64,000 nucleotides of DNA from Muribaculaceae bacterium (GTDB taxonomy: Bacteria > Bacteroidota > Bacteroidia > Bacteroidales > Muribaculaceae). A program made the position numbers and the translations under genes. The DNA lies in assembly GCA_017409345.1 (NCBI GenBank), contig JAFQSX010000004.1, forward strand, positions 1-64,000, given 5' to 3'. The notes under the pieces were generated by a model, which worked only from the letters and a program-made list of their open reading frames with translations, did not search any database and was not told the origin of the DNA. Positions 1 through 64,000 of the stretch are shown piece after piece (within the stretch, counting starts at the first letter, position 1; each line of letters begins with the position of its first letter).

Positions 1-249
1 GGGCACAGTCTGCCATTCGTCAATAAGCATTGGGGTATCTCCTGACAATGCTGCATCTGTATCTATTTCTAATAAACTCTTGAAATTATTCTTCACATCT
101 GTTCGAGCCAACAAAATTTTGCTGGCTGCAATTTCCTCTGCAGTAGTGGTCTTACCGCACCATTTAGGACCTTCTATCAGCACAGCTCCTTTTGCCTGCA
201 ATTTCTTTTTAAGCAGGCTATCCATTATTCTATGTCTGTAACCATCCAT
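1..249 (-). CDS. AAA-family ATPase, DUF4143-type (5' part only)
   Basis: The first 83 codons are present; the gene continues past the left edge. A P-loop (G27-P-K-W-C-G-K-T, residues 27-34) and a Walker B stretch MLIDEWQ (74-80) match the large prokaryotic family of ATPases that end in a DUF4143 domain, where the 'LIDEWQ' segment is typical. The function of this family is poorly known; members are often accessory genes and are sometimes proposed to be stress- or toxin-related, which cannot be judged here. The ATG at 249 is chosen because a -7 box lies about 20 bp upstream (271-278, minus). A phased repeat array lies further upstream. Confidence 0.75.
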   Translation of the reverse strand, partial: MDGYRHRIMDSLLKKKLQAKGAVLIEGPKWCGKTTTAEEIAASKILLARTDVKNNFKSLLEIDTDAALSGDTPMLIDEWQTVP

Positions 250-270
250 AAATTAAAGCATTTACTACTA

Positions 271-278
271 CAAAGGTA
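271..278 (-). promoter_or_regulatory. -7 promoter box for the AAA ATPase gene
   Basis: Read on the minus strand this is TACCTTTG, matching the Bacteroidota -7 consensus TAnnTTTG. No TTTG lies 20 bp upstream; that position is taken by the first unit of the repeat array (295 on). This would fit a promoter dependent on a regulator. Confidence 0.5.
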
Positions 279-294
279 ATCAAAAAAACTCATA

Positions 295-412
295 TTCGGT
301 ATTTTGGAATAATATTTTTCGGTAAAATGGCATAAAATTATTCGGTAATTCAGATTTCCCTTGCTTCCTTTTCGGTAATTTGGCATTATTCTATTCGGCA
401 AAATAGACTAAA
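295..412. repeat. Five phased direct repeats (TTCGGTAA type) in the ATPase/ileS intergenic region
   Basis: Units start at 295, 318, 341, 371 and 394, a spacing of 23, 23, 30 and 23 bp. Each begins TTCGGTA or TTCGGCA; four of the five continue with a form of AAAATGGCAT (best in units 2 and 4). On the minus strand each unit ends TTACCGAA or similar. The array is immediately upstream of the AAA ATPase promoter and about 80 bp before the ileS -7 box. It resembles a tandem operator. A shorter pair, ATTCCGCAC at 423 and 437, follows. Function is inferred only from position. Confidence 0.6.
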
Positions 413-492
413 ACAACTCCTCATTCCGCACCTCACATTCCGCACTGGCAATAATTGTTGCTGTGTTTCTTTTATATCTGCATAGAATTTTG

Positions 493-500
493 TAAATTTG
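493..500 (+). promoter_or_regulatory. -7 promoter box for ileS
   Basis: TAAATTTG followed by C matches the Bacteroidota TAnnTTTG box. The predicted transcription start, near 506, leaves a leader of about 27 nt before the ileS ATG. No clear TTTG is seen at the -33 position. Confidence 0.55.
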
Positions 501-532
501 CACCTTAAAATAAAAGTAACTATATAGTAACA

Positions 533-3500
533 ATGGATCAGAAATTCAACGAATATAACGGTTTTAACCTATCAAACGTGAATAAAGAGGTTCTTGAGCA
601 ATGGAACAAGAACGGATTGTTTGAAGAAAGTATGAAAGTGCGTGAAGGAAATCCTTCATTTGTGTTTTACGAAGGACCACCCTCTGCAAATGGTATGCCC
701 GGTATTCACCACGTGATGGCTCGTACTATCAAAGATATTTTCTGCCGTTATAAAACGATGAAAGGCTTCCATGTGAAACGTAAAGCAGGGTGGGACACTC
801 ACGGGCTCCCTGTGGAACTTGGTGTGGAAAAAGCCCTCGGTATCACTAAAGAGGATATTGGCAAAAAAATCTCGGTTGACGATTACAATGCCGCTTGCCG
901 TCAAGAGGTGATGAAATATACCAAAGAGTGGGAAACATTGACCAACTCTATGGGTTATTGGGTGGATATGAACGACCCATATATCACTTACGACAATCGT
1001 TACATCGAATCAGTGTGGTGGTTGTTGAGCCAACTTTACAACAAAGGTTATCTATATAAAGGTTACACTATCCAACCATATTCACCTGCTGCAGGTACCG
1101 GATTGAGTACTCACGAATTGAACCAACCCGGTTGCTATCGCGATGTTAAGGACACAACAGTGACAGCATTGTTTGCTATGGTTAATCCACGTCCCGAAAT
1201 GGCAGAGTGGGGTAAACCTTACTTTGTGGCTTGGACTACTACTCCTTGGACTTTGCCTTCAAACACTGCATTGTGTGTTGGTCCAAAGATTGAATATGTG
1301 TGTGTGCAAACCTACAATCCTTATAATGGCGAGAAAATCAGCATCGTGATGGCTAAGGACTTGGTTAAGTCTTATCTCAAAGCCGAAGGTGCAGAACTCC
1401 CAATGGAAGAATACAAACAAGGTGACAAGGTAGTGCCTTATCGCATCGTTGCCAACTATATGGGTAGCGACCTTGTGGGCATGCAATACAAACAACTCAT
1501 GCCATGGGTAAAACCTCTTGAAAAGGTTGATGCTAACGCAGCTCCTTTCGTTAAGGAATATGCCGAAACAAATCCCGACAAATGTTTTGCCGTAGGTAAC
1601 GATAAATTCGTTGAACTTGAAGAAAAAGCATTCCGCGTAATTCCCGGTGATTATGTAACTACCGAAGATGGTACAGGCATCGTTCACATCGCACCTACAT
1701 TTGGTGCCGACGACGCCAAGGTGGCTAAAGCTGCCGAAATCCCTTCATTGTTTATGATTAACAAGAAAGGGGAGACCCGTCCAATGGTTGACCTCACCGG
1801 TAAATATTACACTCTCGATGAATGTGCTCAAGAATTTATCGACACTTGTGTAAGCGTTGATGCATATTCAAATCACGCAGGCGATTATGTGAAGAATGCT
1901 TATGATCCTCAATATAACCCCGGAGGTAAATTCGATGAGAAAGCTGCTCAAAAAGCCGAAGACCTCAACGTGGTTATCTGTATGGAAATGAAGCAAGAGG
2001 GTGTAGCTTTCAAGATTGAAAAGCATGTACACAACTATCCTCACTGCTGGCGAACTGACAAACCTGTGCTTTATTATCCTCTCGATAGCTGGTTTATCAA
2101 AACAACTGCCGCTCGCGAGAGGATGATGGAACTCAACGAAACCATCAAATGGAAACCACAATCAACCGGCACAGGTCGTTTCGGCAAATGGCTTGAAAAT
2201 CTTCAAGATTGGAACTTGTCACGTAGCCGTTATTGGGGTACTCCACTCCCAATTTGGCGCACCGAAGATGGTACAGAGGAATTGTGTATCGACAGCGTAG
2301 AAACTCTTTACAACGAAATAGAAAAAGCGGTAGCTGCCGGCATTATGACAGCAAATCCATATAAAGAAAAAGGATTTGTTCCCGGTGACTATAGCAAAGA
2401 AAATTACGAAAAGATTGACCTTCACCGCCCATACGTAGATGATATCGTATTGGTATCGGCATCGGGGAAAGCGATGTATCGCGAACTCGACTTGATTGAT
2501 GTGTGGTTTGACTCAGGCTCAATGCCTTACGCTCAAATCCACTATCCATTTGAAAACAAAGAAGGCCTTGATTCGGGTGAACTTTATCCATCTGACTTTA
2601 TTGCTGAGGGGGTTGACCAAACTCGTGGTTGGTTCTTCACGCTTCATGCAATTGCCACAATGGTATTTGACTCGGTAGCATATAAAGCCGTTATCTCAAA
2701 TGGGCTTGTACTTGATAAAGATGGCAACAAGATGTCAAAACGTCTTGGCAATGCAGTCAACCCATTTGAAACAATTGAAAAATATGGTTCTGACCCTGTG
2801 CGCTGGTATATGATTTCAAACTCATCACCATGGGATAACTTGAAATTTGACCCGGCAGGGGTGCAAGAAGTGAGCCGCAAATTGTTTGCAACATTATATA
2901 ACACTTATTCATTCTTTGCACTTTATGCAAATGTTGACGGATTTGACAACAGCCAACCTCAAGTGGCATTGGAAAATCGTCCTGAGATTGACCGTTGGAT
3001 TATCTCACTTCTCAACACTCTCGTAAAAGATGTAGATGAAGCCCTCAACGATTACGAACCAACAAAGGCAGCTCGTGCAATCAATGATTTTGTAAACGAC
3101 AACTTAAGCAACTGGTATGTTCGCTTGAACCGCAAACGTTTCTGGGGTGGCGAAATGAATGAAGACAAACTCTCGGCATATCAAACATTATATACTTGCC
3201 TTGAAACAATCGCTAAACTTATCGCTCCAATCTCTCCATTCTATGCCGATAAGTTATATCAAGACCTCGCAGGTGCCGGTTCGGTTCACTTGGCATTGTT
3301 CCCAGAAGTTAACGAATCAGCTATCGACAAAGCTCTTGAAAATCGCATGAATATTGCACAAGTGATTACCTCAATGGTTCTTTCACTTCGTCGCAAAGTA
3401 AACATCAAGGTGCGTCAACCACTTTCTACATTGATGATTCCTGTGATGGACGATGCTCAACGTGATGCAATCGAGTCTATGAGCGAATTAATTCTCAACG

Positions 3501-4075
3501 AAGTGAACGTTAAGAACTTTAAATTTGTTGATAACGAAGCCGGTGTATTGGTAAAACGTGTTAAACCCGACTTCAAGAAACTTGGTCCAAAATTTGGTAA
3601 AAAAATGAAGGCAGTTGCTGCAGCTATTACATCAATGAGTCAACAAGATATTGCATCACTTGAAAAGAATGGCAATATCACTCTCAATGTAGATGGCAAT
3701 GATGCTGTGATTGAAGCTATTGACGTTGAAATTATTTCAGAAGATATCCCCGGTTGGTTGGTTGCTAATGAAGGCAATATCACTATCGCCCTTGATGTAA
3801 CAATCACCGACGAATTGAAACAAGAGGGTATCGCTCGCGATATCGTAAACCGCGTTCAAAATATTCGCAAGAGTCGCGATTATGATATTACTGACAAAAT
3901 TTCACTCGTCTTTGCACCTAATGCCGACACTGATGCTGCAATAAATGCATATAGCGACTACATTGCTCGTCAAGTACTTGCTACAAATATTACTATTGGC
4001 GACATTAATGGCGCAGAAGGAGTTGAGACTCTTGAAATTGATGAAATTAAGGTTGATGTTAGCATCACTAAATAA
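533..4075 (+). CDS. ileS: Isoleucine--tRNA ligase
   Basis: Cytosolic class I aminoacyl-tRNA synthetase that charges tRNA-Ile; its editing domain hydrolyses Val-tRNA-Ile. The ATP-binding HIGH-type signature is at residues 48-60 (GPPSANGMPGIHH) and the second signature KMSKR at 733-737. At 1180 aa it is of the long type common in Bacteroidota and eukaryote-like IleRS, which has an extended C-terminus and tends to lack the bacterial zinc ribbon; whether it is mupirocin-insensitive cannot be told by eye. It is the first gene of a same-strand run with dksA/traR-like (33 bp gap) and lspA. Only one start codon fits, 57 nt after the start of the neighbouring -7 region. Confidence 0.97.
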   Translation: MDQKFNEYNGFNLSNVNKEVLEQWNKNGLFEESMKVREGNPSFVFYEGPPSANGMPGIHHVMARTIKDIFCRYKTMKGFHVKRKAGWDTHGLPVELGVEKALGITKEDIGKKISVDDYNAACRQEVMKYTKEWETLTNSMGYWVDMNDPYITYDNRYIESVWWLLSQLYNKGYLYKGYTIQPYSPAAGTGLSTHELNQPGCYRDVKDTTVTALFAMVNPRPEMAEWGKPYFVAWTTTPWTLPSNTALCVGPKIEYVCVQTYNPYNGEKISIVMAKDLVKSYLKAEGAELPMEEYKQGDKVVPYRIVANYMGSDLVGMQYKQLMPWVKPLEKVDANAAPFVKEYAETNPDKCFAVGNDKFVELEEKAFRVIPGDYVTTEDGTGIVHIAPTFGADDAKVAKAAEIPSLFMINKKGETRPMVDLTGKYYTLDECAQEFIDTCVSVDAYSNHAGDYVKNAYDPQYNPGGKFDEKAAQKAEDLNVVICMEMKQEGVAFKIEKHVHNYPHCWRTDKPVLYYPLDSWFIKTTAARERMMELNETIKWKPQSTGTGRFGKWLENLQDWNLSRSRYWGTPLPIWRTEDGTEELCIDSVETLYNEIEKAVAAGIMTANPYKEKGFVPGDYSKENYEKIDLHRPYVDDIVLVSASGKAMYRELDLIDVWFDSGSMPYAQIHYPFENKEGLDSGELYPSDFIAEGVDQTRGWFFTLHAIATMVFDSVAYKAVISNGLVLDKDGNKMSKRLGNAVNPFETIEKYGSDPVRWYMISNSSPWDNLKFDPAGVQEVSRKLFATLYNTYSFFALYANVDGFDNSQPQVALENRPEIDRWIISLLNTLVKDVDEALNDYEPTKAARAINDFVNDNLSNWYVRLNRKRFWGGEMNEDKLSAYQTLYTCLETIAKLIAPISPFYADKLYQDLAGAGSVHLALFPEVNESAIDKALENRMNIAQVITSMVLSLRRKVNIKVRQPLSTLMIPVMDDAQRDAIESMSELILNEVNVKNFKFVDNEAGVLVKRVKPDFKKLGPKFGKKMKAVAAAITSMSQQDIASLEKNGNITLNVDGNDAVIEAIDVEIISEDIPGWLVANEGNITIALDVTITDELKQEGIARDIVNRVQNIRKSRDYDITDKISLVFAPNADTDAAINAYSDYIARQVLATNITIGDINGAEGVETLEIDEIKVDVSITK

Positions 4076-4108
4076 TAACATTAAATATTAACTTTAAAAT
4101 ATACAACC

Positions 4109-4492
4109 ATGAGCGAAAAGACAAGATATTCCGATGAAGAACTCCAAGAGTTTAAGGAAATAATACTTAAGAAACTCGAAAAGGCTCAAGCCGACTACGA
4201 ATTGTTAAAATCAAATATTATGAATACCGATGGCAATGACATTTCTGATACATCGCCAACATTCAAAGTACTTGAAGAAGGTGCTAGCACCCTCAGCAAA
4301 GAAGAAGCCGGACATCTTGCCCAACGCCAAATGAAGTTTATTCAGCACTTACAAAATGCACTTATTCGCATCGAGAATAAAACATATGGCATCTGTCGCG
4401 AAACAGGTAAATTAATCCCTAAAGAACGTCTGCGCGCAGTGCCCCACGCAACACTTGGCATTGACCAAAAATTAGGCAAAAAAAGTAAATGA
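4109..4492 (+). CDS. DksA/TraR-family transcription regulator lacking the zinc ligands
   Basis: A 127-aa protein with an N-terminal coiled-coil-like helix (residues 8-35), a second helical segment (61-90) and the DksA/TraR C-terminal motif YGICRETGKLIPKERLRAVP. DksA proteins enter the RNA polymerase secondary channel and alter initiation, usually with ppGpp. In the family this motif is part of a four-cysteine zinc finger; here only C96 remains, and the other ligand positions are T, H and I. Cysteine-poor versions are common in Bacteroidota. The stop codon overlaps the lspA start (ATGA), suggesting translational coupling. Confidence 0.88.
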   Translation: MSEKTRYSDEELQEFKEIILKKLEKAQADYELLKSNIMNTDGNDISDTSPTFKVLEEGASTLSKEEAGHLAQRQMKFIQHLQNALIRIENKTYGICRETGKLIPKERLRAVPHATLGIDQKLGKKSK

Positions 4493-5124
4493 GAATATCT
4501 AAAGGCTATCTAGCAATATTTATCATCATTGGAGTTGTTATTCTTGACCAATTATTAAAAATTTGGGTCAAGACTAACTTCTATCTTGGTGAGAGTTATC
4601 ACATTACCGATTGGTTTCAACTTGTATTTATTGAGAACAACGGGATGGCATTTGGTATGGAGTTAGGAAACAAGTTATTCCTAACACTTTTTCGTATCAT
4701 TGCCGTTACTGCACTCATCTACTATATATCGCGTATAATTTCACGCGATTATATCCCCAAAGGATATGTTGCATGTTTCTCATTAATCACAGCTGGTGCA
4801 GCAGGAAACATTTTTGATTGTTTATTCTATGGTATGATATTTAATAATCCAATTCCTCCCGAAGTTGCGACATTCATGCCCGAAGCAGGAGGATATGCCA
4901 CACTCTTCTATGGAAAGGTAGTAGATATGTTCTATTTTCCTCTCTTTAGTTTCAATTGGCCAGATTGGATGCCATGGATTGGTGGAGAACATTTTACATT
5001 CTTCCAACCGATATTCAATCTTGCCGATGCTGCAATTACGGTAGGCATATTGATTCTTATAATATTCTACTCCAAATATCTTGCTATATCTCCCACAGAA
5101 GAATCTTCAAAAGAAAATATTTAA
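4489..5124 (+). CDS. lspA: Lipoprotein signal peptidase (signal peptidase II)
   Basis: Inner-membrane aspartic protease that removes signal peptides from diacylglyceryl-prolipoproteins. Family signatures are NNGMAFG (50-56) and FNLADAAI (176-183); the catalytic pair is D146 (in GKVVDMF) and D180. About four hydrophobic segments are visible. At 211 aa it is longer than the usual 160-aa enzyme because of an insertion between the third and fourth segments (about 112-170), as is typical of Bacteroidota LspA. It overlaps the preceding gene by 4 bp, and the next gene, itself a lipoprotein, starts 7 bp after its stop. Confidence 0.96.
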   Translation: MRISKGYLAIFIIIGVVILDQLLKIWVKTNFYLGESYHITDWFQLVFIENNGMAFGMELGNKLFLTLFRIIAVTALIYYISRIISRDYIPKGYVACFSLITAGAAGNIFDCLFYGMIFNNPIPPEVATFMPEAGGYATLFYGKVVDMFYFPLFSFNWPDWMPWIGGEHFTFFQPIFNLADAAITVGILILIIFYSKYLAISPTEESSKENI

Positions 5125-5131
5125 CCCACAA

Positions 5132-6073
5132 ATGAGCACTATGGGCAAATGTATCATATCAATAGTGTTAGGGGCATCTATTATTATAGGTTGCAAATCT
5201 ACACCCAACGAAGTATTGCCTCAAGAAGATATGGCACAATTACTCGCTGACATCCACATTGGGGAAAGTATTGTTGATGGAGAACGAACAAAATTTTATA
5301 ACGACTCATTAAAAAAAACAGTAAAACAATCTATTCTCGTCAAGCATAGGGTGACTCAATCCCAATTAGACACATCATTTGCTTGGTATGGGCATAATAT
5401 TGAAGAATATATTGAGGTATATGATCGTGTAATTGCAATTCTAGACGAAAAAACGGCTAATATTGGAGGTACTAATGAAATGGATAAAATCGCACTTGAA
5501 GGCGATTCTGTTGATGTGTGGAGCAATCTAAATCATTATTCAATAAATTATAACTCTCCTAGTCAATATATTACATTCTCACGATCTAAAGATCAACATT
5601 GGGAAAAGGGCGATAATTATACTTGGCGACTAAAATTAATAAATAATATCTCTCCGTTAAAATGGGAGTTGGCCGCTGACTATTCTGATGGTACATCTGA
5701 ATTTATTAATGCCACGCTTTCAAATGAAGGTTGGAATGAACTAAAATTTGTTTCTGATTCTACAAAAATACTCAATCGTGTTTACGGATACATTTATGCA
5801 ACACCCAAAGAGTCTGAAATCATATACATTGATAGTATCTCATTAATTAGATTGCGTGCCGACAAAAACACATATCGCCAACGCGCTACACAACGAAAAT
5901 TTGAATATAACAAGAATAAATCTAATAATAAAAATGAGAAAACGGATATAGACACCCTTAATCATTCAAACAAAAAATCAAATGAAGCATCTATAAAATC
6001 AAATATCCTTGACAAAAACACTAAACACAAGGTAAGACCAACCTTAAATCGCTCAAAAAATCTATCTCTATGA
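5132..6073 (+). CDS. DUF4296 lipoprotein
   Basis: About 313 aa from ATG 5132 (ATG 5141 is equally possible). The ORF is open to 5081 inside lspA, but only these later starts place a short hydrophobic signal directly before a lipobox cysteine (IIIGC, C21). The region after it (MAQLLADIHIGESI, then a helical stretch with YGHNIEEYIEVYDR) matches DUF4296, a Bacteroidota-specific helical domain of unknown role. The C-terminal half is probably beta-rich and ends in a Lys/Asn-rich tail. It directly follows lspA, whose product would process it, and overlaps the next gene by 4 bp. Confidence 0.82.
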   Translation: MSTMGKCIISIVLGASIIIGCKSTPNEVLPQEDMAQLLADIHIGESIVDGERTKFYNDSLKKTVKQSILVKHRVTQSQLDTSFAWYGHNIEEYIEVYDRVIAILDEKTANIGGTNEMDKIALEGDSVDVWSNLNHYSINYNSPSQYITFSRSKDQHWEKGDNYTWRLKLINNISPLKWELAADYSDGTSEFINATLSNEGWNELKFVSDSTKILNRVYGYIYATPKESEIIYIDSISLIRLRADKNTYRQRATQRKFEYNKNKSNNKNEKTDIDTLNHSNKKSNEASIKSNILDKNTKHKVRPTLNRSKNLSL

Positions 6074-6399
6074 GAATACGATGCTCATTTTTACCATTAT
6101 TTATTCTACATCAGAACAAAATATATAGAAATTGCATCTTGTCAATAAATGAAAATGGGGACATTATAATAAAGCCATTTGAACAAGAATGCGAAGCAAC
6201 GCAATTTATATCTAGTGCAATATTAATTGCCAATAATAGAATTCCTAAACACATATCTAAGCTACCGATAATCAACTCAAAATATTTAAATCTATCCGAG
6301 TTATCATCCTACCTTCAAAAGAATGACTTATACCTCCAAAATGACGAAGAGCCTACACTTATTAGTGCTGGCCCTTCCGGATATTTTATAATAAAATAA
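6070..6399 (+). CDS. Conserved hypothetical protein following the DUF4296 gene
   Basis: A 109-aa protein not assigned to a named family. It starts on an ATGA overlap with the DUF4296 gene, so it is probably translationally coupled. The segment 'ILSINENGDIIIKPFEQE' looks like a short beta-sheet domain of the sort found near amidohydrolase composite domains, but no catalytic residues are seen and there is no signal peptide. It is the last gene of the ileS-lspA run and ends 4 bp from the convergent pyrD stop. Confidence 0.65.
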   Translation: MRIRCSFLPLFILHQNKIYRNCILSINENGDIIIKPFEQECEATQFISSAILIANNRIPKHISKLPIINSKYLNLSELSSYLQKNDLYLQNDEEPTLISAGPSGYFIIK

Positions 6400-6412
6400 C
6401 AATCTAGTTATT
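6395..6412. terminator. Weak shared hairpin between convergent genes
   Basis: AATAAC-aatcta-GTTATT spans the stop region of both convergent genes and is T-rich on the minus-strand side. The stem is only 6 bp and AT-only, so termination here is doubtful. Confidence 0.25.
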
Positions 6413-7315
6413 TATCATTCCTATAATCTCATTAATATCCTTTATCCCATGGCGAAGGCAATATTCATCCATATAATCTATAATCTTCATTGTTACCGAT
6501 GGATCAATAAAATTGGCAGTACCAACCTGTATTGCACTTGCTCCAGCCAACATAAACTCAATAGCATCGCGACCATTCATTATTCCTCCAAGACCAATAA
6601 CAGGAATATTTACCGCCTTAGCAACTTGCCATACCATTCTCACTGCCACAGGACGCACAGCCGGACCCGACAATCCACCTGTAATCGTAGAAAGATAGGG
6701 ACGTTGGCGTTCTACATCAATTGCCATACCAAGCAATGTATTAATCAACGAAACTGCATCAGCCCCCTCGGCTTCTACTGCACGAGCTATCTCTGTAATA
6801 TCAGTAACATTTGGCGACAACTTAATTATCACAGTCTTTGCAAAAGCATTACGAACAGCTCGTGCTACTTGTGCAGCGCCCTCACAGGTTGTACCAAAAG
6901 CCATGCCACCTTGTTTTACATTGGGACAAGATATATTTACCTCTATCGCATTAATCTTATCAAGTGGAGATAATTTTTCACACACTGCAACATAATCATC
7001 AATCGTAGCACCCGACACATTCACAATCACATGTGAATCCACATCTTTAATGCGAGGATATATATTCTCAATAAAATAATCAACCCCTTTATTTTGCAAA
7101 CCTACTGCGTTAAGCATACCCGATGGGGTTTCTGCCATACGAGGGTAAGGGTTCCCTTCTCTATGATTAATGGTTGTCCCTTTAATGATAAAACCACCTA
7201 AACGATTCAAATCTACAAAATCGGCAAATTCTTCACCATATCCAAATGTTCCCGATGCAGTCAAAACCGGATTTTTAAGATTCAGACCACCTATGTTTAC
7301 ACCTAAATTTACCAT
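6404..7315 (-). CDS. pyrD: Dihydroorotate dehydrogenase B, catalytic subunit
   Basis: FMN enzyme oxidising dihydroorotate to orotate in pyrimidine synthesis. It is of class 1: C130 in [11 protein letters not shown] is the catalytic base, and K45 in IIKGTT fits the conserved FMN-contact lysine. At 303 aa it has the normal length. It belongs to type 1B because pyrK, encoding the electron-transfer subunit, lies immediately upstream; the pyrD ATG overlaps the pyrK stop by 7 bp. NAD+ would be the acceptor through the PyrK FAD and 2Fe-2S centres. Confidence 0.96.
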
Positions 7316-8082
7316 GTCAATTCATTTATATTAAACACCGGACCTTCGGTGCATACACATACATTTCCTTTTACCGTATTTTCCACACAACAGAGACAAG
7401 CTCCAAGTCCACAAGCCATCATATTTTCCAACGACACCTCGCAATCAATCGATTTTGCTTTTGCAACATTTGCAATAGCTTTCATCATTGGAGCCGGACC
7501 ACAACAATATATCTTGTTTATATCAGTATCAAGAACCGTATTTGTTGTTACCAATCCTTTTTCACCCATAGAACCATCTTCGGTTGAAACATACACCTCC
7601 CCAATCTTTTCAAATTCGGCAAGTTGAAGCACATCTTTTGCCGAACGTGCTCCGATTAAGAATTTTGGCATATAACCCTCCTCTTTTAATCTTTTTCCCC
7701 AATACAACATTGGAGCAACGCCAACACCGCCACCGGCTAAAAGCACCAAATCAGATTGATTTTTAGGCATAGAGAATGAATTACCCAAAGGCAACACCAC
7801 ATTTAACAAATCACCAGGCTTTAATGCCATTAATGCACGTGTTCCTTCTCCGGCATTTCTCACTAATAACCATAGATGATTATTTTCCCTATCTACATTA
7901 TTAATTGAGATAGGACGACGCAAAAATGTGGTTTTAGAGCCATCTACTGCCACCTGAACAAATTGTCCAGGCTTCATTTCAGGCAAAATAGAGCCATCGG
8001 AGGTTGTCAAGATGAGCAATGTATATAGCTCATGAATCCTCCTATTCTCCACAATTGTTAAGTCTAATATATATTTCTTCAT
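7309..8082 (-). CDS. pyrK: Dihydroorotate dehydrogenase B, electron transfer subunit
   Basis: A 257-aa ferredoxin-reductase-like protein. The FAD-binding motif RRPISI is at 55-60, the NAD-binding Gly-rich segment [11 protein letters not shown] at 114-124, and the C-terminal 2Fe-2S ligands are C224, C229, C232 and C244 (C-x4-C-x2-C-x11-C). It passes electrons from PyrD to NAD+. It overlaps pyrD, and 20 bp separate it from the secreted-protein gene upstream, so all three may share a transcript. Confidence 0.96.
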
Positions 8083-8102
8083 AACTTATGTATATTATGT
8101 AT

Positions 8103-8867
8103 TTAATCAAGTAATTTAATGTTCCATCCGTTCACTACCTCAAACTCATTTTCATATCTTTTACGCTCGAAGTATGTTGCAATTGCCCAACCATTCTCAC
8201 TATCAATAATTTGCATAAAATTATCAAATACAGGGATAGGGGATTGGTCAATATTTTGATAAGTAGTGGTAGTATTTATCGTCACAAGCTCATATTCTCC
8301 AGTCTGCTCAAAATCACGAGTAGCCATCATCTTTGACTCCGAAACAATTTCAGATGAATATCCCCAATTCGAGCCATCTTCTTTTGAGTTCCCACAATAT
8401 AGGTTATTTAATTTTAGCCTTTTTCCATTAAACGACAATAGAGAAACAAATGGAAATAACGCATCCGAAGTCTTTTCGACATCATTATTTCGCCAATCCA
8501 AATATGAATCCCAATTCAAAACCTTTATAAGTGCCCCATTACGATTTGTCATAAGTCGTAATGGTTTCTCATCTAAAACTATTGAATCATTAATCAACGG
8601 TAATTTCTCTCTCTCATAACATAACGAGAATAAATGTTCGGTAGAATCATCAACTTCGATAGTAAAATCTCGGCTAAAACCACCATGTTTAATCGTATCA
8701 CCATTTTTTACCTCATATTGAAATTCCGAATATCGGAATAAATGCCGTTCATGCTTATTCCATTTTGCCAATACGATAATGGTACTATCATCAAGAATAG
8801 CACATTGTGCATTATTATATAATAACAACACTATAAATAGAACAATTATTATCGGATAGCGAACCAT
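8103..8867 (-). CDS. Hypothetical secreted protein
   Basis: A 254-aa protein with a clear signal peptide (MVRYPIIIVLFIVLLLYNNAQCA, about residues 1-23). The mature part is polar, rich in beta-type sequence with many acidic and aromatic residues; I recognise no family. It lies 20 bp upstream of pyrK on the same strand and has its own -7 box at 8885-8892, so it may head the pyrK-pyrD transcript. Confidence 0.65.
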   Translation of the reverse strand: MVRYPIIIVLFIVLLLYNNAQCAILDDSTIIVLAKWNKHERHLFRYSEFQYEVKNGDTIKHGGFSRDFTIEVDDSTEHLFSLCYEREKLPLINDSIVLDEKPLRLMTNRNGALIKVLNWDSYLDWRNNDVEKTSDALFPFVSLLSFNGKRLKLNNLYCGNSKEDGSNWGYSSEIVSESKMMATRDFEQTGEYELVTINTTTTYQNIDQSPIPVFDNFMQIIDSENGWAIATYFERKRYENEFEVVNGWNIKLLD

Positions 8868-8884
8868 AATAACTAAAATTATTA

Positions 8885-8892
8885 CAAAGATA
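8885..8892 (-). promoter_or_regulatory. -7 promoter box for the 8103-8867 / pyrK / pyrD run
   Basis: Minus-strand TATCTTTG matches TAnnTTTG and lies 18 bp before the ATG. No TTTG is seen at -33. Confidence 0.5.
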
Positions 8893-8957
8893 GTTTTTAT
8901 AATCCATAAATCAATAAAGAGATTTGATTATTTTAGTAACATATAGTTGTAAATAAA

Positions 8958-8991
8958 AATAAGTTGTTCTGTACAATCAAAACAACTTATT
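8958..8991 (-). terminator. Intrinsic terminator of the XRE regulator gene
   Basis: Perfect 11-bp inverted repeat (AATAAGTTGTT / AACAACTTATT, 12-nt loop) followed on the minus strand by a T-rich run. It begins about 40 bp after the regulator stop codon. Confidence 0.7.
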
Positions 8992-9032
8992 ATAAGCAAA
9001 ATATTCGGTTATATAATCACTATTGATTATTA

Positions 9033-9563
9033 TCATTTTCTCATCTGTGGAACAAATATTTCATAACTATTATCATTATAAAATACCCTTATTTCTATTA
9101 CCTTTTTAGCATTTGATTTGACTGAAATTTGATCTGTTTGAGCAATAACATTAGACATAGATGGATTGGTCTCTTTATATTCCAGTTTTTGAACACTATT
9201 TACCGACTTAGATAACATGCTATTTTGATCCTCTATCGGATTATCAAAATCAAGTTCTTGCATAATCGACTCGTTTTTCACATCCTCTTTAGTTCCAAAA
9301 TCAATACTGTCTCCAATTTTAGGCTCTGACATTGTTATTTTTGAATCAACTAACATGCTTCCCTCTCCAAACATCAACCACATTACAGACAATTGAGGAT
9401 ATGCCTCATGAATCTTACTAATAAGTTCATCACTGATCTTTTTATTTCTTCCATTAAGTATTTGTGATATAGTAGGACGAGGGATACGACATGTATCTGC
9501 AAATTGAGAATTTGCAATATTTAATGCCATCATGAACTGTTTTAAGCGAGTTACAATATCCAT
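9033..9563 (-). CDS. XRE-family helix-turn-helix regulator
   Basis: A 176-aa protein with an N-terminal lambda-repressor-like HTH (about residues 5-58; SQFADTCRIPRPTISQILNG is the helix-turn-helix core) followed by WLMFGEG (62-68), a motif seen in many phage-like Bacteroidota XRE proteins. The middle is polar and probably disordered. The C-terminal IEIRVFYNDNSYEIFVP segment looks like a small beta element. No LexA-type protease residues are visible. It has a complete promoter (TTTG-N20-TACATTTG) and its own terminator, so it is a single-gene unit. Its target is unknown; the adjacent gene-free region and restriction-like cassette are candidates by position only. Confidence 0.85.
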   Translation of the reverse strand: MDIVTRLKQFMMALNIANSQFADTCRIPRPTISQILNGRNKKISDELISKIHEAYPQLSVMWLMFGEGSMLVDSKITMSEPKIGDSIDFGTKEDVKNESIMQELDFDNPIEDQNSMLSKSVNSVQKLEYKETNPSMSNVIAQTDQISVKSNAKKVIEIRVFYNDNSYEIFVPQMRK

Positions 9564-9594
9564 TTTAATTTGATTTTGTAATTATTTAGATATG

Positions 9595-9626
9595 CAAATG
9601 TAATTACTATTATTTAATTTAGCAAA
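9595..9626 (-). promoter_or_regulatory. Promoter of the XRE regulator
   Basis: On the minus strand, TTTG (9626-9623), a 20-bp spacer and TACATTTG (9602-9595): a full Bacteroidota -33/-7 promoter, with the start expected about 25 nt before the ATG. Confidence 0.7.
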
Positions 9627-9972
9627 TTTTCATTACTGAAAATCAGAATATCCACCTATTTAACTTCGTAAATCACCCAATAGAGTAGGGGGCAAACAAC
9701 TCATAAATAATTAAATAAATACTTTTATACATAACACACAACATGTTGATTTATACATAATTACATCAATTAAATACCCATACACACCCGATAGTCACAC
9801 AACTCCTAATTAATTACTTTAACTTCTTATGTATAACTCACTCAAAATATATCACTTACATACTAATGTAAAAATACCTTAATGGTAAAAATTGGACTAT
9901 GTAAACCGTTTTTGTGAGTAAATTACCATTTCTACATCGTAAAACCAGTGATTAAAGTATGAGATTCTTGAT

Positions 9973-9980
9973 TACTTTTG
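9973..9980 (+). promoter_or_regulatory. -7 promoter box for the small RNA candidate
   Basis: TACTTTTG followed by C matches TAnnTTTG. No protein gene lies downstream on this strand for kilobases; three hairpins and a T-rich run follow within about 125 bp. Confidence 0.45.
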
Positions 9981-9985
9981 CACAT

Positions 9986-10105
9986 CCATTTACATTTACA
10001 CTACAAAATTAGATATAACGCAAGATTACAGATGTAATTTAAACAGTCTCATCTGCGAATTAAAATTGTTTGCAATTAGAAACTCGTCTCCAGTTTCTTA
10101 TTTTT
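9986..10105 (+). ncRNA. Candidate small RNA (about 120 nt)
   Basis: Three consecutive hairpins follow the -7 box: ATTAC-agat-GTAAT (10025-10038), AATTG-tttg-CAATT (10064-10077) and AGAAACT-cgtctcc-AGTTTCT (10078-10098). The last is followed by TATTTTT, giving a terminator shape. There is no ORF of note. The ends are inferred from the promoter box and T-run; no known RNA family is recognised. Confidence 0.4.
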
Positions 10106-10221
10106 CCAGGTATAGTATCAATTCGTTTTAAATATTAAAATCTAATCGCACTAATTATGCCTCAAATAACTTATTAATACACATTAAATCACTCTGTAGA
10201 AATTCATTACTAATAGATAAT

Positions 10222-10265
10222 TTCAAATTTATCTGATTATAAACATTTCATCAGATAAATTTGAA
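10222..10265. repeat. Perfect 16-bp inverted repeat, 12-nt spacer
   Basis: Arms TTCAAATTTATCTGAT (10222-10237) and its exact complement (10250-10265). Neither flank has a T-run, so it is not an obvious terminator. A protein-binding palindrome or a mobile-element end-pair are possible; the sequence does not decide. Confidence 0.55.
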
Positions 10266-10487
10266 TATCATTCTATGGTAATATAAAAAATGGTAAATAT
10301 ATTATATATGATGTAATATATTATAACTTCAAAAAGTATAAAAATATCCATTATAGTTTCTGAAAAACCAATGAAATATTATTTTTACTTTCATCCTCGA
10401 TAGGGGTAATTATTTATTGCTTTAAAAACCTTATTTAACATAATATATATTATGAGCAAAAAGTCTTTCAATTTTCACTATACTCAT

Positions 10488-10524
10488 AAATTCAATAATT
10501 CCTTAGGGAGGAATTATTGAATTT
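10488..10524. terminator. Perfect 15-bp hairpin, terminator-like
   Basis: AAATTCAATAATTCC, loop TTAGGGA, exact complement. It is followed by TTAATT on the plus strand and preceded by TTTATG-type sequence on the minus side, so the T-run is weak. No gene obviously ends here. Confidence 0.45.
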
Positions 10525-10625
10525 TTAATTATCCTTGGAAATACAATTTGTTTCTTTTAGAATAATATAATGTCAAAGATACAACTCAATTTGTAAGATT
10601 GTAAGCGATAATGAAACTATCAAAA

Positions 10626-10665
10626 AAATATTGAGTAGGATTATTTTTATACCTACTCAATATTT
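10626..10665 (-). terminator. Intrinsic terminator of the restriction-like operon
   Basis: Perfect 14-bp stem (AAATATTGAGTAGG / CCTACTCAATATTT, 12-nt loop) with a run of Ts on the minus strand, 22 bp after the helicase stop codon. Confidence 0.8.
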
Positions 10666-10687
10666 ATATTTTACGAATTATCTTTAA

Positions 10688-13189
10688 TTACAAATTATTC
10701 CCTTGATATTCATCGTTAGAAATAACGGTATCATACAATCCCACTGCGTCACCTTCATGTCGATTTATACCGATGTACTCAAGACTGGCATCTTCATATC
10801 GTTTGAATTTATAAATAGCATCATTCATCAATGCGCTATTGAACACATTTAGCGACACAAGCAAATCAAAATCACGAACCGACAATCCCGTCACTTTTTT
10901 AAATAACCCCGGCTCAAGTTGAGTTATCACATCTTTAAGACATCGTTCTCGATAATCAGTAAGATACATAAACACCGGCACACGAGTTGCAAACTTGATA
11001 AGTTTCTCTTGAATTTTCTTACGCAACGACTTATATTCTTTTTCCTCTTGCGTCAATTCTTTTTTCTCCTCTCGAGTTAAGTCTCGCTCATTGGCTTCCT
11101 TTTTTGCATTCTTTACTGCTTCCGATTTATTGATTATCGTTTCTATATCTTGATTTAGAGATCTAAATCCTTCAATACTCATCAATGCTCGCATAGCATC
11201 ATCGTTTGCCATTAATCGTTTTAAAGTGTCATTATCTACATTTACCAATAAAGCGCTCTCCCATCTCCGAGCCAATAATGTCGCACTCGTTCCACTCATC
11301 GCAATATCAAGAATTCCGGCGGCATCAATTTGCTTCATGTAACTACCGTCATAAGCAAGTACCGGGAGGAAATTTATAAATTCTTCAACCTTCTTTTCAG
11401 GATTCGATTCTTCTACATTCAATCGACAACTATAATCAGCAATCAATCGTAATGCTCGATTGGGTGCAAAGTCAAACACATAACACACCTCCTTCATCAC
11501 ATCTTGACGATGCGGATTATCTTCATCAGGATTATTTACCACCCATGGCGTTTGTACCCTAAATGCCGCTTGGAAATATGTTTCGGGACTTGAAATATTG
11601 GTAAGCATAAAAATTCCACTCCATGGTTTTACCGATACCCCTGTTGTTAATTTCCCACATGACAAGGTTATCGTTTTTGTTTCGAGAGGATTATTCATCG
11701 CATTAAGTACCGGAGGTAATGCATCAACGCCAATCCCTGCCGATGTGCCTGCTGCTACAATTACTTTATAATCATGATAGAATGTATTTTGTCGTTCGGC
11801 AAGTAAATTTCGCATTGCAAAACATGATGAAACTGAGGGCATAAACCAAAATGTATGAGTTAACGAACGTAACAACGGAGCATGCGAAAATGGCATCGGT
11901 GGTCGCTCGCTTCTCAATTGTAAATCACTGACAACCATTTCATTATATGAGCCACGAATAAAATTCAACCACTTTTGAACTTCATCTTTATTCACAAATT
12001 GAGCGTCATCACCCTCCCCCACTGTGGCAAAAAATTGTTTGAAATCAAACTCATTAAATTCGCCTTGCATTGCCACTTGACGAATGGCATCGGGCATCTG
12101 ATATGTTAGCATAACCATTTGGGGCAGTGAGCGATATGGATTATCCTCCCCTACCCACTCGTTTTTGGCACGTTGCTCATCCGAGTAAGTCCAATTATAT
12201 ATCTCTTCCTCAATAAATTCGCCCGAATTTATTGCCCTAAAAGGAGTCCCCGACAAATATAAATAAGCATTTGTAGTGATAGGCATCACCGACTCGTCAA
12301 AATATTCACGAGCCTTTCCCTCAGCAGCCTCCACTTCTCGGCGGTCTTCATTTTCAAACAATTCTTTAGCATTATCTCGCCATGCACCATAATGATATTC
12401 ATCAAGAATCACGCAATCCCAATTTGTAAGATGCACCCACTCATTACGTGGTTTTATACCTCCTGCACTATTTTTTCCAAGATAATCTTGAAAAGAACCA
12501 AAACAAACAATTGGTCGGGATTGATCGGCTGACTCTATCGACAATTCACTATTTCGTGAAATAAATTGCCAACCGGCAAAATCCACATGGCTCATCAAGT
12601 CTTCCTCCCACGCATTCTGCACAGCCGGCTTAAAGGTCAATATCAATATTCTTCGCCAACCCATCTTTTTTGCTAACTGATAAGCAGCAAATGTTTTACC
12701 AAAACGCATCTTACAATTCCACAAAAAGTGAGGTGTTTTTCCATTACTTTCTATTGGATAATTTTTAAAATATGCGGCAGTCTTCTCTACTGCAGCCTCT
12801 TGTTCGGGACGCATCGAAAATGTTGCTGTGCGACTTTCTTCATTCTCTTGGCGAGTTGTTACTGCGATGATTGCGGCTTTCACATCTTGGGCAGAACATC
12901 TAAACCACTCCCCTGCCGGATTGGCAAAGCCTCGTCGTCGCAAATATTGGTGAACTTCATAATCAAGAAAAGATGATCCATCTTGCCGCATTGCACTCTC
13001 CGATACCACTATGCGATATGGTAATGCACCGGGTCGTAATGTGGGATATTGTTGAGCCACACGAGTTGCAACATCTACACTTGTATAACCTACTTTTAAC
13101 AAACCTTGATACTGTGGATTAGTATCTTCGTAAGCATAAATCATCGGCTTTAATGCCGGACGCTCAGGGAAAAAATTTTGTTGAGCCAT
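10688..13189 (-). CDS. T5orf172/GIY-YIG-like domain fused to SF2 helicase (putative restriction subunit)
   Basis: An 833-aa protein. Residues about 16-110 resemble the T5orf172/GIY-YIG-like nuclease fold (LLKVGYTSVDVATRV, later EVHQYL and GEWFRC). An SF2 helicase core follows: RPEQ (127-130), motif I KMRFGKTF (160-167, lacking the classical GxGKT), motif II DEYH (263-266), motif III SGTP (313-316), TTGVSV (515-520) and motif VI QAAFRVQTPW (540-549). A Lys/Glu-rich helical segment (about 690-735) precedes the C-terminal domain. Such nuclease-helicase fusions are translocating restriction subunits in Type I/III-like systems. It follows the methyltransferase gene by 11 bp on the same strand and ends the operon. 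Cleavage activity and recognition site are not known. Confidence 0.82.
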   Translation of the reverse strand: MAQQNFFPERPALKPMIYAYEDTNPQYQGLLKVGYTSVDVATRVAQQYPTLRPGALPYRIVVSESAMRQDGSSFLDYEVHQYLRRRGFANPAGEWFRCSAQDVKAAIIAVTTRQENEESRTATFSMRPEQEAAVEKTAAYFKNYPIESNGKTPHFLWNCKMRFGKTFAAYQLAKKMGWRRILILTFKPAVQNAWEEDLMSHVDFAGWQFISRNSELSIESADQSRPIVCFGSFQDYLGKNSAGGIKPRNEWVHLTNWDCVILDEYHYGAWRDNAKELFENEDRREVEAAEGKAREYFDESVMPITTNAYLYLSGTPFRAINSGEFIEEEIYNWTYSDEQRAKNEWVGEDNPYRSLPQMVMLTYQMPDAIRQVAMQGEFNEFDFKQFFATVGEGDDAQFVNKDEVQKWLNFIRGSYNEMVVSDLQLRSERPPMPFSHAPLLRSLTHTFWFMPSVSSCFAMRNLLAERQNTFYHDYKVIVAAGTSAGIGVDALPPVLNAMNNPLETKTITLSCGKLTTGVSVKPWSGIFMLTNISSPETYFQAAFRVQTPWVVNNPDEDNPHRQDVMKEVCYVFDFAPNRALRLIADYSCRLNVEESNPEKKVEEFINFLPVLAYDGSYMKQIDAAGILDIAMSGTSATLLARRWESALLVNVDNDTLKRLMANDDAMRALMSIEGFRSLNQDIETIINKSEAVKNAKKEANERDLTREEKKELTQEEKEYKSLRKKIQEKLIKFATRVPVFMYLTDYRERCLKDVITQLEPGLFKKVTGLSVRDFDLLVSLNVFNSALMNDAIYKFKRYEDASLEYIGINRHEGDAVGLYDTVISNDEYQGNNL

Positions 13190-13200
13190 AGTATATAATT

Positions 13201-14745
13201 TTATTCCATTGGACGAATCATACTTTCAATAAATTTAATCTCTTCATCGGTCAAGCCATATTTTGCATATAACTCCTCATCGGTCCATGGCTTGCTAAAA
13301 TCTTGAATAGGGACAAATCTAAATACTTCTTGAGAAACTTGCATTGTTCCTCTCCCCCAATATAATAATATTTTAAAAAAATTCGTTTCTGTATATTGTA
13401 AACAATTTTGTTGATTCTCTTTATTTTCAAAAGGACCTATTACCAAAAAGGTTTCTGTGCAAATTTCATCTGGTCCCGCCTCAATTAACTTAGGAGGTGT
13501 AATTGCATCGGAGGAATATGCCTTTGATATAAATAATTTATATTTACTTATCCATTCTTGATTCTTACTTATAGAATTTCTCTTAACAAATCCGGCTAAT
13601 CGTTTTGCACCACCTTTTAGCCCTTTAACGCCCCAAATCTTCACATATCCCTCTGATTCAACATTTTTAAGATCTAATTCTGGATATCTATTTGGAGCAT
13701 TAAACAAATCTGTATTCACATTAAATGGTTTTCTTGGAGAAACGATTTCACTTAATGATTTACCTTTAGTAACTTTTTCTATTATAGATTGACGTCTATA
13801 ATCCCTAATTACAATATTAGAATATGGATTTTTTAATGGTCTAATTGTTGTAATTGGTAAACCATTAATTGGATTATATACATATTTAACATTTCCATTA
13901 TAATTTTTATCCCACAAAAAATAGCACACTCCTCCATCAATATGTAACCCAGGGAAACATTCATTTGAATCTTCAAAATCACATAAAATACGAATTCTTT
14001 TGTCTGAAATCATTTGTTCTCTAAATTGTTGCAGTCCTCTCCCTCCTACCATCCATTTTGAAGGGACAATCATCGTTAAATAATTGGGATTTAATGCTAT
14101 TGCTTGATTTATAAATTTGTTATACATAGGTATTGCTGCATCAGTACTTGCTCCACTACCATCACTTAATTGATATGGAGGATTTCCAATAATAACGTCA
14201 AATTTCATATTAAAAATTTCATTTGGGTTAAGAGTATGAATAAATTGATATGCGTGTGTTTCCATTTCATCGCCTCGGCTATATACCGATTCACTTGCTC
14301 CACAAAAACGGCATCTACCACTTTGCCATTCATGATTAGTCGGATTAAAAATTATATTTCCTTGATTATTATCAAATTCAGTACACACTGAATATTGACT
14401 ATTGGCATGTTTTGAGCAATAAAGACTGCGACGCGAAAGCATTGAGGTTAGTTCGGTTATTGCAATACCATACAATTGATTCTTAAAGATATGATTTGCA
14501 CGTTGTTGCACATCGGGCATCTCATCTGCAAGTCCAGCCATTAATCGTTTGGCAATTTCACGAAGAAACACACCGGTTTTGCTCACCGGGTCGAGAAATT
14601 TAGCCTCTTTATTACTCCACAATTCAGCAGGAAGCATGTCGAGCATTTTATTCACAATAGCCGGAGGAGTAAAAACTTCGTCATTACTAAGATTTGCGAG
14701 ACACGATAGAACATCGGGGTTGTAATTATTTGTTAGTGTATTCAT
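13201..14745 (-). CDS. Eco57I-like N6-adenine DNA methyltransferase with CxxC element
   Basis: A 514-aa protein from ATG 14745; the ORF is open to 14844, but homology to the GEVFT/DEVFTPP start region supports the later ATG, which overlaps the preceding gene by 20 bp. Motif X-like DEVFTPP is at 22-28, SAM-binding motif I LDPVSKTGVF at 51-60 and catalytic motif IV NPPY at 188-191, indicating adenine-N6 methylation. Between them lie YCSKHA (109-114) and CRFC (145-148), which could form a zinc ribbon. The C-terminal half would be the target recognition region. It is the modification partner of the downstream helicase-nuclease. Its family (NPPYQLSDG type) is widespread but little characterised. 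Confidence 0.88.
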   Translation of the reverse strand: MNTLTNNYNPDVLSCLANLSNDEVFTPPAIVNKMLDMLPAELWSNKEAKFLDPVSKTGVFLREIAKRLMAGLADEMPDVQQRANHIFKNQLYGIAITELTSMLSRRSLYCSKHANSQYSVCTEFDNNQGNIIFNPTNHEWQSGRCRFCGASESVYSRGDEMETHAYQFIHTLNPNEIFNMKFDVIIGNPPYQLSDGSGASTDAAIPMYNKFINQAIALNPNYLTMIVPSKWMVGGRGLQQFREQMISDKRIRILCDFEDSNECFPGLHIDGGVCYFLWDKNYNGNVKYVYNPINGLPITTIRPLKNPYSNIVIRDYRRQSIIEKVTKGKSLSEIVSPRKPFNVNTDLFNAPNRYPELDLKNVESEGYVKIWGVKGLKGGAKRLAGFVKRNSISKNQEWISKYKLFISKAYSSDAITPPKLIEAGPDEICTETFLVIGPFENKENQQNCLQYTETNFFKILLYWGRGTMQVSQEVFRFVPIQDFSKPWTDEELYAKYGLTDEEIKFIESMIRPME

Positions 14746-15415
14746 GGTTTGATAATTTAAGGTAGTGAGTAATAGGATATTCTCGTATAGGCGTGGGGAT
14801 AAATGCCTCATCTCCAAGATCGGAGAAAAGATTTGGCTCATCAATTGGTTGATTTTGCAATAGATTATCGAGTGTAAAATCTCTACGTTTTATATTTCCG
14901 GCTGTTACCGCCGACCACTCAGCAAATGTTATTGGAGTATCTCCATTGGGAGTTTTTAGGGTAAGAGCATCACCCCACAATATATTTGTATCAATAATGT
15001 ATTTAATCGACTTTAAAAATTCAACAGATGCCGACTTCTTAAATAATCGCATATATTCTTCCCTGAAAATCTCCAACAATCTCTCACGACATTCTTCTAC
15101 ATTATCAATCTGTATCTCAATTCCATAAATACTACCTACTGCTAGAATAGCATTAAATTCATAATCGATACGTGACCGAGAAAAATGTGTTGAAAGAATA
15201 TTGAGTTTGCGGCGAAGAATTTCGGCTAGAAAGTTTCCGTTGCCACATGCCGGCTCAAGGAAACGCGATTCGATTCGTTCGGTTTCCGATTTAACTAAAT
15301 CGAGCATAGCATTCACTTCACGCAAGGCTGTAAATACCTCACCATGCCGGGATACACGCTCACGCGACTTGATAAGGCTCTGCCCTACCAAGTCGCAATT
15401 GGATTTGTTTTCCAT
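14726..15415 (-). CDS. Motif I-only DNA methyltransferase homologue (no catalytic motif IV)
   Basis: A 229-aa protein with GEVFT (25-29), a canonical SAM-binding motif LEPACGNGNF (53-62) and GIEI (98-101), as in N6-adenine methyltransferases of restriction systems. No NPPY/DPPY motif follows, and the protein ends soon after 'ITFAEWSAVTAGNIKRRDF'. Its N-terminus resembles that of the downstream methyltransferase, so the two genes look like diverged copies of one domain. It could be a SAM-binding or regulatory partner, or a remnant; the intact frame and 20-bp overlap with the next gene favour a functional partner. A -7 box lies at 15465-15472. Confidence 0.78.
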   Translation of the reverse strand: MENKSNCDLVGQSLIKSRERVSRHGEVFTALREVNAMLDLVKSETERIESRFLEPACGNGNFLAEILRRKLNILSTHFSRSRIDYEFNAILAVGSIYGIEIQIDNVEECRERLLEIFREEYMRLFKKSASVEFLKSIKYIIDTNILWGDALTLKTPNGDTPITFAEWSAVTAGNIKRRDFTLDNLLQNQPIDEPNLFSDLGDEAFIPTPIREYPITHYLKLSNHEYTNK

Positions 15416-15464
15416 ACTGCGCTATGGTTATGCGCCGACTACTTATCTTCGGATATTTAGCAGG

Positions 15465-15472
15465 CAAAACTA
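15465..15472 (-). promoter_or_regulatory. -7 promoter box for the restriction-like operon
   Basis: Minus-strand TAGTTTTG matches TAnnTTTG, lying just after the 6S-like RNA terminator and about 50 bp before the first ATG. No -33 TTTG is seen. Confidence 0.45.
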
Positions 15473-15482
15473 AGAGCCATAG

Positions 15483-15648
15483 AAAAAGACATAAAGAAAC
15501 GTGGACTGAGTTTCTTATTCTATTCCCAGGGCCCTGAGATTGCCCACCAATACAAATAAGTCTCGTCCACGCCCATAGCGCAGACGTTAACGACTTTATC
15601 CGTGTATTGGTTTTGAAATTTCTCAGGTTTCAGGGAATACCGAATAAA
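15483..15648 (-). ncRNA. ssrS: 6S-like RNA (Bacteroidales-1 type candidate)
   Basis: Read on the minus strand, the segment folds as one long rod with internal loops, the hallmark of 6S RNA, which binds housekeeping RNA polymerase. Nested helices (plus coordinates): TATTCCC 15521-15527 with GGGAATA 15633-15639; CCTGAGA 15533-15539 with TCTCAGG 15621-15627; CCAATACA 15547-15554 with TGTATTGG 15603-15610. The stem extends outward through TTATTC/GAATAA. The minus strand ends in a terminator (AAGAAAC hairpin 15494-15516, then Ts), which fixes the orientation, and its 5' arm 'CCTGAGAAATTTC' recalls the E. coli 6S bubble. The ends are approximate. Assignment to the Bacteroidales-1/6S family is from memory of its form and needs a covariance search. 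Confidence 0.65.
15494..15516 (-). terminator. Terminator of the 6S-like RNA
   Basis: AAGAAAC / GTTTCTT stem with a 9-nt loop, followed on the minus strand by TATGTCTTTTT. It separates the RNA from the restriction-like operon promoter. Confidence 0.6.
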
Positions 15649-15819
15649 ATAGCAAACGCTGATTAATAATATGTTAAGTTAAAATACTGTCTGTTTCTTG
15701 TATTAAAAATTTATATTTAATTATTAATGATTACACAAAGATAGCATAAAAAAATTTAGAATTAAAACCGAAATGCTTCTTAATTTAATAATGTGTATTT
15801 ATTTTTCAATTTTTATTAG

Positions 15820-15827
15820 TAACTTTG
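15820..15827 (+). promoter_or_regulatory. -7 promoter box for the metal efflux operon
   Basis: TAACTTTG followed by CA matches TAnnTTTG; the predicted start is about 17 nt before the ATG at 15850. Sequence 15649-15819 otherwise holds no recognised feature. Confidence 0.55.
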
Positions 15828-15849
15828 CAATGATAGTATTATTACCATA

Positions 15850-16284
15850 ATGAAAAGAAGTTTTTCAGGCATATCGATTATTGTGATACTAATGATTGTG
15901 ATGAGTTCAATCATTCAGTTTCATCATCATGATAAAAATGGTAATATAATTTTTGCCGTTACGACTATTACTTGTAACGGGAATGTTCACAATCATTCAC
16001 ATAGCAAACACTCTAATTGTTGTGGATGCGAGCACCACCATGATCATGATTGTGGCACAGGGGAAAATTGTTCGGCCCACTTGGGTGATTATCAAGCGAC
16101 TAAACAGACAAATCTCACAATAGACGACTCCCCTACTATATTATTGTTCGCATCAATAACTGATTCCGAGATAAGGATTCTAAACAATTCGGAATTTTGC
16201 ACTTATATCACATTTGACAAAAATACTACTATTGTTGAAGGGGTTACGAGTGGACTGTCGTTACGAGCCCCCCCTATCGGCTAA
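15850..16284 (+). CDS. His/Cys-rich exported protein of the metal efflux operon
   Basis: A 144-aa protein with an N-terminal hydrophobic segment (residues about 7-23) that is a signal peptide or anchor. It has a dense His/Cys cluster (about 47-77: HNHSHSKHSNCCGCEHHHDHDC) suited to binding Cu, Zn, Co or Ni. The C-terminus ends LSLRAPP, a motif seen in small proteins before CusA/CzcA operons in Bacteroidota. It starts the operon 89 bp before the adaptor gene. A periplasmic metal sponge or metallochaperone is likely; the exact metal is not shown. Confidence 0.75.
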   Translation: MKRSFSGISIIVILMIVMSSIIQFHHHDKNGNIIFAVTTITCNGNVHNHSHSKHSNCCGCEHHHDHDCGTGENCSAHLGDYQATKQTNLTIDDSPTILLFASITDSEIRILNNSEFCTYITFDKNTTIVEGVTSGLSLRAPPIG

Positions 16285-16373
16285 ACCTTCTATCTTTCTT
16301 TTATCATTTCTGCACTAATACTCATATCTAGCAGAAATGGCTCTACATTTATTAATAACCTCAAATTCACATA

Positions 16374-17525
16374 ATGATGAAACATATTTGTCGTAGCATA
16401 GTTATATGCTCTATTGCAATCATATACATGACTGCTTGTACACCATCGGCTCAAGATGATGGATTAGGCCATCACCATCACGATCATAGTAGTCATGGAG
16501 GAAATGACCATGGCAGTGAGATTGTATTATCTGCCGAACAAGCAAAAAAATTTGGTGTATATAGTCAAATGGTTAAACCACGTGATTTTAACAACATTAT
16601 AAAAGTTTCGGGACAAATAGAATCTGCACCAAGTGACCAATCTATCGTTTCTGCAACTGCTCCCGGTATAATAAAATTCTCGTCTGGAATAGTTGAAGGG
16701 AAAAAGGTTTACAAAGGAGCAAACATAGCTCGTATATCATCAAAAAACATTGCAGGAGGAGATCCCAATGAAGGTGCTCGCATTGCAGTAGAAGCAACTA
16801 AAAGAGAACTTGATCGCCTTACTCCTCTACATGAAGATGGATTAGTAACAACTAAAGAATATAATGCAGCAAAACAAGCCTATGAAGCAGCGCGTGCTGC
16901 TTATTCCGGCTCTCCTTCGGGAGGTATTGCAAAAGCAGCAACTTCAGGGGCTATCACTCAATTATTAGTCAAAGAAGGAGAATATGTTACAGCAGGTCAA
17001 CCTATTGCAACAATTTTAGGCTCCACTCGTCTAACATTAAGAGCCGATCTTCCTGAAAAATATTTCAACTATCTTCCCACTATTACAACTGCAAGTTTTA
17101 AAGCATCATACGCAACTCAAGCAACACATCTAAATGAAGTAAATGGCAAGATGGTATCTACTCCGACAACAGCCACTGCGCAACAATCGGGTTATATACC
17201 CATTCACTTCTCGTTTGACAATAATGGGTCGGCCATACCCGGTGCTTTTGTTGAGGTATATTTAATAGGCAGCACTAAACCGAATGCAATTGTCTTACCT
17301 ATAGATGGCATTACCGAGCAACAAGGTAAACATTATGTATATGTAAAACTTGATGATGAGTGTTATGAAAAACGACTCGTCACATTGGGTAGCACTAATG
17401 GAAGCGAAGTGGAAATATTAAGTGGCTTGAGTCGAAAGGATGAGGTTGTAACAAAAGGTGCTGTTATTGTAAAACTTGCAGAATCAAGTGGCACAGTTCC
17501 AGAAGGTCATAGTCATAATCATTAA
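16374..17525 (+). CDS. RND efflux periplasmic adaptor lipoprotein (CusB/CzcB-like)
   Basis: A 383-aa membrane-fusion protein. The signal sequence ends in a lipobox (YMTAC, C22), so it is probably anchored in the inner membrane. A His-rich stretch (33-46) follows, then a barrel-sandwich half (about 70-105), an alpha-hairpin (RIAVEATKRELDRLTPLHEDGLVTTKEY), the second lipoyl half (SGAITQLLVKEGEYV) and a beta-barrel. It links the pump to the outer-membrane channel. ATG 16377 is an equal start choice. It ends 12 bp before the pump gene, and its C-terminus is again His-rich (GHSHNH). Confidence 0.92.
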   Translation: MMKHICRSIVICSIAIIYMTACTPSAQDDGLGHHHHDHSSHGGNDHGSEIVLSAEQAKKFGVYSQMVKPRDFNNIIKVSGQIESAPSDQSIVSATAPGIIKFSSGIVEGKKVYKGANIARISSKNIAGGDPNEGARIAVEATKRELDRLTPLHEDGLVTTKEYNAAKQAYEAARAAYSGSPSGGIAKAATSGAITQLLVKEGEYVTAGQPIATILGSTRLTLRADLPEKYFNYLPTITTASFKASYATQATHLNEVNGKMVSTPTTATAQQSGYIPIHFSFDNNGSAIPGAFVEVYLIGSTKPNAIVLPIDGITEQQGKHYVYVKLDDECYEKRLVTLGSTNGSEVEILSGLSRKDEVVTKGAVIVKLAESSGTVPEGHSHNH

Positions 17526-17537
17526 AACTCTAGGCCT

Positions 17538-20500
17538 ATGTTGAACAAAATTATCGGATTTTCATTAAACAACCGTCTGACAATTTTAATATTGTCGTTA
17601 GTTATGATGGTTGCCGGTACTGTGGTTCTATTTCGTACCGAAGTTGATATTTTCCCCGATCTTAATGCACCAACTGTCGTAGTAATGACAGAGGCACCCG
17701 GTTTTGCCCCTGAAGAAGTGGAAAAACTTGTCTCTTTCCCTATTGAAACTGCGGTAAATGGTGCTACAGATGTGCGTCGAGTGCGTTCATCATCAGCGAC
17801 TGGGTTCTCAATCGTATGGGTTGAGTTTGATTGGGGAACAGATGTTTATACTGCTCGACAAATCGTATCGGAAAAATTATCTACAATCAACGACCAACTC
17901 CCCCCAGGTGTGGAAACGCCTACCCTAGGCCCACAATCGTCAATCCTTGGCGAAATTATGATTATAGGACTTACAGCCGATACCACATCAATGAGTGATA
18001 TCCGTTCACTTGCCGACCGAGTAATACGCCCTCGCTTACTTTCAATAGGTGGAGTTTCTCAAGTTGCAGTAATAGGAGGAGATATAAAAGAGTATCAAAT
18101 TCAAATAATGCCTGAACGTATGCGCCATTATAACATTTCATTAAGTGAGGTAATGGAAAGCGTTAATGGTATTAATAATAATGCTACCGGTGGAGTACTT
18201 TACGAATACGGAAATGAATATATCATAAAAGGAGACGTAAACACTACATCAATAGATGCCCTAGGAAAAGCAGTCGTTCGTAGTGATGAAAATGGAACTA
18301 TATTAATTGAGGATATTGCAACAGTAACTATTGGCAATAAAATGCCACATTTAGGACTTGCTTCAGAACGTGCAAAATCGGCGGTTTTAATGACCGTCAC
18401 TAAACAACCTGCCGTTGGGACTATTGATCTCACTAAAAAAATAGAGGCAGAATTATCTTCTATGGGTAAAAATATGCCTAAAGACATGAAGATATCTACT
18501 AACATTTTCAAACAAAGTGATTTTATTGACAATTCAATTAGTAATCTACAACAATCACTAATTGAGGGCTCTATTTTTGTTGTTATTGTACTATTCTTTT
18601 TCTTAATGAATCTGCGCACAACACTAATATCTCTTGTAGCGTTACCTCTATCGGTTATAATTGCAGTAATAGTCCTCCACTTTTTGGGCTTTACCATCAA
18701 TACGATGAGCCTTGGAGGGATTGCCATTGCAATCGGATCTCTTGTTGATGACGCAATTGTTGATGTTGAAAATGTTTATAAACGATTACGTGAGAATAAG
18801 GCTCTTCCTGAATCTGAAAGAAAATCTATAATTTCAGTAGTATATGAGGCATCAAAGGAAGTACGCATGCCAATATTAAACTCTACATTAATTATTATAG
18901 CAAGTTTCTTGCCGTTATTCTTCTTAAGTGGAATTGAAGGCAGAATGCTTATTCCTCTTGGAATATCATTTATTGTGGCACTAATTGCTTCTACCATTGT
19001 GGCCTTAACTCTAACTCCGGTGTTATGTAGTTATCTTTTAATTTCTAAAAAATCGACAAACAAACTAGACAAAGAGCCTTGGATTACACAAAAATTGAAG
19101 AGTGGATATAAAAAAGGTCTCGCATGGAATATCAATCACAAATCAATATTACTAGGAGTTGTTGGCTCTTTATTTGTAATCGCAATAGCATTATTCTTTA
19201 CATTAGGACGCAGTTTCTTACCATCTTTTAATGAAGGTTCCTTTACTGTAAATGTCAGCACACTTCCCGGCATTGCATTGGATGAAAGCGACAAAATAGG
19301 TCGCGAAGCCGAAAAGATTCTACTTTCAATACCTGAGGTTCAAACTGTTGCTAGAAAAACAGGACGAGCCGAACTTGATGAACATTCTTTTGGAGTTAAT
19401 TCATCAGAAATAGAAGCACCATACATCCTTTCTAATCGTACTCGTGGAGAAGTTGTAAAAGAGGTTAGAGAAAAATTAGCCACTATCCCCGGAGCAAATA
19501 TTGAAATTGGCCAACCGATTTCACACCGAATTGATGCAATGTTATCCGGTACTGAATCTCAAATTGCTATTAAATTATTTGGCGATGATTTAAATCATCT
19601 ATATTCATTAGGCACTCAAATAAAACAAGCGATTTCTGACATTGAAGGCATTGTAGATGTTAACATAGAGCAACAAATTGAACGGCCACAACTTGACATA
19701 CGCCCTAGACGAGATCTTTTGGCAAAATATGGCATTACGATTAATCAATTTACTCAATTTGTAAATGTTGCACTTGGTGGAGAGGTCGTATCACAAGTTT
19801 ATGAACAAGGTTTGCCTTTTGATTTAACGGTACGTCTTGATGATGAACATCGCAACTCTATTGACAAAATTTCAAATTTAATGATTGATAGTAATCAAGG
19901 AAAAATCCCATTGAGTTATGTCGCTGATATCATATCAACAAGTGGTCCAAATACAATTAACCGAGAAAATGTAAATCGCCGACTAATTATATCGGCAAAT
20001 GTTGCCGATAGAGATTTACGTGGCGCCGTAAATGAGATTCAGCAAAATATAGAAGAATCTATAAAATTACCCGAAAACTACTATATAATATATGGTGGCC
20101 AATTTGAAAGTGAAGCCGAAGCATCGCGCACTCTTGCTCTCACTTCAATAGGTGCTTTAATGATAATTTTTATGCTACTCTACCAAGAATTTAAAAACAT
20201 AAAACACTCTCTTATCATTCTTATTAATATGCCATTGGCAATGATTGGTGGTGTCATTATCTTAAAATGCACCTCGGGCGAACTTAACATTCCTGCCATT
20301 ATTGGTTTTATTTCATTATTAGGGATTACCACTCGCAATGGGATGTTATTAATATCTCATTACAATACCCTTAAAGAATCTGGACATGGACTAATTGATC
20401 GTATAATGATAGGTTCAGCCGATCGACTAAACCCAATTATTATGACTGCATTAACTTCGGCTCTTGCCCTAATTCCATTAGCATTAAGAGGTGGTGAACC

Positions 20501-20624
20501 GGGAAATGAAATCCAATCACCAATGGCAATTGTTATTTTAGGAGGTCTGCTATCTTCTACAATACTTAATATATTTGTAGTTCCGGCTATTTATTACATA
20601 ATTTCAAAGAAAAACGAAAAATGA
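17538..20624 (+). CDS. RND heavy-metal efflux permease (CusA/CzcA family)
   Basis: A 1028-aa inner-membrane proton/metal antiporter of the usual length: TM1 at the N-terminus, a large periplasmic loop, a six-helix block (about 335-500), a second loop and the last helix block (about 850-1020). The charged TM4 motif LVDDAIVDVENV (about 402-413) identifies the HME-RND branch. Metal specificity is not clear: the motif is neither the classical CzcA nor the CusA form. With the adaptor before it and TolC-like gene overlapping its stop by 4 bp, it forms a full tripartite pump. Confidence 0.95.
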   Translation: MLNKIIGFSLNNRLTILILSLVMMVAGTVVLFRTEVDIFPDLNAPTVVVMTEAPGFAPEEVEKLVSFPIETAVNGATDVRRVRSSSATGFSIVWVEFDWGTDVYTARQIVSEKLSTINDQLPPGVETPTLGPQSSILGEIMIIGLTADTTSMSDIRSLADRVIRPRLLSIGGVSQVAVIGGDIKEYQIQIMPERMRHYNISLSEVMESVNGINNNATGGVLYEYGNEYIIKGDVNTTSIDALGKAVVRSDENGTILIEDIATVTIGNKMPHLGLASERAKSAVLMTVTKQPAVGTIDLTKKIEAELSSMGKNMPKDMKISTNIFKQSDFIDNSISNLQQSLIEGSIFVVIVLFFFLMNLRTTLISLVALPLSVIIAVIVLHFLGFTINTMSLGGIAIAIGSLVDDAIVDVENVYKRLRENKALPESERKSIISVVYEASKEVRMPILNSTLIIIASFLPLFFLSGIEGRMLIPLGISFIVALIASTIVALTLTPVLCSYLLISKKSTNKLDKEPWITQKLKSGYKKGLAWNINHKSILLGVVGSLFVIAIALFFTLGRSFLPSFNEGSFTVNVSTLPGIALDESDKIGREAEKILLSIPEVQTVARKTGRAELDEHSFGVNSSEIEAPYILSNRTRGEVVKEVREKLATIPGANIEIGQPISHRIDAMLSGTESQIAIKLFGDDLNHLYSLGTQIKQAISDIEGIVDVNIEQQIERPQLDIRPRRDLLAKYGITINQFTQFVNVALGGEVVSQVYEQGLPFDLTVRLDDEHRNSIDKISNLMIDSNQGKIPLSYVADIISTSGPNTINRENVNRRLIISANVADRDLRGAVNEIQQNIEESIKLPENYYIIYGGQFESEAEASRTLALTSIGALMIIFMLLYQEFKNIKHSLIILINMPLAMIGGVIILKCTSGELNIPAIIGFISLLGITTRNGMLLISHYNTLKESGHGLIDRIMIGSADRLNPIIMTALTSALALIPLALRGGEPGNEIQSPMAIVILGGLLSSTILNIFVVPAIYYIISKKNEK

Positions 20625-21802
20625 GACATCTAATCATTTCAATACTCTGTATAACGACAAGTCTGTTCTCTTATGCAATGACTTTTAATGAGATCTTGCA
20701 TCATGTTGCATCAAACAATCCTTCTCTTGCCGTTTCTATCGCTCAAGGTGATGCATATATTATATCAATGAAAAGCGAAAACAATCTACCGGATCCCGAA
20801 ATTGGATTTGAACACAAATGGGGTAAAGAAGGGACTAAATGGGGGGTCGGAGTATCTCAAGTATTTGAATGGCCAGGTGTATATTCCTCTAGAAAAAAGG
20901 CAATTGACAATGCTTCACTTGCCATAGAATGGTTAAATAAAGCAAATTACCTAGAGAAACTTGTTGAAATTAAACTATTGTTAATTGATATTATTAATAT
21001 TCGCAAACAATTAACTTTAGTAAAACAACTTGACCAACAAATGGATTCTCTTATTTCTAAATATGAAAAAGGGAAAAGTCTAGGAGAAGTTTCCATCCTT
21101 GATATCAATAAATTAAATATTGAAAAAATATCTTTATCTCGCCAAATTAAATCTCTAAATAATCAATATTTAGTTCTTGAATCAAACTTACTCAAAGAAA
21201 ATGGAGGAAATGATATATCCCCTATTCTAGCCTCATTAAATAACTATCCTGATGAAGTTATTCTCTCCGAGGATAAATATGAACAATTATTGAAAGAATA
21301 TGACCCACAAATCAAGCAATATTCACTGATGGCTAGAACTCAAGAGTTGAATGCACAAAGTGCTAAACTGAGCAAATTACCCGGTTTTTCATTAGGATAT
21401 AAACTTGAAAATGAGTTAGGTAATTATTTCAATGGATTTTCAATAGGAGTCTCTATCCCATTATTCTCTAAAAAACATAAGGTAGAAGCCATTGCTGCCA
21501 CTCAAAAAGCAATTAATTTACAAAATAATGCGTTTGAAATAGAACGTATGACACAATTAAAAGTGCAACGCTCTAACGCAATTGCTTTATATCAAGAAAT
21601 GCTTTATTATAAACCAATATTGGAAAATCATGACAACATCAACCTCTTGAAAAAAGCATTAGATGGTGGACAAATTAGCCTTATAACTTATATTCAAGAA
21701 GTTAATTTCTTCATTGAGGCACAACAAAATTATATTGATGTGGAATACAGATATTTTCAAGCATTAGCATCACTAAACCGATATACACTTTTAGAAAAAT
21801 AA
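20621..21802 (+). CDS. TolC-family outer membrane channel (CusC/CzcC-like)
   Basis: A 393-aa protein with a signal peptide (about 1-20, ending SYA) and long amphipathic helices with Asn-Pro-rich turn sequences (VASNNPSLAVSIAQGDA; NLPDPEIGFEHKWG) typical of outer-membrane efflux proteins. It lacks an obvious lipobox. Its start overlaps the permease stop (ATGA), so it is the last gene of the four-gene efflux operon. No strong terminator follows. Confidence 0.9.
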   Translation: MRHLIISILCITTSLFSYAMTFNEILHHVASNNPSLAVSIAQGDAYIISMKSENNLPDPEIGFEHKWGKEGTKWGVGVSQVFEWPGVYSSRKKAIDNASLAIEWLNKANYLEKLVEIKLLLIDIINIRKQLTLVKQLDQQMDSLISKYEKGKSLGEVSILDINKLNIEKISLSRQIKSLNNQYLVLESNLLKENGGNDISPILASLNNYPDEVILSEDKYEQLLKEYDPQIKQYSLMARTQELNAQSAKLSKLPGFSLGYKLENELGNYFNGFSIGVSIPLFSKKHKVEAIAATQKAINLQNNAFEIERMTQLKVQRSNAIALYQEMLYYKPILENHDNINLLKKALDGGQISLITYIQEVNFFIEAQQNYIDVEYRYFQALASLNRYTLLEK

Positions 21803-21824
21803 TATTCTTTTATATTGAACTATT

Positions 21825-21874
21825 ATCGCCGTGGAGTGTTTTATGTATAAACAACATTAAAACTTCACGGCGAT
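21825..21874 (+). promoter_or_regulatory. Long hairpin that includes the sod start codon
   Basis: ATCGCCGTG (21825-21833) is exactly complementary to CACGGCGAT (21866-21874), with four further pairs inside including one G-U. The right arm contains the A and T of the ATG at 21873-21875, so the start codon and region before it would be paired in the transcript. There is no T-run after it, so it is not a normal terminator. Confidence 0.55.
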
Positions 21875-22448
21875 GTTATATGAACAACCTAAATTACCTT
21901 ATGCCAATGATTCATTGGCTCCTGCTATAAGTAAAGAAACAATAGAATTTCATTATGGCAAACACGAAAAAGCATATATTGATAATCTCAATAATCTGAT
22001 TAAAGATTCCATCTACGAAGACCTTCCCCTCGAAGAAATCATCATAAAATCTAACGGCGCATTATATAATAATGCTGCTCAAGCATGGAATCATATATTT
22101 TATTTCTTTTCATTTTCACCTGATGGAGGAAAAGAGCCAAAGGGCGACCTTCGCAAAGCAATTGATACCCAATTCGGATCATTTGAATTATTTAAAAAAC
22201 AATTTGAAGAGGCCGGTACCAAATTATTTGGGTCGGGATGGGTATGGTTATCTAGTGACGATGATGGAAATCTATTCATAACCCAAGGGCATAACGCATC
22301 AAATCCTCTAACCGAGGGGTTAACTCCAATATTGGCATTCGATGTATGGGAACACGCATATTATCTTGATTTCCAAAACCGACGTAGCGATGCGTTACAT
22401 GCACTATGGGATATTATCGATTGGGATGTGGTCGAAAGTCGATACTAA
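21873..22448 (+). CDS. sodB: Superoxide dismutase, Fe type
   Basis: A 191-aa cytosolic Fe/Mn-family enzyme converting superoxide to oxygen and hydrogen peroxide. Metal ligands are H27, H74, D157 and H161 (DVWEHAYYLD). Q70 in NNAAQAWNH is the position and residue of iron-type enzymes, but Bacteroides enzymes of this group can be cambialistic, so Mn use is not excluded. Only one start fits; the ATG lies in the arm of a hairpin (21825-21874). It follows the efflux operon by 70 bp and is convergent with the MBOAT gene. Confidence 0.96.
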   Translation: MLYEQPKLPYANDSLAPAISKETIEFHYGKHEKAYIDNLNNLIKDSIYEDLPLEEIIIKSNGALYNNAAQAWNHIFYFFSFSPDGGKEPKGDLRKAIDTQFGSFELFKKQFEEAGTKLFGSGWVWLSSDDDGNLFITQGHNASNPLTEGLTPILAFDVWEHAYYLDFQNRRSDALHALWDIIDWDVVESRY

Positions 22449-22507
22449 ATTAATTTCCTTTTCTCATCTTATATCAATAGCACTTTAATAAGCATAATGT
22501 GATGAAA

Positions 22508-22541
22508 AACCGGATGGTCTTCGCGAGAAAATCATCCGGTT
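22508..22541. terminator. Terminator between sodB and the MBOAT gene
   Basis: AACCGGATG / CATCCGGTT, 9-bp perfect stem with 16-nt loop. A run of Ts follows on the minus strand, so it mainly ends the MBOAT transcript but can serve both convergent genes. Confidence 0.75.
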
Positions 22542-22562
22542 ACTATTAATTAATAATTTATT

Positions 22563-24035
22563 CTAAAACTGGAAATAAATAAATGGAGAAACATCTTCAT
22601 TCATAAATTGAAGTACTAGTTGCACTACTATTACAAATATTGCAAATTTTGCAATCCATGGTGAATGAACAAACCACCTTGAAATTACATCATACCATCG
22701 ACGTGGCAATGAATGAGCAATTATAATTATAGAAATCATTACAACCCATATATACCTTACAGATAAAAATACCGGGATATAATCATATCGGAAATTAGTA
22801 AATATATTTTGAATTATTGCCAAAGAATCAGTCCAAGAGTCTGCTCTAAAAAACACCCACAATAATGAGACAATAGTAATTGTTATCAACCATGAGATTG
22901 CTTTTACCGGCCATACATTGGGAATTTTATTCAATATCGGTTTAAATGCTTTGTGAATAGCAAGCCCCACTCCATGCATTGCACCCCAAAAAACAAACTT
23001 CCAATCAGCACCATGCCACAAGCCTCCAATTAACATTGTTAGGAAATTATTTACATAAGTACGGATTGTACCTTTTCTATTTCCTCCTAACGGAATATAA
23101 ATATAGTCTCTTAACCATGATGATAAGGATATGTGCCAATTGCGCCAAAAATCAGTGAGGTTACTTGACTTATATGGGAAATCAAAGTTCTTACTCAATT
23201 TAAATCCCATAATCAATGCAATACCTATTGCCATATCGGAATATCCTGAAAAATCGCAATAAATTTGCATAGTATAACCTATTACTCCCATTAATGATTC
23301 GAAACCGGTATATCCTGTGGGATTAGAAAATATTAAATCATTATATTGCGATATATAATCGGCAATAATTGCTTTTTTTACAATACCTAATATTATCATC
23401 CAAAAACCTAAATACACCTCATCACGAGTTGCTTTTTTATTTTGAGATATTTGTGGCAAAAAGTAATCGGCTCGCACAATCGGTCCGGCAACCAATGCGG
23501 GGAAGAAAGACAAGAAGAACAAATATTCAAGCCATGTTTTCGTTGGTGCAACTCGTTCTTTATATACATCAACAATATAACTTATAGATTGGAATGTGTA
23601 AAAAGAAATTCCAACCGGGAGTATTATATCCAATGGTTGAAAATTTCCTCCTATCATTTGAGTCCAATTCCACATAAAGAAATTGGCATATTTAAAATAG
23701 CATAAAACACCTATTGACGCAACTATAGATGTAAATACGCACAATTTTTTAGCAAGTTTAGATCCAAGTTTCAACATCATCCTTGACAAACTCCAATCTA
23801 ATAGGGATGTGCCTATCAACAACAAGAAAAAGAATCCACTTGATTTATAATAAAAATATAAACTAAAGGCTACGACAAACAAAATCATTTGCCAACGACG
23901 ATTCTTCAATGCTGCATAAATCGGTATAAATAATAAAAATAAGAACCAAAAAATACCACTTGAGAACAACATTGGAGCATCTTTTTGATAAATAAGAAAC
24001 TCACTCAAATTATGCCATATGTGTGATAAATCCAT
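22563..24035 (-). CDS. MBOAT-family O-acyltransferase (AlgI-like)
   Basis: A 490-aa membrane protein with about ten hydrophobic segments. The MBOAT catalytic histidines are H341 in GLWHGADW and H354 in GAMHG; the DFWRNWHISLSSWLRDY motif precedes them. AlgI-type proteins pass acetyl groups across the membrane to a periplasmic SGNH partner that O-acetylates an exopolysaccharide. The SGNH gene is 6 bp upstream on the same strand, so the two are co-transcribed. The acceptor polymer is not known; no polysaccharide genes adjoin. Confidence 0.93.
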   Translation of the reverse strand: MDLSHIWHNLSEFLIYQKDAPMLFSSGIFWFLFLLFIPIYAALKNRRWQMILFVVAFSLYFYYKSSGFFFLLLIGTSLLDWSLSRMMLKLGSKLAKKLCVFTSIVASIGVLCYFKYANFFMWNWTQMIGGNFQPLDIILPVGISFYTFQSISYIVDVYKERVAPTKTWLEYLFFLSFFPALVAGPIVRADYFLPQISQNKKATRDEVYLGFWMIILGIVKKAIIADYISQYNDLIFSNPTGYTGFESLMGVIGYTMQIYCDFSGYSDMAIGIALIMGFKLSKNFDFPYKSSNLTDFWRNWHISLSSWLRDYIYIPLGGNRKGTIRTYVNNFLTMLIGGLWHGADWKFVFWGAMHGVGLAIHKAFKPILNKIPNVWPVKAISWLITITIVSLLWVFFRADSWTDSLAIIQNIFTNFRYDYIPVFLSVRYIWVVMISIIIIAHSLPRRWYDVISRWFVHSPWIAKFAIFVIVVQLVLQFMNEDVSPFIYFQF

Positions 24036-24041
24036 AGTATA

Positions 24042-24848
24042 TTATCGTTTTGGTTGATAAACTGTCTGTTTAGTCGCTCGAGCAGTTGGCTCTGATGGGA
24101 CTTTCATATTTGCTATCGGATATGCACTACTCTTTGCCATCCATCTAACTACACTATCCATCCATGCGATAGCCGAATTTCTAGTTGGATGTGCTCCATC
24201 ACTTGTACGATCAAAGTGCATCCCATTTGACAGAAAGAAGCATCCTTTTTCGGCATTCTTATCAATCAAATCATTTATTCCGGTATCTGGTTTCCAGTTT
24301 GGTGGCCCAATCCATAAATATGGCAAATCTCCAATTTGGGATATTATATTTTTAACAAACTTATCCCTTTTAGTTGCAATATCTCTAACAAATAATTCAT
24401 TAGCACCTAAACAAATAAACACATACGTTGGCTTATATCGCTCGATATTAACCTTCAATGAATCAGTTTCGCCCCACACTTCTGATGTTGAACTATACCA
24501 TATTACTGAATATAATTTATGGTTATTCTCTTTAGCATATGATGCTAATCTTGGAGCCAAACCCTCTAACATTGAGTCTCCAATAAACAATATCGTTTGG
24601 GGCTCTGAAAGTTTTTGTTTTTGTAGTTCCTTTTGTTTTGCGGCTTTTTCTTCTGCTTCTTTTTGTTTAGCCTCAGCAATTTCTTCCGGAGTTGGTTCTG
24701 GTTCTCTTGTTAAACGCTCATAGACTTTTGTCGTGCGTATCTCTACTCCACATATTTTTATTGGTTCATATGCAGATAGGACAATAAAAAGGGCTAATGA
24801 AATTAATAATATTAGCCATAATCCAATATATTGATTTCCCTTATTCAT
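24042..24848 (-). CDS. Membrane-anchored SGNH hydrolase-type O-acyltransferase partner
   Basis: A 268-aa protein. An N-terminal membrane anchor (about 7-26) is followed by a highly charged Glu/Lys coiled-coil segment (55-80) and an SGNH domain. Catalytic positions are S92 in IGDSMLEG, N150 in GANE, and D217/H220 in SDGAHP. The domain would face the periplasm and accept acyl groups from the MBOAT protein encoded next to it, as in AlgJ/AlgX- or PatB-like pairs. The C-terminal 40 residues are basic and low complexity. Confidence 0.85.
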   Translation of the reverse strand: MNKGNQYIGLWLILLISLALFIVLSAYEPIKICGVEIRTTKVYERLTREPEPTPEEIAEAKQKEAEEKAAKQKELQKQKLSEPQTILFIGDSMLEGLAPRLASYAKENNHKLYSVIWYSSTSEVWGETDSLKVNIERYKPTYVFICLGANELFVRDIATKRDKFVKNIISQIGDLPYLWIGPPNWKPDTGINDLIDKNAEKGCFFLSNGMHFDRTSDGAHPTRNSAIAWMDSVVRWMAKSSAYPIANMKVPSEPTARATKQTVYQPKR

Positions 24849-24867
24849 AAATTTTACAAATATCCTA

Positions 24868-24875
24868 CAAAGTTA
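24868..24875 (-). promoter_or_regulatory. -7 promoter box for the SGNH/MBOAT pair
   Basis: Minus-strand TAACTTTG, 19 bp before the SGNH ATG. Confidence 0.5.
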
Positions 24876-24907
24876 CTATAAAATTCCTAATTTACATATT
24901 TTTAATT

Positions 24908-24915
24908 TAACTTTG
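24908..24915 (+). promoter_or_regulatory. -7 promoter box for rmuC
   Basis: TAACTTTG followed by CA, 20 bp before the rmuC ATG. It is divergent from the SGNH/MBOAT promoter. Confidence 0.55.
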
Positions 24916-24935
24916 CAATAACTAATATTGACAAT

Positions 24936-26216
24936 ATGAATACTACTATAATCCTATCAACCTCTCTTATTCTTTGTATCATCTTTATTATGTATTTGAT
25001 ACGCATAATTATCTCACAAAAAAATAATAATTCATCTTTAATATCAGCCAAAATTGAAAGTGAAAGTCAATTAAAAATCCTCAATCAACAATTAGTTGAA
25101 TTGAAAGACACTAACAATCAAAACACTACATTCTCAAATAAACTTCGTGAGGAAAATAGTCGCCTACAAGAACGTATTCACAATATTGAGAATGAAAAGG
25201 AACGAATGTTTAAAGAATCTGAAATAAGATTCAAAAATATAGCCAACGAGATATTAGAACGAAATACAACTCTATTCAAAGAGCAAAATGAGTCTAGACT
25301 CTCTGAAATACTTACTCCACTTAAAGATAATATTGACCAATTCAAAAAAACGATAACTGAAAGTTATTCCATTGAAGCCCGTGAACGCTTTTCGTTACAA
25401 GAACGCATTAAAGAATTAATTGAGTTAAATCAATCCATTGGCAAAGAAGCAAAAGATCTAACATTAGCACTTAAAGGCAATAATAAAATTCAAGGCAATT
25501 GGGGTGAAATGATATTAGAAAACATTCTTTCTAAATCAGGATTAGAAAAGGGACGTGAGTATTTTGTCCAAGAATCTACTCAAAACGATGATGGAAAACG
25601 TCTTATTGCTGACGTTGTCATCAATTATCCTGATGGGAGAAAAATCGTTATTGATTCAAAGGTTTCGCTAAATGCATATACCGATTTAATTAACTGCGAG
25701 AACGAAACCGAACAAGAGACTCACAAAAAGAGACACTTAACATCCATTCGTAATCATATCATTGAATTAAAGAACAAGAGTTATCAAGACTATCTTGGGA
25801 CAGAAAAGGCCGAATTTGTCATGATGTTCATTCCCAATGAAAGCGCATACATCTGTGCTATGCAACTTGACCACAAAATTTGGCAAGAAGCCTACGATAG
25901 CAGAGTTCTCATAATATCCCCTACCCACCTAATATCCGTATTAAGGCTAATTGAGCAAGTGTGGATACATGACCGACAAACACGAAATGCCGTTGAAATA
26001 GCATTAGAGAGTGGCAAAATGTATGATAAGTTAGTCGGGTTCATTGCTGATATGCAACAAATTGAGAAAGCACTTTCTAATGCACAAAACAATTACGACA
26101 ACGCATTAAAAAAACTATCTACAGGCCCGGGGAATTTAATAGGAAAAGCAGAAAAATTAAAAGCAATGGGTGCAAAAGCATCTAAAGCATTACCAAATAA
26201 TATCTCAATACAATAA
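24936..26216 (+). CDS. rmuC: RmuC-family DNA recombination protein
   Basis: A 426-aa protein: N-terminal membrane segment (about 5-25), a long coiled coil (about 35-135), then the RmuC domain with its PD-(D/E)XK-like core (GNWGEMILENILSKSGLEKGREYF; VINYPDGRKIVIDSKVSLNAY; AEFVMMFIPNE). RmuC reduces inversion at short inverted repeats and has been linked to defence against foreign DNA. The length is normal. It is followed 13 bp later by a T9SS cargo gene that may be co-transcribed. Confidence 0.93.
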   Translation: MNTTIILSTSLILCIIFIMYLIRIIISQKNNNSSLISAKIESESQLKILNQQLVELKDTNNQNTTFSNKLREENSRLQERIHNIENEKERMFKESEIRFKNIANEILERNTTLFKEQNESRLSEILTPLKDNIDQFKKTITESYSIEARERFSLQERIKELIELNQSIGKEAKDLTLALKGNNKIQGNWGEMILENILSKSGLEKGREYFVQESTQNDDGKRLIADVVINYPDGRKIVIDSKVSLNAYTDLINCENETEQETHKKRHLTSIRNHIIELKNKSYQDYLGTEKAEFVMMFIPNESAYICAMQLDHKIWQEAYDSRVLIISPTHLISVLRLIEQVWIHDRQTRNAVEIALESGKMYDKLVGFIADMQQIEKALSNAQNNYDNALKKLSTGPGNLIGKAEKLKAMGAKASKALPNNISIQ

Positions 26217-26229
26217 CTAAATTTTATTC

Positions 26230-27942
26230 TTGATGAAACGATTCTTCCCTCTATTTATTTTTCACTTAATAACCATATCAAGTTTCGCTAATATTTATCT
26301 TCATTCTCCTTCCAACAAAAGCCAAATCTCTGAAGATTTTTATTTTATATGTATATTTGATAGTCCAAATCCCACTCTAACATTAGAAATTTCAAACTCG
26401 GAAACTTTTAATGAAATAATTTTTAGCAATTCATCTCGATGGTACACCGTAGATAATTGCAAACAAATGCCTATTTCTCCTCAAGAACTAGGCAATGGCA
26501 CTTTTTATTGGAGAGTATTTGATGGCACAACCTATATCGGGCCATGGTCTTTTACTATTATAGGACAAGAAGAAACGAGTAATGATTATAGGATAATTCG
26601 CGACAAAGAGGAATACCCTATTCAACAAATACACGGTTCTAGCGAGCCTCTTGTATTAAGTTCATTGTGGATTAGATCTAAAAACACTAATAATGGATTA
26701 AATCAGCCAAACGATGGAGACTTTAACTTTGGAATCGCCCTAAAAGATGACATCATTTATATTGGACACGAAGATAATATTACAAAAACACCGTATTTAA
26801 ATCGATATAATGCAAACACCGGAGAATCTTTAGAAAGCATACCCATTGACTACTCAATTCATTCAAAACCTCAAGAACTATTAAAAGAGCTTAGGACTGA
26901 TGATTATGGAAATATATATACTACTAGCCAAGGAAATTTCACCTTAAGTTCTTGTAATGATATATACATAGATGTTATTGATGTTTCACCCGAATCAACA
27001 ACAGCAAAAATTATCAAGCGATACATTTGCAAACTTAAAACTGCTTCTGAATTAGGGATATCACCTAATACTATAAAATTCACTGGACTAATCGGTAATG
27101 TCTATACTGGTAATTTTAATGCATATTGTGCAATAAATACAACTACATCGGATAATCAATATGTATATAAGATTCTTAATTGGAAATTTACTTCAGATTC
27201 GTCCGTTAGCACATCTAGCAATGAGATATTTGCAACAACTACAACAACCGACAAGGAAACTCGGATATATCCACTTAATGTCGAAGATTACATCTATATT
27301 GTAGATAATGAGGATATATACCCAACCATATATAAAAAACGAACTAACAAAAAAGACCTTTCTAAAGAAACATCTTTTGCATTATCAACCGATAAATCAG
27401 GAAATGGACTACACATTTTTAAACATGGAGATGCCACAATGATGCTATATGCCTGCAATTTCAAAACTGAAGGTTCTAAATTTGAACTTATTACATTATC
27501 GCCCAATTTTATGAATGGAGGCAATAGTCAAGTTGAAGATTTTAGTGGGATAAAAAGTTTATGGAAATTTCCAAATTCCTATCTTGGAAATACTACTCCT
27601 AAAAACAGCTCAACTCTAGCCACATCCCAAAGCGAAATATCGACAGATGGATCTCCTATTACTAAATTATACATTTATTCTTCCGGGAATGGGCTTGCTG
27701 CCTATAAAATTGCGCATTATAAAACGTCTAAAATTGACAACAATATTACATCTAAAATAGGCTGGACTATTAATAATAAAAACCTACATTTTTCAACATT
27801 ATGCAAAAATGTAACGATATATACCCCACTCGGTAATCCTATTTCAAAATTCCACAACATCAGCAATATTAACTTAACCAATTTCAGAGGTGTATATATA
27901 GTTAATGCAGACAACTTTACATTTAAAATTGTGCTGAAATAG
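26230..27942 (+). CDS. Secreted protein with T9SS type A-like C-terminal domain
   Basis: A 570-aa protein with a signal peptide (about 1-20, ending SSFA). Residues 20-110 look like a fibronectin/Ig-type fold (FYWRVFDGTTYIGPWSF). The middle part reads as a beta-propeller-like region with repeated 'Y-N-T-G' turns (YLNRYNANTGESL). The last 70 residues (VTIYTPLGNPISKF... FRGVYIVNADNFTFKIVLK) fit the type A T9SS sorting domain. It would be exported and attached or released at the surface. Its ligand or substrate is unknown. Confidence 0.75.
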   Translation: MMKRFFPLFIFHLITISSFANIYLHSPSNKSQISEDFYFICIFDSPNPTLTLEISNSETFNEIIFSNSSRWYTVDNCKQMPISPQELGNGTFYWRVFDGTTYIGPWSFTIIGQEETSNDYRIIRDKEEYPIQQIHGSSEPLVLSSLWIRSKNTNNGLNQPNDGDFNFGIALKDDIIYIGHEDNITKTPYLNRYNANTGESLESIPIDYSIHSKPQELLKELRTDDYGNIYTTSQGNFTLSSCNDIYIDVIDVSPESTTAKIIKRYICKLKTASELGISPNTIKFTGLIGNVYTGNFNAYCAINTTTSDNQYVYKILNWKFTSDSSVSTSSNEIFATTTTTDKETRIYPLNVEDYIYIVDNEDIYPTIYKKRTNKKDLSKETSFALSTDKSGNGLHIFKHGDATMMLYACNFKTEGSKFELITLSPNFMNGGNSQVEDFSGIKSLWKFPNSYLGNTTPKNSSTLATSQSEISTDGSPITKLYIYSSGNGLAAYKIAHYKTSKIDNNITSKIGWTINNKNLHFSTLCKNVTIYTPLGNPISKFHNISNINLTNFRGVYIVNADNFTFKIVLK

Positions 27943-27953
27943 ACATCAAAAAA

Positions 27954-27977
27954 GGGCGATAATTGTTATTATCGCCC
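27954..27977. terminator. Terminator between the T9SS cargo gene and the ECF sigma gene
   Basis: GGGCGATAAT-tgtt-ATTATCGCCC, perfect 10-bp stem with a 4-nt loop. A run of Ts follows on the minus strand, so it clearly ends the sigma-factor transcript and probably also acts for the plus-strand gene. Confidence 0.85.
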
Positions 27978-28006
27978 GTGAAATATAGAGTTCAAAAAAT
28001 AACATG

Positions 28007-28510
28007 CTATCTATAATCTTTTAAAATAACCTGCAACTTCTTGCGAGCAAAAAATATTCGACTTTTTACAGTCCCTAGAGGAAGATTCATTTCTTCTGCA
28101 ATTTCATTGTATTTATAACCCGCAACATGCATAGAAAATGGAATACGATATTCATCCGGAAAAGAATTTATAGCCTCATTTATCTCCTTTGCAGCATATG
28201 ATCCTTCCGGAGAGTCAAATCCAGAATCCTGGGGTAAATTTAAATGATATAAATCCTCCGTTTGATCAATAATTGTTGCCGACCTCACCACTTTACGATA
28301 ATTATTTATAAAAATATTTCGCATAATGGTAAAAACCCATCCTTTAAAATTGACATTATCAACATACTTATCCTCGTTATCCAAGGCCTTTAAAGTTGTG
28401 TCTTGGAGTAGATCATACGCATCATCCTTGTTAGATGTTAGTATGTAGGCAAAATTCAATAAATTGTTTTGCAATGCCATTAATCTTGATTGAAACTTTT
28501 TTGAACTCAT
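28007..28510 (-). CDS. ECF-type RNA polymerase sigma factor
   Basis: A 167-aa sigma-70 family protein. Region 2 (about 15-80) has the NLLNFAYILTSNKDDAYDLLQDT and WVFTIMRNIFINNYRK motifs; region 4 (about 110-160) has the HTH YNEIAEEMNLPLGTVKSRIFFARKKL. No anti-sigma gene adjoins (the neighbours are convergent or divergent), so it differs from the FecR-linked ECF class. Similar stand-alone ECF factors in Bacteroides respond to oxidative stress, but that link is inference. A -7 box lies at 28547-28554. Confidence 0.92.
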   Translation of the reverse strand: MSSKKFQSRLMALQNNLLNFAYILTSNKDDAYDLLQDTTLKALDNEDKYVDNVNFKGWVFTIMRNIFINNYRKVVRSATIIDQTEDLYHLNLPQDSGFDSPEGSYAAKEINEAINSFPDEYRIPFSMHVAGYKYNEIAEEMNLPLGTVKSRIFFARKKLQVILKDYR

Positions 28511-28546
28511 AATTTTATTTTTTAGTTAAACACAAAAATCACACTG

Positions 28547-28554
28547 CAAATATA
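28547..28554 (-). promoter_or_regulatory. -7 promoter box for the ECF sigma gene
   Basis: Minus-strand TATATTTG followed by C. The nearest TTTG upstream is 16 bp away (28571-28574), shorter than usual. The rest of 28575-28839 is AT-rich with no recognised feature. Confidence 0.5.
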
Positions 28555-28839
28555 CAAAATATTTTAATATCAAAATTATTTTATAGTTATTTTTTGTTAA
28601 AGTGGGGCATTTTTTTACCTCTTACATCTATCATCCTATATTTCAATTATTTAAATATTTTTCTAAAATTTCATTATTGTTACATTATTGTATTTTAACC
28701 GTTTCATACAACCTTTTTTATTCAATTACACCTAAATGGTGACAACAAATTTATCATACTGAATTAAACTATTTCAATTTATAATCCCCCACACCATATA
28801 ATGACTAAATATTTACCCATTTACACATTCATGCATATA

Positions 28840-28870
28840 TTGCATAGCGAAAAAAAAGTTCGTAAATTTG
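28840..28870 (+). promoter_or_regulatory. Promoter for the dCMP deaminase run
   Basis: TTG (28840-28842), a 20-bp spacer and TAAATTTG (28863-28870), 22 bp before the ATG. Confidence 0.65.
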
Positions 28871-28892
28871 CAAAATAATTAATCATATATAA

Positions 28893-29333
28893 ATGAATAA
28901 TCTTAACGACAAACACAAACAAGAAATCTTAGACAAGCGATATCTTCGCATGTCCACGATATGGGCAGAAAACTCTTATTGCACCCGAAGAAAAGTAGGC
29001 GCCATTATCGTAAAAGACCAAATGATCATATCTGATGGATATAATGGCACCCCATCAGGATTTGAGAACATATGTGAAGACGAATCCGGCACAACCAAAC
29101 CATACGTACTCCATGCCGAAGCAAATGCGATAACTAAAGTTGCTCGCAGTAATAATAGTAGCGACGGAGCAACTCTATATGTGACCGCATCTCCATGTGT
29201 CGAATGCGCTAAATTAATAATTCAATCTGGCATCAAAAAGGTTGTATTCAATGAACTATATAGAATTACAGATGGTATCGACCTATTAAAAAGAGCCAAC
29301 ATTGAATGTATTCACATTGAGAACCTAGAGTAA
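28893..29333 (+). CDS. Deoxycytidylate (dCMP) deaminase
   Basis: A 146-aa zinc deaminase converting dCMP to dUMP for dTTP synthesis. The catalytic motif HAEANAI gives H74 and E76; the other zinc ligands are C102 and C105 in SPCVECAKLI. It is of the ComEB/dCMP-deaminase length and carries the family's NGTPSGFENICED segment. It is followed 15 bp later by the ctp gene and heads a run of up to five genes. Confidence 0.94.
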   Translation: MNNLNDKHKQEILDKRYLRMSTIWAENSYCTRRKVGAIIVKDQMIISDGYNGTPSGFENICEDESGTTKPYVLHAEANAITKVARSNNSSDGATLYVTASPCVECAKLIIQSGIKKVVFNELYRITDGIDLLKRANIECIHIENLE

Positions 29334-29348
29334 AGCACATCAACAACT

Positions 29349-30959
29349 ATGCAACATAAATCAAAACTATATCTACCCATTATAATTTCACTAGTTTTAA
29401 TATTAGGAATGTGGATTGGGAGAATATTTACAACAAGCAATTTAAGTGGAAACAGCAAAAAACTAGACCAAATTTTCGACTTAATTACTGAAAAATATGT
29501 TGACACTATAAATATTGATAGCATATTAGAAAAGTCATTCCCTGACATCATAGCCCAATTAGACCCACATTCATCATATATCTCAGCGAAAGATCTCCAA
29601 GCGACCAATGATGAATTAGATGGTTCGTTTAGTGGAATTGGAATCTCATTCTCAATTATGAATGACACAATTTCTATCATTGAAGTTATTTCAGGTGGTC
29701 CTAGTGAAAAAGTTGGTCTTCTCGCTGGAGACCGAATCGTATCGGTTGATGGGAATAATGTTGCAGGCGTATCCATTTCCAACGAGAAAGTAATGTCTTT
29801 ATTACGAGGAGAAAAAAACACAAAAGTTACATTAGGTATAAAACGAAATAGTTCATCCAAAATCATCACATTTGACATCACACGAGGAGACATCCCGGTA
29901 AACTCTGTAGATGCCTCATACATAATTGCGCCAACTATTGGCTATATAAAGGTCAATAAATTCAGCAAAAACACCTATAGCGAGTTCATAACTTCCCTAA
30001 ATAACCTTTGCAATTTAGGAGCAAATAAATATATTATTGACTTAAGAGGCAATGGTGGTGGCTATATGGAAAGCGCTATACTTATGGCGAACGAATTTTT
30101 ACCTGCTGGCTGTATGATAGTAAATACCAAATCTCGGACCGACAGCATCGCCACAAATAGCGATGGAACCGGTTCATTTGGCAGCGCCGAAATAGTAGTC
30201 CTTATTGATGAGTTCTCGGCTAGCGCAAGCGAAATTTTTGCCGGAGCAATACAAGATCATGATAGAGGTCTTATCATAGGCCGTAGATCATTTGGCAAAG
30301 GACTTGTCCAACAACAAATACCACTCATGGATAATAGCGCAATAAGATTAACCGTTGCTCGATATTATACTCCATCGGGTAGATGCATTCAGAAAGATTA
30401 CAAGATGGGAGATAAGAGTTATTCTTATGAAATCTATGAGCGCTTCAACCATGGAGAAGCATATAATGCCGATAGTATCAAACTCAATAAAAATCTAGAA
30501 TTCACAACCGCACATGGTCGCAAAGTATATGGAGGAGGTGGCATAATGCCCGATATTTTCGTTCCAAATGACACATCCGGTATTACAAAGTACTATTATA
30601 ATGTTGCAAATGCTGGTTTGTTCCAAAAATTCGCATTCAACTACTGTGATAAGAATCGTAGTATTCTCAAAAAATGCAAGACAAGTGAAGACGTATTAAA
30701 AACACTACCTAGCGACAACATTCTTCTTGAAAATTTTGTTGACTATTGTAAAGTCTCAAAAATACCTGCACAATGGTACTATATTAACATATCTCGCAAA
30801 CTAATCTTGTCGATTATTAAATCTCTTATCGCTCGTGACACTCTTGGGAGTCATGCTTATTATGAAGTATATAATACATATGACAATAATATCAAAGAAG
30901 CCATAAAACAAATCAACAATGGTGCTTCAAAGGCTCCAATTTCCACGAACGACAAATAG
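29349..30959 (+). CDS. C-terminal processing peptidase (S41 family, PDZ)
   Basis: A 536-aa periplasmic protease: N-terminal membrane anchor (about 8-26), helical region, PDZ domain (about 80-175, GSFSGIGISFSI...GGPSEKVGLLAGDRI) and S41 domain. The catalytic dyad is S292 in SASASEI and K317 in FGKGLVQ, spaced 25 as in E. coli Prc. It would trim proteins at the C-terminus in the periplasm. A second long C-terminal helical domain (about 430-520) follows. It ends 2 bp before the cyclo-ligase gene. Confidence 0.94.
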   Translation: MQHKSKLYLPIIISLVLILGMWIGRIFTTSNLSGNSKKLDQIFDLITEKYVDTINIDSILEKSFPDIIAQLDPHSSYISAKDLQATNDELDGSFSGIGISFSIMNDTISIIEVISGGPSEKVGLLAGDRIVSVDGNNVAGVSISNEKVMSLLRGEKNTKVTLGIKRNSSSKIITFDITRGDIPVNSVDASYIIAPTIGYIKVNKFSKNTYSEFITSLNNLCNLGANKYIIDLRGNGGGYMESAILMANEFLPAGCMIVNTKSRTDSIATNSDGTGSFGSAEIVVLIDEFSASASEIFAGAIQDHDRGLIIGRRSFGKGLVQQQIPLMDNSAIRLTVARYYTPSGRCIQKDYKMGDKSYSYEIYERFNHGEAYNADSIKLNKNLEFTTAHGRKVYGGGGIMPDIFVPNDTSGITKYYYNVANAGLFQKFAFNYCDKNRSILKKCKTSEDVLKTLPSDNILLENFVDYCKVSKIPAQWYYINISRKLILSIIKSLIARDTLGSHAYYEVYNTYDNNIKEAIKQINNGASKAPISTNDK

Positions 30960-30961
30960 TA

Positions 30962-31516
30962 ATGAATAAAAATGAGATCCGACAACTAATTAAAGAGTTC
31001 AAGAAATGCCTCAACAATCTAGAGAAAGTTGAGGCAGCATCAACTGTTGCAAAAACAATTGAAGATTCTATTTGGTTCAAAAGAGCAACCCACATATTAA
31101 TATACCACTCTCTACCAGATGAATTACACACTCATAACTTATTAAATCGTTGGGCTGACAAAAAGCTATATTTACCACGTGTAAATGGGCACACCCTTGA
31201 CATACTTCCCATTGATAAGATTAGATTAGGCGCATTTAATATATATGAACCTATTGGAAATAAAACCGTTTCACTTTCAACCATTGATTTAGCAATTATC
31301 CCAGGAGTTGCATTTGACAAATGTGGTTCTCGCATTGGTAGAGGTAAAGGATTCTACGATCGCCTACTTCAAGATAATAACATTTTTAAAATTGGCATTG
31401 GATATGATTTTCAACTATTTGACAACATTCCATCAGCTCCTCATGACATAAAAATGGACGCAATAATTACTCCTCACAATAAAATAGTTATAAACGACAA
31501 ATTTTCATGGCAATAA
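30962..31516 (+). CDS. 5-formyltetrahydrofolate cyclo-ligase
   Basis: A 184-aa enzyme converting 5-formyl-THF to 5,10-methenyl-THF with ATP. The family signature GRGKGFYDRLL is present near residue 120, preceded by LAIIPGVAFDKCGSRI. It overlaps the following gene by 10 bp. The link to dCMP deaminase (dTMP precursor) is metabolically sensible because thymidylate synthase consumes methylene-THF. Confidence 0.94.
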   Translation: MNKNEIRQLIKEFKKCLNNLEKVEAASTVAKTIEDSIWFKRATHILIYHSLPDELHTHNLLNRWADKKLYLPRVNGHTLDILPIDKIRLGAFNIYEPIGNKTVSLSTIDLAIIPGVAFDKCGSRIGRGKGFYDRLLQDNNIFKIGIGYDFQLFDNIPSAPHDIKMDAIITPHNKIVINDKFSWQ

Positions 31517-32163
31517 TAACCGAGCACAACCAACTAAGCGAAATCATAATTGCTTATCCAAACATCATCCCTCTCATCAATCAATTTAACATCAAGTTAG
31601 GCACTCATGACAAAACAATAAAAACGATTTGCCACGAGAACAACCTTGAAACAGATTTTTTCACTTCAATACTTAACACATACATAAACAACGATTATTT
31701 CCCGGAGAAAGCATTAAAGTCATTTCATGCCAACACAATAATCAACTATATCACACAAACATACAACTATTACCTAAAGTATTCAATACCCAATATTGAT
31801 CGACATTTCACCTTCCTTATTTCACAAAGTGGAGACAACAACAATCTACCATTATTAAAGAGCCTTTTTGACGAATTAAAACAAGACATTTTTAACCTTA
31901 TTGAATTCGACACAAAAATATGGTTTCCTTCATTCTTTAAAAGAAACGATTTAGGAAACACATTACCATCTAATTGCAGCAACATAGAAGAGAAGGTAAA
32001 TGATTTAAAAAATATGTTTATCATTCATTTAACCGGAAATTACGAGCCAAACCTCTGTTATGCTGTAATCTTGGCAATCATTAATATAGAAAATGACATA
32101 ATACAAAACAATCGAATTCGTAACAAAATTTTAGTGCGAATATACAATACCCTAAATATATAA
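31507..32163 (+). CDS. Hemerythrin-like protein of the ScdA/RIC type
   Basis: A 218-aa cytosolic all-helical protein. The N-terminal segment (about 10-65; II-x-YPNIIPLINQFNIKLGTHDKTI) resembles the ScdA N-terminal domain, and the remaining part resembles the Bacteroidota group of hemerythrin-like proteins (YYLKYSIPNIDRHFTFLISQS). Several His and Glu could bind a di-iron centre, but I cannot assign ligands. Relatives (RIC/YtfE) repair iron centres after nitrosative or oxidative stress; that role is inference here. It is paired with a LuxR-type regulator 5 bp downstream. Confidence 0.62.
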   Translation: MAIITEHNQLSEIIIAYPNIIPLINQFNIKLGTHDKTIKTICHENNLETDFFTSILNTYINNDYFPEKALKSFHANTIINYITQTYNYYLKYSIPNIDRHFTFLISQSGDNNNLPLLKSLFDELKQDIFNLIEFDTKIWFPSFFKRNDLGNTLPSNCSNIEEKVNDLKNMFIIHLTGNYEPNLCYAVILAIINIENDIIQNNRIRNKILVRIYNTLNI

Positions 32164-32168
32164 TATTA

Positions 32169-32720
32169 ATGACTGCTGATATATACATTATTTCAAATGA
32201 CACTATTCATGCTTTAGGAATAAAATATATTCTTAAAAAATATTTCAATGTTTCAAATATAGTCATCAGCAACGACTTCGATTTTATCTCAAACAAAAAT
32301 ACATCTTCTTTTTATTTTATCTCTACACAGGCATACATAGACAATTCTCTTTTTTTTAGCACCCATAAAAATAGAACTATAATAATCGGAGATTTGACTC
32401 AAGACAATTTCACTTCAATTGCAACAAATTCTTCAGAAAGTGAAATAGTTGAAATTATATCAATTTTTTTCAATTCAAACACTGATTCTAACTCCAACCC
32501 ATCCATCCAACTATCTCAAAGAGAAATTGATGTCCTTAAATTGATAGCAATAGGACACATAAATAAAGAAATTGCTGCAATTTTATCAATCAGTATTAAT
32601 ACCGTACTAACACATCGCAAAAACATCATCTCCAAACTCGGCATCAAAAGTGCATCCGGATTGGGCATATACGCAATAATGAATGGATATATATCCAAAT
32701 CTGACATCAAAAACACATAG
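32169..32720 (+). CDS. LuxR-type regulator with a degenerate receiver-like domain
   Basis: A 183-aa protein. The C-terminal HTH (about 115-175; LSQREIDVLKLIAIGHINKEIAAIL... LTHRKNIISKLGI) is of the LuxR/NarL type. The N-terminal 100 residues have the length and beta-alpha pattern of a receiver, but the phospho-acceptor Asp region reads FYFISTQ and acidic residues at the start are missing. It would not be phosphorylated in the usual way. It is probably co-transcribed with the hemerythrin-like gene before it, which may provide its signal. Confidence 0.82.
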   Translation: MTADIYIISNDTIHALGIKYILKKYFNVSNIVISNDFDFISNKNTSSFYFISTQAYIDNSLFFSTHKNRTIIIGDLTQDNFTSIATNSSESEIVEIISIFFNSNTDSNSNPSIQLSQREIDVLKLIAIGHINKEIAAILSISINTVLTHRKNIISKLGIKSASGLGIYAIMNGYISKSDIKNT

Positions 32721-32759
32721 ATTATCAACAAAAGTTATACCGCAGATAAGGCAAAAGAA

Positions 32760-32787
32760 AAGGGATGACAATAAGTCGTCACCCCTT
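32760..32787. terminator. Terminator between convergent genes
   Basis: AAGGG-a-TGAC / GTCA-c-CCCTT hairpin with 8-nt loop, followed by ATCTTTT on the plus strand and preceded by AAAAGAAA (Ts on the minus strand). Confidence 0.7.
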
Positions 32788-32826
32788 ATCTTTTGCATAT
32801 ATTAGGAAATCTCCTATCTAACAAAA

Positions 32827-34041
32827 TTACATCAAATTTACACGATTGAGATTTTCTTCATCACCTAAAATATAATATATATTTTTTAGATGTTTCAATG
32901 CATCACCCATATTTTGTTCATCAAGTTTAAATGCCTCTTCTAATTGAGATGCAGCCTCTTTTAATAGAGGTTCTGTTTGCTCTTTTCGAATCTTATCATA
33001 TTCAGATTGAGATTTACTTGAAGCTTCGTTATCTATAGCATATGCTTTATTATACAACAAATTTCCCAAGTGGAATCTTGCTATAGCCAATTTGGCATCA
33101 AGCTCAACCGCTTTTCTATATTGTGCCAACGCACCTTCTTGATCTCCCTCATTTTCTAATAATACGCCCATCAAATCTGTATATTGTGCGTTATTTCCAT
33201 CACTAGCCAATAATCCATTTAAAAATTCTTTTGCATTTGCAAAATCTTTCTTTTCAAGATAGTCATTAACTATCACTTGCAAATATACTGGATCTTCCTT
33301 TCCATAGATTGGATATGCCAATTTTGCATATTTACAAGCGACATCATTCTTCTTGGCTTGAGTTGCTACTGCTATCGCATAATCAAACAGATTCTTCTTT
33401 TGATATCCTTTATTATAAGCTTTATCAAATGCAACTAATGCTTTATCAAACTCATTCATTTGCCATGCAGCTAAAGCCTGATTAAAAACGATCTGTGCAA
33501 CAAGAGTATCTGCATCCGCTTTCAACCCAACAGTTTTCATTCTAGGATCTTCTGGGAGATTTACATATATATCCCATGCTTTATATGCCCCAGCATAATC
33601 TTGAGCTTCCCACAAGAAAATACCCGCATTATTATAATGGCTATAATTTTCGGCTATAGATTTTAAGATTTTCTTTGATTCCTTTGCTTTAACTTTTCCT
33701 TTTTCATCAACAATAGTATCAAGAGGTAATGCTGCAATCATATAATTGTATCCATCAATCATAGCACTTCCAATCTCTTTCTTATCTACATCCTGGCCCA
33801 TTTGCACTTTCAAGAACAACGCATCATAATGAGAATATGCAGCATTGCCGGCAATCATCCATGTTTTAGCATCATCCTTTGTTTCAGGATTTGTTGTAAC
33901 TTCTGCAATCTTTGCTTTTACTGCAGTATAATCAAAGTTGCCACTTTTTACAGTATTTTCTACCTCTTTCAAAAGGTCCTTTTGCGCCGACATTGTTAAG
34001 CCAGCGACAAGACATAAGCCTAAAATACTAATTTTTTTCAT
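32827..34041 (-). CDS. Exported tetratricopeptide-repeat protein
   Basis: About 404 aa from ATG 34041. The ORF runs open to 34116 but only this start gives a clean signal peptide (MKKISILGLCLVAGLTMSAQ). Several TPR-like helix pairs follow (AALAAWQMNEFDKALVAFDKAYNKG; NAQYTDLMGVLLENEGDQEGALAQYRKAVELDAKLAIARFHLGNLLYNKA). It lies 28 bp downstream of gyrA and is probably co-transcribed; the gyrA-TPR order recurs in Bacteroidales. Scaffold role in the periplasm is likely. Confidence 0.85.
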   Translation of the reverse strand: MKKISILGLCLVAGLTMSAQKDLLKEVENTVKSGNFDYTAVKAKIAEVTTNPETKDDAKTWMIAGNAAYSHYDALFLKVQMGQDVDKKEIGSAMIDGYNYMIAALPLDTIVDEKGKVKAKESKKILKSIAENYSHYNNAGIFLWEAQDYAGAYKAWDIYVNLPEDPRMKTVGLKADADTLVAQIVFNQALAAWQMNEFDKALVAFDKAYNKGYQKKNLFDYAIAVATQAKKNDVACKYAKLAYPIYGKEDPVYLQVIVNDYLEKKDFANAKEFLNGLLASDGNNAQYTDLMGVLLENEGDQEGALAQYRKAVELDAKLAIARFHLGNLLYNKAYAIDNEASSKSQSEYDKIRKEQTEPLLKEAASQLEEAFKLDEQNMGDALKHLKNIYYILGDEENLNRVNLM

Positions 34042-34069
34042 ACTCAAATTTATTTGTGTTATTATACTT

Positions 34070-36616
34070 TTATTCATTATTATCTTCAATATTAATTGGT
34101 GTTTCCTCATCACCATTATCTTCTATTGATGATTCAATTATTTCACCATCAACTTGCTCTACGTCCTCTTCAGGATCAGTATCAACACAACAAACCGATG
34201 CAATTGAGTCATTTCTCTTCTCTAAATTTATAACTCTTACTCCTTGCGTTGCTCTGCCCATCACTCGGAAGTCTGCGACATGAATGCGAAGTGTTATACC
34301 CGACTTATTAATAATCACTAAATCATTTTCATCATTAACACTTTTAATTGCAACAAGCGCTCCGGTCTTATCAGTGATATTCATAGTTTTTACACCTTTT
34401 CCGCCACGGTTTGTTATGCGATAATCATCTAAAAGAGAGCGCTTACCATATCCATTTTCAGAAAGGACCATTACATTGTTTTCTGAATCCACATTCATGC
34501 AAATCATACCAACAACCTCATCATCACCTCCATCTAAAGTCATACCACGCACTCCAGTAGACATTCGTCCCATTTCTCGAACTTTGCTTTCATGGAAACG
34601 AATTGCTCTACCATTACGATTTGCGATAAGTATTTCCGAATTTCCATCCGTCAATTCAACTTGCAATAATTGGTCATCTTCACGAATTATAATTGCATTA
34701 ACCCCATTGGCTCGTGGACGCGAATATGCTTCTAGGCTAGTTTTCTTTATAATGCCATTCTTTGTACAGAAAATTAAGTTATGACTTTTTACAAAATCAC
34801 TATCTCCTAGACCTTTTATTCGTATAAATGCTTTTACTGCATCATCTGGCTCTATATTAAGCAAATTCTGAATTGCTCGTCCTTTAGAATTTTTTGTTCC
34901 TTCTGGAATATCATATACCTTCAACCAATAACAACGACCCTTTTGAGTAAAGAATAGCATATAGTTGTGCATTGATGCAGGATATATATATTCAATAAAG
35001 TCTTCATCTCGAGTATCACTACCTTTCGCTCCTACCCCACCTCTGTTTTGAGCACGGAATTCAGTCAGAGCAGTACGCTTAATATAACCTAGATGCGATA
35101 TGGTAATGATCATCTCTTCATCTGCATAGAAATCTTCCGCATTGAAATCACCTGCGGTATAATCTATCTCTGTTCGACGTTCATCTCCATATTTATCTCT
35201 GATTTCAATAAGTTCTTCCTTTATAAGATTACGACATACTGCATCATTATTTAGTATTTCTTCTAAATGTGCGATAAGTTGCAACAACTCTTCATAGGCT
35301 TGTGTCAGTTTATCTTGCTCCAATCCGGTAAGTTGCTTCAAACGCATTTCCACAATTGCAGTTGTTTGAGCATCTGTCAACTCAAATCTTTCGCTTAATC
35401 GAACTTTTGCCTCTTCTGTATTTGCCGATGACCGAATAATATGAATTACTTCGTCAATATTTTGAGAAGCAATAATCAATCCTTGCAAAATATGTGCTTT
35501 TTCTTGAGCCTTACCTAACTGGAATTTAGTACGTCTAATTACCACATCATGACGATGATCCACAAACGATTGTAGCAGTTCCTTTAAGTTTAGTAATTTT
35601 GGACGGCCATTAACCAATGCCACATTATTTACACTAAATGAGGCCTGCATTTGAGTCATCTTATACAACTTATTAAGTACCACGTTGGCATTAGCATCGC
35701 TCTTCAAGCGTATTACGATGCGCATACCCTTATAGTTACTTTCATCATTTAGGTCTGTAATTCCTTCAATTTTTTTCTCGTTAACAAGGTCTGCGATATA
35801 TTTGATGAGTTCTGCCTTATTGACATTGTAAGGAATTTCAGTAACTATAATATCTTCATGATTTGCATCACTTTCAATTTCAGCTTTTGCTCGAATTAAT
35901 ATTCGTCCTCGACCGGTTTCAAATGCATCTTTTACACCATTATATCCATATATTGTACCTCCAGTTGGAAAATCAGGAGCTTTTATATATTGCATCAAAT
36001 CTGAGACTGACAATTCAGGGTTATCAATCAACGCAACACATGCATTTATTGATTCAGTCAAATTATGAGGAGGCATATTTGTAGCCATACCAACAGCAAT
36101 ACCGGATGCTCCATTTACCAATAGATTTGGAAATCTAGTTGGCAAAACCGTTGGTTCTTTTCTTGAATTATCATAATTAGGCTGGAAATCAACGGTATCA
36201 GCCTCAATATCTTGAAGCATCTCTTCGCCAATTTTATCCAATCTAACTTCTGTATAACGCATCGCTGCAGCGCTATCTCCATCAACTGACCCAAAGTTCC
36301 CATGACCATCAACCAATGTATAACGCAAAGCCCATGGTTGAGCTAGACGCACAACTGTTCCATATATTGAAGAGTCTCCATGTGGGTGATACTTACCCAT
36401 TACCTCTCCCACACAGTTTGCCGATTTTTTATGTGGATGATCTGATGTATTACCCATTTCATTCATTCCATATAGTACCCTACGATGCACCGGTTTTAAA
36501 CCGTCCCTTACATCTGGGAGTGCTCGCGACACAATTACCGACATTGAATAGTCAATATATGCCGACTTCATTTCGTTCTCGATATTAATCTTTAATATAC
36601 GATCTTGTTCCAACAT
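34070..36616 (-). CDS. gyrA: DNA gyrase subunit A
   Basis: An 848-aa type II topoisomerase subunit that breaks and rejoins DNA during negative supercoiling. The active-site Tyr is in [10 protein letters not shown] (about residue 120). The quinolone-resistance region reads [13 protein letters not shown]: the key Ser (E. coli S83) is kept, but Gly replaces E. coli D87. The GyrA-box is variant ([10 protein letters not shown] against QRRGGKG). The C-terminal beta-pinwheel ends in a very acidic tail (about 30 residues). Divergent from clpC; a TPR gene follows. Confidence 0.96.
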
Positions 36617-36705
36617 TTTATTATAATGATATGTTAATTAGTCAATTGCTTAAGTTAAGACTACATCAAACCTTATTTGGTTTAATTTACATTAAAATTA
36701 TCATA

Positions 36706-36713
36706 CAAAGATA
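36706..36713 (-). promoter_or_regulatory. -7 promoter box for gyrA
   Basis: Minus-strand TATCTTTG, about 90 bp before the ATG. An AAACC/GGTTT palindrome (36668-36683) lies in the predicted leader. Confidence 0.5.
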
Positions 36714-36803
36714 ATAAATTTTCGGCAAAAAACTAAATTTTATCTCTATGTTTTATTTTTTTAATTTAACTTTTAGTTCTATTATAAATTCACATATAAT
36801 CTT

Positions 36804-36818
36804 TGGCACAATAATTGC
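36804..36818 (+). promoter_or_regulatory. Sigma-54-type promoter upstream of clpC
   Basis: TTTGGCAC-aataa-TTGCA matches the sigma-54 consensus TTGGCAC-N5-TTGCA, with the invariant GG (36805-36806) and GC (36817-36818) at the required spacing. The expected start near 36830 leaves a 29-nt leader before clpC. No good TAnnTTTG box is seen in this intergenic region on the plus strand (AATCTTTG is the nearest). Confidence 0.6.
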
Positions 36819-36858
36819 AGAAAACTAAATAAAAACAATTTTTAATTGAGAATTAAAT

Positions 36859-39378
36859 ATGGAACAACAATTCGCTCATGAATATAAATTAGTCCTTGAG
36901 AGAAGTCGTGATGAGGCTATTCGCCACCATTGCAACAAGATAGAGCCCATCCATATATTTCTAGCATTAATGCACGATAGCAATTGCAAATCATATAAAT
37001 TAATCGAAATTTTAGGCAATGTATCAATCAACCAATTACGTTCTGACATTGATACAATTGCACATAGTTTATCAGATAACGAAATAGCCACCACTTCTAT
37101 AGTCGCTAGCCCTTTATCTGAAAGAATCATAAAATTAAGTGTATTAGAAGCCCGCATGCTCAAAAGTGATGTGGTTAATACCGAGCACCTATTACTGGCT
37201 TTATTTCATAATTCAGAAATTCAAAATATGGATTTTTTCAAAAAGATGATTGACATCGGCATTTCATACGACAACATTTATATGCAACTAAAAAATAGCA
37301 ATAACCAACCGTCTATGGGAACTAGTTTTTCAGATGATGATATTGATGATGACATAATGTCACAAAGCGACAAAAACGAATCAGGACATCAGAAAAGCAA
37401 TAATCAGTCTACAAAAAAAGGTCAAGAAACTCCCGTTTTAGACAAATATGGCATTGACATGACTAAAGCAGCAGAAGATGGGCAACTCGACCCCGTCATT
37501 GGCCGTGAAATTGAGATTGAACGCATAGCACAAATTTTAAGTCGTAGAAAGAAAAACAACCCTGTACTAATTGGCGAGCCTGGCGTTGGAAAATCTGCAA
37601 TAGTAGAGGGATTAGCATTGCGCATAGTCCAACGCAAAGTTTCACGACTTTTATTTGACAAACGTGTAATTGCCCTAGATATGGCCTCAATTGTTGCTGG
37701 GACTAAATTCAGAGGACAATTTGAGGAACGCATCAAGGCTATACTTAATGAACTTTCCAAAAATAAAGACATCATTTTGTTCATTGACGAATTACACACG
37801 ATTGTAGGCGCTGGCAATGCACAAGGCACAATGGACGCAGCAAATATGCTAAAGCCAGCATTGGCTCGTGGAGAAGTCCAATGTATTGGAGCAACTACAC
37901 TAGATGAGTATCGTAAAAACATAGAAAAAGATGGTGCATTAGAACGTAGATTCCAAAAAGTAATTGTTGAACCAACTTCAGCAGAAGAAACATTACAAAT
38001 TCTAAACAACATCAAAGACAAATACGAAGAACATCATAATGTAAACTTCACTCCAGAAGCAATAAATGCCTGCGTAAATCTTACTCAAAGATATATTAGT
38101 GATCGCAATTTTCCCGACAAAGCAATTGATGCATTAGATGAAGCTGGCTCTCGTGTTCACATCACAAACATAACTGCACCAAAAGAAATTGAAGAACTGG
38201 AACTTGCCATAAATGAGGCAGCACAAAATAAATTAAAAGCAGCACAATCTCAAAATTTTGAAAGTGCAGCATCGTTCCGCGACAAAGAGCACAAATTACG
38301 GGAACAACTCAATCAGGCAAAAGTGCGTTGGGATGAACAATTGCGCAATGAAAGAGAAACTGTTGATGAAGATAAAGTTGCTGAAGTTGTCGCAATGATG
38401 ACTGGTGTTCCCGTTCAAAGAGTAGCGCAAGCCGAAGGAAAACGATTACTTGAAATGTCTCCAATACTAAAAAAAGAAATCATTGGACAAGACCAAGCCA
38501 TTGACAAGATTGTCAAAGCAATTCAGCGTAATCGCATTGGGTTGAAAGATCCGAACAAACCGATTGGATCATTTATGTTTCTTGGGCCTACCGGTGTTGG
38601 CAAAACTCATCTAGCAAAAAAACTCGCTGAATACTTATTCGATTCTGCAGATACTCTAATTCGTGTTGACATGAGCGAATTCATGGAAAAATTCACAGTT
38701 TCCAGATTGGTAGGGGCTCCTCCGGGATATGTTGGATACGAAGAAGGTGGACAACTTACAGAAAAAGTTCGCCGACGCCCCTATTCTGTTGTTCTTCTAG
38801 ATGAAATAGAAAAAGCACATCCCGATGTGTTTAACATCCTTCTTCAAGTAATGGATGATGGTCGTCTAACCGATAGTCTTGGACGGAAAGTAGACTTCAA
38901 AAACACTATAATTATAATGACTTCCAATATTGGCACCCGTCAATTAAAAGATTTTGGGGCTGGAATTGGCTTTAATACGCAAAAAATAGACAAGGAATAC
39001 TCTCATAGTGTCCTTCAGAAAGCATTAAACAAGGCTTTTTCTCCTGAATTTTTAAATCGAATTGATGACATCATCATGTTTGATTCCCTTGATAAAGATG
39101 CAATTTTCAAGATTATAGATATTGAATTGACCGGATTCTTAAATAGAATAAATGGCCTCGGTTTCAAACTAAACATTTCGGATGATGCCAAAACTTTTAT
39201 CGCCGAAAAAGGGTATGATGCTCAATATGGAGCAAGGCCATTAAAAAGAGCAATTCAAAAATATCTTGAAGATGAATTAGCAGAACTCATCATAAGTGAT
39301 GCAATTTCATCAGGAGACACCATAAATGTCAAATATGACAGTAAATCTGACAAACTTTCTACAACTATAACTCATTAA
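36859..39378 (+). CDS. clpC: ATP-dependent Clp protease ATP-binding subunit ClpC
   Basis: An 839-aa HSP100 unfoldase that feeds substrates to ClpP. Domains: Clp N-domain repeats (1-140), AAA-1 with Walker A GEPGVGKS and sensor region, a UVR-type middle segment ([25 protein letters not shown]) that marks ClpC rather than ClpA/ClpB, AAA-2 with GPTGVGKT and the C-terminal D2 small domain. It is preceded by a sigma-54-like site and followed 48 bp later by htpG with no terminator between. Confidence 0.95.
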
Positions 39379-39426
39379 TACAACGTCATCAACTAAAAAT
39401 AATAATTTAATACAAAATATATCACA

Positions 39427-41469
39427 ATGAAAAAAGGCAACATTGGGGTTACAACAGAAAACATTTTCCCCGTAATCAAAAAATTTCTTTATAGTGATCA
39501 TGAAATATTTCTCCGCGAATTAGTTTCTAATGCAATTGATGCAACTCAAAAATTAAAAACCTTATCTTCTTGTGGAGAATATAAAGGCGAACTTGGAGAC
39601 CTTAAAGTTTCTGTTTCAATTGACAAAAAGAAAGGCACACTTACGGTCAGTGACAGAGGTATTGGAATGACTCCTGAAGATATTGATAAATATATAAATC
39701 AAATTGCATTCTCTGGCGCAGAAGAGTTCCTTGAAAAATATAAAGATAATGCAAATGCAATCATTGGACACTTTGGTCTTGGATTCTATTCGGCTTTTAT
39801 GGTTGCTAAAAAAGTAGAAATTCGTTCATTGTCTTATAAAGACGGCGCCAAGGCCGTTAAATGGGAATGCGATGGTTCTCCCGAATATTCTATGGAAGAA
39901 ATCAACAAAGATTCTCGTGGGACAGATATAATTTTATATATTGATGACGAAAACAAAGACTTTCTTGAACAAACTCGCATTGACACGCTATTAAAAAAAT
40001 ATTGCCGATTCCTTCCAGTTCCCGTTATTTCTGGCAAAGAACAAGAATGGAAAGATGGCAAATATGTTGACACAGATAAAGATAAAGTAATTAATGAGAC
40101 ATCACCTGCTTGGATGAAAAAACCAACAGAATTAAGTGATGATGACTATCTCAAATTTTATCACGAGTTATATCCCGGCCAAGATGATCCTTTATTTTGG
40201 ATTCATTTAAATGTTGATTACCCATTCACTCTAACTGGAATTTTATTTTTCCCAAAAATAAAAAACAACTTTGACATTAATAAAAACCGGATACAATTAT
40301 ATTGTAATCAAGTATTTGTCACTGACTCAGTTGAAGGCGTTGTTCCTGACTTTTTGATGCTTTTACAAGGTGTTATAGATTCTCCCGACATTCCCCTCAA
40401 CGTTTCTCGCTCATATTTACAAAGCGATGCTGCAGTTAAAAAGATCTCAACATATATTACTAAAAAAGTTTCTGCACGTCTTGAAGAAATATTTAAATCC
40501 AATCGTGATGAATATGAGAAAAAATGGGACGACATTAAAATATTTATTGAGTATGGTATGCTGAGTGATGAAAAATTCCGTGAAGCAGGCAAAAAATTCA
40601 CACTCTTAAAAGACACCGAAGGAAAATACTTTACTCTTGATGAATATAAACAACTCATTGAGTCTACTCAAACTGACAAGGATGGAAATTTAATTCATTT
40701 ATACACAAACAATCCAATTGCTCAATACACATATATCAACTCTGCAACAGAAAAAGGATATAGTGTATTATTAATGGATGGGCAACTTGACAACCACTTT
40801 ATTGGATTACTTGAGCAACAAATTGAAAAATCTCAATTTGTACGTGTTGATAGCGATGTCATTGACAATTTAATTCGCAAGGAAAACAAAAAAGAGGTTC
40901 TTCTCACAACTACTCAACGCAATATTATGACCGGGGCTTTTAACTCTCAAATACCTCCAATTGAGAAAGCACAATTCATAGTAACATTTGAGGCGATGAG
41001 TGCTACTGATTCTCCAATCATTATCACTCAAAATGAATATATGCGTCGAATGAAAGAAATGGCAGCATTCCAACCCGGTATGGACTTCTATGGAGACATG
41101 CCCAATAGTTATAATCTCATTATAAATACAGAGCATCCTCTTATCTCAAAAATTAGAGATGATGCCGAAGTAAATGTTGCTAATAAACTAACTCCAATTA
41201 CCAAAGTTATTGATGATAACAATTCTAAAATAGCCCAAATTAGAGAAGCGAACAAGAATAAAGCCCTTAATGACGAAGATAATAAAACTATTTCATCACT
41301 TGAAGAAGCGACTAAGGCTTTAAGAGATGATGAGACTAGAATTTTATCGGAATACGCATCAAAACAACCACTAATAAAACAATTAATTGATCTTGCTCTT
41401 CTTGGTAATGGGCTATTAAGTGGTGAAGAACTAAACTCTTTCATTCGCCGTTCAATATCACTATTGTAA
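39427..41469 (+). CDS. htpG: Molecular chaperone HtpG (Hsp90)
   Basis: A 680-aa ATP-dependent chaperone. The N-terminal GHKL ATPase (FLRELVSNAIDA; SDRGIGM; GHFGLGFYSAFMV) is followed by middle-domain signatures (LNVSRSYLQSD) and a C-terminal dimerisation part. It is probably transcribed with clpC: 48-bp gap, no intervening promoter box seen, and a strong terminator only after htpG. Confidence 0.96.
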   Translation: MKKGNIGVTTENIFPVIKKFLYSDHEIFLRELVSNAIDATQKLKTLSSCGEYKGELGDLKVSVSIDKKKGTLTVSDRGIGMTPEDIDKYINQIAFSGAEEFLEKYKDNANAIIGHFGLGFYSAFMVAKKVEIRSLSYKDGAKAVKWECDGSPEYSMEEINKDSRGTDIILYIDDENKDFLEQTRIDTLLKKYCRFLPVPVISGKEQEWKDGKYVDTDKDKVINETSPAWMKKPTELSDDDYLKFYHELYPGQDDPLFWIHLNVDYPFTLTGILFFPKIKNNFDINKNRIQLYCNQVFVTDSVEGVVPDFLMLLQGVIDSPDIPLNVSRSYLQSDAAVKKISTYITKKVSARLEEIFKSNRDEYEKKWDDIKIFIEYGMLSDEKFREAGKKFTLLKDTEGKYFTLDEYKQLIESTQTDKDGNLIHLYTNNPIAQYTYINSATEKGYSVLLMDGQLDNHFIGLLEQQIEKSQFVRVDSDVIDNLIRKENKKEVLLTTTQRNIMTGAFNSQIPPIEKAQFIVTFEAMSATDSPIIITQNEYMRRMKEMAAFQPGMDFYGDMPNSYNLIINTEHPLISKIRDDAEVNVANKLTPITKVIDDNNSKIAQIREANKNKALNDEDNKTISSLEEATKALRDDETRILSEYASKQPLIKQLIDLALLGNGLLSGEELNSFIRRSISLL

Positions 41470-41489
41470 TATTAAGATGTATTAATACA

Positions 41490-41524
41490 AAAATGGCGAG
41501 ACGTTCATCATGTCTCGCCATTTT
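41490..41524. terminator. Bidirectional terminator after htpG
   Basis: AAAATGGCGAGAC / GTCTCGCCATTTT, perfect 13-bp stem with 9-nt loop and A/T runs at both feet, between convergent genes. Confidence 0.9.
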
Positions 41525-41548
41525 AATATATGGATATTCAGATTAACA

Positions 41549-41785
41549 TTATACAACTTTATACTCTTGATTAAACTTAAACGAATCTCGTTCTACATAT
41601 GATTTTACTATAGAATACAACATTGATTGAATTGGTGATAGTTTACCTTGAGGATTTACTCCCATTATTAACTCTCCAACAAATGCTGTTACTACAGCAA
41701 CTCTTTCCTCTTCAGGTAATGAATTTATTGTATTTATCACATGTGGTGAAATTACAATTGATTGATTTTTCATTGATGGCATCAT
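41549..41785 (-). CDS. Small conserved hypothetical protein (78 aa)
   Basis: Not a named family. The sequence has an acidic helix (INSLPEEERVAVVTAFVGELIMG) and a compact C-terminal helix (QSMLYSIVKSYVERDS), consistent with a small helical protein. Starts at 41785 or 41773 are equally possible. It has a -7 box (41829-41836, minus) and shares the terminator at 41490-41524 with htpG, so it is a single-gene unit. Function unknown. Confidence 0.7.
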   Translation of the reverse strand: MMPSMKNQSIVISPHVINTINSLPEEERVAVVTAFVGELIMGVNPQGKLSPIQSMLYSIVKSYVERDSFKFNQEYKVV

Positions 41786-41828
41786 AATATCTAAATTTAT
41801 ATATTAAATATCTATTTTATACACATTG

Positions 41829-41836
41829 CAAAATTA
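41829..41836 (-). promoter_or_regulatory. -7 promoter box for the 78-aa gene
   Basis: Minus-strand TAATTTTG followed by C, 44 bp before the ATG. Confidence 0.5.
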
Positions 41837-41975
41837 AAACCTATAACGAGCAATAATATTGCACACAAACGCAAATATATCATAACGCCATCGCAATTTT
41901 ACACCAAAAAAATTATTTTATTGATTCTTCATTTTAACGAATTGATGCGACAATATTGAAATAACAATTAAATAT

Positions 41976-42006
41976 TTTGTAGATTAGAGTTTTTAGATTA
42001 TATTTG
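41976..42006 (+). promoter_or_regulatory. Promoter of the agmatine catabolism run
   Basis: TTTG (41976-41979), 19-bp spacer, TATATTTG (41999-42006), about 75 bp before the first ATG at 42081. Confidence 0.65.
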
Positions 42007-42080
42007 AACTATCAATTAATCTATTTCACTACAATATAATTATCAATATTATATTCGTATTGACTAAATCTATATACACA

Positions 42081-42314
42081 ATGAACGATATAACACAAAT
42101 ATTTACTTCATTATTAAATCAATATGGTAGTATTGATATTGCTGAGTCGGAATTTAAAAGAATGATAGCCGAGGATGAATCTCTGCTTGAAGAGTATCAA
42201 GAATGGTGTCATGCAGTAGGAAGTAGTGAAAAAAATGGTTTTTTTGATTATTGTGAAGAATATAAAATGTCACAAGATTCCATTTGGGAATCATTAACTG
42301 ATTTTGACGAATAA
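42081..42314 (+). CDS. Small acidic conserved protein upstream of aguA
   Basis: 77 aa from ATG 42081; the frame opens with TTG at 42060, but the ATG is favoured. The sequence (SIDIAESEFKRMI; YQEWCHAVGSS; FFDYCEEYKMSQDSIWESL) is conserved in Bacteroidales as far as I recall but unnamed. Strongly acidic, soluble, no zinc or catalytic motif. It starts the agmatine run 8 bp before aguA, so is probably translated from the same message. Confidence 0.72.
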   Translation: MNDITQIFTSLLNQYGSIDIAESEFKRMIAEDESLLEEYQEWCHAVGSSEKNGFFDYCEEYKMSQDSIWESLTDFDE

Positions 42315-42322
42315 TTTAATTA

Positions 42323-43357
42323 ATGAACACAAATACATCACTACGACTACCTGCTGAGTGGGAATCACATGGGGCAATATTACTATCTTGGCCTCATAAA
42401 GATAGCGATTGGGCATATATGCTTGATGAAGTTACATCATGCTATATAAATATCGTTGAAGCAATCATACAAGAAACAAATATTATTATTGTTGCTCCAG
42501 ATATTTCAATCCCGGCAAAACAATTAAGTCATTTAGAACAGTCATCTATTACATACGTACAAATTGACACTAATGACACTTGGGCACGTGATTTTGGAGT
42601 AATTTCAACCATTAAAAATAATTCTAGATTCATTCTTAATGACTTTCAATTCAATGGATGGGGGCTAAAGTTCGCAGCAAATAAAGATAACCTTATCACT
42701 AAAGAATTAATCAATAAAGGAATAATTAAAGGGATATACAATAATTGTTTGGGATTTACCCTTGAAGGTGGTTCCATTGAAAGCGATGGTGATGGATTAA
42801 TTTTAACCACTTCAGAATGTCTTTTATCTCCTAATCGCAATGGAGATTTATCTAAAAAAGAAATTGAAGACTATCTCAAATTACAATTTGGAGCAAAAAA
42901 AATATTATGGATTGACCATGGATTTCTTGAAGGTGATGACACTGATAGTCATATCGATACACTTGCTCGCATCGCGCCCAATGATACAATTGTATATGTA
43001 GGCACTGATGATGTGAGCGATATCCACTACGAGGCATTGCAATCAATGAAACAACAGTTAATGCAATTTACCACTATCAAAGGCAATCAATTTAATCTCG
43101 TTGAGTTACCTCTACCAGACCCCATTTATGACGAAGATGGCTTAAGACTACCTGCCACATATGCCAATTTTCTCGTCATGAATAAATCAATAATAATGCC
43201 TATATATAATCAACCTCAAAAAGATTTATTGGCAACACAAATAATGCAAATAGCGTTTCCTAAACACAAAATAATTACTGTTGATTGTAACGCATTAATC
43301 AAACAGCATGGTTCACTACATTGCGTCACTATGCAACTTCCATCTGAAATTTTATAA
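42323..43357 (+). CDS. aguA: Agmatine deiminase
   Basis: A 344-aa guanidine-modifying enzyme that converts agmatine to N-carbamoylputrescine and ammonia. The catalytic Cys is C334 in HGSLHCVTMQ; other family blocks are TWARDFG, LEGGSIESDGDG and SHIDTLARI. The length is normal. aguB starts 4 bp downstream, giving both steps from agmatine to putrescine. Confidence 0.95.
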   Translation: MNTNTSLRLPAEWESHGAILLSWPHKDSDWAYMLDEVTSCYINIVEAIIQETNIIIVAPDISIPAKQLSHLEQSSITYVQIDTNDTWARDFGVISTIKNNSRFILNDFQFNGWGLKFAANKDNLITKELINKGIIKGIYNNCLGFTLEGGSIESDGDGLILTTSECLLSPNRNGDLSKKEIEDYLKLQFGAKKILWIDHGFLEGDDTDSHIDTLARIAPNDTIVYVGTDDVSDIHYEALQSMKQQLMQFTTIKGNQFNLVELPLPDPIYDEDGLRLPATYANFLVMNKSIIMPIYNQPQKDLLATQIMQIAFPKHKIITVDCNALIKQHGSLHCVTMQLPSEIL

Positions 43358-43361
43358 CATT

Positions 43362-44252
43362 ATGACACAAAACATTTTACACGTCGGGATAATTCAACAA
43401 CACAACACGGCTAATATTGAAGATAATCGAAATCGATTAGCCTTAAAAATGAAGGAGCTTGCCTCTCAAGGAGCAGAATTAATCGTAAACCAAGAGTTAC
43501 ACGACTCTATATATTTTTGCCAAGTAGAATCAACCGACAATTGCAACCTTGCTGTAACAATTCCATCCGAGACTACTGATTTTTACTCATCTCTTGCCAA
43601 AGAACTTGGCGTTGTAATCGTTACTTCTCTATTTGAGCGCCGTGCACCTGGATTATATCACAATACAGCCGTTGTTTTTGAAAAAGACGGCTGTATTGCT
43701 GGAAAATATCGCAAAATGCATATTCCCGATGACCCAGCTTATTATGAAAAATTCTATTTCACACCCGGCGATTTAGGATTTGAGCCTATCGACACATCGG
43801 TTGGTCGTCTTGGGGTATTAGTATGTTGGGATCAATGGTACCCCGAAGCTGCACGTCTAATGGCTCTTCGTGGCGCAGAAATTTTAATATATCCAACGGC
43901 TATTGGCTGGGAAAGTAGCGACACTATTGACGAACAAACTCGTCAACGTGAAGCATGGATTACTATTCAACGAGCACATGCAGTTGCTAATGGCCTACCT
44001 GTCATATCGGTTAATCGTGTTGGCCATGAACCTGATCCATCAGGAAATACAAATGGAATCCAATTTTGGGGAAGTAGTTTTGTTACCGGACCACAAGGCG
44101 AATTCCTTTACAATGCACCAAGCGATGCTGAAGCAATGGATATTATTAAGATTGACATGAAACGCTCTGAGAATGTTCGCCGTTGGTGGCCGTTCTTACG
44201 CGACCGTAGAATTGAAGCCTATAGCAAACTAACTTCTCGATTTATTGATTAA
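43362..44252 (+). CDS. aguB: N-carbamoylputrescine amidase
   Basis: A 296-aa nitrilase-superfamily enzyme from ATG 43362 (the frame is open to 43308 inside aguA, but this start gives the canonical ILHVGIIQQH N-terminus). The catalytic triad is E45, K118 and C155 (LVCWDQWYPEA). It hydrolyses N-carbamoylputrescine to putrescine, CO2 and ammonia. Its stop overlaps that of the convergent gene (TTAA, 44249-44252). Confidence 0.95.
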   Translation: MTQNILHVGIIQQHNTANIEDNRNRLALKMKELASQGAELIVNQELHDSIYFCQVESTDNCNLAVTIPSETTDFYSSLAKELGVVIVTSLFERRAPGLYHNTAVVFEKDGCIAGKYRKMHIPDDPAYYEKFYFTPGDLGFEPIDTSVGRLGVLVCWDQWYPEAARLMALRGAEILIYPTAIGWESSDTIDEQTRQREAWITIQRAHAVANGLPVISVNRVGHEPDPSGNTNGIQFWGSSFVTGPQGEFLYNAPSDAEAMDIIKIDMKRSENVRRWWPFLRDRRIEAYSKLTSRFID

Positions 44253-44980
44253 GGAACTAAAACTTTATAAGTTTTACCTTCTATTTTCAACAAAAAAAAT
44301 CCTGATAAAATATCAATGCGATTTACGCCTGAGTGAATCGCATTTGTTTTTATGAGAGTTCCACTCAATGAATAAATATCAACATTTGAATCGTTCTCAC
44401 TCTCAATAATTACCCATTGAGGGTTAGTTGTAATATTAAAAGGCTCCCTTGCAACATATTCCACGCCAGCACCATTTTTAGAATACAACTCCAATTCATC
44501 TACATATATCGCCTCATTATTATTATATGCATCCGATAAAGACACACGAATTCTCGCTATTTCTACTCCATCTAGAATCCCTATATCTGCCCTATCCCCT
44601 ATCGTCATAGTTGACATATTCAGTTGAGGCTTATCATTTACAAATGAATAAACCACATTTTCAAATTCATCAACTAATTCAAATTTTATGGGATGCGTAT
44701 TAGTTGTTGACACATAATAACGAATAGACATTCCCATATCACATCCTCCAATATTTATAAAGTCGGATTGAAGATATGTCACTTCAGGAGACTGCACTAG
44801 AGCATATTGTTTTTCCTTAATTCCTTGTTGAGTAACATCATCTCCCGAAGGCAAATAAGTCCATTTATGAGTAACTGAACTTGTTGGTCTAAGAATTGAC
44901 AACCGGGTATTTTCTGATTGCATCACTTGTGCAAACATAGAAATCATCATAATAAAAATAAACAAAACATGCAACCTCAT
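44249..44980 (-). CDS. Secreted protein with T9SS type A-like tail
   Basis: A 243-aa protein with signal peptide (about 1-22). The middle (about 75-175) reads as a jelly-roll/carbohydrate-binding type beta domain (FINIGGCDMGMSIRYYVS; IARIRVSLSDAYNN). The last 50 residues (VDIYSLSGTLIKTN... GFFLLKIEGKTYKVLVP) fit a type A T9SS sorting domain. Its role is unknown. It lies 1 bp downstream of the transporter-suffix gene on the same strand. Confidence 0.72.
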   Translation of the reverse strand: MRLHVLFIFIMMISMFAQVMQSENTRLSILRPTSSVTHKWTYLPSGDDVTQQGIKEKQYALVQSPEVTYLQSDFINIGGCDMGMSIRYYVSTTNTHPIKFELVDEFENVVYSFVNDKPQLNMSTMTIGDRADIGILDGVEIARIRVSLSDAYNNNEAIYVDELELYSKNGAGVEYVAREPFNITTNPQWVIIESENDSNVDIYSLSGTLIKTNAIHSGVNRIDILSGFFLLKIEGKTYKVLVP

Positions 44981-44981
44981 A

Positions 44982-45227
44982 TTATTTTCTTTTTTTCCAC
45001 CACATTTTAACCTTCTTTATTCCCTCTGCTCCAAGCACAAAAAGTCCTGAATATTGAAACGTTTTGGCTAGTCCAAAAAACACAACCCACAACACACTTT
45101 TGGCAGTAATACTAATTGGGAGCAATATTTGTGCAAAAGAGATTACGTAACATATTACACTCATCACAATTAAAATTATTCCAGTGCGAAATGATAATTT
45201 AGACAACCATAATCTTAAGCATTTCAT
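44982..45227 (-). CDS. Small membrane protein, transporter-suffix domain
   Basis: An 81-aa protein with two hydrophobic segments (about 15-38 and 44-65) flanked by basic residues, ending KKVKMWWKKRK. The pattern FRTGIILIVMSVICYV and FQYSGLFVLGAEGI matches the 'transporter suffix domain' that occurs alone or at the end of transporters. No transporter adjoins. Probably co-transcribed with the secreted protein after it. Confidence 0.72.
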   Translation of the reverse strand: MKCLRLWLSKLSFRTGIILIVMSVICYVISFAQILLPISITAKSVLWVVFFGLAKTFQYSGLFVLGAEGIKKVKMWWKKRK

Positions 45228-45355
45228 CTAATAATATATTATTAATTGCGAATATACAACAAATTATTTATTGTCAAAAATTTATATCCATTAAATTTTA
45301 GATTATACAAAAATAATTAATTCTTATTTTCGTTTATGTATATATGAAATTATCG

Positions 45356-45387
45356 TTTGTTTTTCGTTGATGATTTTATTATTTTTG
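45356..45387 (+). promoter_or_regulatory. Promoter of the 45405 secreted protein gene
   Basis: TTTG (45356-45359), 20-bp spacer, TATTTTTG (45380-45387) followed by C; the ATG is 17 bp further on. Confidence 0.7.
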
Positions 45388-45404
45388 CGAATAAATTTAT
45401 TCAT

Positions 45405-46736
45405 ATGAGAACTTTATTATTAACCATACTCTCAATCTTGACATTTGTCAATGTAAATGCTTCAATCACGTTCAGTGGAACAACAAAGAACGTCATAACG
45501 GAAACACCAGACCCAACTACTGGGCTCAACAAAATATTTATACTACATGACTTCAATGGAGTTAGAATGAAATATACTGCAACTACGACTTCTCCTGTAA
45601 CTTGGTATAAATATAATAATCTTGGAGGAGGATATGCCGAAGAAGTTTCAGGCATAATAAAAAACGGCAAAACATATACTCTAAATATCACTGGCAAAGG
45701 AGATATGGGGTATATTATTGAAGAAGGCAGTAATCGCTATTATTGTTGGGTAGTTGATTACTCTCAACACATGTTGCAATTTTCATCATTAAATATTGCA
45801 ACAGAACAAGAATGTGATATGACTGAATTATCTTTTCAGGGGAATGCCGGTCGCATTATATATTATACCATTAATGGTCAATCAAAAGAAGTTAATAGAG
45901 ATATAAAATTATTATATAATACCTTAAGATATAATGAATCAACCGAAACTTATGATCAATTATTAACTGAAAAAGCATTTTCATATATAAATTCAACTAT
46001 TCGCACCGAAGCTCCTCTTTGCAATACTGAATTCACCCTTATTGGAGATAAATTCCTTAAAGAATGGGGAAAAGACATTTCAATAACTAGTGATTTTTAT
46101 AACGCTCTTGCTGTAGAAGCCAAGACTACAGCCACTCAGTCAATTAGAGAAAATGACAACGAACAAAAAGAAGAAACTACACTTGGAGGATCGGCTCCAT
46201 GTGAAATAGAATTTAAAGCGATATGTAGCGATGCCGCAATTTACAAAGAATGGCAGATGGCAACCGATGCAGAATTTGAAAATATAACTTTGCGTTTAAA
46301 CGAACCGATTACATCATATACATTTGAAGAGCATGGGACAACTTATGTTCGTTTTATGGCAAGTAATGCTACCGGGTCTTGTGATTACATAAGTGATACA
46401 TATGAGATTTTTATTGGCGAATCTCGATTAGAATGTCCTAATGCATTCTCTCCTAATGCCTCTGAAGGTGTCAATGATGAATGGAAAGTCAGTTATAAAT
46501 CTATAATTTCTTTTGAATGTCACATTTTCAATCGATGGGGTATTAAAGTTGCTGAATTTAACGATCCTTCTCAAGGATGGGATGGTAAACATAACGGCAA
46601 ATTTGTTCCTTCTGGAGTTTATTATTATGTTATTAAAGCCGAAGGTTCGGATGGTAAAAAGTACAATCTCAATGGCGATATTAATATCATAAAGTATGCC
46701 GGCACCAATAGTTTGAATACTACACCAACAGAATAA
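45405..46736 (+). CDS. Secreted protein with gliding-motility-type (T9SS type B) C-terminal domain
   Basis: About 443 aa from ATG 45405; an earlier in-frame ATG at 45357 falls before the -7 box and is rejected. Signal peptide about 1-19. The last 90 residues (CPNAFSPNASEGVNDEWKV, IFNRWGIKVAEF, SQGWDGKHNGKFVPSGVYYYVIKA) are a clear gliding-motility-associated C-terminal domain, the type B T9SS signal. The middle part is probably Ig-like. Cargo of the type IX secretion system; function unknown. Confidence 0.88.
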   Translation: MRTLLLTILSILTFVNVNASITFSGTTKNVITETPDPTTGLNKIFILHDFNGVRMKYTATTTSPVTWYKYNNLGGGYAEEVSGIIKNGKTYTLNITGKGDMGYIIEEGSNRYYCWVVDYSQHMLQFSSLNIATEQECDMTELSFQGNAGRIIYYTINGQSKEVNRDIKLLYNTLRYNESTETYDQLLTEKAFSYINSTIRTEAPLCNTEFTLIGDKFLKEWGKDISITSDFYNALAVEAKTTATQSIRENDNEQKEETTLGGSAPCEIEFKAICSDAAIYKEWQMATDAEFENITLRLNEPITSYTFEEHGTTYVRFMASNATGSCDYISDTYEIFIGESRLECPNAFSPNASEGVNDEWKVSYKSIISFECHIFNRWGIKVAEFNDPSQGWDGKHNGKFVPSGVYYYVIKAEGSDGKKYNLNGDINIIKYAGTNSLNTTPTE

Positions 46737-46750
46737 AAACATTATCTTTC

Positions 46751-47677
46751 ATGAAAAAACTATTAATCAATACGATTGCAATAGTTATATCTTTTGCAGT
46801 TTTAGCACAAGAAAAACGTAATTTTTCAATTGTTCTTAACCCTGAAGTCCCTAAACAAATAACTTTTGCCAATCAAAAAATCGATCTTGATCGAATTGAC
46901 ATGTGGGAACGTCTTGATCGAGAACTTACATCCTTGACATACACTCACGGTAGCACTCTTCTTACATTAAAACGCGCTAATCGTTTTTTTCCAATATTGG
47001 CACCAATCTTAAAAGAAAATGGCTTGCCTCTTGACTTTCTTTATTTGGCTTGCACAGAAAGCATGCTTGATACAAGAGCATATTCTCCGGCTAAAGCAGC
47101 CGGATTATGGCAATTTATTCCTGCTACAGGAAAGGCTTATGGATTAGAAATAAACGAATATGTTGATGAACGATTAAATATTGAAAAGGCAACTATTGCC
47201 GCATGTAAATACTTAAAAGAATCTTACAAAAAATATGGAAACTGGGAATCTGTTGCCTGTGCTTATAACGCCGGCAATGGGCGTATTACTTCGGAATTAA
47301 CAAAACAGCAAGTAACATCATCATTTGATCTTCACTTAGTATCCGAAACCTCTCGATACATGTTTAGAATTCTCGCTTATAAAATCATATTGGAAAATCC
47401 ACGCAATTATGGCTTTTTCGTTACTGAAAATCAATTATATCAACCGATTGAGTGCGACATTGTAGAAGTAAACACCCCTATTTCTGATTGGCCTACGTGG
47501 GCAAAAGAACATGGAATTACATATGCTCAACTTAGAGAGCAAAACCCTTGGATTCAAGCAAAATACTTACACAATCGTTCTGGGAAAGTATATAAAGTAA
47601 AGGTCCCAAAGAAAGAATCTTTATATCGTTCGTCTCAGAAGAAAAATGTTTATAATACATCTTGGATCGGCAAATAA
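46751..47677 (+). CDS. Lytic transglycosylase (MltD-like, SLT domain)
   Basis: A 308-aa exported enzyme with signal peptide (1-19, ending VLA). The SLT fold has catalytic E103 in CTESMLDTRAYSP and the signature AAGLWQFIPATGKAYGL (116-132), later AYNAGNGRI. It cleaves peptidoglycan glycan strands. A short C-terminal segment (ITYAQLREQNPWIQAKYL... GKVYKVKVP) has the form of one degenerate LysM-like unit. The preceding gene ends 14 bp before it. Confidence 0.93.
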   Translation: MKKLLINTIAIVISFAVLAQEKRNFSIVLNPEVPKQITFANQKIDLDRIDMWERLDRELTSLTYTHGSTLLTLKRANRFFPILAPILKENGLPLDFLYLACTESMLDTRAYSPAKAAGLWQFIPATGKAYGLEINEYVDERLNIEKATIAACKYLKESYKKYGNWESVACAYNAGNGRITSELTKQQVTSSFDLHLVSETSRYMFRILAYKIILENPRNYGFFVTENQLYQPIECDIVEVNTPISDWPTWAKEHGITYAQLREQNPWIQAKYLHNRSGKVYKVKVPKKESLYRSSQKKNVYNTSWIGK

Positions 47678-47685
47678 TTCATAAA

Positions 47686-50535
47686 ATGTCTTCACACAAA
47701 AATTCTTCAAAAAACGAATATATTGATTGTTTATCTGTTATTGGTGCACGAGTACACAATCTAAAAAATATTGATGTAACTATTCCTCATAATAAACTAA
47801 CCGTTATCACTGGTTTAAGTGGAAGTGGCAAATCATCATTGGCATTTGATACAATATTTGCAGAAGGACAACGCAGATATATTGAAACTTTTTCAAGTTA
47901 TGCTCGCAATATGCTTGGCACTCTTGAACGCCCAGATGTTGATTATATCACCGGATTAAGTCCAGTAATTGCAATTGAACAAAAAACCATAAATAAAAAT
48001 CCACGAAGCACAATTGGGACAACTACTGAGATATACGATTTTCTTCGACTCCTTTATGCTCGTGTGGGAGAAGCCCGCAGTTACATATCTGGCGAACCAA
48101 TGATAAAATATACTGAAGATAAAATCATTGAGTTAATCTTAAATAAATTTGACAATCGCAAGATATATGTATTAGCACCAATTGTAAAAAATCGCAAAGG
48201 TCATTATAAAGAATTATTTGAGCAATTACGCAAAAAAGGATATATATCTGTAAGAGTTGATGGCATTATCCAAGAAATAACGCTTGGAATGAAAGTTGAT
48301 AGGTATAAAAACCATTCAATAGAACTTGTCATTGATAAACTAAAAGCATCTAAAAAAGATGATTCTCGACTAAGAAAAACTATATCAACAGCATTAAAGC
48401 AAGGTGGGAAACAATTAATGATATATGATGTTGACGAAGACACTGTATATCATTATAGTCAAATGCTAATGGACCCTATTAGTGGAATATCATATAAAGA
48501 ACCTGCGCCTCATAATTTTTCTTTCAACTCTCCACAAGGAGCATGTCCTTATTGCAAAGGACTTGGATTTGTCAACATTATTGATCAAGAGAAAATAATC
48601 CCAGATAAATCAATTTCTATATATGATGGAGGTATTATTCCTTTAGGGAAATACAAAAATTTTATGATATTTTGGCAAATAGATGCAATATGTCAAAAAT
48701 ATGGATACACTATTAAAACTCCCATAAAAGATCTTTCTAACGAAGCCATTAATGATATTTTAAATGGTACCAATGAACGTATTACTATTAAAAATGAGAC
48801 TTTAAGTTTATCTAATTATTTTCAATCTTACGAAGGTATCATCAAATATATTGAGATACAACAACAAGAAGAAGCTGGAGCCTCAGCACAAAAATGGAGT
48901 GAGCAATTTTTTTCTCGTTCAATATGCCCTGAATGCAATGGAAATCGTTTAAATAAAGAGGCTCTACATTTTTTTATTGGGGATAAGAATATTGCAGATT
49001 TATCACGACTAGACATTTCCGATCTTTTAACATGGATAGAAAATGCGACAAAATTACTCTCTTCTCAAAACTCAATTATCGCAAATGAAATTTTAAAAGA
49101 GATAGGTACACGGCTACGATTTCTTGTTGATGTTGGTCTTGATTATTTATCTCTAAACCGAAATTCAGCGACGATTTCAGGGGGAGAAAGCCAACGAATA
49201 CGTCTTGCAACTCAATTAGGATCTGAACTAGTTAATGTTTTATATATTCTTGATGAACCAAGCATTGGACTTCATCAACGAGATAATATACGTCTCATTA
49301 ATTCTCTAAAACGGTTACGTGATGCTTCTAATTCTATAATAGTCGTTGAACATGATAAAGATATGATGCTTGAAGCAGATTACATTATCGACATCGGTCC
49401 AAAAGCAGGAAGAAAAGGAGGTGAAGTAGTATTTCAAGGTAAACCAAAAGAGATGTTAAAAACATCAACACTAACATCTCAATATTTAAATGGAGAGAAA
49501 TGCATTTGCATTCCCAAGAATCGCAGAAAAGGGAATGGGAAAAAAATACATTTGACAGGTTGTACTGGTAATAATCTACAAAATGTTGATTTTGATCTTA
49601 ATCTTGGCACTTTCACTTGCGTAGCCGGAGTTTCTGGCAGTGGAAAATCAAGTTTAATAAATGCTACTTTACAACCCATACTAAGTCAACATTTTTATAG
49701 ATCAAATCAGGCCCCTCTGCCATATAAGAAAATTACCGGAATTGAGAATATTGATAAAGTAGTAACAGTTGACCAATCTCCACTTGGCAAATCACCACGT
49801 TCAAATCCAGCAACATATACTGGCGTTTTCTCTGATATAAGATCTCTTTTTGTTAATCTACCAGAGGCTAAAATCCGTGGATATAAACCCGGTCGTTTCT
49901 CTTTCAATGTATCTGGAGGAAGATGTGATTGTTGCAATGGTAATGGTTATCGCACTATTGAGATGAACTTCTTACCCGATGTTCTTATTCCTTGTGAAGT
50001 GTGTGGTGGGCGTAGATATAATCGAGAAACACTCGAAGTTAGATATAAAGGCAAATCAATTGCTGATGTTTTGGATATGACGATAAATCAAGCCGTTGAT
50101 TTCTTTGCTGGAATACCAACTATACTAAATAAAATCAAAGTACTACAAGATATCGGTCTTGGGTATATTAAATTAGGGCAACCATCATCAACATTGTCTG
50201 GAGGAGAAAATCAACGAGTAAAATTAGCAACCGAATTATCCAAACGTGACACAGGGAAAACTCTTTTCATCCTTGATGAACCGACTACCGGTCTCCATTT
50301 TGAAGATATAAATACACTTCTCGGTGTTCTTAATCGCCTAGTTGACAAAGGTAATACTGTTTTAGTTATTGAGCATAATCTTGATGTTCTTAAATGTGCT
50401 GACTATATAATTGATATGGGACCTGGAGGAGGTAAAAATGGAGGCCAAATAATCGCGGTCGGAACGCCTGAAAAAATTGCATTAGGAGAATCTCCTACAT
50501 CAATTTTTCTCGCAAAAGAACTTGAACTCAAATAA
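47686..50535 (+). CDS. uvrA: Excinuclease ABC subunit A
   Basis: About 949 aa from ATG 47686 (ATG 47662 overlaps the previous gene). Tandem ABC ATPase that finds DNA lesions and loads UvrB. Walker A sites GLSGSGKSS (43-51) and GVSGSGKSS; signatures LSGG-type SGGESQRIRLA and SGGENQRVKLA; UvrB-binding region present (KIYVLAPIVKNRKGHYKELFEQL). The zinc module is odd: the first CxxC pair of E. coli (FACPIC) is replaced by MDPISG, while CPYCKGLG, CPECNGNRL and the second module CDCCNGNG/CEVCGGRR remain. Confidence 0.94.
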   Translation: MSSHKNSSKNEYIDCLSVIGARVHNLKNIDVTIPHNKLTVITGLSGSGKSSLAFDTIFAEGQRRYIETFSSYARNMLGTLERPDVDYITGLSPVIAIEQKTINKNPRSTIGTTTEIYDFLRLLYARVGEARSYISGEPMIKYTEDKIIELILNKFDNRKIYVLAPIVKNRKGHYKELFEQLRKKGYISVRVDGIIQEITLGMKVDRYKNHSIELVIDKLKASKKDDSRLRKTISTALKQGGKQLMIYDVDEDTVYHYSQMLMDPISGISYKEPAPHNFSFNSPQGACPYCKGLGFVNIIDQEKIIPDKSISIYDGGIIPLGKYKNFMIFWQIDAICQKYGYTIKTPIKDLSNEAINDILNGTNERITIKNETLSLSNYFQSYEGIIKYIEIQQQEEAGASAQKWSEQFFSRSICPECNGNRLNKEALHFFIGDKNIADLSRLDISDLLTWIENATKLLSSQNSIIANEILKEIGTRLRFLVDVGLDYLSLNRNSATISGGESQRIRLATQLGSELVNVLYILDEPSIGLHQRDNIRLINSLKRLRDASNSIIVVEHDKDMMLEADYIIDIGPKAGRKGGEVVFQGKPKEMLKTSTLTSQYLNGEKCICIPKNRRKGNGKKIHLTGCTGNNLQNVDFDLNLGTFTCVAGVSGSGKSSLINATLQPILSQHFYRSNQAPLPYKKITGIENIDKVVTVDQSPLGKSPRSNPATYTGVFSDIRSLFVNLPEAKIRGYKPGRFSFNVSGGRCDCCNGNGYRTIEMNFLPDVLIPCEVCGGRRYNRETLEVRYKGKSIADVLDMTINQAVDFFAGIPTILNKIKVLQDIGLGYIKLGQPSSTLSGGENQRVKLATELSKRDTGKTLFILDEPTTGLHFEDINTLLGVLNRLVDKGNTVLVIEHNLDVLKCADYIIDMGPGGGKNGGQIIAVGTPEKIALGESPTSIFLAKELELK

Positions 50536-50560
50536 TTAAGATTAGGAATTTTATATAAAT

Positions 50561-51238
50561 TTATTTTTTTAATTCCGCTTTAGCCAATTTATGGTTTTGA
50601 GCAGCAGCCTTTTCTAGCCATTGTTTTGATAATGATTGGTATTCTTTAGTGGAACGACAATTTTTATAATACATTCCTAATGAATATTGTGCATGGACAA
50701 AGCCTTGTTGTGCCGACTTCTTTAGCCACATTTCGGCCTTCGTTACATCTTTTTCAACACCTTCTCCTCTATAATAACACTCTCCCAAAAACCATTGTGC
50801 TAATTCATAATTTTGCTTTGCTGATTTTTCGCAATATTGGAATGCTTTTCTTTCATCTTTATAAATTCCTCTCCCCTCTTTAAAACATCTAGCCATCATA
50901 AACTGTGCTTCAGGACATCCTTTTTTGGAGGCTTCATGAAAATAATGAAAAGCCTTTTTGTCATCTTTTTTTACCCCCTTACCACTAAAATAAAAATAAC
51001 CCATCTGGGTTAATGCATTCTTATGCCCCTGATTTGCTGCTTTTTTACACCATAATAAGGCTATCTCATAATTACATTTAACACCCAATCCATCTATATA
51101 ACAATGACACATTAAGTATTGAGAATTTGCATCTCCATTATTTGCCTTATTTTCCAATTCAACTGAATAAGACAATGCTGCATTTAAATTCAAAACAACA
51201 CTTAACAAAAAAATTAATATATAAAAAAGACGTTTCAA
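50561..51238 (-). CDS. Exported Sel1-repeat protein
   Basis: A 225-aa protein with signal peptide (about 1-21). At least five 36-residue Sel1-like repeats follow (A-x-x-G-x-x-x-A-x-x-x-L/M-G-x-x-Y pattern: ALTQMGYFYFSGKGVKKD; AQWFLGECYYRGEGVEKD; AQYSLGMYYKN). Sel1 repeats form alpha-solenoids for protein contacts. No catalytic motif. It is convergent with uvrA and divergent from the lipoprotein gene. Confidence 0.88.
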   Translation of the reverse strand: MKRLFYILIFLLSVVLNLNAALSYSVELENKANNGDANSQYLMCHCYIDGLGVKCNYEIALLWCKKAANQGHKNALTQMGYFYFSGKGVKKDDKKAFHYFHEASKKGCPEAQFMMARCFKEGRGIYKDERKAFQYCEKSAKQNYELAQWFLGECYYRGEGVEKDVTKAEMWLKKSAQQGFVHAQYSLGMYYKNCRSTKEYQSLSKQWLEKAAAQNHKLAKAELKK

Positions 51239-51317
51239 TGCAATTTATATAGTTTATTGACTTGTAATTAATACGGAATTCTCAATGACATTATTATATA
51301 AACCATATATTTTATAA

Positions 51318-51325
51318 TAATTTTG
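51318..51325 (+). promoter_or_regulatory. Upstream -7 promoter box before the 51419 lipoprotein gene
   Basis: TAATTTTG followed by CA. It is 68 bp upstream of the second box at 51386-51393, giving possible tandem promoters. Confidence 0.4.
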
Positions 51326-51385
51326 CACTTATTTATTTTTATGAAAACATATCAAAATCATTACACCATTTATCAATTAATTTTG

Positions 51386-51393
51386 TAACTTTG
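51386..51393 (+). promoter_or_regulatory. -7 promoter box for the 51419 lipoprotein gene
   Basis: TAACTTTG followed by TG, 26 bp before the ATG at 51419/51420. Confidence 0.5.
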
Positions 51394-51418
51394 TGTCATT
51401 AACCACAGCAAATACCTT

Positions 51419-51994
51419 ATGTCAAAATTTTGTTCAATATTTTTTAGTATTATAATTTCAGTTTTTGGTGTTGCTTGTAGTAATTCTAATAATACCGAGA
51501 GCACCATTGTTAAAATAAAACAATATATTGAAACCAATAATTCTGACTCTTTAAAGAACTTACATGATTCAATTAAAAATGATGCAAACTTATGTGAGTC
51601 AATAATTAAACAGACAAAAGACTCTTCAGAATTAATACAAAGTGCAACTATCGCAATTGCAACTACACCACAAAAAGCAGCACAAATCACAATTGATGAG
51701 TTATTATCTATGAGTCCTGACAATAGATCTAACGCAATCTCATTAGTAAAAAACATCAATAAATGGTGTAATATGCTATACGAAAACGGCACCTACACAA
51801 AATCTCTTGATTCTATTGCAAATAGACTAGATTTAGAAAAACAAGTTCAACTTTATACTCTTGTTTCTGATCCTAAAGACTTGGCATATAAAGTAAAGCA
51901 TGAAACTAACAAGCAAGAACTAATCAAGGCTATTGAAAAACAATATAATAACAACAATGAATTATTAGCAGAATTTCATAATGCTCTAAAATAA
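51419..51994 (+). CDS. Hypothetical lipoprotein
   Basis: A 191-aa protein with a signal sequence ending in a lipobox (VFGVACS, C20). The mature part is all-helical in character and Ser/Asn-rich near the start. No family recognised. It lies 9 bp before the prenyl synthase gene and is probably in one transcript with it and tatD. Confidence 0.65.
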   Translation: MSKFCSIFFSIIISVFGVACSNSNNTESTIVKIKQYIETNNSDSLKNLHDSIKNDANLCESIIKQTKDSSELIQSATIAIATTPQKAAQITIDELLSMSPDNRSNAISLVKNINKWCNMLYENGTYTKSLDSIANRLDLEKQVQLYTLVSDPKDLAYKVKHETNKQELIKAIEKQYNNNNELLAEFHNALK

Positions 51995-52003
51995 TTATAC
52001 GAT

Positions 52004-52969
52004 ATGTTTAGCACTGAATATTTAGTAAAATACATCAACTCCGCTATTAGTAAAATCAAATATCCAGAGGAGCCAAGAGGCCTATATGAACCAATAAAAT
52101 ACACCCTTGACGGAGGTGGTAAAAGACTCCGTCCATTACTCACGCTTGCAACTTGTGATGCTCTAGGTGGTGATATTGATGCCGCGAAAAACCAAGCTAT
52201 TGGCATTGAAATGTTTCATAATTTCACACTTCTTCATGATGATGTTATGGACAATGCTGATATGCGTCGAGGCAAGGCAACTGTTCATAAAAAATGGGAT
52301 GAAGCAACCGCCATTCTTTCAGGTGATGCAATGCTGACTCTTGCAACCCAATATATGGTAAAAGGAGATGGGACCAAATCATGGGATATCATAACATTAT
52401 TCAATACAACTGCCATGGAAGTATACCAAGGTCAACAATATGACATGGACTTTGAACTCCGTGATAATGTTACGGTTGATGAATATATTGAAATGATTCG
52501 ACTCAAGACTTCAGTTCTACTTGGTTGTGCATGTAAACTTGGAGCCATAATGGCAGGAGCATATGATTCAGAAAGAAATGCGTTTTACAAATATGGAATG
52601 AGGTTAGGTTTAGCCTTTCAACTACAAGATGATTATCTTGACACTTATGGCGACCCTAATATATTTGGGAAAAACATTGGTGGTGATATTTTAAATGACA
52701 AAAAAACTTGGTTATTAATATCTGCACTAAATGAAGATAAAACCGGAACGTTAAAAAGCATTATTGGTAATTCAGAAATTGAAGGAGAGAAAAAAATCGC
52801 ACTTGTTAAATCTATATACGACAATTTAAACCTTGGAAATCGATGCAAAGAATTAATGAAAAAATATGCTCATGAAGCCGTTGATGCGCTGAAAACGGTT
52901 GGTTTAAATGATAAAGATCTGGATTTTTTCACTCAACTCTCACTTGATGCCATTGGGCGCAATCATTAA
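52004..52969 (+). CDS. Polyprenyl diphosphate synthase
   Basis: A 321-aa trans-prenyl transferase. The first Asp-rich motif is DDVMD (79-83, followed by ADMRRG), the second is LQDDYLDTYGD. The short DDxxD spacing places it with bacterial GGPP/medium-chain synthases rather than E. coli IspA (DDx4D). F74, five residues before the first Asp, may limit chain length. It supplies quinone side chains or undecaprenyl precursors; the product length cannot be fixed from sequence. GGGKRLRP is the substrate-binding motif. Confidence 0.92.
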   Translation: MFSTEYLVKYINSAISKIKYPEEPRGLYEPIKYTLDGGGKRLRPLLTLATCDALGGDIDAAKNQAIGIEMFHNFTLLHDDVMDNADMRRGKATVHKKWDEATAILSGDAMLTLATQYMVKGDGTKSWDIITLFNTTAMEVYQGQQYDMDFELRDNVTVDEYIEMIRLKTSVLLGCACKLGAIMAGAYDSERNAFYKYGMRLGLAFQLQDDYLDTYGDPNIFGKNIGGDILNDKKTWLLISALNEDKTGTLKSIIGNSEIEGEKKIALVKSIYDNLNLGNRCKELMKKYAHEAVDALKTVGLNDKDLDFFTQLSLDAIGRNH

Positions 52970-52979
52970 CTATTTTACA

Positions 52980-53750
52980 ATGTTTATTGATACCCATACA
53001 CATCTTTATCTTGAAGAGTTCCAGCCAGCACCTCATGATGTCGTAAAAAGAGCCATTCTAGCTGGTGTAGAATATATGATTTTCCCGAATGTAGATTTAA
53101 CTACAATTGAGGGGATGAAACATCTACATTACCAGTTTCCCCAAAATACATACATGGCAATGGGGTTACACCCGACCGAAATAAAAGAATCTTGGCAAAT
53201 AGATTTAGAAGAAGTCAAATATGAATTTGACAATAATAAAGACAAATATATTGCGATTGGGGAAGTTGGCATAGATCTTTATTGGGACAAAACTTTTCGC
53301 AATGAACAAATGGACGCTCTAGAACAACAATTTCTATGGGCTATTAATGCTGATTTACCTGTTATAATTCATTGCCGAGAAGGTCTTGATGAGATTCTTG
53401 AAGTTCTTGATGGATTGACAATTAAACCCAAAGGTGTTTTTCATAGTTTTGGAGGAACAATTAATGATATTGAACGAATTAGACAACGAGGTGATTTTTA
53501 TTTTGGCATAAACGGAATTGTCACATTTAAAAATTCAAAACTGCGAGAAACATTACCTTCAATCGGAATTAATCGAATACTTTTAGAAACGGATTCTCCA
53601 TATTTAGCCCCGGTGCCACATCGTGGTAAATGCAATGAAAGTGCTTTTATAATCCACACTGCTGCACATATTGCTCAACATTTATCTATCCCATTAAATG
53701 AAATAGCATCAACAACAAGTGCTAATGCCAAACTTCTATTCAAAATATAA
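52980..53750 (+). CDS. TatD-family metal-dependent hydrolase
   Basis: 256 aa from ATG 52980; the open frame extends to 52908 inside the previous gene, but MFIDTHTHL is the canonical start. Metal ligands: D4/H6/H8 region (DTHTHL), E in IGEVGIDLYW, H in IHCREG, and D in LLETDSPYLAP. TatD proteins are 3'-5' DNA exonucleases or related deoxyribonucleases. It starts 10 bp after the prenyl synthase stop. Confidence 0.92.
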   Translation: MFIDTHTHLYLEEFQPAPHDVVKRAILAGVEYMIFPNVDLTTIEGMKHLHYQFPQNTYMAMGLHPTEIKESWQIDLEEVKYEFDNNKDKYIAIGEVGIDLYWDKTFRNEQMDALEQQFLWAINADLPVIIHCREGLDEILEVLDGLTIKPKGVFHSFGGTINDIERIRQRGDFYFGINGIVTFKNSKLRETLPSIGINRILLETDSPYLAPVPHRGKCNESAFIIHTAAHIAQHLSIPLNEIASTTSANAKLLFKI

Positions 53751-53759
53751 CCCCTTTAT

Positions 53760-54230
53760 TTAAATTGGGTTATTCAACACGATAAACACATTTAAATAGG
53801 TTGCCAAAATCAACCATATGATATATGGAAGAAATAACCATGCTGAAAACTTATTAATTTTATAACACACTATCGTATAAAATAATACTGTAATATCAAG
53901 CAATACGATATCAATCAGTCCACTTAATGGATCTTGTAAGTAAAAGAACAAAAAACTCCATGCAAAATTAAATACTAATTGAAGCGCAAATATCCAACCT
54001 AGTCCAGAGTCAAACACTTGCCTTTTATTCCATACCAAACCTATAGACAACCCACAACATAAATAAATGACAGCCCATGCAATAGGGAACAAATAATTAG
54101 GAGGTGTCAATACTGACTTGTTTAATGTCGGATACCACTCATTAATCGCATCAACTTGAAACAATTGCGCAGTATAACCTACACCAAAACAAATTAAAAT
54201 TGCTATTAAAATATAAATTACACGTTTCAT
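53760..54230 (-). CDS. tspO: TspO/MBR family tryptophan-rich sensory protein
   Basis: A 156-aa membrane protein with five hydrophobic helices. Family positions are visible: WYPTLNKSVLTPPNYLFPIAWAVIYLCCG and NFAWSFLFFYLQDP. Bacterial TspO binds porphyrins and can regulate or photodegrade them. It is convergent with tatD (10 bp). Confidence 0.92.
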   Translation of the reverse strand: MKRVIYILIAILICFGVGYTAQLFQVDAINEWYPTLNKSVLTPPNYLFPIAWAVIYLCCGLSIGLVWNKRQVFDSGLGWIFALQLVFNFAWSFLFFYLQDPLSGLIDIVLLDITVLFYTIVCYKINKFSAWLFLPYIIWLILATYLNVFIVLNNPI

Positions 54231-54301
54231 AACTCAAGATATTAAATATTCCAATTATATAACATTAAACTATATTGAGTTGTTTTGGGCTAAAAATAAC
54301 A

Positions 54302-54333
54302 AAAGTGGTAAAATCAAAAGATTTCACCACTTT
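54302..54333 (-). terminator. Terminator of pgk
   Basis: AAAGTGGT / ACCACTTT, 8-bp stem with inner AAATC/GATTT pairing. T-rich sequence follows on the minus strand. Confidence 0.7.
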
Positions 54334-54357
54334 CATTTTTATATCAGACTCTTAATA

Positions 54358-55605
54358 TTAACCTTTTATTGCAGCAACTCCTGGAAGAACTTTGCCTTCG
54401 ATTGCTTCAAGAAGTGCACCACCACCGGTTGAGACATAAGACACTTTGTCAGCAAGACCAAACTTGTTTACACAAGCAACAGAATCGCCACCACCAACGA
54501 GTGAGAACGCACCATTTTCAGTTGCTTCAACGATTGCTTCAGCAATAGCTTTTGAGCCACCAGCGAAGTTGTCGAATTCAAAAACACCGGCAGGACCATT
54601 CCAAAGAATAGTCTTAGCTGTACGAATTACTTCGGCAAATGCTTCACGAGTTACAGGGCCTGCATCCATACCTTCCCAACCTTCAGGAATATCCATTGCT
54701 GATACAACTTGAGTATTTGCATCATTGCTAAATTTATCTCCAGCAATACAATCAGTACCAAGAACAAGATTTACACCTTTTTCTTGTGCTTTTTTCATAA
54801 TATCAAGAGCTAGGTCAAGTTTATCGTCTTCACAGATAGAAAGACCGATTTTACCACCTTGCGCTTTAGCAAAAGTATATGTCATACCTCCACAAAGGAT
54901 CAAGTTATCAACTTTATCCATGAGGTTTTCGATGATGCCAATCTTTGTTGAAACTTTTGAGCCACCCATAATTGCAGTGAAAGGACGTTTGATGTCACTT
55001 AAGATATTGTCAACAGCCTTAACTTCTTTTTCCATCAAATAACCTAACATCTTATCATCTTCGCCAAAGTTATCGGCAATAACAGCAGTTGAAGCGTGTT
55101 TACGATGAGCAGTACCAAATGCATCATTTACATAACAATCTGCATAACTTGCAAGTGTTTTAGCAAATGCCTTTTGGCTTTCTTTCATTTCTTTTTTTGC
55201 GGTTTCATAAGCAGGATCTTCTTTATCAATTCCTACTGGTTTACCTTCTTCTTCAGGATAGAAACGAAGATTTTCAAGCAAAAGAACTTCACCGGGTTGT
55301 AATGCCGCAGCAGCATCAGCAGCATTAGCACAATCTTCAGCAAATTTCACATCACAACCAAGAGCAGTTGCTACTGCATCTTTAATTTGAGCAAGAGAAA
55401 ATTTAGGATTTACCTTCCCTTTGGGTTTTCCCATGTGAGACATAATGATTAAACTACCACCTTCTTCAAGAATTTTCTTAAGGGTAGGAAGTGCACCACG
55501 GATACGAGTGTCATCAGTAATGTTACCATTTTCGTCAAGGGGTACATTGAAGTCCACTCTGACGATTGCCTTTTTGCCGGCAAATTTGTAATTGTCGATA
55601 GTCAT
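54358..55605 (-). CDS. pgk: Phosphoglycerate kinase
   Basis: A 415-aa glycolytic enzyme making ATP from 1,3-bisphosphoglycerate. The N-terminal signature [13 protein letters not shown] and substrate residues ([21 protein letters not shown]) are present, as is the C-terminal nucleotide-site motif [14 protein letters not shown]. Codon use is typical of a highly expressed gene (many ACA/GAA and GCA/CTT uses). Single-gene unit with its own promoter box and terminator. Confidence 0.97.
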
Positions 55606-55661
55606 TTTCGTTTGAAAATTTAATTAATATAACGTTATAATAAGTTCCTTTAAATAGAATA

Positions 55662-55669
55662 CAAAATTA
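55662..55669 (-). promoter_or_regulatory. -7 promoter box for pgk
   Basis: Minus-strand TAATTTTG followed by TA, 56 bp before the ATG. Confidence 0.5.
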
Positions 55670-55702
55670 CACCTTTTTTCTAAAATAAAGAGTAATTTGT
55701 CA

Positions 55703-56533
55703 TTAAATGATGTTATGAACTTTTAGTAATTCGCTCATTTGTAATGCAAGTTTTTCTGATTCTCGAGCCGCTGCTTCGGCAAAATCTTCTCCATTTGAAG
55801 CATAAATAATTCCACGAGACGAATTAACAAGCAAACCACAATCATCGATCATGCCATACTTTGCAACTTCATCAAGGCTTCCACCTTGTGCGCCAACACC
55901 CGGTACTAACAAAAAACTATTTGGTGAGACTTTACGTATATCTTGGAACATTGCCCCTTGTGTTGCACCCACAACATACATCATCTCATCACTTGAAGCC
56001 CATTTCGCTGATGTTTCAAGCACATATTCAAAAAGACGTTTTCCTTTATTATCTTCTATTAATTGAAAATCATGGCTACCTTTATTTGATGTCAATGCAA
56101 GAAGAATTACCCATTTTCCTTCATAACCTAAGAATGGAGTTACACTATCTTCCCCCATATAAGGTGCTACTGTAATAGCATCTACATCAAGATGTTCAAA
56201 AAAACTACGAGCATAAAGTTGCGAAGTATTTCCAATATCCCCACGCTTTGCATCTGCAATAATAAATTGGTCTGGATATTTCTTCTTTATATATTTTACG
56301 GTTTCTTCTACAGCAATCCACCCTTCTACACCCAGACTTTCATAAAAGGCTAGATTGGGCTTATATGCAACTGCATATTGAGCAGTTGCATCAATAATTG
56401 CCTTATTAAAAGCCAATAACGGATTTTCTTCTTTCAATAGATGTTGAGGAATCTTTTTGATATCAGGATCAAGTCCAACGCAAAGGAACGAGCCTTTGCG
56501 ACGTATATTTTCAACTAATTCGTTTCTTTTCAT
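55703..56533 (-). CDS. pyrF: Orotidine 5'-phosphate decarboxylase
   Basis: A 276-aa enzyme for the last step to UMP. The catalytic motif [11 protein letters not shown] has K96 and D99, and the segment VGLDPD (19-24) starts the barrel. It is of the longer group that contains the mycobacterial/Bacteroidota-type enzymes. It lies 16 bp downstream of prfA on the same strand and is probably in its transcript. Confidence 0.96.
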
Positions 56534-56549
56534 AATCTATAATATTTGT

Positions 56550-57659
56550 TTAAAGTTCACTTTCTTTTAATTTCTCCGCATTTTCGGCTATAATCAATTG
56601 ATCTATACAATCTTGAATATCTCCATCAACAAATGCTTGAAGATTATAAATCGTATAATTAATCCGATGGTCAGTAATGCGACCTTGAGGATAATTGTAA
56701 GTGCGAATCTTTGCAGAACGGTCACCTGTTGACACCATAGTTTTGCGTCGCGATGCTATATCGTCAATATATTTTTGATGTTCTTTATCATATATAAACG
56801 TACGCAAACGACTTAATGCTCTTTCTTTATTTTTAGGTTGGTCGCGAGTTTCAGTACATTCAATAAGGATTTCTTCTGATTCTCCTGTAATAGGATTTTT
56901 CCACATATAACGAAGACGTACACCTGATTCAACCTTATTCACATTCTGACCTCCAGCACCACCGCTTCGGAATGTGTCCCATTTTATTTCGCCTTCATTA
57001 ATTTCCACATCAAATGCCTCTGCTTCGGGCAACACGGCAACAGTAGCAGCAGATGTGTGAACGCGCCCTTGAGTTTCAGTCGCTGGCACTCGTTGTACAC
57101 GATGCACTCCACTCTCATATTTTAATGTGCCATACACACCTTCTCCACTTACAGCCATCACGATTTCCTTAAATCCACCTGCAGCACCTTCACTGAAACT
57201 AGTTATTGCAACATTCCAACCTTTGGATTCACAATACTTACTATACATTTTGAATAGGTCTCCTGCAAATATCGCAGCCTCATCACCACCTGTTCCACCT
57301 CTAATTTCAAGGATTGCATTTTTCCCATCTTCGGGATCAGCTGGGATTAATAGCAATTTTATTTCTTCTTCAAGTGCAGGCAATTCTGCATTTGCATTTT
57401 CTAATTCTTCTTTTGCCATTGCTCGCATATCTTCATCATTTTCAATTTCAAGAATCTCTCTTGCTTCTTGAATATTACCTAATAAATTACGATATCTACG
57501 AGTTGCACTCGTTAATTTCTCAAGTTCCTTATATTCTTTTGTCAATCGCACATAACGTTTCATATCTGCAATAACACTTGGGTCCGTTATCAAAGTACTA
57601 ACCTCTTCAAAGCGTGCTTCAATGCCGTCAAGTCGTGATAATAATGATGTATCGGCCAT
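56550..57659 (-). CDS. prfA: Peptide chain release factor 1
   Basis: A 369-aa class I release factor reading UAA and UAG. The codon-recognition tripeptide PAT is at 192-194 and the GGQ peptidyl-hydrolysis motif at 236-238 (SGGAGGQNVNK). Normal length. First gene of the prfA-pyrF unit. Confidence 0.97.
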   Translation of the reverse strand: MADTSLLSRLDGIEARFEEVSTLITDPSVIADMKRYVRLTKEYKELEKLTSATRRYRNLLGNIQEAREILEIENDEDMRAMAKEELENANAELPALEEEIKLLLIPADPEDGKNAILEIRGGTGGDEAAIFAGDLFKMYSKYCESKGWNVAITSFSEGAAGGFKEIVMAVSGEGVYGTLKYESGVHRVQRVPATETQGRVHTSAATVAVLPEAEAFDVEINEGEIKWDTFRSGGAGGQNVNKVESGVRLRYMWKNPITGESEEILIECTETRDQPKNKERALSRLRTFIYDKEHQKYIDDIASRRKTMVSTGDRSAKIRTYNYPQGRITDHRINYTIYNLQAFVDGDIQDCIDQLIIAENAEKLKESEL

Positions 57660-57678
57660 AAATCGTTTTAATTTTTCA

Positions 57679-57686
57679 CAAAGTTA
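57679..57686 (-). promoter_or_regulatory. -7 promoter box for prfA-pyrF
   Basis: Minus-strand TAACTTTG followed by TG, 19 bp before the ATG. Confidence 0.55.
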
Positions 57687-57762
57687 CAAAATTTAATTGA
57701 GAGTTATAATGAGAGTGAAACAAAAAGTACAACTTAACACATCATTATTATAGAATATTACG

Positions 57763-57770
57763 TAACTTTG
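57763..57770 (+). promoter_or_regulatory. -7 promoter box for the DUF4250 gene
   Basis: TAACTTTG followed by TA, 16 bp before the ATG; the leader would be about 10 nt. Confidence 0.55.
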
Positions 57771-57786
57771 TAATAAAATATCAATT

Positions 57787-57966
57787 ATGGAAAAATTACC
57801 TCAAGACCCTTTTATATTATTTAGTTATATCAATACCAAATTACGTGACAACTATTCTTCTCTTGATATTCTTTGTGAAGATTTAAATATCGACAAAGAC
57901 ACCTTAATCAAGAAATTATCTTCTATAGGGATGATTTATGATGCATCACTCAATAAATTTATTTAA
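57787..57966 (+). CDS. DUF4250 family small protein (59 aa)
   Basis: The short frame starts ATG 57787 and ends TAA 57966. It matches the DUF4250 pattern: LPQDPFILFSYINTKLRDNY then SLDILCEDLNID and a C-terminal IGMIYDASLNKFI. The short helix pair CEDLNIDKDTLIKKL looks like a small winged or HTH-like unit. Function unknown. It lies just before the helicase gene with an inverted repeat after its stop. Confidence 0.85.
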   Translation: MEKLPQDPFILFSYINTKLRDNYSSLDILCEDLNIDKDTLIKKLSSIGMIYDASLNKFI

Positions 57967-57969
57967 AAA

Positions 57970-57998
57970 TTGAGTGCATTTTTCTTGCATGCACTCAA
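57970..57998. repeat. Perfect 9-bp inverted repeat between the DUF4250 gene and the helicase gene
   Basis: TTGAGTGCA (57970-57978) and TGCACTCAA (57990-57998), 11-nt spacer. It starts 4 bp after the DUF4250 stop and covers the -33 box of the helicase promoter. It could end the small-gene message (weak T-run) or be an operator. Confidence 0.5.
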
Positions 57999-58015
57999 CA
58001 AAGAGAGTAACTTTG
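57984..58015 (+). promoter_or_regulatory. Promoter of the UvrD-type helicase, adjacent to its ATG
   Basis: CTTG (57984-57987), 20-bp spacer, TAACTTTG (58008-58015) followed by C. The ATG is only 7 bp after the box, so the message is expected to be leaderless or nearly so. Confidence 0.65.
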
Positions 58016-58021
58016 CATAGA

Positions 58022-60349
58022 ATGGAAGATTATATAAAAGAATTAAATCAGCAACAACAGGATGCAGTTTTATATCTCAATGGGCCTCAATTAGTTATTG
58101 CAGGAGCCGGTTCGGGTAAAACGCGTGTTCTCACATATAAAATCGTACATTTATTAAGTCATGGTTATGAACCATGGCGCATATTGGCATTGACATTTAC
58201 TAATAAAGCCGCACGCGAAATGCGAGAACGCATTGAAGGACTTGTAGGTGGTGCAACAGCATCAAAATTATGGATGGGTACATTCCATTCTATTTTTGCT
58301 CGAATATTGCGTATAAATGCAGAGAGATTAGGATTTAAGAGCGACTTTACAATTTACGACTCAGCCGATTCTAAATCTTTGATTAAATCAATTATCAAAG
58401 ATCTTGATCTTGACGACAAAATATACAAACCTTCAACAGTGATGAGTGCCATATCTATGGCAAAGAATGCTTTAATTTCTCCCTCGGCATATGCTCAAAC
58501 AAAAGACATAATGGAGGCCGATCTCCGTGCAAAACGCCCTCGCACCCATGAGATATATCAAGGTTATTGTCATCGTTGTTTTGTTGCCGGAGCAATGGAT
58601 TTTGATGATTTACTATATTATACTAACGTTCTACTACGTGACAACCCCGATCTTCTTCGACATTATCAAGAATATTTTCGTTACATCCTTGTTGATGAGT
58701 ATCAAGATACCAACTTTGCACAACATCTAATTATTTCCCAACTCACCAAAGAAAATCATAGTTTGTGTGTTGTTGGAGATGATGCTCAAAGTATCTACTC
58801 TTTCCGAGGTGCAAACATTCGAAATATCTTAAATTTACAAAATGCATATCCCGATTTGCGTATATTCAAATTAGAACAAAATTATCGTTCAACACAAACA
58901 ATTATTAATGCAGCAAACTCGCTGATTGATAAAAATACCGAACAAATACTAAAACATGTATTTTCTAAGAATGACTTAGGAAGTAAGATTGAAGTAGTAC
59001 AAAGTTATAGCGATTACGAAGAAGCGTTTCTAGTCTCAAATCGCATTGCGCAAGTAAAAATGCAGTCTCACGATAGTTATGACGAGTTTGCAATACTGTA
59101 TCGCACTAATGCTCAATCGCGTATTCTTGAAGAATCTCTTCGCAAACGAAACATCCCATATCGTATATATGGAGGACTATCATTTTACCAACGCAAAGAG
59201 ATTAAAGATGCGATAGCCTACTTTAGGTTATCAATTAATCCCAATGATGATGAAGCTGTAAAACGAATCATAAATTTCCCGGCTCGTGGCATTGGAGATA
59301 CAACTCAAAATAAACTAATTCGGTGTGCAATAGACAATAAGATTAGTATTTGGAGTGTCATAAATAACATTACTCAATATAACCCCGGCATTAACGCCGG
59401 AACAACAAAAAAATTACTTGTTTTTCGTGACTTAATACAATCTTTTATTGATTTAAACAATAATGGTCTGAATGCTGAAGATATTGCCAAACATATAATT
59501 CACGAAACTCAATTATTAAGTATGCTTTTATCAGATAAAACTCCTGAAAGCATTTCTAAGCAAGAGAACCTTCACGAATTACTCAATGGCGTAAAAGAAT
59601 TTGTCTCAAACAAGCTTGAAGAAGGTGAAGAAAATAACATTTCTATAAGTGATTTCTTGGCAGAAGTATCATTGGCCACCGACCAAGACACTCAAGATGG
59701 AGAAGGAGAAAAACTAACTCTCATGACTGTTCATGCTGCAAAAGGCCTTGAATTTAGCAATGTGTTTATCGTTGGTGTAGAAGAAGAATTATTTCCATCA
59801 TCAATGTGTATAACCCAAAATGAAATTGAAGAAGAACGCAGATTATTATATGTTGCTATCACTCGGGCTAAAAGTTTTTGCATGATATCTTATGCTTCAT
59901 CTCGTTTCCGCAATGGTCAGACCAAAACATGTTCTCCTTCTCGTTTTATTCGCGATATTGACCCTAAATATCTAAACCTTTGTTCTGGGACTTCAGTTGG
60001 AGTACCATCTTCATTTGTCAATCCTATTGAAAATTATCGTACATCTTTTCATTCTGAGAACAAAGCATATACATCTCCTCGTAATCTACGTTCTTTAAGC
60101 AATAGGAGTCATAACCAAACTACTTTTACAAATAAGCCAACCACCATTAATCGTCAAGTAAATTCTTCTGATATTCATAATGTAGAATCATTATCAGAAG
60201 GCATGATCATTGAACACCAACGATTTGGGACTGGCAAAATCACGACAATTGACACATCTTCAACCGATGCTCGCATTATTGTTGAGTTTGCCAATACCGG
60301 AACAAAAACATTATTACTTAAGTTTGCACGTTTTAAGATTATTGGATAA
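58022..60349 (+). CDS. uvrD: UvrD/PcrA-type superfamily 1 DNA helicase
   Basis: A 775-aa 3'-5' helicase of DNA repair and replication fork processing. ATG 58022 is chosen because MEDYIKELNQQQQDAV is the canonical N-terminus; upstream ATG 57974 would lie before the promoter. Motif I is AGAGSGKTRV, motif II VDEYQDTN, motif III GDDAQSIYSFRGA, motif IV QNYRST, and motif V/VI LMTVHAAKGLEF and YVAITRAK. The C-terminus (EGMIIEHQRFGTGKITTID) is the RNA-polymerase-binding Tudor-like part of PcrA/UvrD. The stop shares one base with the nspC start. Confidence 0.95.
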   Translation: MEDYIKELNQQQQDAVLYLNGPQLVIAGAGSGKTRVLTYKIVHLLSHGYEPWRILALTFTNKAAREMRERIEGLVGGATASKLWMGTFHSIFARILRINAERLGFKSDFTIYDSADSKSLIKSIIKDLDLDDKIYKPSTVMSAISMAKNALISPSAYAQTKDIMEADLRAKRPRTHEIYQGYCHRCFVAGAMDFDDLLYYTNVLLRDNPDLLRHYQEYFRYILVDEYQDTNFAQHLIISQLTKENHSLCVVGDDAQSIYSFRGANIRNILNLQNAYPDLRIFKLEQNYRSTQTIINAANSLIDKNTEQILKHVFSKNDLGSKIEVVQSYSDYEEAFLVSNRIAQVKMQSHDSYDEFAILYRTNAQSRILEESLRKRNIPYRIYGGLSFYQRKEIKDAIAYFRLSINPNDDEAVKRIINFPARGIGDTTQNKLIRCAIDNKISIWSVINNITQYNPGINAGTTKKLLVFRDLIQSFIDLNNNGLNAEDIAKHIIHETQLLSMLLSDKTPESISKQENLHELLNGVKEFVSNKLEEGEENNISISDFLAEVSLATDQDTQDGEGEKLTLMTVHAAKGLEFSNVFIVGVEEELFPSSMCITQNEIEEERRLLYVAITRAKSFCMISYASSRFRNGQTKTCSPSRFIRDIDPKYLNLCSGTSVGVPSSFVNPIENYRTSFHSENKAYTSPRNLRSLSNRSHNQTTFTNKPTTINRQVNSSDIHNVESLSEGMIIEHQRFGTGKITTIDTSSTDARIIVEFANTGTKTLLLKFARFKIIG

Positions 60350-61500
60350 TGAAAATCAACGAAATACCCACTCCTTTTTATATCGTATATGAAGATCGTC
60401 TTCGTCACAACCTCGAATTAATCAATCGAGTAAAACGTGAAGCCGAAGTAAATATAATCATGGCATTTAAAGCCAATGCTTTATGGAGAACATTCCCAAT
60501 TATTAAGGAATATTGCACCGCATCAACCGCAAGTTCTCTTAATGAAATGGATTTGTCACTTGATTGTTTAGGGAATGAGGTTCACTCTTACTGCCCGGCA
60601 TATACCCCACTCACAATCAATCGCTACCTCGAGGGAAGTTCTCATATCACATTCAACTCACTCAATCAATGGCATCGCTTCAAAGATGAGGTAATAAAAC
60701 ACAACAGCACTGAGGGGAAACGACATGTGTCACCCGGAGTGCGTGTTAACCCTCAATGCTCGGTAATTGAAACTGACATCTATAATCCTGCCCTACCCGG
60801 CTCTCGATTTGGTGTTACAGCCGACATTATAGGCGACAGATTACCCGAAGGGATTGAAGGAATGCACTTCCATGCGCTATGCGAATCAACATCATATGAT
60901 TTAGAAAAAGTTCTCGAAGCATTTGAGACACAATTTGGCAAATATCTACCACAGGTGAAATGGGTGAATATGGGAGGGGGGCATCTAATGACTCGCGATG
61001 GTTATGATGTGGAACACCTTATCTCGCTCTTAAAAGAATTCAAGAGCCATTACCCATGGATTGAAGTAATACTTGAGCCAGGTAGCGCATTTACATGGCG
61101 CACAGGCGATTTAATTACATCGGTAGTAGATGTGGTTGAAAATCAAGGCGTGAAAACCGCAATCATAGATGCTTCGTTTGCATGCCATATGCCCGACTGC
61201 CTTGAAATGCCTTATAAGCCCACAATCGCTGAAAGTGTGGAGGTTGACACCTCGCTATCTACATATCGTCTTGGGGGCAATTCATGCCTAAGCGGTGACT
61301 TTATTGGAGATTGGAGTTTTGAAAAGCCGCTCGAAATAGGCGACCGTCTCACTCTTGAGGATATGAACCACTACACCACCGTTAAAACTAATATGTTTAA
61401 TGGCATTCAACACCCTTCTATAGTGCTTTGTCGTTCTAATGGAGATTGCGAATATCTGCGACAATACACCTACGAAGATTATAAATCACGAATGAGCTAA
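60349..61500 (+). CDS. nspC: Carboxynorspermidine decarboxylase
   Basis: A 383-aa PLP enzyme of the fold III group. The lysine that binds PLP is K41 in IMAFKAN; the C-terminal half has the second-subunit motif DASFACHMPDCLEM. It decarboxylates carboxyspermidine or carboxynorspermidine, in the final step of spermidine/norspermidine synthesis in Bacteroides and Vibrio. The carboxyspermidine dehydrogenase gene is not in this window. The start overlaps the helicase stop (TAATG), implying coupling. Confidence 0.92.
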   Translation: MKINEIPTPFYIVYEDRLRHNLELINRVKREAEVNIIMAFKANALWRTFPIIKEYCTASTASSLNEMDLSLDCLGNEVHSYCPAYTPLTINRYLEGSSHITFNSLNQWHRFKDEVIKHNSTEGKRHVSPGVRVNPQCSVIETDIYNPALPGSRFGVTADIIGDRLPEGIEGMHFHALCESTSYDLEKVLEAFETQFGKYLPQVKWVNMGGGHLMTRDGYDVEHLISLLKEFKSHYPWIEVILEPGSAFTWRTGDLITSVVDVVENQGVKTAIIDASFACHMPDCLEMPYKPTIAESVEVDTSLSTYRLGGNSCLSGDFIGDWSFEKPLEIGDRLTLEDMNHYTTVKTNMFNGIQHPSIVLCRSNGDCEYLRQYTYEDYKSRMS

Positions 61501-61520
61501 TAATAAATAATCATAACCCT

Positions 61521-62519
61521 ATGCCACAATTTTCAGTAATAATACCTGTATATAACCGCATTGATGAAGTGCGCGACCTAATGGAAAGCCTTGCACTCCA
61601 ATCATGCAAAGATTTTGAAGTTGTAATAGTTGAGGACGGTTCCTCTGCTCCATGCAAAGATGTTGTAAAAAAATATGCCGACCGCGTCGATGCTTCATAT
61701 TATTATAAAGAAAATGAAGGACGTTCAATAGCCCGCAACCATGGTCTTGAACACGCCAAAGGGGATTATTTCATATTTTTCGACTCGGATTGCGTGATCC
61801 CACCCGATTATTTCAAAATTCTTTCAGAGGCTCTCGACCGGAATCCGCTTGACTGCTTTGGAGGACCCGATGCTGCACACGAATCGTTCAGCACCACTCA
61901 AAAAGCGATAAATTATTCTATGACGTCATTCCTCACAACGGGGGGGATACGTGGTGGCAAGGTACAACTTGAAAAATTCGTACCACGCACGTTCAACATG
62001 GGTTATTCGCGTAAGGTTTATGAAAAAGTGGGAGGATTTCGTGAAATGTTCTCAGAAGATATTGACATGAGCACACGCATACGCCAAGCCGGATTCTCTA
62101 TCGGCTTGATTCGTGAGGCATATGTTTATCACAAACGTCGTGTTAATATGCGATTGTTCACTCGTCAAGTATATGTATTTGGCATGTCGCGCATCACTCT
62201 TAAATTACTTTATCCCGACTCACTAAAACTTGTTCACACTCTACCGGCAGTGTTTGTGATTGGTTCGGTAGGACTAATCGCGCTATCGATTCTATGGAAA
62301 TGGTGGTGCATTCTGCCATTAGCGGCATATATATTAGCGATATTCATCACAGCCCTATTCTCAACTAAATCATTGGTTATAGCACTCAAAGCAGTGCCGG
62401 CAAGCATATTGCAACTAAGCGGATATGGTTGGGGATTTATCAAGGCGTTCACTACAAAAATTTTGTTGCGTCGCGGACGTAACATCGAAGAAGAGGTAGC
62501 AATTAGAAAAGGAAAATAA
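61521..62519 (+). CDS. Family 2 glycosyltransferase with C-terminal membrane helices
   Basis: A 332-aa protein. GT-A fold (FSVIIPVYNR; VEDGSS; ENEGRSIARNHGL) with the metal-binding D-x-D at 88-90 (FFDSDC) and a later ED (SEDIDMSTRIRQAGF). After about residue 240 come two or three membrane helices, as in membrane-bound GT2 enzymes for polysaccharides or lipid-linked sugars. Sugar and acceptor are unknown. It starts 20 bp after nspC and ends 3 bp before radC. Confidence 0.92.
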   Translation: MPQFSVIIPVYNRIDEVRDLMESLALQSCKDFEVVIVEDGSSAPCKDVVKKYADRVDASYYYKENEGRSIARNHGLEHAKGDYFIFFDSDCVIPPDYFKILSEALDRNPLDCFGGPDAAHESFSTTQKAINYSMTSFLTTGGIRGGKVQLEKFVPRTFNMGYSRKVYEKVGGFREMFSEDIDMSTRIRQAGFSIGLIREAYVYHKRRVNMRLFTRQVYVFGMSRITLKLLYPDSLKLVHTLPAVFVIGSVGLIALSILWKWWCILPLAAYILAIFITALFSTKSLVIALKAVPASILQLSGYGWGFIKAFTTKILLRRGRNIEEEVAIRKGK

Positions 62520-62522
62520 TCA

Positions 62523-63242
62523 ATGAACGACCAACTCAAAGAACCTGAAAATCGCTTCTTGGGACGCATTGCCGACCTTGACGATAGCGACAAGCCTCGT
62601 GAAAAAGCTCTTGCCCTTGGTATTCGTTCATTAAGCAATGCTGAATTGCTTGCAATCATCTTTGGCAGTGGATTACCCGGCAAATCGGTTATCTCAATGA
62701 GCCAAGAAATTCTTGCTTCTTGCGACAATCGCCTATCACGATTGAGCCGATTGTCGATTCATGAAATGAAAAAAAGATTCAAAGGTGTTGGCACAGCCAA
62801 AGCAATTTCTCTTGCCGCCGCGTTTGAATTAGGACTTCGCACACGCGATGAAGAGGCCGCTCTTGACCCACAAATCAAATGTTCTACCGATATATATAAT
62901 ATTATGCGCACAAAGCTCGACCGCATTGAACATGAAGAATTTTGGGCATTATATCTATCGCGTAGCAACAGAGTGATGTTTGAGGAATGTATGAGCAAAG
63001 GTGGGGTTTCGGGAACTGTAGTAGATGTGAGATTGATATTAAAACGAGCCATTGAACTACTCGCATCCGGCATCATTCTTATTCACAATCACCCCTCGGG
63101 CAATCCTCGCCCGAGTCCCGACGATGACCGCATTACAACCAAGACAAAGGAGGCTGCCAAATTGCTTGACATCAATGTTCTTGATCATCTGATCATCACT
63201 CCCACCGATTATTTCTCATACAGTGACAACGGCCGGCTCTAA
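62523..63242 (+). CDS. radC: RadC family protein (JAMM domain)
   Basis: A 239-aa protein. The N-terminal helix-hairpin-helix-like part (LSNAELLAIIFGSGLPGK; FKGVGTAKAISLAAAFELGLR) is followed by a JAMM metalloprotease-like domain with HNHPSGNPRPSPDD (H188, H190, D201). The true role of RadC is unsettled, though DNA repair was first proposed. It is the last gene of the run and its stop is inside the terminator stem. Confidence 0.93.
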   Translation: MNDQLKEPENRFLGRIADLDDSDKPREKALALGIRSLSNAELLAIIFGSGLPGKSVISMSQEILASCDNRLSRLSRLSIHEMKKRFKGVGTAKAISLAAAFELGLRTRDEEAALDPQIKCSTDIYNIMRTKLDRIEHEEFWALYLSRSNRVMFEECMSKGGVSGTVVDVRLILKRAIELLASGIILIHNHPSGNPRPSPDDDRITTKTKEAAKLLDINVLDHLIITPTDYFSYSDNGRL

Positions 63243-63262
63243 TTCTTTAGACAGAATTAGAG
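63237..63262 (+). terminator. Intrinsic terminator of radC
   Basis: CTCTAATTC / GAATTAGAG, 9-bp stem with 8-nt loop, followed by TTTTA. The stop codon is inside the left arm. Confidence 0.85.
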
Positions 63263-63276
63263 TTTTACGCCTCAAA

Positions 63277-63834
63277 TCACACTTTTGATATTACCCTTTT
63301 CAAAAACTCTTCACGATTTTCGCGTGGCCCATGGGCGGTGCGATCACAATTATACCATTTTACATTATTTATCCCCACTGAGTTTAGCACAAAATCAATG
63401 AGGTTATCTTCGATAAAATGGCGATATAGAGCCGTAGGTCCTTGCGATGTAGTTATCAACACCGTGCGACGAATATCAAATGCCGGTAACATTGCCCCTT
63501 CTTCAGAATAATTATATGCCACACCTTTGAGCAATACCTTGTCGAGAAATCCTTTAAAAATGGCCGGCATCATACCCCACCATATAGGAAAGATGATTAT
63601 CAACTCATCGGTATTTTGGAGTATTTCACCATACTTAACTACAAGGGGATCGGCCGTCTCTCCCCTATTATACAACGCCAAATCATTCACCGTCATTGTG
63701 GGATTAAACCCATCGGCGATAAGATTTATTACTTGATATGGTCGTTTCTCCTCACGCAACTTCTTATCTACGCCATCTAATATCGCTCGATTAAAGCTCC
63801 CCTCCCACGGATGCGAAAAAACTATTGTCGTCAT
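63277..63834 (-). CDS. NAD(P)H-dependent oxidoreductase, flavodoxin-like fold
   Basis: A 185-aa FMN/FAD-binding protein of the MdaB/KefF-like group. The loop that holds the flavin phosphate is SHPWEGSFNRAI (7-18) and the second motif FPIWWGMMPAIFKGFLDKV (about 81-99) is typical of quinone reductases of this type. Two-electron quinone reduction is likely. No K+ channel gene adjoins. It is convergent with radC and single on this strand. Confidence 0.9.
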   Translation of the reverse strand: MTTIVFSHPWEGSFNRAILDGVDKKLREEKRPYQVINLIADGFNPTMTVNDLALYNRGETADPLVVKYGEILQNTDELIIIFPIWWGMMPAIFKGFLDKVLLKGVAYNYSEEGAMLPAFDIRRTVLITTSQGPTALYRHFIEDNLIDFVLNSVGINNVKWYNCDRTAHGPRENREEFLKRVISKV

Positions 63835-63924
63835 AATCTTTACTCTTTATAATTTTCATCTTTTATATTTTTATGTACAACATATGATTCTATATTTTAG
63901 TTTTAATTAAACACCTAATTTTTA

Positions 63925-63956
63925 TTTGCAATTTCACTCCTTTTTGTTTACTTTTG
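63925..63956 (+). promoter_or_regulatory. Promoter reading out of the right edge
   Basis: TTTG (63925-63928), 20-bp spacer, TACTTTTG (63949-63956) followed by CA. This is a complete Bacteroidota promoter. The gene it serves is beyond position 64000. Confidence 0.7.
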
Positions 63957-64000
63957 CAGTGTAAATAAAACACATTGCAAACTTTAAACTACTTAACTAA

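Follow-up and report, generated by a model that had tools for sequence, protein, structure and literature searches.

Organization of the locus

The window, the whole stretch of 64,000 nucleotides analyzed here from a Muribaculaceae bacterium whose genome assembly is 75% complete, carries three adjacent genes on its minus strand. Gene A (14726–15415) encodes a small methylase subunit of 229 amino acids that resembles M1.DrdVI, gene B (13201–14745) encodes a large methylase subunit of 514 amino acids that resembles M2.DrdVI and belongs to the Eco57I family (PF07669), and gene C (10688–13189) encodes a DrdVI-like protein of 833 amino acids wherein a GIY-YIG-like nuclease is joined to an SF2 helicase motor. 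A and B overlap by 20 bp and 11 bp separate B from C, exactly as an initial annotation of this DNA had described. Note that the open reading frame list starts B further upstream, with a TTG at 14844; alignment with relatives supports the ATG at 14745 instead.

A terminator-like hairpin with a T run follows gene C on the same strand (about 10620–10664; −16.9 kcal/mol, z −4.7), in agreement with the strong terminator that had been called for this operon. The promoter box that had been proposed along with it is retained in part. The candidate TATCTTTG, read from the sequence on the minus strand at 15743–15736, is presumably a Bacteroidota −7 box, judged by the consensus for such boxes, but sigma-70-like promoter sites occur only at chance level (41 found; shuffles mean 38.7, sd 6.1), which leaves that box as the sole promoter signal. 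Directly before gene A, the minus strand encodes a strongly folded leader (15416–15663; z −8.4 for 250 nt and −7.2 for 330 nt), and the 330 nt upstream of gene A reach −98 kcal/mol, with none of 100 shuffles as low. The initial annotation mentioned neither this structured leader of about 250 nt nor the fact that gene A is without a catalytic motif.

A putative split methylase and its motor-nuclease partner

By domain search, protein A yielded only methylase matches below the cut-offs and protein B matched the Eco57I methylases with an E value of 3.4e-36. Protein A carries a motif I of canonical form (EPACGNGNF, E54–F62; 15230–15256, minus strand) that reads EPxxGxGNF in 67 of 78 homologues, the 11 exceptions being three cut starts, one protein of the second gene layout described below (L069), and seven variants such as EPACGxGAF. 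An NPPY-like motif was found in none of the 78. Protein B carries the catalytic motif IV, NPPY, at residues 188–191 (14173–14184, minus strand), and its motif I (LDPVSKTGVF, L51–F60; 14566–14595, minus strand) is altered in that Lys56 replaces Gly. Among the best 80 of at least 582 relatives, NPPY and the pattern DPxxKxG[VI]FLRE are present in all 80 (DPxxKxGVFLRE in 78, DPxxKxGIFLRE in two) and canonical DPxxGxG is present in none, and the earlier assignment of an NPPY adenine methylase to gene B is upheld by these data. The N-terminal stretches of A and B are related to each other, with 34% identity over 79 residues.

Because these motifs are complementary, with motif I but no NPPY in A and NPPY but a Lys-bearing motif I in B, we infer that A and B are the two chains of one methylase. 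The “two methyltransferase homologues” of the initial annotation are indeed both methylase-related, but they are better read as a single enzyme split over two proteins. Within the proposed N6-adenine methyltransferase, A would supply the canonical SAM-binding motif, and B would supply the NPPY catalytic motif together with a target-recognition domain (about residues 196–482). This arrangement would sharpen the meaning of “split methylase” by placing the SAM motif in one chain and both catalysis and recognition in its partner, and the invariant Lys at the Gly position of the second chain's SAM loop makes the division of labor testable by two point changes.

Four other residues of B (H138, C145, C148, and H170) are invariant across the 80 aligned B proteins, again the best 80 of at least 582, and are compatible with a metal site. 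The CxxC pairs that had been pointed out in this protein hold for C145/C148, but C110 is only nearly invariant. No natural A–B fusion was found among 17 strong A matches (E < 1e-80, open frames of 214–272 amino acids) in 296 genomes. Profiles of B or C gave no match to a solved structure in the PDB at E 0.01 and PDB searches with single proteins gave no useful template; the query A2 reached Type I HsdM (E 4.3e-4) and MmeI (0.035).

In protein C, residues 18–107 (12869–13138, minus strand) match the T5orf172 domain of the GIY-YIG superfamily with an E value of 1.3e-8, and residues 124–280 (12350–12820, minus strand) match the ResIII helicase core, including RFGKT and DEYH, with an E value of 1.4e-4 and a score slightly under the curated cut-off (22.2 versus 22.5 bits). 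Both the nuclease similarity of the N terminus and its fusion to an SF2 helicase were thereby recovered as originally annotated; no Mrr match was found in C by domain search. An alignment of 12 C proteins revealed invariance or near-invariance of IYA, KxGxT, R43, E94–W95, RFGKT, DEYH, SGTPF, and QAxFRVQ. When the DrdVI homologue of C was compared with Pfam at E 0.01, ResIII alone was reached and T5orf172 was not, and therefore the nuclease assignment of that homologue rests on alignment.

Given the activities of the T5orf172/GIY-YIG and helicase families, we infer that C both translocates and cleaves. The A–B pair would recognize a short asymmetric site and methylate one strand, as has been shown for relatives. 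Natural C–B fusions exist among relatives, and this fused layout suggests that C docks on the A–B pair; C might then move from an unmethylated site along the DNA with ATP before it cuts. As a bacterial defense unit, the trio probably marks the DNA of its own cell and cuts foreign DNA.

Relatives, recognition-segment exchange, and classification

Within a set of 99 genomes, the window's own included, matches to B were found in 23, to A in 15, and to C in 19. The complete A-B-C arrangement is present in six other genomes (G037, G008, G079, G082, G034, and G098), wherein G082 has an additional gene between A and B and G034 has two A genes, and parts of the trio lie at contig ends in G003 and G051. 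A second layout, class 2, consists of a larger A′ (about 325–364 amino acids) and a single C–B fusion (about 1320–1360 amino acids); it is found in G076, G064, G022, G016, G037, G052, and G017, is cut by a contig end in G020, and in G044 the order is A′-C′-B′. These fusions correspond to PADLOC model PDLC03626 (REase_MTase_IIG, 1359 positions), which covers C at 151–802 and B at 863–1359. They share their nuclease-motor and methylase parts with the C and B proteins of the window but differ in uniting the two in one chain and in having a larger upstream partner, A′, whose motif I is altered.

When the B alignment was used to scan named genomes, at least 582 relatives were recovered among at least 595 candidate stretches, and the best 80, which were selected through B alone, were kept. 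For these best 80 of at least 582 loci, the gene order is ABC in 65, AB in 10, BC in two, ABCC in two, and ABCCC in one; three loci beyond the 65 carry C in pieces, and A adjoins B in 78. The trio is conserved together in this set, as the reading of it as a unit had supposed. The record titles of the best 80 include Bacteroidota, Clostridia, Spirochaetes, Proteobacteria, Fibrobacter, Cloacimonadota, cyanobacteria, Acidobacteria, Verrucomicrobia, and others, and plasmid records were matched 83 times by B and 79 times by C.

Comparison with the nearest relative (G003) revealed an abrupt change within gene B. The two B proteins have one difference over residues 1–175, are about half identical over columns 201–475, and again have one difference over the last 18 columns. 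In the DNA, 53 to 60 of every 60 positions are identical per block from 15769 down to 14150, 28 to 46 from 14149 to 13316, and 57 to 59 from 13315 to 13076. The A proteins are 96% identical, and the two ends of C in G003 exhibit 98.7% protein identity (first 78 residues) and 96% DNA identity (413 nt). The divergent stretch, residues 196–482 (13300–14160, minus strand), has about 50% identity to G003 between near-identical ends and has a GC content of 30.5% versus 36.8% for B residues 1–195. Residues 301–482 form the least conserved long segment of the family, with a mean majority fraction of 0.50 versus 0.81 for residues 9–110. On this pattern of sharp divergence between near-identical flanks, the stretch at about 196–482 is a swap of the presumed target-recognition domain. 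New specificities would arise by exchanging this segment of B without any change to A or C, and the recent swap seen between these two genomes would illustrate how systems of this kind acquire a different specificity.

Plasmid pDrdVI of Deinococcus wulumuqiensis NEB 479 encodes homologues of A, B, and C in an identical order, and the homology of each window protein to its DrdVI counterpart spans the length of the protein (42%, 45%, and 56% identity, respectively). As in DrdVI, M1, M2, and R are adjacent in that order and C joins a GIY-YIG nuclease to a translocase, a fusion that is noted for DrdVI in the available text of PMC4996451. M1-2.DrdVI has been cloned in Escherichia coli ER2796, methylates GCAGCC to yield m6A, and is listed as IIG (PMC6430315). 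The available text of PMC10113651 reports that M1-M2.MaeIV, from Methanococcus aeolicus, was cloned and has the single-strand m6A motif GCACY, and assigns it to the same split-methylase family; we liken it to the window trio by this description. For these relatives, the portions of PMC6430315 and PMC10113651 that were available report methylation by M1-2 and not cleavage by C. Because the homologues occur in the same order on pDrdVI and this system is listed in PMC6430315, the trio, by its sequence, is a DrdVI-like restriction-modification unit of a described kind. This result does not support the proposal in the initial annotation that the layout is unclassified. Its other statements on the gene content stand, in that the unit is complete, with modification genes plus a nuclease-motor gene, and the operon lacks a separate S subunit.

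Other class assignments were rejected. Neither a separate S subunit nor a third specificity gene is present in the operon, which excludes Type I. The Mod protein of Type III systems is a methylase of the beta class, wherein NPPY comes before the SAM motif; motif I of B (51–60) precedes NPPY (188–191), and a Type III assignment fails on this order. Type IIG enzymes hold nuclease and methylase in a single chain with one recognition domain; the window encodes separate chains, and DrdVI is still filed as IIG.

We assign a probability of roughly 90% to the explanation that the locus is a DrdVI-family split-methylase restriction-modification system, including the A–B methylase, the motor-nuclease C, the segment swap in B, and the structured leader. 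That the trio is instead a relative of the Type ISP enzymes, namely the same translocating nuclease-motor-methylase-TRD machine built from separate chains with another nuclease, is unlikely. The fused layout does have the order of nuclease, SF2 motor, methylase, and C-terminal recognition domain that the available text of PMC3874165 and PMC4666363 gives for LlaGI and LlaBIII, and B shares the Type ISP-like trait of a motif I before NPPY followed by a variable, swapped segment. However, those enzymes are single chains with an N-terminal Mrr nuclease, whereas the window has three genes rather than one polypeptide and a T5orf172 domain without an Mrr match in C. Furthermore, when the PDB was searched with profiles of C, B, and the fusions, no Type ISP chain was found, and the fusion profile reached only the RadD helicase. 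We therefore place the trio outside Type ISP, although a Type ISP-like mode of working is plausible.

It is doubtful that B alone is the active methylase, with A as a pseudo-methylase that serves in regulation or DNA binding, given that the only canonical SAM motif of the three-gene class is in A, that A stands beside B in nearly all of the best 80 of at least 582 loci, and that published relatives were cloned as M1–M2 pairs according to the available text of PMC6430315 and PMC10113651. These points have to be set against the full-length methylase arrangement with NPPY in B, the invariance of its Lys motif in the same 80 loci, which may reflect a functional variant of the SAM site, and the fused class, where the Lys is kept (SKxG) and the A′ motif is further altered to EITCGEAPYL. 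Finally, a BREX-like or other methylation-linked defense without DNA cleavage would account for weak PglX and MADS methylase matches, but these score 17–19 bits against cut-offs of 500–720, the operon lacks any further BREX or MADS gene, and a nuclease domain is part of C, making such a system very improbable here.

The leader RNA family

The trio is one more DrdVI-like system, but the leader RNA is the surprising part of the operon. The leader is 100% identical in G003 over 250 nt, and 250-nt leaders with z below −5 precede 18 of the 74 homologous operons that have enough upstream sequence. A covariance model of 146 positions, R1, was built from 13 sequences and places the core of the leader at 15504–15648 (minus strand) with 119.7 bits, a score obtained for a sequence used in building the model. 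At E up to 0.1, R1 finds the leader in 17 of 97 sources, comprising 14 of the 80 genome loci (best 80 of at least 582), the window, G003, and one class-2 operon. Among 61 related genomes, 38 contain copies at E up to 0.001. R1 recovers 12 of the 18 leaders with z below −5 and misses six (L060, L088, L119, L129, L133, and L134), and we rejected the notion of one family for every folded leader of the trio operon.

In an alignment of 44 copies, 95.1% of cells pair and 30 of 32 pairs have changes on both sides. The covariation score is 0.833, versus 0.276 for shuffled alignments (sd 0.011, 0 of 500) and 0.075–0.112 for slid structures, values obtained with an alignment fitted to R1, which favors this result. 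Paired cells contain 130 G-U and 14 A-C combinations, and therefore the leader acts as RNA of the operon strand. With a structure supported by covariation, this member of a wider family, at the start of the operon, probably regulates expression of the genes that follow. The leader was sought around the window operon and its relatives outside Deinococcus. At gathering thresholds, Rfam 15 gave no match in window positions 8000–17000 or over the leaders in 15 other sources, the best sub-threshold match scoring 23.2 bits against 90. We found no published description of the family in the literature consulted, including passages of PMC2864571 and of the text of PMC8040213, a study that lists thousands of candidates in supplementary tables.

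Several copies occur per genome, with six in the window's genome (E up to 1) and 17 in G074, and two copies are found close to 5S rRNA and another is close to a tRNA gene, as might be expected if the hairpin were a DNA feature such as a small mobile element or recombination site rather than a regulatory RNA. We consider this quite unlikely because the excess of G-U over A-C is that expected for RNA of the operon strand, because the next open reading frame runs in the direction of the leader in 42 of 44 further copies with E up to 0.001 (24 of 24 and 18 of 20 in two samples), and because the median pairwise identity is only 50%, unlike that of a recently spread repeat.

Restriction or defense-like genes lie downstream of at least six of the 44 sampled copies, a raw count from the subset scanned. 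One copy (L202) precedes a class-2 system that was known beforehand, and another (L205), in the window's own genome, precedes an operon for a C5 methylase, a BpuJI-like endonuclease, and a second C5 methylase. The remainder are linked to a IIG enzyme (L214), an Mrr enzyme (L195), an HSDR_N protein (L216), and an HKD+Snf2 protein (L223). Other copies head genes for HTH proteins, lipoproteins, and other secreted or membrane proteins, and since most of the 44 sampled copies precede genes other than restriction genes, a leader tied to restriction only was rejected.

The window leader folds to −100.4 kcal/mol unconstrained and to −90.5 kcal/mol with the core fold enforced. In the energy model, the 20 nt before the gene A ATG have a mean unpaired probability of 0.25 in both states. 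Because access to the start codon is equal in the two folds, a simple translation-blocking switch is unsupported for the window.

At somewhat short of even odds, we tentatively propose that this leader family of several copies per genome, assigned to Bacteroidales as judged from named relatives, is so far undescribed and acts as a two-state switch. Its central strand would pair with the preceding strand to form the core fold; the alternative, available to nearly all restriction-linked copies, would be pairing with a later strand. By heading two unrelated restriction systems in the window's genome and restriction or defense genes elsewhere, it might form an RNA control layer shared by restriction genes and genes for surface and secreted proteins. 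A switch shared by unrelated restriction systems would bear on the restraint of restriction genes in gut bacteria. In the 17 restriction-linked copies, pairing of the central strand with the copy's own downstream strand averages −35.0 kcal/mol, versus −23.2 kcal/mol (sd 1.36) with the strands of other copies (0 of 2000 permutations), and its pairing with the 5′ strand gives −30.0 versus −13.5; the corresponding downstream pairing in 23 other copies is weak (−18.6 versus −15.6), these comparisons being among copies that are related to one another and were partly chosen by their neighbors. A downstream hairpin with z below −3 is present in 15 of the 17 restriction-linked copies versus six of 27 others, the Mrr-linked copy (L195) being counted among the 27 with a hairpin z of −2.0.

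Copies of the leader RNA family and other RNA features

The structured RNA that precedes gene A on the minus strand (window 15416-15663) belongs to a single leader RNA family, and further copies lie elsewhere in the same genome (G000), at C30:7955-8095, C12:170225-170373, C1:11501-11646, C6:133268-133445 and C20:13245-13393. The last of these (locus L205) is located 63 nt upstream of a BpuJI-like restriction-modification operon.

Strong folds are also present upstream of gene A in the relatives' loci L060, L088 and L119 (folding-energy z scores against shuffles of -7.1, -6.7 and -5.7, respectively). The covariance model of the leader family (R1) yielded no match in these three leaders, which are of a different sequence type. 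Matches to the FopS small RNA (Rfam RF04319) were observed at L130:1674-1745 and L060:2509-2575, close to the operons of both relatives.

Variation in operon layout and in gene C

Among related loci, a mixed operon (L069:507-3063) carries a class 2-type A′ gene (336 aa) adjoining B and C of the three-gene type, and two tandem A genes precede B in the related genome G034 (L036:4910-6366). Passenger genes are found within the A-B-C operons of other relatives (L035:7542-8597, L043:1499-2572, L078, L100, L115 and L126); judged by eye, several are presumably similar to DUF1016 (YhcG-like) or RhuM proteins. On a Corynebacterium crudilactis plasmid (L051:5216-11781), a transposon of the Tn3 type and an IS3 element separate B from C, together with genes for aminoglycoside resistance.

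Alignment revealed that the C homologues of L034, L036 and L037 carry about 130 additional C-terminal residues ending in an HKxFGxGxV-like domain, which we take to be reminiscent of the UvrD/PcrA C-terminal domain.

Right-hand neighborhood

The region to the right of the trio (window 15850-21802) is shared with the near relative G003 at 82% DNA identity. It encodes a DUF6769-like protein and what appears, by eye, to be a CusA/CzcA-type metal efflux operon.
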